Shown piece after piece: positions 1-17,275 of a DNA stretch of 17,275 nucleotides (the first letter of the stretch is position 1; every line of letters starts with the position of its first letter). Position numbers and translations under genes: made by a program. This DNA is from Flavobacteriaceae bacterium (lineage in GTDB: Bacteria > Bacteroidota > Bacteroidia > Flavobacteriales > Flavobacteriaceae). The stretch covers positions 16,648-33,922 of the forward strand of contig PATA01000015.1 of NCBI GenBank assembly GCA_002713495.1, given 5' to 3'. The notes below the pieces were generated by a model. It saw nothing but the letters and a program-made list of their open reading frames with translations. It searched no databases and had not been told where the DNA came from.

Positions 1-195
1 GGAATAGGAACAGTAACTATTGACGGGAAGATCAAAGAATATAAACCTGGAGAAACAATTCATATTCCTAAAGGCATCAAGCATCGAATTCAAAATAATG
101 GTCATAAAAAAGTCGTTTTTATTGAAGTTCAGACTGGGTCGTATTTTGGGGAAGATGATATCGTTAGGTTACAGGATGATTATAATCGAAAGTAG
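1..195 (+). CDS. manC: C-terminal end of mannose-1-phosphate guanylyltransferase / mannose-6-phosphate isomerase (type II PMI cupin), partial at 5' edge
   Basis: The frame is open from base 1 to a TAG at 193-195 and encodes the last 64 residues of a protein that begins outside the window. These residues match the C-terminal cupin of bifunctional ManC/AlgA enzymes: a glycine-rich strand followed by GTV and a D-G turn, then PGETIHIPKGIKHRI with the cupin histidines, then the family's ending IEVQTGSYFGEDDIVRLQDDY. In the full-length family an N-terminal nucleotidyltransferase makes GDP-mannose from mannose-1-phosphate and this cupin interconverts fructose-6-P and mannose-6-P. Only the isomerase end is visible, so a stand-alone cupin isomerase cannot be excluded. 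The next gene starts directly after the stop (TAGATG), which points to one operon and to GDP-mannose supply for the polysaccharide made here. Confidence 0.85.
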   Translation, partial: GIGTVTIDGKIKEYKPGETIHIPKGIKHRIQNNGHKKVVFIEVQTGSYFGEDDIVRLQDDYNRK

Positions 196-624
196 ATGAA
201 ATTTAATGCAATTATTGTATCAGGATATTTTAATCCTTTGCACAAAGGCCACTTGGAATATTTTAAAAAAGCAAAAAGCTTAGGAAAGAAATTATTTGTG
301 ATTGTAAACAATGATAATCAAAGAAAATTAAAAGGATCAAAAGAATTTATGTTAGAAGATGAGAGATTTCTTATTATTGATGAACTTAAAATTACAGATA
401 AGGTATTTTTATCGATTGATAATGATAGGTCAGTTTCCTCAACAATTGAAAGAATTCACTTAAAATACTCATCAAAATATAATCTATTCTTTGTGAACGG
501 AGGAGATCAATCCAATAATAATATCCCTGAGGCTGAAACTTGTAAGAATTTAGATATTAAACTAATTGACGGATTAGGCAATAAAATTCAATCGTCATCT
601 TGGTTATTAAATAAAAAAAAGTGA
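196..624 (+). CDS. Small HxGH-type cytidylyl/adenylyltransferase-like protein
   Basis: A 142-residue single-domain nucleotidyltransferase of the cytidylyltransferase-like (glycerol-3-phosphate cytidylyltransferase / HldE domain II) superfamily. The N terminus has a beta strand followed by SGYFNPLHKGHLEY, in which H16-x-G18-H19 is the HxGH nucleotide-binding signature. A second conserved patch, IQSSSW at residues 131-136, resembles the C-terminal segment of these enzymes. The family transfers CMP or AMP from CTP or ATP to a phosphorylated small molecule. The acceptor here (a sugar-1-phosphate, glycerol phosphate or similar) cannot be read from sequence. It abuts manC upstream and its TGA overlaps the GTG start of the UDP-glucose dehydrogenase gene, so it is probably translated with them. 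The superfamily is secure, the substrate is not. Confidence 0.8.
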   Translation: MKFNAIIVSGYFNPLHKGHLEYFKKAKSLGKKLFVIVNNDNQRKLKGSKEFMLEDERFLIIDELKITDKVFLSIDNDRSVSSTIERIHLKYSSKYNLFFVNGGDQSNNNIPEAETCKNLDIKLIDGLGNKIQSSSWLLNKKK

Positions 625-1997
625 AAAAGAAAGAAATTTGCTGTATTGGCGCCGGATATGTCGGTGGTCCCTCAATGGCTGTTATTGCATTTAAATGCCC
701 AAATATTAAAGTGACTATTGTAGATTCAAATAATGATAGAATTGATGCATGGAACGGCCCTTTAAATAATTTACCTATTTATGAGCCAGGTTTGAAAGAG
801 ATAATTGAAGAGGTAAGAGGAAAAAACCTTTTTTTTTCAAATCAAATTGAAAATACGATTAAAAACTCAGAGATAATATTTATTGCAGTTAATACTCCCA
901 CAAAAGTATCCGGAAGGGGCAAGGGAATGGCAGCGGATTTAACAAACGTAAAACAATGTACAGAGAGTATAGCTAAATTGTCCGAATCCGATAAAATCAT
1001 TGTCGAAAAATCAACAGCACCTGTTGGAACTGGTGAACAAATTAAATCTGTTTTAAAACAGGCGAATAAGGAAAATAAATTTCAGGTCATCTCTAATCCT
1101 GAGTTTCTGGCTGAAGGAACAGCAATCAATGATTTAATTAACCCAGATAGAGTTCTGATTGGTGGTGAGAAAACTAGTGAGGGTGAAAAAGCTGTAAATA
1201 TTATTGCAGATATATATAAAAATTGGGTTCCTGAAAATAGAATAATAAAAACAAACATATGGTCATCTGAGTTATCTAAACTTGCTTCAAATGCATTTTT
1301 AGCACAAAGAATTTCTTCAGTAAACAGTCTATCTGCTTTGTGTGAAAAAACCGGAGGAAAAATTGATGAGGTGTCAACTGCAATTGGAATGGATACTCGT
1401 ATTGGTTCAAAGTTTTTAAAATCTTCAGTTGGTTTTGGGGGATCGTGTTTTAAGAAAGACATATTAAACCTAGTATACTTATGTAAATATTTTGATCTTG
1501 AGGAGGTCGCTCAATATTGGGAAAATGTTATAAAAATTAATGATTTTCAAAAAAGACGTTTCTCGAAAAAAATTATTGATTCTTTCAAAGGGATAGAAAA
1601 AAATCCAAAGATATCAATATTAGGATGGGCCTTTAAAAAAGATACTAATGATAGTAGAGAGTCTGCATCTATAGATATTGTTAAGAGTTTATTAGAAAAT
1701 GGTATAGGAGTTAATATTTTTGATCCAATGGTGTCAAAAAAAAATATACTTTATGATCTTGGCAAATTAACCAAAACCGAGAGAATGAATGTTAAAATAT
1801 CAACTTCAATAGATGACTCATTAAAATATTCTTATGGAATATGTATTCTAACTGAGTGGGATGAATTTAAAAAAATTGATTTTAAGAAGGTATCATCTAA
1901 ATTAATTAAACCTATATTATTTATTGATGGAAGAAATATAATTGATCTTGATAGGATATCAGATTTATTTAAAAATATTATGTCTTTGGACACATAA
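621..1997 (+). CDS. ugd: UDP-glucose 6-dehydrogenase, eukaryote-like type
   Basis: It oxidises UDP-glucose to UDP-glucuronate with two NAD+. The 458-residue protein has an N-terminal Rossmann domain with ICCIGAGYVGGPSMAVIA, a central dehydrogenase domain and a C-terminal UDP-binding domain. Catalytic residues expected for the family are all present: E161 in NPEFLAEGTA, K220 and N224 in SSELSKLASNAF, and the nucleophile C276 in GFGGSCFKKD. These numbers equal those of the human enzyme, and stretches such as SNAFLAQRISS and RGKNLFF are characteristic of animal and plant UGDH rather than the usual shorter bacterial Ugd. The start is GTG at 621, overlapping the previous TGA by 4 nt and just after a run of eight A; no in-frame ATG lies at the N-terminal strand. 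The product feeds the decarboxylase at 3701-4639. Identity is very secure; a eukaryotic-type origin is from remembered family features. Confidence 0.95.
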   Translation: MKKKEICCIGAGYVGGPSMAVIAFKCPNIKVTIVDSNNDRIDAWNGPLNNLPIYEPGLKEIIEEVRGKNLFFSNQIENTIKNSEIIFIAVNTPTKVSGRGKGMAADLTNVKQCTESIAKLSESDKIIVEKSTAPVGTGEQIKSVLKQANKENKFQVISNPEFLAEGTAINDLINPDRVLIGGEKTSEGEKAVNIIADIYKNWVPENRIIKTNIWSSELSKLASNAFLAQRISSVNSLSALCEKTGGKIDEVSTAIGMDTRIGSKFLKSSVGFGGSCFKKDILNLVYLCKYFDLEEVAQYWENVIKINDFQKRRFSKKIIDSFKGIEKNPKISILGWAFKKDTNDSRESASIDIVKSLLENGIGVNIFDPMVSKKNILYDLGKLTKTERMNVKISTSIDDSLKYSYGICILTEWDEFKKIDFKKVSSKLIKPILFIDGRNIIDLDRISDLFKNIMSLDT

Positions 1998-2006
1998 AAA
2001 TTTCAT

Positions 2007-3704
2007 ATGATTGGTAAACTCAAAATATTTATTACTCTATCAAAAAATTTATTTGGCGTATTAAATAACAAGGAAAAAAATATTTTTTCAATTTATTTAA
2101 TATTGTCTATTATTAATACAGTTCTTGAAATAGTCTCTATTGCTATTATCATTTTACTACTTTTGATTATATCAGGACAAGATGTATCTGATTCTAATCT
2201 TTATTTATTATTTAATTTTATTCCATTTAACCAAACAGTTTACAACATATCATTTTTAATGATATCAATTGTTTTATTTAAAACTTTTTTTCAAATTATT
2301 TATTCATACAATCAAGAAAAAATTTCTTTTGAAATAACTAGAAGAATTAATATTTCACTTTATGAAAGATTTGTGAATTCAAAATATACTGAGTATATAA
2401 ATGCAAATATGCCTAAGGTTTTAAGAGTTTTAAATCAAGAGTCAATTAGGGTAGGAAATCAATTAATTTCTCCATTTATAACAATTATTAATGAAACTTT
2501 TTTATTGATCTTAATTATATCATTTATATTTTTTTACGATCCAATTTTAGGACTTTCTTTTTCTTTAATGTCAATAACACTTCTTTTAATTTTTAACGTA
2601 TCAGTCAATAAAATTATAAAGTCTCTGGGTCAAAAAGTAACTGAGACTAATACCTCAAGAATTAAGTTAATCAATGAAACTTTCAAAGGTTTTGACATAA
2701 TAAAACTATTTAATAAAAATGAAACCTTCAAGTTTCAATTTGATCAAATGACAAAAAAAGTAACAAATGCTGCATTTAAACATTTATTCTATTTAAAATT
2801 ACCTAAAAGTATTTTTGAGCTGGTTATATTCATTATTGTTTTTGTGATGATAATTATTTTAGAATCAACTAATAATAAAGCACTTTTAATTTCTTATTTA
2901 AGTGTTTCAGCAGTTTCAATATACAAAATAATACCTTGTTTAAATAAATTGTCGAATGCTTTTCAGGGCATACAATATTTTTCCATTCCTTTAAATGAAA
3001 TAGTAGATTACCTTAAAGTAAATCAAGAGTTCAACTATAATAGAAAATTAAAAAAATTCAAAAAGCTTTCTTATAAAAATTTTTCATTCAATTATAGCAC
3101 TGATTTGATTCTTGAAAATATAGATTTTGAAATCAAAAAAAATGAATTTATAGGAATTTATGGACCTAGTGGTTCAGGTAAATCCACTTTAATTAAACTT
3201 ATATCAGGTCTTATCACATCTAATAATGGAAAAATATATATGGATAATCAATTGATTAACCCCATAGAATTAAGAAATTACTGTTCTTATGTTCCTCAAG
3301 ACTCTACAATTTTGGATGAAAATGTTTATACTAATATATCTTTGGAATTTCAACAAAAAAATATTGATAAACATAAAGTTATAGATGTATTAAAAAAAGT
3401 GGATCTTTACAAAAAATTCGAAGAAGATTTAAATTCTTCTTTAGGTGAAAGTGGAATTAAAATATCTGGTGGTCAAAAGCAGAGAATCGCGATAGCCAGA
3501 GCCTTATATCATAATAAAAGTATACTTATTCTTGATGAATCAACAAGTAACTTGGATGTAAAGACGGAGTCAAGAATTATTGATTTATTACAAAAAATTA
3601 GTTCCGAGATAATTATTATTATAGTGTCTCATAAGCAATCTTCACTTAAAAAATGTAATATTCTCTATGAGATTAATAACAAAAAAATAATTAGAAAATC
3701 ATGA
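2007..3704 (+). CDS. ABC exporter with fused permease and ATPase (MsbA/PglK-like lipid or oligosaccharide flippase)
   Basis: A 565-residue half-transporter for the inner membrane. Residues about 1-320 form the transmembrane domain, with hydrophobic stretches near 26-56, 80-97, 155-178, 180-200, 265-285 and 290-310. Residues about 355-565 are the nucleotide-binding domain with Walker A GPSGSGKST (386-394), Q-loop Gln431, signature SGGQKQ (487-492), Walker B ILILD followed by catalytic Glu511, and H-loop His552, so it should be ATPase-competent as a dimer. The fold is that of MsbA, PglK and peptide exporters; the cargo cannot be read directly. Its position between ugd and the UDP-glucuronate decarboxylase gene, with a 4-nt ATGA overlap with the latter, suggests a polysaccharide role such as flipping a lipid-linked glycan. 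No peptidase domain is present, which argues against a bacteriocin exporter. Confidence 0.9.
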   Translation: MIGKLKIFITLSKNLFGVLNNKEKNIFSIYLILSIINTVLEIVSIAIIILLLLIISGQDVSDSNLYLLFNFIPFNQTVYNISFLMISIVLFKTFFQIIYSYNQEKISFEITRRINISLYERFVNSKYTEYINANMPKVLRVLNQESIRVGNQLISPFITIINETFLLILIISFIFFYDPILGLSFSLMSITLLLIFNVSVNKIIKSLGQKVTETNTSRIKLINETFKGFDIIKLFNKNETFKFQFDQMTKKVTNAAFKHLFYLKLPKSIFELVIFIIVFVMIIILESTNNKALLISYLSVSAVSIYKIIPCLNKLSNAFQGIQYFSIPLNEIVDYLKVNQEFNYNRKLKKFKKLSYKNFSFNYSTDLILENIDFEIKKNEFIGIYGPSGSGKSTLIKLISGLITSNNGKIYMDNQLINPIELRNYCSYVPQDSTILDENVYTNISLEFQQKNIDKHKVIDVLKKVDLYKKFEEDLNSSLGESGIKISGGQKQRIAIARALYHNKSILILDESTSNLDVKTESRIIDLLQKISSEIIIIIVSHKQSSLKKCNILYEINNKKIIRKS

Positions 3705-4639
3705 AAACAATTTTAATTTCAGGTTGTGCTGGATTTATTGGACAAAATTTATTGAGTAACTTGATTTCTAAGTACAAAATAATTGGGATAGACAATTTTT
3801 ATTCAGGTAGTATAGAATCAATTGAAAGGTATAAAAAAAATGAAAATTTTAAGTTTATTGAAGCAGACATAACAAACATGCCTGAAATCAAAGGCGAAAT
3901 AGATATAATATATAATTTAGCATGTCCAGCAAGCCCTCCAATTTATCAAAAAGATCCCCTTTTTACAATAAATACAAGCTATTTGGGAACTAAAAATCTT
4001 TTAGAACTAGCCCAAAATAAATCATCAATTTTTATTCAGGCTAGTACTAGTGAAGTATATGGAGACCCAGAGGTTAATCCCCAGCCTGAGGAATATAATG
4101 GCAATGTTAGTACAACTGGCCCAAGGTCCTGTTACGATGAGGGTAAAAGAATAGCAGAGACTCTATGTTATGAGTATAGAAAAATATATAATGTTAAAAC
4201 GAGAATTATAAGGATATTTAACACATATGGCCCTGGAATGGAAATAAATGACGGAAGGGTAATAAGTAATTTTTTAGTTAACATAATTAATAAAAAAGAA
4301 GTTATTGTATATGGTGATGGAAAACAAACTAGGAGTTTCTGCTATGTTGATGATTTAGTAAGAGGTTTAATTAATGCCTCTAAGGTTGATTTTGATTTTC
4401 CAATTAATCTTGGAAATAACAATGAAATCTCTTTAAATAAACTAATTGAACTTCTTAAAAAGAAATATAAAGATTTTAAAGTCAGATATTCTGATGCTGT
4501 AGAGGATGATCCAAAAAAAAGAAGACCTGACATTTTTAAAGCTAAAAAATTTTTAAAATGGGAGCCTAAAATAGATTTTGAGGAAGGAATTGAAAAAACA
4601 TTTAATTATTTTAAAAATAAAATTAATAATGACAAATAA
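3701..4639 (+). CDS. uxs: UDP-glucuronate decarboxylase (UDP-xylose synthase), extended SDR family
   Basis: A 312-residue NAD-dependent extended short-chain dehydrogenase. The N terminus has the Rossmann motif G8-x-x-G11-x-x-G14 (ISGCAGFIGQNL). The active-site region contains ASTSEVYGDP (S115, T116, S117, E118) and the catalytic Y145-x-x-x-K149 within GPRSCYDEGKR. The segments RSCYDEGKRIAETL and FNTYGPGM plus NDGRVISNF are diagnostic of UDP-xylose synthases rather than UDP-glucose 4-epimerases or dTDP-glucose dehydratases. The enzyme decarboxylates UDP-glucuronate, the product of the ugd gene two positions upstream, through a 4-keto intermediate to UDP-xylose. The ATG overlaps the ABC transporter stop by 4 nt. 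The length matches soluble bacterial UXS without a membrane anchor. A short C-terminal overlap with the next gene indicates continued co-transcription. Confidence 0.93.
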   Translation: MKTILISGCAGFIGQNLLSNLISKYKIIGIDNFYSGSIESIERYKKNENFKFIEADITNMPEIKGEIDIIYNLACPASPPIYQKDPLFTINTSYLGTKNLLELAQNKSSIFIQASTSEVYGDPEVNPQPEEYNGNVSTTGPRSCYDEGKRIAETLCYEYRKIYNVKTRIIRIFNTYGPGMEINDGRVISNFLVNIINKKEVIVYGDGKQTRSFCYVDDLVRGLINASKVDFDFPINLGNNNEISLNKLIELLKKKYKDFKVRYSDAVEDDPKKRRPDIFKAKKFLKWEPKIDFEEGIEKTFNYFKNKINNDK

Positions 4640-5309
4640 ATTTTTGGTAATAATACCAGCGAGAAAAAATTCTAGACGACTTATTTCCAAAAATTCAAAA
4701 ATTTTATGTGGAAAACCTCTAATATCATATACAATTGAGTATGCAATAAAGAATTTTCATCTTGACGATATTTGGGTTAACACAGATGATAATAAAATTA
4801 TATCAATAGCAAAAAAATATGGTATAAGGACTTACCTAAGGAAATCAGAATTAGCAACTAGTACTACATTAATCAGCGATACAATTTATGATCAATGTAA
4901 ATTTTTTGAGAAAAAAAAATTATCGTATCAGGATATCATATTATTGCAACCTACGAATCCATTTAGAGAAAATTTTAATATTAATGAAGTAATAAAAATA
5001 TATCTAAGTAAAAAGATAAAATCATTAATGACCGTATCAAGAATCTATAAAAAATTAGGAAAAATATCAAACAATAAATTTTTACCATTTAATTATAAAT
5101 TTGAGCAAAGATCTCAAAAAATTGAAAGTTTATATTTTGAAAATGGTGCGTTATATATTTTTAACAAAGATTTAGTTCTCAATCATAAAAAATTAATATC
5201 TGACCAAGTTTATCCATTTATAACAAGCGGAGTTGAATCTGAAATTGATATTGATTATGAGGAAGATTTTAAAGCAGCAGAATTATATATTAAGACTAAT
5301 TTAATTTAA
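4629..5309 (+). CDS. CMP-nonulosonate cytidylyltransferase (NeuA/LegF/PseF-like)
   Basis: A 226-residue acylneuraminate cytidylyltransferase that activates a nonulosonic acid with CTP. Residues 7-22 carry the nucleotide-binding motif IIPARKNSRRLISKN (R12, S15, K21). LLQPTNPFR near 95-103 is the family's cytidine/sugar motif, and EIDIDYEEDF near 205-213 contains D207 and D209, matching the metal-binding aspartates of meningococcal CMP-NeuAc synthetase. The frame is open from an ATG at 4578, but that would add 17 basic residues not seen in the family. ATG 4629 places the first strand correctly and gives an 11-nt overlap with the uxs stop, so I chose it. It precedes an SpsF-like and a NeuB-like gene, as in sialic, legionaminic or pseudaminic acid loci. 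Which nonulosonate it activates cannot be decided. Confidence 0.88.
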   Translation: MTNKFLVIIPARKNSRRLISKNSKILCGKPLISYTIEYAIKNFHLDDIWVNTDDNKIISIAKKYGIRTYLRKSELATSTTLISDTIYDQCKFFEKKKLSYQDIILLQPTNPFRENFNINEVIKIYLSKKIKSLMTVSRIYKKLGKISNNKFLPFNYKFEQRSQKIESLYFENGALYIFNKDLVLNHKKLISDQVYPFITSGVESEIDIDYEEDFKAAELYIKTNLI

Positions 5310-5310
5310 T

Positions 5311-6063
5311 ATGGCGATTAAAATAGCAATTATAATTCAAGCTAGAACAAATTCTCAGAGATTACCAAATAAGATCATTCGCCCTTTTTATAGAAATAAA
5401 AGTATTTTGGAGATAATTATACATAAATTAAAAAAAACGGGGTTTAAGATATATTTGGCAACTACATATTGTTCAGATGATGACAGAATTAAAAAAATTG
5501 CAGATCAAGAAAAAATTGAGTGTTTTAGAGGAGATGAGCAAAATGTTCTATCAAGATTTTTTTCAGTTTCAAAGAAGAACAAACTAACACATGCTATTAG
5601 AGTTTGTTCAGACAATCCATTTATTAATATAAACTTATTAAATAATATGGTTCTTAATTTAGAAAAAAACCCATCTATGGATTATATTGGTTATTTTGAT
5701 AAAAAAGGAAAACCGATGATCTTATCTCATTTTGGTTTTTTTTCTGAAATCATTTCGTTCGGAGCAATGAAAAAAACAATTGAATCAAATATTGAAAAAA
5801 GATATTATGAACATGTAACTAATTATACTTATGAAAATCCAGATAAGTTTAAAATTTTGAAACTCAGAGCAAATAAAATTTTCGACAATCTAGAAAATAT
5901 AAGATTAACAGTAGATAACTATTTAGATTTTGAAATTGCTTCTTCAATTTTTTCGTTTTATGATGGGAATAGTGACTCTTATGAAGAATTAATTAAATAT
6001 ATAATTAATAAAACTGATTTTGTTAATCATATGGAAATTAACATAAAAAATAATAAAAAATGA
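5311..6063 (+). CDS. SpsF-like cytidylyltransferase-family protein
   Basis: A 250-residue protein of the CTP-transferase / SpsF group (spore-coat polysaccharide type). The N terminus reads IAIIIQARTNSQRLPNKI, the defining glycine-poor variant of the nucleotidyltransferase loop (R12, S15, R17, K21). RGDEQNVLSRF near 75-85 and IRVCSDNPFI near 98-107 are further SpsF hallmarks, and the late LTVDNYLDFE supplies an acidic pair analogous to the metal-binding site. The exact reaction of SpsF proteins is not established; they accompany SpsE/NeuB synthases in glycan loci, and here the next gene is such a synthase with a 4-nt ATGA overlap. The start lies 1 nt after the preceding stop. It may be a second nucleotide activation enzyme or act on a precursor sugar phosphate. 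Confidence 0.85.
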   Translation: MAIKIAIIIQARTNSQRLPNKIIRPFYRNKSILEIIIHKLKKTGFKIYLATTYCSDDDRIKKIADQEKIECFRGDEQNVLSRFFSVSKKNKLTHAIRVCSDNPFININLLNNMVLNLEKNPSMDYIGYFDKKGKPMILSHFGFFSEIISFGAMKKTIESNIEKRYYEHVTNYTYENPDKFKILKLRANKIFDNLENIRLTVDNYLDFEIASSIFSFYDGNSDSYEELIKYIINKTDFVNHMEINIKNNKK

Positions 6064-7094
6064 CATACTTAATCGCCGAAATTGGTCAAAATCATAATGG
6101 AAGTATTGATCTAGCTAAATTATTAATTGATATTGTGGCTAGACCAATTACTGATAAATTTAACAATAAACAATTTAAGGGAATGGATGCTGTTAAGTTC
6201 ACTAAAAGAGACTTAAAACAAGAATTATCAAAATCTCAGATGGACAGAATTTATAATTCCCCTAATTCCTTCGGCAAAACCTATGGTGAACACAGAGAAT
6301 ATCTGGAGCTTTCTGACATTGAACATTTTGAGTTATTCAATTATGCTAAGTCAAAGAATTTGGATTTTATTGAAACAATTTGTGGAATAGGGGGACTTTC
6401 TTTATTAAAATTGTTTAAGCCAGATAAATTAAAAGTAGCATCAAGAGATTTGACAAATCTACCTCTCATAAAAGCATTAGCTGAAAATAAAATTCCGATG
6501 ATTTTGTCAACTGGGATGTCTGGAATAAAAGAAATTGACAATGCAATTAATATTATTAGTAATTATCATGAAAAAATATCAATTCTGCATTGTCTCTCTG
6601 AGTACCCCGCATCATACAAAAATATTAATCTTAAATCTATTGTTTTTTTGAAAAAAAAATATCCTAGATATACAATTGGTTATTCAGATCATTCTATAGG
6701 AATATCAATTCCTAATGCTGCTGTTGCTATTGGAGCAGAAATAATTGAGAAGCATGTGACACTAGACAGAAATATGAAAGGTACTGACCAAATAGGTTCC
6801 TTATCAATCCCAGGTATAGAAAAAATGGTTAGGGATATAAGAAATCTTGAAGATGCATTGGGAGAAGAAAAAGTTATTATATCTGATTCAGTTAAAGAAA
6901 ATAAACTAAAACTGGAGAGGTCGATTGCTTCAAAAGTAAAAATTTTAAAAGGTCAGGTATTAAAAGAGTCAGATTTACAACTTTTAAGTCCTGGTGATGG
7001 CTTTAAGTGGAGTGATTTAAAGAAAATTATTGGTAAAAAAGTTAAAATTGATATAGATAAAGATGAAATTATTTACAGGAAATTTTTAGAATAA
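6060..7094 (+). CDS. Divergent NeuB/SpsE-family nonulosonate synthase
   Basis: A 344-residue member of the N-acetylneuraminate synthase family, which condenses phosphoenolpyruvate with a hexose to give a nine-carbon acid. The TIM barrel begins with IAEIGQNHNG (E7), and the two metal-binding histidines are present: H211 in IGYSDHSIG and H232 in IIEKHVTLD. A C-terminal SAF (antifreeze-like) domain covers about 286-344. Two things are odd. Residues about 28-80 contain an insertion-like stretch rich in charged residues compared with the sialic-type paralogue at 15991-17019. The SAF motif that reads KRPGTG in that paralogue is LSPGDG here, placing Ser310 where the substrate-contacting Arg normally sits. 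It therefore probably uses a sugar other than ManNAc. It overlaps the SpsF-like gene by 4 nt. Confidence 0.87.
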   Translation: MTYLIAEIGQNHNGSIDLAKLLIDIVARPITDKFNNKQFKGMDAVKFTKRDLKQELSKSQMDRIYNSPNSFGKTYGEHREYLELSDIEHFELFNYAKSKNLDFIETICGIGGLSLLKLFKPDKLKVASRDLTNLPLIKALAENKIPMILSTGMSGIKEIDNAINIISNYHEKISILHCLSEYPASYKNINLKSIVFLKKKYPRYTIGYSDHSIGISIPNAAVAIGAEIIEKHVTLDRNMKGTDQIGSLSIPGIEKMVRDIRNLEDALGEEKVIISDSVKENKLKLERSIASKVKILKGQVLKESDLQLLSPGDGFKWSDLKKIIGKKVKIDIDKDEIIYRKFLE

Positions 7095-7109
7095 TACAAT
7101 TATAACTTC

Positions 7110-8411
7110 ATGAATAAAAATCAATTTGGTCGTATTTTTGATGAGTTGTTTCCTGTAAACAGATCAATTCTTGGAATTGGATACAGAAAAAGTTTAAAAA
7201 TCATACAGAAATATATTCCTTTCAATATAATAAGGTTTAAATCTGGTGAGAAAGTTTTTGACTGGAAAATACCCCTTGAATGGTCAATTGTTGAAGGTTA
7301 TTTATTGTCTCCAGATAGAAAAAAAATTATTGATTATAAAGAAAATAATCTACATGTTATTAGTTATTCCGATTCCATAAAAAAAACTATGGGGCTAGAT
7401 GAATTAAAAAAACATTTATATACTCAAAAGGATTTGGAGAATGCCATTCCTTATATTACATCATATTATAAAAAAAATTGGGGTTTTGGGATTGCCTATA
7501 AACAGTATAAAAAATTAAAGAAAGGAAATTATACAGTTACAATTAACTCTAATTTCAAAAAAGGAATATTAGAGGTAGGTGAAAAAATTTTATATGGAAG
7601 GCGAAAAAATGAAATTTTAATCTCAACATATTTATGTCACCCTTCTATGGCAAACAATGAATTAAGTGGTCCATTGGTAATGATTGATTTATATCATAAA
7701 ATAAAAAGTTTAAAAAAGCGTCAATTTAGTTATAGGTTTGTAATAAACCCTGAAACTATCGGTTCTATAGCATATATTTCAAAAAAAGAGAAAGAATTAA
7801 AAAAAAATATATTAGGTGGTATTGTTTTAACATGTTTGGGAGGCCCTTCTAAAAAATTAAGTTATAAATTATCAAAAAACTCAAACTCAATAATTGATAG
7901 ATTATTTAAAAACTCAAGTGATATTAGAATTAGAGAATTTACTCCTTTTGGTGGATCAGATGAAAGACAATATAATTCTCCAGGGATTGATCTTAAAATT
8001 GGTCAGATAGCAAGAACTGTTTATCAAGAGTACCCCGAATATCATACTTCTCTTGATGATAAAAATTTTATGAAAATTGACAAAGTAATTGATAGCTCTA
8101 ATCAAATAATGAATTTAATTAATGACCTTGAAAATCAAACTTTTTACATTAACCTTAAACCTAAATGTGAGCCGCAACTTGGTAGGAGAAACTTGTATCC
8201 AAATATTAATTCAAAATTGACAAGAGAGGAAAAATCAAACGATAACCTGATTGATGGTAGAGAATTTAATAAATTTTCAATGATATTATTAAACTATTCT
8301 GATGGGACCTATTCTTTAGAAGATCTTGTTTCAAAGTTTAAAATTGATATGAATACAGCCAATGCTGTTGCTCAGGTTCTAGAAAAAAATAAATTAATTA
8401 AAAAATTATGA
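7110..8411 (+). CDS. DUF4910/DUF2172-type aminopeptidase-like protein with C-terminal winged helix
   Basis: A 433-residue protein with the three-part build of the DUF4910 family: an N-terminal segment with FPVNRSILG near 14-22 and a DUF2172-like insert (WSIVEGYLLSP), an M28-peptidase-like zinc domain, and a small C-terminal helical domain (about 375-433) resembling a winged helix. Likely metal ligands are H177 in TYLCHPSMANNELSG, E184 or N183, E215 in INPETIGSI, D284 in GGSDERQY and H312 in YHTSLDD. No signal peptide is visible, so it should act in the cytoplasm. The family is common in nonulosonate and amidinated-sugar loci but its substrate is not established; an amide-cleaving role on a sugar intermediate is an inference. 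It follows the NeuB-like gene by 15 nt and overlaps the formyltransferase-like gene by 4 nt. Confidence 0.82.
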   Translation: MNKNQFGRIFDELFPVNRSILGIGYRKSLKIIQKYIPFNIIRFKSGEKVFDWKIPLEWSIVEGYLLSPDRKKIIDYKENNLHVISYSDSIKKTMGLDELKKHLYTQKDLENAIPYITSYYKKNWGFGIAYKQYKKLKKGNYTVTINSNFKKGILEVGEKILYGRRKNEILISTYLCHPSMANNELSGPLVMIDLYHKIKSLKKRQFSYRFVINPETIGSIAYISKKEKELKKNILGGIVLTCLGGPSKKLSYKLSKNSNSIIDRLFKNSSDIRIREFTPFGGSDERQYNSPGIDLKIGQIARTVYQEYPEYHTSLDDKNFMKIDKVIDSSNQIMNLINDLENQTFYINLKPKCEPQLGRRNLYPNINSKLTREEKSNDNLIDGREFNKFSMILLNYSDGTYSLEDLVSKFKIDMNTANAVAQVLEKNKLIKKL

Positions 8412-9211
8412 GAGTACTTTTAATTTGTGGTGATCATCCAAGACATAAGTTTATTGCAAATATTTTAAATAGTAATAAACTTCTAACTTCTTTAATTGTA
8501 GAGCAAAGAGAAAGCTTTATCCCTGTCCTAGATAAGCAATATGATAATAATATTTTAAAACTACACGATTTGCATTTTAAGAAAAGAGAACAAGCTGAAT
8601 TAGAGGTTTTTGGAGATGAAAATTTTACTTTTACTAATTATTTAAAAATAAAAGCAGATCAAATAAACTCAGCTAAATGCCATGAATTTGTTTTAAATGA
8701 AAAGCCTGATATTGTAATTACTTGTGGATGTGGAATTTTATCTGAAGAAACTTTGAGTATTTTTCCAACTCAAACGTGGAATATTCATGGAGGTTTATCA
8801 CCATGGTTTAAGGGAGCAATTACCCATTTTTGGCCGTCTTATTTATTAAAACCTCAATTTACTGGAGTAACAATTCATTATATAACATCTAAAATAGATG
8901 CGGGAAATATAATTCACCAAACCCCAGCTCATTTAGTAAAAAATGATGGACTCCATCAGTTATCTTCTAGATCATTAAAACTTGGTTTTTTATCAATAAT
9001 TGATTTATTGAATAAATATAAATTGAATGGTAAAATAAATTCAATTGAGCAAAAATTAACTGGTAAACTTTGGTTGAAAAAAGACTGGAAACCAGAACAT
9101 TTAATATTGGTATATGATAAATTTAAAGATGACATAGTGAATATGTATTTGTCAAAAAAGTTAAATCAAGAAATGCCAAAAATCTATAATAATTTTAATA
9201 ATACAAATTAG
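8408..9211 (+). CDS. Formyltransferase-like protein (methionyl-tRNA formyltransferase superfamily, glycan locus type)
   Basis: A 267-residue protein with a formyl-transferase N domain. The catalytic Asn-His-Asp set is recognisable as N125 and H127 in WNIHGGLSPWFKG and D164 in ITSKIDAGNII. The usual HxSLLPxxxG loop of Fmt and ArnA is altered to HGGLSPWFKG, a variant found in glycan-associated relatives. Members of the superfamily move a formyl group from 10-formyl-tetrahydrofolate to an amine, here presumably an amino sugar; the acceptor is unknown. No OB-fold C-terminal domain of tRNA formyltransferases is present; instead there is a short lysine- and asparagine-rich tail from about 225. That tail is matched by a decayed copy at 17048-17170. 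It overlaps the DUF4910 gene by 4 nt and lies 4 nt before the hisF-like gene, so it belongs to the same operon. Confidence 0.83.
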   Translation: MRVLLICGDHPRHKFIANILNSNKLLTSLIVEQRESFIPVLDKQYDNNILKLHDLHFKKREQAELEVFGDENFTFTNYLKIKADQINSAKCHEFVLNEKPDIVITCGCGILSEETLSIFPTQTWNIHGGLSPWFKGAITHFWPSYLLKPQFTGVTIHYITSKIDAGNIIHQTPAHLVKNDGLHQLSSRSLKLGFLSIIDLLNKYKLNGKINSIEQKLTGKLWLKKDWKPEHLILVYDKFKDDIVNMYLSKKLNQEMPKIYNNFNNTN

Positions 9212-9215
9212 TTAG

Positions 9216-9974
9216 ATGATTAAAAGAAGAATAATATCAAGAATTGATATTAAAAACGAATATGTTATCAAGGGTATTCAGCTAGAGGGATTAAGGAAGG
9301 TTGGAATGCCAAATGATATGGCATTGAAATATTACAATGAGGGGATTGATGAAATTATTTTCATGGATGCGGTTGCGTCTTATTATGATAGAAATAGTTT
9401 GTCAAAAATAATTGATATTGCCACCAATAATATATTTGTTCCTATTACTGTTGGAGGAGGTATAAGAAATATCAATGATATAAATACCCTTCTGAAGATT
9501 GGTGCCGATAAAGTTGCTATTAATACAGCGGCAGTAAAAAATCCATTATTTATAAAAAAAGCATCAAAGATTTTTGGATCTCAATGCATAGTTTCATCAA
9601 TTGAAGCTAAAAAAATTGATAAAGAAAAATGGTATGTATATTTTGATAATGGAAGAGAGGCTACAAATATTGATGTAATTGATTGGGCAAAAGAGGTTCA
9701 AAAAATGGGAGCGGGTGAAATTCTTATAACATCAATTGATCATGAGGGAACAAAGAAAGGGTTTGATTATGAGTTGAATAAAAGTGTTTCAGAGAGTGTG
9801 TCTATACCCGTAATATCCTCGGGAGGTGCAAGTTCTTCTGGTGACATATTAAAATTGTTTAATTCTACTGAAGTTGAGGCTGTTGCACTTGCATCTATTT
9901 TGCATTTTAACCTTAGCTCAATCAATTCAATTAAGAGGAGTTTATTAGCAAACAAAGTTAACATAAGAATATGA
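9216..9974 (+). CDS. HisF paralogue (HisF2-type partner of sugar amidotransferase)
   Basis: A 252-residue TIM barrel of the HisF family. Shared features are D11 in the first strand (SRIDIKN), FMDA with D51, TVGGGIRN near 78-84, INTAAVKNP with N103, GSQCIV, and SSGGAS near 200. However, the second catalytic acid of imidazole glycerol phosphate synthase, Asp130, is Glu here (SSIEAKK, E130), and the conserved Cys9 is Arg. Together with the following glutaminase and N-acetyl sugar amidotransferase, this matches the HisH2-HisF2-WbpG arrangement of Pseudomonas O-antigen loci, where the pair supplies ammonia for acetamidino groups. I infer that it keeps the ammonia channel and docking surface while histidine synthesis is not its job; no other his gene is nearby. 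It overlaps the next gene by 4 nt. Confidence 0.88.
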   Translation: MIKRRIISRIDIKNEYVIKGIQLEGLRKVGMPNDMALKYYNEGIDEIIFMDAVASYYDRNSLSKIIDIATNNIFVPITVGGGIRNINDINTLLKIGADKVAINTAAVKNPLFIKKASKIFGSQCIVSSIEAKKIDKEKWYVYFDNGREATNIDVIDWAKEVQKMGAGEILITSIDHEGTKKGFDYELNKSVSESVSIPVISSGGASSSGDILKLFNSTEVEAVALASILHFNLSSINSIKRSLLANKVNIRI

Positions 9975-10606
9975 GTGCTGATATAGTAATAATAGATTAT
10001 GGAATAGGAAATATTAAAAGTATTTGCAGTGCTTTGAGTCATTTTAATATTAATATATCCATTTCAAATGATGAGGATGAAATCCTTTCTGCTAAGGGTA
10101 TAATTCTCCCTGGAGTCGGTGCATTTAAGTCGGGTATGAAAAATTTACTTGAATTAAATTTAGATTTAACATTAAAAAAATATTTTGAAACTAATAAACC
10201 AATATTAGGCATATGTTTGGGCATGCAATTATTATTTGAAAGTAGTGAAGAATTTGGGTTTTGTGAGGGTCTAGGACTTATAGAGGGAAAAGTTCAAAAG
10301 CTAAAAAATGAAAAAAAATTGCCACACATAGCATGGAGTGAAATAAAAAAAACCAATTCTGATAACACTATTTTAGATGGTATTAACAATAATTCAGATT
10401 TTTATTTCGTTCATTCATTTGTATCTTACCCAAAAAATACTAGTGAAATGATTGCTTCCTCAAACTACTATAATCAGGAATTTTGTTCGGTTGTTAAAAA
10501 AGGTAATATCTATGGTTGTCAATTCCATCCAGAAAAAAGTGGATCTAAAGGACTAAAGCTTTTAGAAAATTTTATAAGATTAACCAATAAACCTTCTCAC
10601 AGATGA
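9971..10606 (+). CDS. HisH paralogue, class I glutamine amidotransferase subunit
   Basis: A 211-residue triad glutaminase. The nucleophile is C82 in LGICLGMQLLFE, and the triad is completed by H186 and E188 in CQFHPEKSG. The N terminus VIIDYGIGNIKSI and the PGVGAFKSGM loop are typical of HisH. It hydrolyses glutamine and passes ammonia through the HisF-like barrel encoded just upstream. The two genes overlap by an ATGA, as do this gene and the amidotransferase, which indicates translational coupling of a three-subunit unit. Because the partner barrel has a changed catalytic site and no histidine genes are present, the likely job is ammonia supply for sugar amidination rather than histidine synthesis. 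No truncation or missing triad residue is seen. Confidence 0.9.
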   Translation: MSADIVIIDYGIGNIKSICSALSHFNINISISNDEDEILSAKGIILPGVGAFKSGMKNLLELNLDLTLKKYFETNKPILGICLGMQLLFESSEEFGFCEGLGLIEGKVQKLKNEKKLPHIAWSEIKKTNSDNTILDGINNNSDFYFVHSFVSYPKNTSEMIASSNYYNQEFCSVVKKGNIYGCQFHPEKSGSKGLKLLENFIRLTNKPSHR

Positions 10607-11829
10607 CAAAAAAAACATTTTATGGGTTACCTGAAAAAGTAAAATTTTGCAAAAAATGTGTTATTTCTAACCAAAGACCTTCATCTACAGTTGAATTTAA
10701 ACATGATGATAAATCTAATAAGGCTGTTATAGAGTTTGATGAAAACCAAGTCTGTTCAGCATGTAGATATAATGAAATTAAAAATAAAGATATAGATTGG
10801 AGAGAAAGGGAAGAATATTTACATAAATTACTTGATAAGCATCGATCTAAAGATGGATCTTATGACGTTATTGTTCCAGGAAGTGGCGGAAAAGATAGTG
10901 CATATACCTCACATCTCTTAAAATATAAATATGGAATGAATCCACTAACGGTGACATGGGCACCACACTTATATACTGAAATAGGCTGGGAAAATATGCA
11001 AAATTGGTCACATGTTGGGGGACTGGATAATTTACTTTTTACTCCAAATGGTCGTCTTCATAGATTAATGACAAAAAATGCATTTCATAATTTATTACAT
11101 CCATTTCAACCTTTTATAATTGGTCAAAGAATTATTGGTCCAATGATGGCGAATAATTATGGTGTCAAATTAGTTATGTATGGAGAAAATCAGGCAGAGT
11201 ATGGCAACTCAATTAGTGAAAATAGAAAACCCCTTATGAATATGGATTTCTTTTCCACTAAGGACCCATTAAAAATGATGTTTGGTGGAAAAACTATGAG
11301 AGAATATATTGAATCATATAATTTTTCAAAAAATGATTTTAAGCCATATATCGCTCCAAAAAAACAAGAAATTTTAGATTCTAAAATTGAAGTTCATTAT
11401 TTAAGTTTTTACACCAAATGGGATCCTCAAGAATGTTATTACTATGCAGTTGAAAATACTGGATTCAAACCAAACAAAGAGAGAACAGAGGGAACATACT
11501 CAAAATATTCAAGTATTGATGATAAGATAGACCCATTTCATTACTACACAACATTAATTAAATTTGGAATTGGAAGATGCACATATGATGCTTCACAAGA
11601 AGTTAGAAATGAAAAGATTACCAGGGATGAGGCAGCATATTTAGTTGAAAAATATGACACAGAATTTCCAAGTAAATTTTTTAAAGAGTTTTTAGAATAT
11701 ATCGATACTTCAGAGGAAAATTTTTTTAAAACAGTTGAAAAATTTAGAAGCCCACATATTTGGGGAAAAGATTCAACTAATCAATGGAAATTAAGGCATA
11801 ATGTAATGAAGTCTGGTTTAGAAGATTAA
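10603..11829 (+). CDS. N-acetyl sugar amidotransferase (WbpG/PseA/WbuX family)
   Basis: A 408-residue ATP-dependent amidotransferase. Residues 16-19 (CKKC) and 51-54 (CSAC) form two CxxC pairs, probably a zinc site, flanking the conserved VISNQRPSS and FDENQVCSACRYNE blocks. The PP-loop ATP pyrophosphatase motif SGGKDS is at 94-99, within VPGSGGKDSAYTSHLLK. The family adenylates an N-acetyl group on a sugar nucleotide or nonulosonate and replaces its oxygen with ammonia, giving an acetamidino group. The HisH/HisF pair directly upstream should provide the ammonia, as in WbpG systems. Which sugar is modified here is not known; a 5- or 7-N-acyl group of the nonulosonate made by the upstream module is plausible. 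The gene ends convergently with the minus-strand glycosyltransferase, their stop codons sharing bases. Confidence 0.92.
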   Translation: MTKKTFYGLPEKVKFCKKCVISNQRPSSTVEFKHDDKSNKAVIEFDENQVCSACRYNEIKNKDIDWREREEYLHKLLDKHRSKDGSYDVIVPGSGGKDSAYTSHLLKYKYGMNPLTVTWAPHLYTEIGWENMQNWSHVGGLDNLLFTPNGRLHRLMTKNAFHNLLHPFQPFIIGQRIIGPMMANNYGVKLVMYGENQAEYGNSISENRKPLMNMDFFSTKDPLKMMFGGKTMREYIESYNFSKNDFKPYIAPKKQEILDSKIEVHYLSFYTKWDPQECYYYAVENTGFKPNKERTEGTYSKYSSIDDKIDPFHYYTTLIKFGIGRCTYDASQEVRNEKITRDEAAYLVEKYDTEFPSKFFKEFLEYIDTSEENFFKTVEKFRSPHIWGKDSTNQWKLRHNVMKSGLED

Positions 11830-12923
11830 ACACAAGATTTTAAAAAGTTTATTGTTTTAATTACATTATCGTTCCAATTATAATATTTAGATAATTTATG
11901 ATTTTCAATTGACATTTTATTTAGTTTTTCAGTTTTCATATTCTCAATAATTATTTTTTGAATACTATTTATATCATAACTATCAAACAATATATTTTTA
12001 CCATACAACATTTCACTCATAGGTTTTTTAGTTGATGTTATAATAGGCATTCCATATGACATTGCTTCTAGTAATATAAATGGCAAATTTTCACATGTAG
12101 ATGCAAAAAGGATAAGAGAACTTTTTTTATAATAGTTAATTATTCCATCATTAGGAACAAAACCAACTATATTAATTCTACTTTTCAAAATTTTATTTTT
12201 TGATATAATTTTTTTTATGGGACTGATTGAGGAATTATCATAATTTCCTATTAGATTCAAATAAACATCATAACCATTATCTAAAATTTTTTTCACTGAA
12301 TTTACAACATTGAGCTGGTGCTTATAGGGAAGAAAGTCTGAGACATAAGTTATTTTAAAAGGCTTATTATAAGGTGTGTAGACATTTTTATTTGATTGGT
12401 TTATCCCATGAGGAATAATTGCATATTTAGTCTTTAATTTATGTTTGTTTAAAATATTCTCTTTTGCATATTCATTCAGGAAGATAACTCCATTAGATTT
12501 CATAAATGTTTTTAATTGCAATACTTTTATTAGGTAAAATTTAATCTTTTTAAAAAATTTGAAATTTTTGATTTCAATAGGATCAAATGGTAACATATTT
12601 TGACTCATAGAAACAAATGGCCTAAAAGATGATAAAAATATTCCTCCAGGCACAAAAACAACCTCACAGTTATTTTCTTTAAAGTATGATTTTGAATAAA
12701 TTAATTGAGAGAGAAAAGATGTAATATTATTGAAATTTAAAAGTCTGTTGGTTATAGAGTAAACATTACTTAGCTTACTTATATTTTGTAATGTAGTTTT
12801 GTTAGATACTACAATATATTTGATCTTAGATCCAAAAATTTTATTTGAATTAACTATAAATTGTTCTAAATGTTTTTTACCCCCTCCAGTTCTTATGTTA
12901 GATCCATCTATACCAATTATCAT
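11826..12923 (-). CDS. Glycosyltransferase, GT4-like (GT-B fold)
   Basis: A 365-residue retaining-type glycosyltransferase. The N-terminal half starts with a strand and GGGKKHLEQF, the glycine-rich turn of GT-B enzymes. The C-terminal half has IPHGIN near 170-175, ITYVSDFLPYKHQ near 191-203, and the donor-binding EX7E motif with E278 and E286 in STCENLPFILLEAMSYG. It would transfer a sugar from a nucleotide donor to a growing cytoplasmic glycan; donor and acceptor cannot be read. The start is ATG at 12921-12923; no Shine-Dalgarno-like sequence is seen upstream. It is the last gene of a three-gene minus-strand block, 20 nt after the HAD phosphatase gene, and its TAA shares bases with the TAA of the converging amidotransferase gene. 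Confidence 0.88.
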   Translation of the reverse strand: MIIGIDGSNIRTGGGKKHLEQFIVNSNKIFGSKIKYIVVSNKTTLQNISKLSNVYSITNRLLNFNNITSFLSQLIYSKSYFKENNCEVVFVPGGIFLSSFRPFVSMSQNMLPFDPIEIKNFKFFKKIKFYLIKVLQLKTFMKSNGVIFLNEYAKENILNKHKLKTKYAIIPHGINQSNKNVYTPYNKPFKITYVSDFLPYKHQLNVVNSVKKILDNGYDVYLNLIGNYDNSSISPIKKIISKNKILKSRINIVGFVPNDGIINYYKKSSLILFASTCENLPFILLEAMSYGMPIITSTKKPMSEMLYGKNILFDSYDINSIQKIIIENMKTEKLNKMSIENHKLSKYYNWNDNVIKTINFLKSCV

Positions 12924-12943
12924 AATTTAAAAATGTATTTAAA

Positions 12944-13234
12944 CTATATTTCTTCAATTCTTTTGGTTTTATCGCAAATAAGTAAATCGTAATATGGTTT
13001 TTGTCCTACTGATAATTTATGGTATTTACAATTCCATTTTTTTAATTGTTTTTCAGTCAATTCAAAATGATCAATTTTTGTAATTGATCCTCTTGCTGTC
13101 CAATAAATTATTTCGTTACCACTATCATATAACTTATTGATTTTTTCAATATTTGCAAAAATTGGTGAGGATTTAGAATAGTCCATTCCTTCAGTTTTAC
13201 AAATAGTATTATCAATATCCACATATATTTTCAT
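12944..13234 (-). CDS. Small HAD-superfamily phosphatase, capsule/polysaccharide type
   Basis: A 96-residue minimal HAD protein. Motif I is DIDNTIC with nucleophile D6 and general acid D8, motif II/III surroundings are IIYWTARGS (T46, R48) and QKPYYDLL (K79), as in the short phosphatases found in capsule and lipopolysaccharide loci. The usual acidic pair near the C terminus is Cys87-Asp88 (LICDKTKR), so one metal-ligand position is changed while D88 remains. It may dephosphorylate a sugar phosphate, although members of this small group are poorly characterised. The gene sits 5 nt after the stop of the upstream 500-residue protein gene and 20 nt before the GT4 gene on the same strand, so all three are likely co-transcribed. 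Confidence 0.8.
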   Translation of the reverse strand: MKIYVDIDNTICKTEGMDYSKSSPIFANIEKINKLYDSGNEIIYWTARGSITKIDHFELTEKQLKKWNCKYHKLSVGQKPYYDLLICDKTKRIEEI

Positions 13235-13239
13235 AACAA

Positions 13240-14742
13240 TTAGCGTTTAACTTTAGTTTGTCCAAAAATTAAGTTTCTTAAATACATACCAAAGTTGTAT
13301 AAGATATCTAAATTTCCTTTGATTATATGAACATATAATTTTGCAGGAACTGCAATCAATCTTAAATATAGTGGAGCTCTGCAAGACTTACCTCCGTATG
13401 TATATACACCGTCTTCGATAAAATCATAAGCTTTGAGAGCAAATGAAGATTTCATTTCATATGTAAAAGAGATTATTGAGCCTCTTATTGGCATTATTTT
13501 GTATTTTTTGTGGTATATTAAATCTATAGCTTCATCAGTTGAATCAACAAGATTTGCAATTAAGAATTTCATATATAAACTTGGGCCTATTTGAACAACT
13601 GGCTTTCTCATGTAATTTGCTTCACGAGAAATACTTGAGCAAAAATTAACAATTAATTCACTGTGTTTAATAAGAGCATAACTGTCAGTATAACTTTCCG
13701 GGAAAAGAACGTTAACCTCATTAGCTAACAATTTATATCTTTCCATAATTGATTTATGAATATTTTTTTGATTTGGATGCATTTTGACAACAAAATCGAA
13801 CTTTTCAGATAGTTTCGAGTTTATTAATTTCCTTATACTGTCAATTTGGTCCAAAATGTAATAATCGCCCCAATCTAAACCAATAAATCTATATTCATCA
13901 TCACTTGAAACAAAAATAGAAATAAGAGGTTTTTTGAGTTCTTTTATGGTTTCATCAATGTGACCCGATATTTGATTTTTGGTGTAAGCAAAATCATCTA
14001 CTTCAACCCTATTAATTTTTGTATAAAAATACTGCTCAGCAAGAGATCTTGAATCTTTAAACCATTTTAAATAAGTGATTAATGAATTTCTTTTTTCAAA
14101 TTCTATCGAGTGAAACATTTCGTTGGTAGAATACATTGGTACCTTTCCGTTAAGAGCTGCATCAAATAAGTGAAAATTTACACTATTTTTTTTTGATACC
14201 TCGATTAATGGTCTTCCGCAACTTAGCCTCCCATTAAAAATAACAAAATTATTAACTTTATTTGTTGTGAAAAAACTATCAAAATAGGAATATAATGCAT
14301 AAGAAGATTCTAACATTCTTTCCTTAACCTTCTTCCATCTATTATTCAAAAGATCCATGTTTTCTAGTCTTAACTGAGAACCGATTGTTGAATGAACTCC
14401 CAATAAAAATTCATTATTTTGATCATCACTAAAATTATTATAGTTAATTTCTTTATTGAAAAGATCTGATCTTTTTATATGTATTAACTCAGATTTTGGA
14501 TTTCTTTTTTTAAATTCTTTAAATCCTTTTTTTGCTTTATGTGTACAAATATTGCAAATGCTTTTTTTATTGAAAACATTTACCGAACAACTTTTTAGAG
14601 CCCGATCGCACATAAAAAATACATGTTTATCTCTGTTATTTTCAAGATGAATTTTCTCACTAAATGCAAGATTTAACTCCAAAGAGGGACTTTGAGCCGC
14701 CAAGTTCAAATATGATATATTGAATGATTTATTTTTAGTCAC
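13240..14742 (-). CDS. Capsule-type GT-B-like protein with N-terminal cysteine cluster
   Basis: A 500-residue protein of uncertain family. The N-terminal part holds AAQSPSLELNLAF and a cysteine cluster C45, C52, C63 and C66 (CDRALKSC, then CNIC). The C-terminal half looks like a GT-B or capsule-polysaccharide/CDP-glycerol-transferase fold: VVKMHPNQ at about 318-325, then SELIVNFCSSISREANYMRKPVVQIG at about 371-396 split here only by position, in which the Ser-Ser/Glu segment resembles the donor site of such enzymes. Hydrophobic or amphipathic residues near 455-490 could touch the membrane. The start is GTG at 14740-14742. It is the first gene of the minus-strand block, facing the repeat-bearing divergent region. 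A glycosyl- or phosphoglycosyl-transfer role is inferred from fold-like motifs and context only. Confidence 0.62.
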   Translation of the reverse strand: MTKNKSFNISYLNLAAQSPSLELNLAFSEKIHLENNRDKHVFFMCDRALKSCSVNVFNKKSICNICTHKAKKGFKEFKKRNPKSELIHIKRSDLFNKEINYNNFSDDQNNEFLLGVHSTIGSQLRLENMDLLNNRWKKVKERMLESSYALYSYFDSFFTTNKVNNFVIFNGRLSCGRPLIEVSKKNSVNFHLFDAALNGKVPMYSTNEMFHSIEFEKRNSLITYLKWFKDSRSLAEQYFYTKINRVEVDDFAYTKNQISGHIDETIKELKKPLISIFVSSDDEYRFIGLDWGDYYILDQIDSIRKLINSKLSEKFDFVVKMHPNQKNIHKSIMERYKLLANEVNVLFPESYTDSYALIKHSELIVNFCSSISREANYMRKPVVQIGPSLYMKFLIANLVDSTDEAIDLIYHKKYKIMPIRGSIISFTYEMKSSFALKAYDFIEDGVYTYGGKSCRAPLYLRLIAVPAKLYVHIIKGNLDILYNFGMYLRNLIFGQTKVKR

Positions 14743-14756
14743 AGAAAATTATTAAA

Positions 14757-14783
14757 AATCAAGTAACAAAAGTACTTAATTTA
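14757..14783 (+). repeat. 27-bp direct repeat, copy 1
   Basis: Matches positions 14882-14908 at 26 of 27 bases (C versus T at the tenth base). The core contains the perfect 8-bp palindrome AAGTACTT. It lies 15 nt upstream of the GTG of the minus-strand gene, a place compatible with an operator or promoter element. Confidence 0.85.
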
Positions 14784-14881
14784 TATAACAAAATCAAAAA
14801 TTTTATTTATTTGGAAAAAATAATTTTCTGATATTAAAATAATTAATACTAATTTTGATAGTTTAAATTTTATATATTCAC

Positions 14882-14908
14882 AATCAAGTAATAAAAGTAC
14901 TTAATTTA
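14882..14908 (+). repeat. 27-bp direct repeat, copy 2
   Basis: Second copy of the repeat at 14757-14783, offset by 125 bp and in the same orientation, with one mismatch and the same AAGTACTT palindrome. It ends 24 nt before the ATG of the plus-strand glycosyltransferase. Because copies share orientation while the genes diverge, they cannot both be equivalent core promoters. Confidence 0.85.
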
Positions 14909-14932
14909 ATTCATTATGTTTCTAAATATATT

Positions 14933-15994
14933 ATGATCAAAATAAATAGCTCAAAGAATGTTATTTTCTTATATCCAGAAATTACACCATATTTTATTGG
15001 TTGCATAAATAATTTTTCCAATAATTTTCCAAAAATAAAACTTCATATAGTTTATGATTCTATATTTAAAACTGTCATTGTGAACAAAAATGCTAATTAT
15101 ACATTAAAACAAAAAAATAAATTTTCTCTAAAACAGCACTTATACGATTATTGTTTTAGTTTAAATCCTGACTTAATTTTAATTTCAGGAAGAATGTATA
15201 AGGATTACTTGTACGTTGCCAAAAAAATTAAGAAAATATGCAAAACAGTTACGGTTCAAGATTCAATTTATACAAATTCTATTAAACAATTTATTATTAG
15301 AATATTCAGTTTTTTTCTCTATAAAAGATATTTTGATAAATTTTGGGGTGTAGGACATTTACAAAGAAAATTTGCATTAGATATTGGTTATGATAACGAA
15401 AATATTTACGATGGATTTTATGTAGCAGATAAAATTTTCTTTGATAGTTCAAAAAAACATAAATTTTATGGAAAAAAAATTACTTTTTTATTTATTGGAA
15501 GACTTGTGGATGAAAAAAATATTCTAAGATTTGTAGAGGCAATAGATATTATAAATAAAAAGGATAATTTGGAGCATAAAATCAATATAATTGGTAGCGG
15601 TTATTTGAAAGATAAGTTATTACAATTTAAGTTTGTTAATTACAGAGGATTACTTAATCAAAAGGAGATTATTAATATAGCTAATAAATCAGATGTTTTT
15701 TGTCTTCCAAGTAAATTTGAACCATGGGGAGTTGTTACACATGAAATGACTGCATTAGGACTTCCTGTTTTGATATCAAAAAACTGTGGATCAATAGATT
15801 TAGTAAAAAGTGGTAAAAATGGATTTGTTTTTGATCCCTTGGATTATAATTCCATGATTACTGCAATTAGAAAATTTATTTTATTGCCCAAGGCTGAAAA
15901 AATGCAGTTTAGCTTAAATTCAATTAAAATCTCAAAAACCATAAATCATGATTTATGGAACAAAACTTTACATTCATTAATTGTAACCAAATGA
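14933..15994 (+). CDS. Glycosyltransferase, GT4 family
   Basis: A 353-residue GT-B glycosyltransferase. The donor-binding half is clear: FLFIGRLVDEKNI near 185-197, INIIGSGYLKD near 208-218, YRGLLNQKEI, and the EX7E motif with E253 and E261 in KFEPWGVVTHEMTALG. LPVLISKNCGS and GKNGFVFDPLD complete the pattern of GT4 enzymes. The N-terminal acceptor half is divergent. It is not a close copy of the minus-strand GT4 at 11826-12923. It starts the plus-strand unit after the repeat-bearing region; the ATG at 14933 is preceded only by AT-rich sequence without an evident ribosome binding site. It overlaps neuB by 4 nt, so it may act on or with the sialic acid made by that module. Donor sugar is unknown. 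Confidence 0.88.
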   Translation: MIKINSSKNVIFLYPEITPYFIGCINNFSNNFPKIKLHIVYDSIFKTVIVNKNANYTLKQKNKFSLKQHLYDYCFSLNPDLILISGRMYKDYLYVAKKIKKICKTVTVQDSIYTNSIKQFIIRIFSFFLYKRYFDKFWGVGHLQRKFALDIGYDNENIYDGFYVADKIFFDSSKKHKFYGKKITFLFIGRLVDEKNILRFVEAIDIINKKDNLEHKINIIGSGYLKDKLLQFKFVNYRGLLNQKEIINIANKSDVFCLPSKFEPWGVVTHEMTALGLPVLISKNCGSIDLVKSGKNGFVFDPLDYNSMITAIRKFILLPKAEKMQFSLNSIKISKTINHDLWNKTLHSLIVTK

Positions 15995-17019
15995 GAATAA
16001 AAAACAGAGATATAGGAATAAAATATCCTCCACTAATCATTGCGGAGATTGGAATTAATCACAATGGAGACATAAATATCGCAAAAAAGATGGTCGATAG
16101 TGCAAAAAGAGCTGGTGTTGAAATTGTAAAACATCAAACGCATATAGTCGAAGATGAGATGAGTCCAGAAGCCAAAAAAGTAATCCCAGGGAATTCTGAG
16201 AAATCCATATTCCAAATTATGCAAGAGTGTTCTTTGAATTATGAAGATGAATTAGAGCTTAAAAATTATGTAGAGAAATCTGGAATGATCTTCATTTCAA
16301 CTCCTTTTTCTAGAGCAGCAGTTGACAGGCTAGTTTCAATGGATGTTCCGGCTTTCAAAATAGGAAGTGGTGAATGTAATAATTATCCGTTAGTTGAATA
16401 CATATGTAAGTTTAAAAAACCAATAATTTTGAGTACAGGGATGAATTCAATAGAAAGTGTAAGTAAAAGTGTTGATATAATAAAAAAAAATAAACTTCAA
16501 TATGCTCTTCTTCATACTACAAACTTATATCCAACCCCCTTTAATTTAGTAAGATTAGGTGGAATGCAAAAATTAATGAAAGTCTTTCCAGGAGTACCGG
16601 TGGGATTGAGTGATCATACAATTAATAATCTTTCTTCCTATTCAGCTATAGCACTTGGTGCTTCAATCATAGAAAGACATTTTACTGATACAATGGATAG
16701 AGTTGGACCTGATATTATTTGTTCAATGGATGAATTGACATGCAAGGAATTAATTCAAAGCTCAAAAAATATTAAATCAATGCTTGGGGGTAAAAAAGAG
16801 GCGGCAATGGAAGAAAAAATAACCTCAAATTTTGCCTTTTCAACGGTAGTAACTATTAAGGAAATTAAATCCGGAGATGTATTTTCTTATGAAAACATAT
16901 GGGTTAAACGACCAGGAACAGGTGAAATACCTGCTGAAAAATTTAATGATCTTTTAGGAAAAATTTCTAATAAATCATTTAAAATTGGTGAACATGTTAA
17001 ATATTCAGATTTTCATTAA
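15991..17019 (+). CDS. neuB: N-acetylneuraminate synthase, canonical sialic acid type
   Basis: A 342-residue enzyme that condenses phosphoenolpyruvate with N-acetylmannosamine. From memory it closely resembles meningococcal NeuB through long blocks such as VKHQTHIVEDEMS, GMIFISTPFSRAA and KIGSGECNNYPL. Key residues fit with a near-constant shift of 6-7: E19 (E25 there), metal-binding H209 and H230 (H215, H236), and R307 in VKRPGTG of the SAF domain (R314), which contacts ManNAc across the dimer. The frame is open from ATG 15955, but that start would overlap the glycosyltransferase by 40 nt and add 12 residues; ATG 15991 gives the ATGA overlap used throughout this locus, so I prefer it. A NeuC-type epimerase that would make ManNAc begins at 17177, separated by a formyltransferase remnant. 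Confidence 0.93.
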   Translation: MRIKNRDIGIKYPPLIIAEIGINHNGDINIAKKMVDSAKRAGVEIVKHQTHIVEDEMSPEAKKVIPGNSEKSIFQIMQECSLNYEDELELKNYVEKSGMIFISTPFSRAAVDRLVSMDVPAFKIGSGECNNYPLVEYICKFKKPIILSTGMNSIESVSKSVDIIKKNKLQYALLHTTNLYPTPFNLVRLGGMQKLMKVFPGVPVGLSDHTINNLSSYSAIALGASIIERHFTDTMDRVGPDIICSMDELTCKELIQSSKNIKSMLGGKKEAAMEEKITSNFAFSTVVTIKEIKSGDVFSYENIWVKRPGTGEIPAEKFNDLLGKISNKSFKIGEHVKYSDFH

Positions 17020-17047
17020 ATAAATTATTTTTGTAAAGGCACTATAA

Positions 17048-17170
17048 CCGATTGAACATTTAATATTAGTATATGATAAATTTAACCATGACATGTTGAA
17101 CATGTTTTTGTCACAAAAATCAAATCAAGACTTGTCAAATATTTACAATAATTTTGATGATTTAAACTAA
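17048..17170 (+). pseudogene. 3' remnant of a formyltransferase-like gene
   Basis: Read in one frame, 17054-17170 encodes a 38-residue tail, starting EHLILVYDKF and ending IYNNFDDLN with a TAA at 17168-17170. It aligns without gaps to the last 38 residues of the formyltransferase-like protein at 8408-9211, with 24 identical residues. The frame is closed upstream by a TAA at 17045-17047, and the bases just before suggest a lost nucleotide. The catalytic domain is absent. It is a decayed end of a diverged paralogue, not a recent exact copy. The following gene starts 6 nt later, just as hisF starts 4 nt after the intact copy. Confidence 0.87.
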
Positions 17171-17176
17171 TTTATT

Positions 17177-17275
17177 ATGATAAAAATATTCATTATAACC
17201 GAGAGAAGAGCGGATTATTCAAGATTTAAACCAATTTTAGATCTGATCGTAAAAGATAAAGATTTAGATTATTCT
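17177..17275 (+). CDS. neuC: N-terminus of NeuC-type UDP-N-acetylglucosamine 2-epimerase (hydrolysing), partial at 3' edge
   Basis: Only the first 33 codons are in the window. They read as an initial beta strand followed by RRADYSRFKPILDLI, the N-terminal signature of hydrolysing UDP-GlcNAc 2-epimerases such as NeuC, LegG and the epimerase half of animal GNE. This enzyme would give ManNAc from UDP-GlcNAc for the neuB product just upstream. The residue pair before R11 (E9-R10) differs from the more usual T-G-T-R. The ATG at 17177 lies 6 nt after the stop of the formyltransferase remnant. The assignment rests on a short segment, so a related LegG/NnaA-type epimerase using another UDP-sugar is possible. 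Confidence 0.75.
   Translation, partial: MIKIFIITERRADYSRFKPILDLIVKDKDLDYS

Follow-up and report, generated by a model that had tools for sequence, protein, structure and literature searches.

On sequence grounds, the 38 codons and stop codon at nt 17054–17170 (plus strand), located between neuB and neuC in the window (the whole 17,275-nt stretch of Flavobacteriaceae DNA that was analysed), represent the non-functional 3′-terminal part of a formyltransferase gene belonging to the clade of the intact gene at nt 8408–9211. This assignment draws on homology, a direct repeat, a variant on a second contig (C13), and departure from conserved columns, and the remnant probably marks a place where a cluster of surface-sugar genes was broken and joined anew. 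A marine origin of the bacterium is suggested by the Tara source of the clade protein P0002 and by the nature of the relatives.

Genes surrounding the remnant

The intact formyltransferase (267 aa, plus strand) possessed a Formyl_trans_N domain (PF00551, 53.1 bits), and its nearest solved sequences were those of PseJ (6ci2/6ci4; E 9e-10). The start of its gene overlapped the DUF4910 stop by 4 bp, and the same 4-bp overlap was observed by eye in a relative, G387 (window nt 7110–9211; L123, 8347–10508); occurrence of the overlap in both suggests that DUF4910 and the formyltransferase form a functional pair. The neuB gene, encoding a sialic-acid-type synthase (PF03102 plus SAF), occupied nt 15955–17019 of the plus strand with its stop codon at nt 17017–17019; it scored 385.8 bits with TIGR03569, slightly below the cut-off of 399.65, and comparison with relatives places its true start probably at nt 15991. 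neuC (TIGR03568, 362.7 bits, over the cut-off of 235.9) was represented by its 5′-end at nt 17177–17275 of the plus strand, truncated by the contig end. The segment between the two copies of the direct repeat described below, nt 9212–17053, is the putative insert and encompassed hisF, hisH, an amidotransferase gene, three genes on the opposite strand, GT14933, and neuB.

In the gap between the divergent genes GT13240 and GT14933, there was a 34-nt direct repeat (91%; nt 14750–14783 and 14875–14908), whose core, CAAGTAAYAAAAGTACTTAATTTA, had just these two copies in its own genome when up to 3 mismatches were allowed and was seen once, by eye, in the corresponding gap of the relative G460. Judged from this recurrence, the repeat is likely a conserved regulatory element that was duplicated in the window.

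Homology and boundaries of the remnant

The frame at nt 17048–17167, which was followed by a stop codon at nt 17168–17170, translated into PIEHLILVYDKFNHDMLNMFLSQKSNQDLSNIYNNFDDLN. From its E (nt 17054) onwards, it aligned without gaps to residues 230–267 of the intact protein, with 24 of 38 positions identical and a BLOSUM62 score of 136. By comparison, resampling the 157-nt gap between neuB and neuC 3,000 times (first-order; three forward frames) gave a best score of 50, and the best among 633 further segments of this length from the window, read in six frames, was 59, a match on the antisense strand of neuB that was taken as chance. The stop-terminated match to the formyltransferase C-terminus described in the initial annotation thus survived controls for composition; the extent given there, nt 17048–17170, was correct at the stop and not at the start, the match beginning at nt 17054. 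An independent repeat search returned the same region as a direct repeat (D1) of 119 nt with 82% identity, one copy lying at nt 17054–17172 and the other at nt 9095–9213 (plus strand), where the intact formyltransferase gene ends, and both extending a little beyond the stop codons. From first codon to stop, 95 of 117 nt were identical between the copies, the successive thirds sharing 36, 31, and 28 of 39, with the left third densest.

The catalytic domain was absent, as had been claimed, since Formyl_trans_N corresponds to residues 72–192 of the intact protein and the remnant to residues 230–267 only. No start codon was present at the beginning of the remnant: an in-frame stop (nt 17045–17047) precedes it and the first in-frame start, ATG at nt 17093, is internal. 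Above-chance similarity to a portion of a known gene, together with the lack of a functional domain and of its own start, is what characterizes a gene remnant.

The left edge of the homology was at nt 17053/17054, leaving a spacer of 34 nt (nt 17020–17053, plus strand) behind the neuB stop. An alignment of this spacer with the formyltransferase, read as the frameshifted GKLWLKKDWKP, was obtained and rejected as not significant, equal scores being reached by 159 of 1,500 resamples and 138 of 1,223 real 34-mers. A weak tblastn extension upstream of the tail (residues 200–229) was also dropped, being neuB coding sequence in another frame. The spacer likewise showed no significant similarity to the 3′-end of SDR2, a dehydratase gene: in anchored comparisons, equal scores occurred in 111 of 800 (G460) and 259 of 800 (C13) resamples, and when the spacer was slid along SDR2, 16 of 200 and 21 of 200 resamples scored as high, the resamples being slid more coarsely than the real spacer. 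On the right, 6 nt (nt 17171–17176, plus strand) separated the remnant stop from the neuC start; the equivalent spacer in the intact locus, from formyltransferase to hisF, was 4 nt. No Bacteroidetes-type promoter pattern was found in the gap, and the window as a whole had 3 matches versus 2.35 expected.

A second variant and decay of the tail

The window ends where its contig, C15, ends, in a genome of 1.66 Mb in 20 contigs. The end of contig C13 repeated the last 345 nt of the window at 97%, with neuB, tail, and neuC in identical order, and continued beyond the tail into a complete neuC (372 aa, L002:373–1491) followed by SDR2. The 10 differences over these 345 nt comprised 1 in 89 nt of neuB, 1 in 34 and 1 in 6 in the spacers, 6 in 117 in the tail, and 1 in 99 in neuC, that is, 8 of 157 in the gap versus 2 of 188 in the genes, a marginal excess (Fisher p = 0.048). 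It is unlikely that the neuB-tail-neuC junction is an assembly accident; C15 and C13 probably join at the junction and were left unmerged through strain variation. Because the C13 stretch (L046) contained 94 ambiguous bases in 14.7 kb and the window none, the assembly appears to combine sequence from different strain variants. A 42-nt match was also observed on contig C14 (L048; E 7.7e-4).

Five of the six differences between the tail variants altered a residue. When aligned with 120 homologues, those listed out of 186, the tail departed at three of the seven columns conserved in at least 90% of those 120. Among the same listed homologues, 92 had no departure at these seven columns, 22 had one, and 6 had two, three or more being found in none of the 120. 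H241, L244, and S257, common to both variants, occurred in none of the 120 listed homologues, while V235, one of the three departures of the tail, is also present in the intact gene. Whole-tail profile scores were 17.6 and 26.5 for the two variants, against a median of 55.6 and a 5% point of 33.2 for the listed homologues, although the lowest of those 120 (16.6, 20.2, and 23.4) scored as low as the tails. Few sites are involved and the strength of this signal is modest, but in these alignments the tail looks unconstrained relative to the formyltransferase family. The scar recognized in the initial annotation is accordingly retained here as a decayed 3′-end from the formyltransferase clade.

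The tail differed from the intact gene to the extent that species of the clade differ from one another (P0001 compared with P0002–P0010, 21–27 of 34), a divergence equally compatible with two alleles and with an old duplication.

Gene order in a syntenic relative

Locus L065 (CACIHJ010000001.1) belongs to AG-435-G19 (genome G460), which we take from its naming to be a marine single-cell genome. Its order was CTPt, UGD, ABC transporter, SDR, CMP-transferase, NeuB-like, neuC, SDR2, inverted neuB and GT14933, GT13240, a 96-aa protein gene, and GT11826. In the window, the order was CTPt, UGD, ABC, SDR, two CMP-transferases, NeuB-like, DUF4910, formyltransferase, hisF, hisH, and amidotransferase, then inverted GT11826, 96-aa, and GT13240, and finally GT14933, neuB, tail, neuC, and SDR2, where the remainder of neuC and SDR2 were read from C13. 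Identities to the G460 counterparts were 73% for UGD, 73% for ABC, 61% for SDR, 47% for CMP, and 37% for NeuB-like; 85% for neuC, 77% for SDR2, 78% for the inverted neuB, and 67% for GT14933; and 63% for GT13240, 73% for the 96-aa protein, and 55% for GT11826.

The pairs GT14933-neuB and neuC-SDR2 were both kept in G460 and joined otherwise, the block carrying neuB being inverted and on the opposite side of neuC-SDR2 relative to the window; therefore, the tail sits on a rearrangement junction. Moreover, neuC of G460 was directly 3′ of the gene at the position of the NeuB-like, DUF4910, and formyltransferase genes of the window, which suggests that in the lineage of the window neuC formerly lay behind the formyltransferase. 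The parallel previously drawn between the two neighbourhoods of the window (NeuB-like, DUF4910, formyltransferase, hisF versus neuB, remnant, neuC) holds loosely and not strictly, as the second is without DUF4910.

Distribution among relatives

Loci with a complete formyltransferase between neuB and neuC, which the initial annotation had proposed to search for, did not appear: a same-strand neuB-type gene was present upstream in 45 of 54 neuC loci, and an intervening formyltransferase in none of the 45 (tblastn, E ≤ 1e-6), a result that concerns the history of the remnant and not its homology. The other nine loci had no neuB-type gene upstream on the stretch covered and were uninformative on an intervening formyltransferase. 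In 23 of the 45, neuB and neuC were no more than 60 nt apart; the two genes adjoined in G086 (AG-390-P11), L066, and L068, with a 4-bp overlap in G086 and L066. A formyltransferase match was found in one of the 54 loci (L067; 30%), downstream of neuC, and no locus was found with a formyltransferase of this clade directly before neuC.

The best formyltransferase in 149 relatives, besides the genome's own, shared 27% (G013). With a clade profile, matches were obtained in 7 of 397 family genomes at E ≤ 1e-25, including the genome itself, the closest being G387 (2.5e-63), and the sole match among 395 order genomes at E ≤ 1e-45 was the genome's own gene. DUF4910 was upstream of the formyltransferase in G387 also, and no neuC was seen there by eye among ORFs of at least 120 aa in 16 kb. 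This neuC was present at E ≤ 1e-80 in 3 of the 397 family genomes (its own, G086, and G355) and, within the genus of G460, in 1 of 25 genomes, G460 itself; G001, from the same genus, lacked the tail and carried a different neuC (35%) after its neuB (58%). The tail matched at E < 0.05 only loci of its own genome among the loci compared, the next being L088 (E 0.051). Phage records yielded just two weak formyltransferase matches (<60%). Six IMG/VR contigs (L050–L055) carried neuB-neuC-SDR2 at about 56–64% to this locus, with equal values for L053 and L054; they are either viral surface-sugar genes or misclassified bacterial contigs.

Origin of the junction

An insertion gives the best account of this arrangement, with about an even chance of being right: neuC would once have stood behind the formyltransferase, and an inserted segment would have left the 3′-end of the resident gene at the junction of GT14933-neuB with neuC-SDR2. 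The ancestral order would have been NeuB-like, DUF4910, formyltransferase, neuC, and SDR2, and the donor segment would have consisted of formyltransferase-hisF-hisH-amidotransferase-(inverted glycosyltransferases)-GT14933-neuB. On the left, homologous exchange would have occurred between the donor and resident formyltransferase genes, and on the right, the ends would have been joined without homology 34 nt past the neuB stop; the last 117 nt of the resident formyltransferase would have stayed before neuC and then drifted. What we infer is which way the rearrangement ran and that homology acted on one side only. Because neuB and neuC are so frequently close (23 of 45), their adjacency may instead be ancestral and G460 the rearranged genome. 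With low confidence, the direct repeat can be read as the trace of a one-step insertion of approximately 7.9 kb by one-sided homologous recombination within a formyltransferase of a glycan locus, converting NeuB-like-formyltransferase-neuC into neuB-neuC, and exchange may recur at formyltransferase ends in the surface-sugar loci of bacteria like this one.

The initial annotation had offered two origins, of which the junction mark fits better, given the pairs rejoined in G460. The other, in which a formyltransferase belonging to the sialic or legionaminic module itself (order neuB, formyltransferase, neuC) was deleted except for its last 38 codons, is possible though doubtful. It agrees with the position and orientation of the remnant and, with neuB and neuC so often within 60 nt of each other, would require just an inserted gene and a deletion, but it found no direct support in the 45 informative loci, neuB is located elsewhere in the syntenic G460, and no significant formyltransferase likeness was observed upstream of nt 17054.

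It is unlikely that the 119-nt piece alone was copied from the formyltransferase 3′-end by a short templated duplication, with never a second gene. The piece directly repeats the end of an intact gene in the same genome, and the two tail variants were nearer to P0001 (23 and 24 of 34), a protein 99% identical to the window's own, than to P0002–P0010 (15–23 of 34); however, the copies diverge like species of the clade, so that such a copy would be old, and a piece that ends just past the stop codon and 6 nt short of the following start looks more like what was once the end of a gene. A conserved stand-alone small protein, or a leader controlling neuC translation, is highly improbable, for although the remnant lies within the immediate leader of neuC, no candidate relative of the 40-residue stretch was found in 5.8 billion proteins (a short query being a weak probe of limited sensitivity), the variants show residue-changing drift, the tail matched only loci of its own genome among those compared, and the window had no Rfam match at gathering thresholds.

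Comparison with known systems

Read as the product of an insertion, the remnant would be a mark of how the surface-sugar locus of an uncultured Flavobacteriaceae relative was reassembled; it is also a warning against annotating a gene in the neuB-neuC gap. A literature search retrieved nothing for AG-435-G19, marine flavobacterial islands, or PseJ.

Homology-facilitated illegitimate recombination is the term for such one-sided events (PMC3240628). The proposed insertion would resemble it in having a homologous joint in the formyltransferase and an end joining after neuB, and is reconstructed here from one product. In Salmonella O-antigen clusters, partial wzy genes occur in differing states of decay, and in group D2 a remnant element lies at a proposed recombination junction (PMC3715488). 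Like those wzy remnants, the present one is a decayed gene part in a surface-sugar cluster whose state varies among related forms; unlike them, it involves another gene and another phylum, and relatives that carry the whole gene in the corresponding place are known there and not here. Remnants of genes are a familiar feature of O-antigen clusters, and the one between neuB and neuC is therefore an ordinary case of gene-cluster shuffling, of the kind known from Salmonella, in another phylum.
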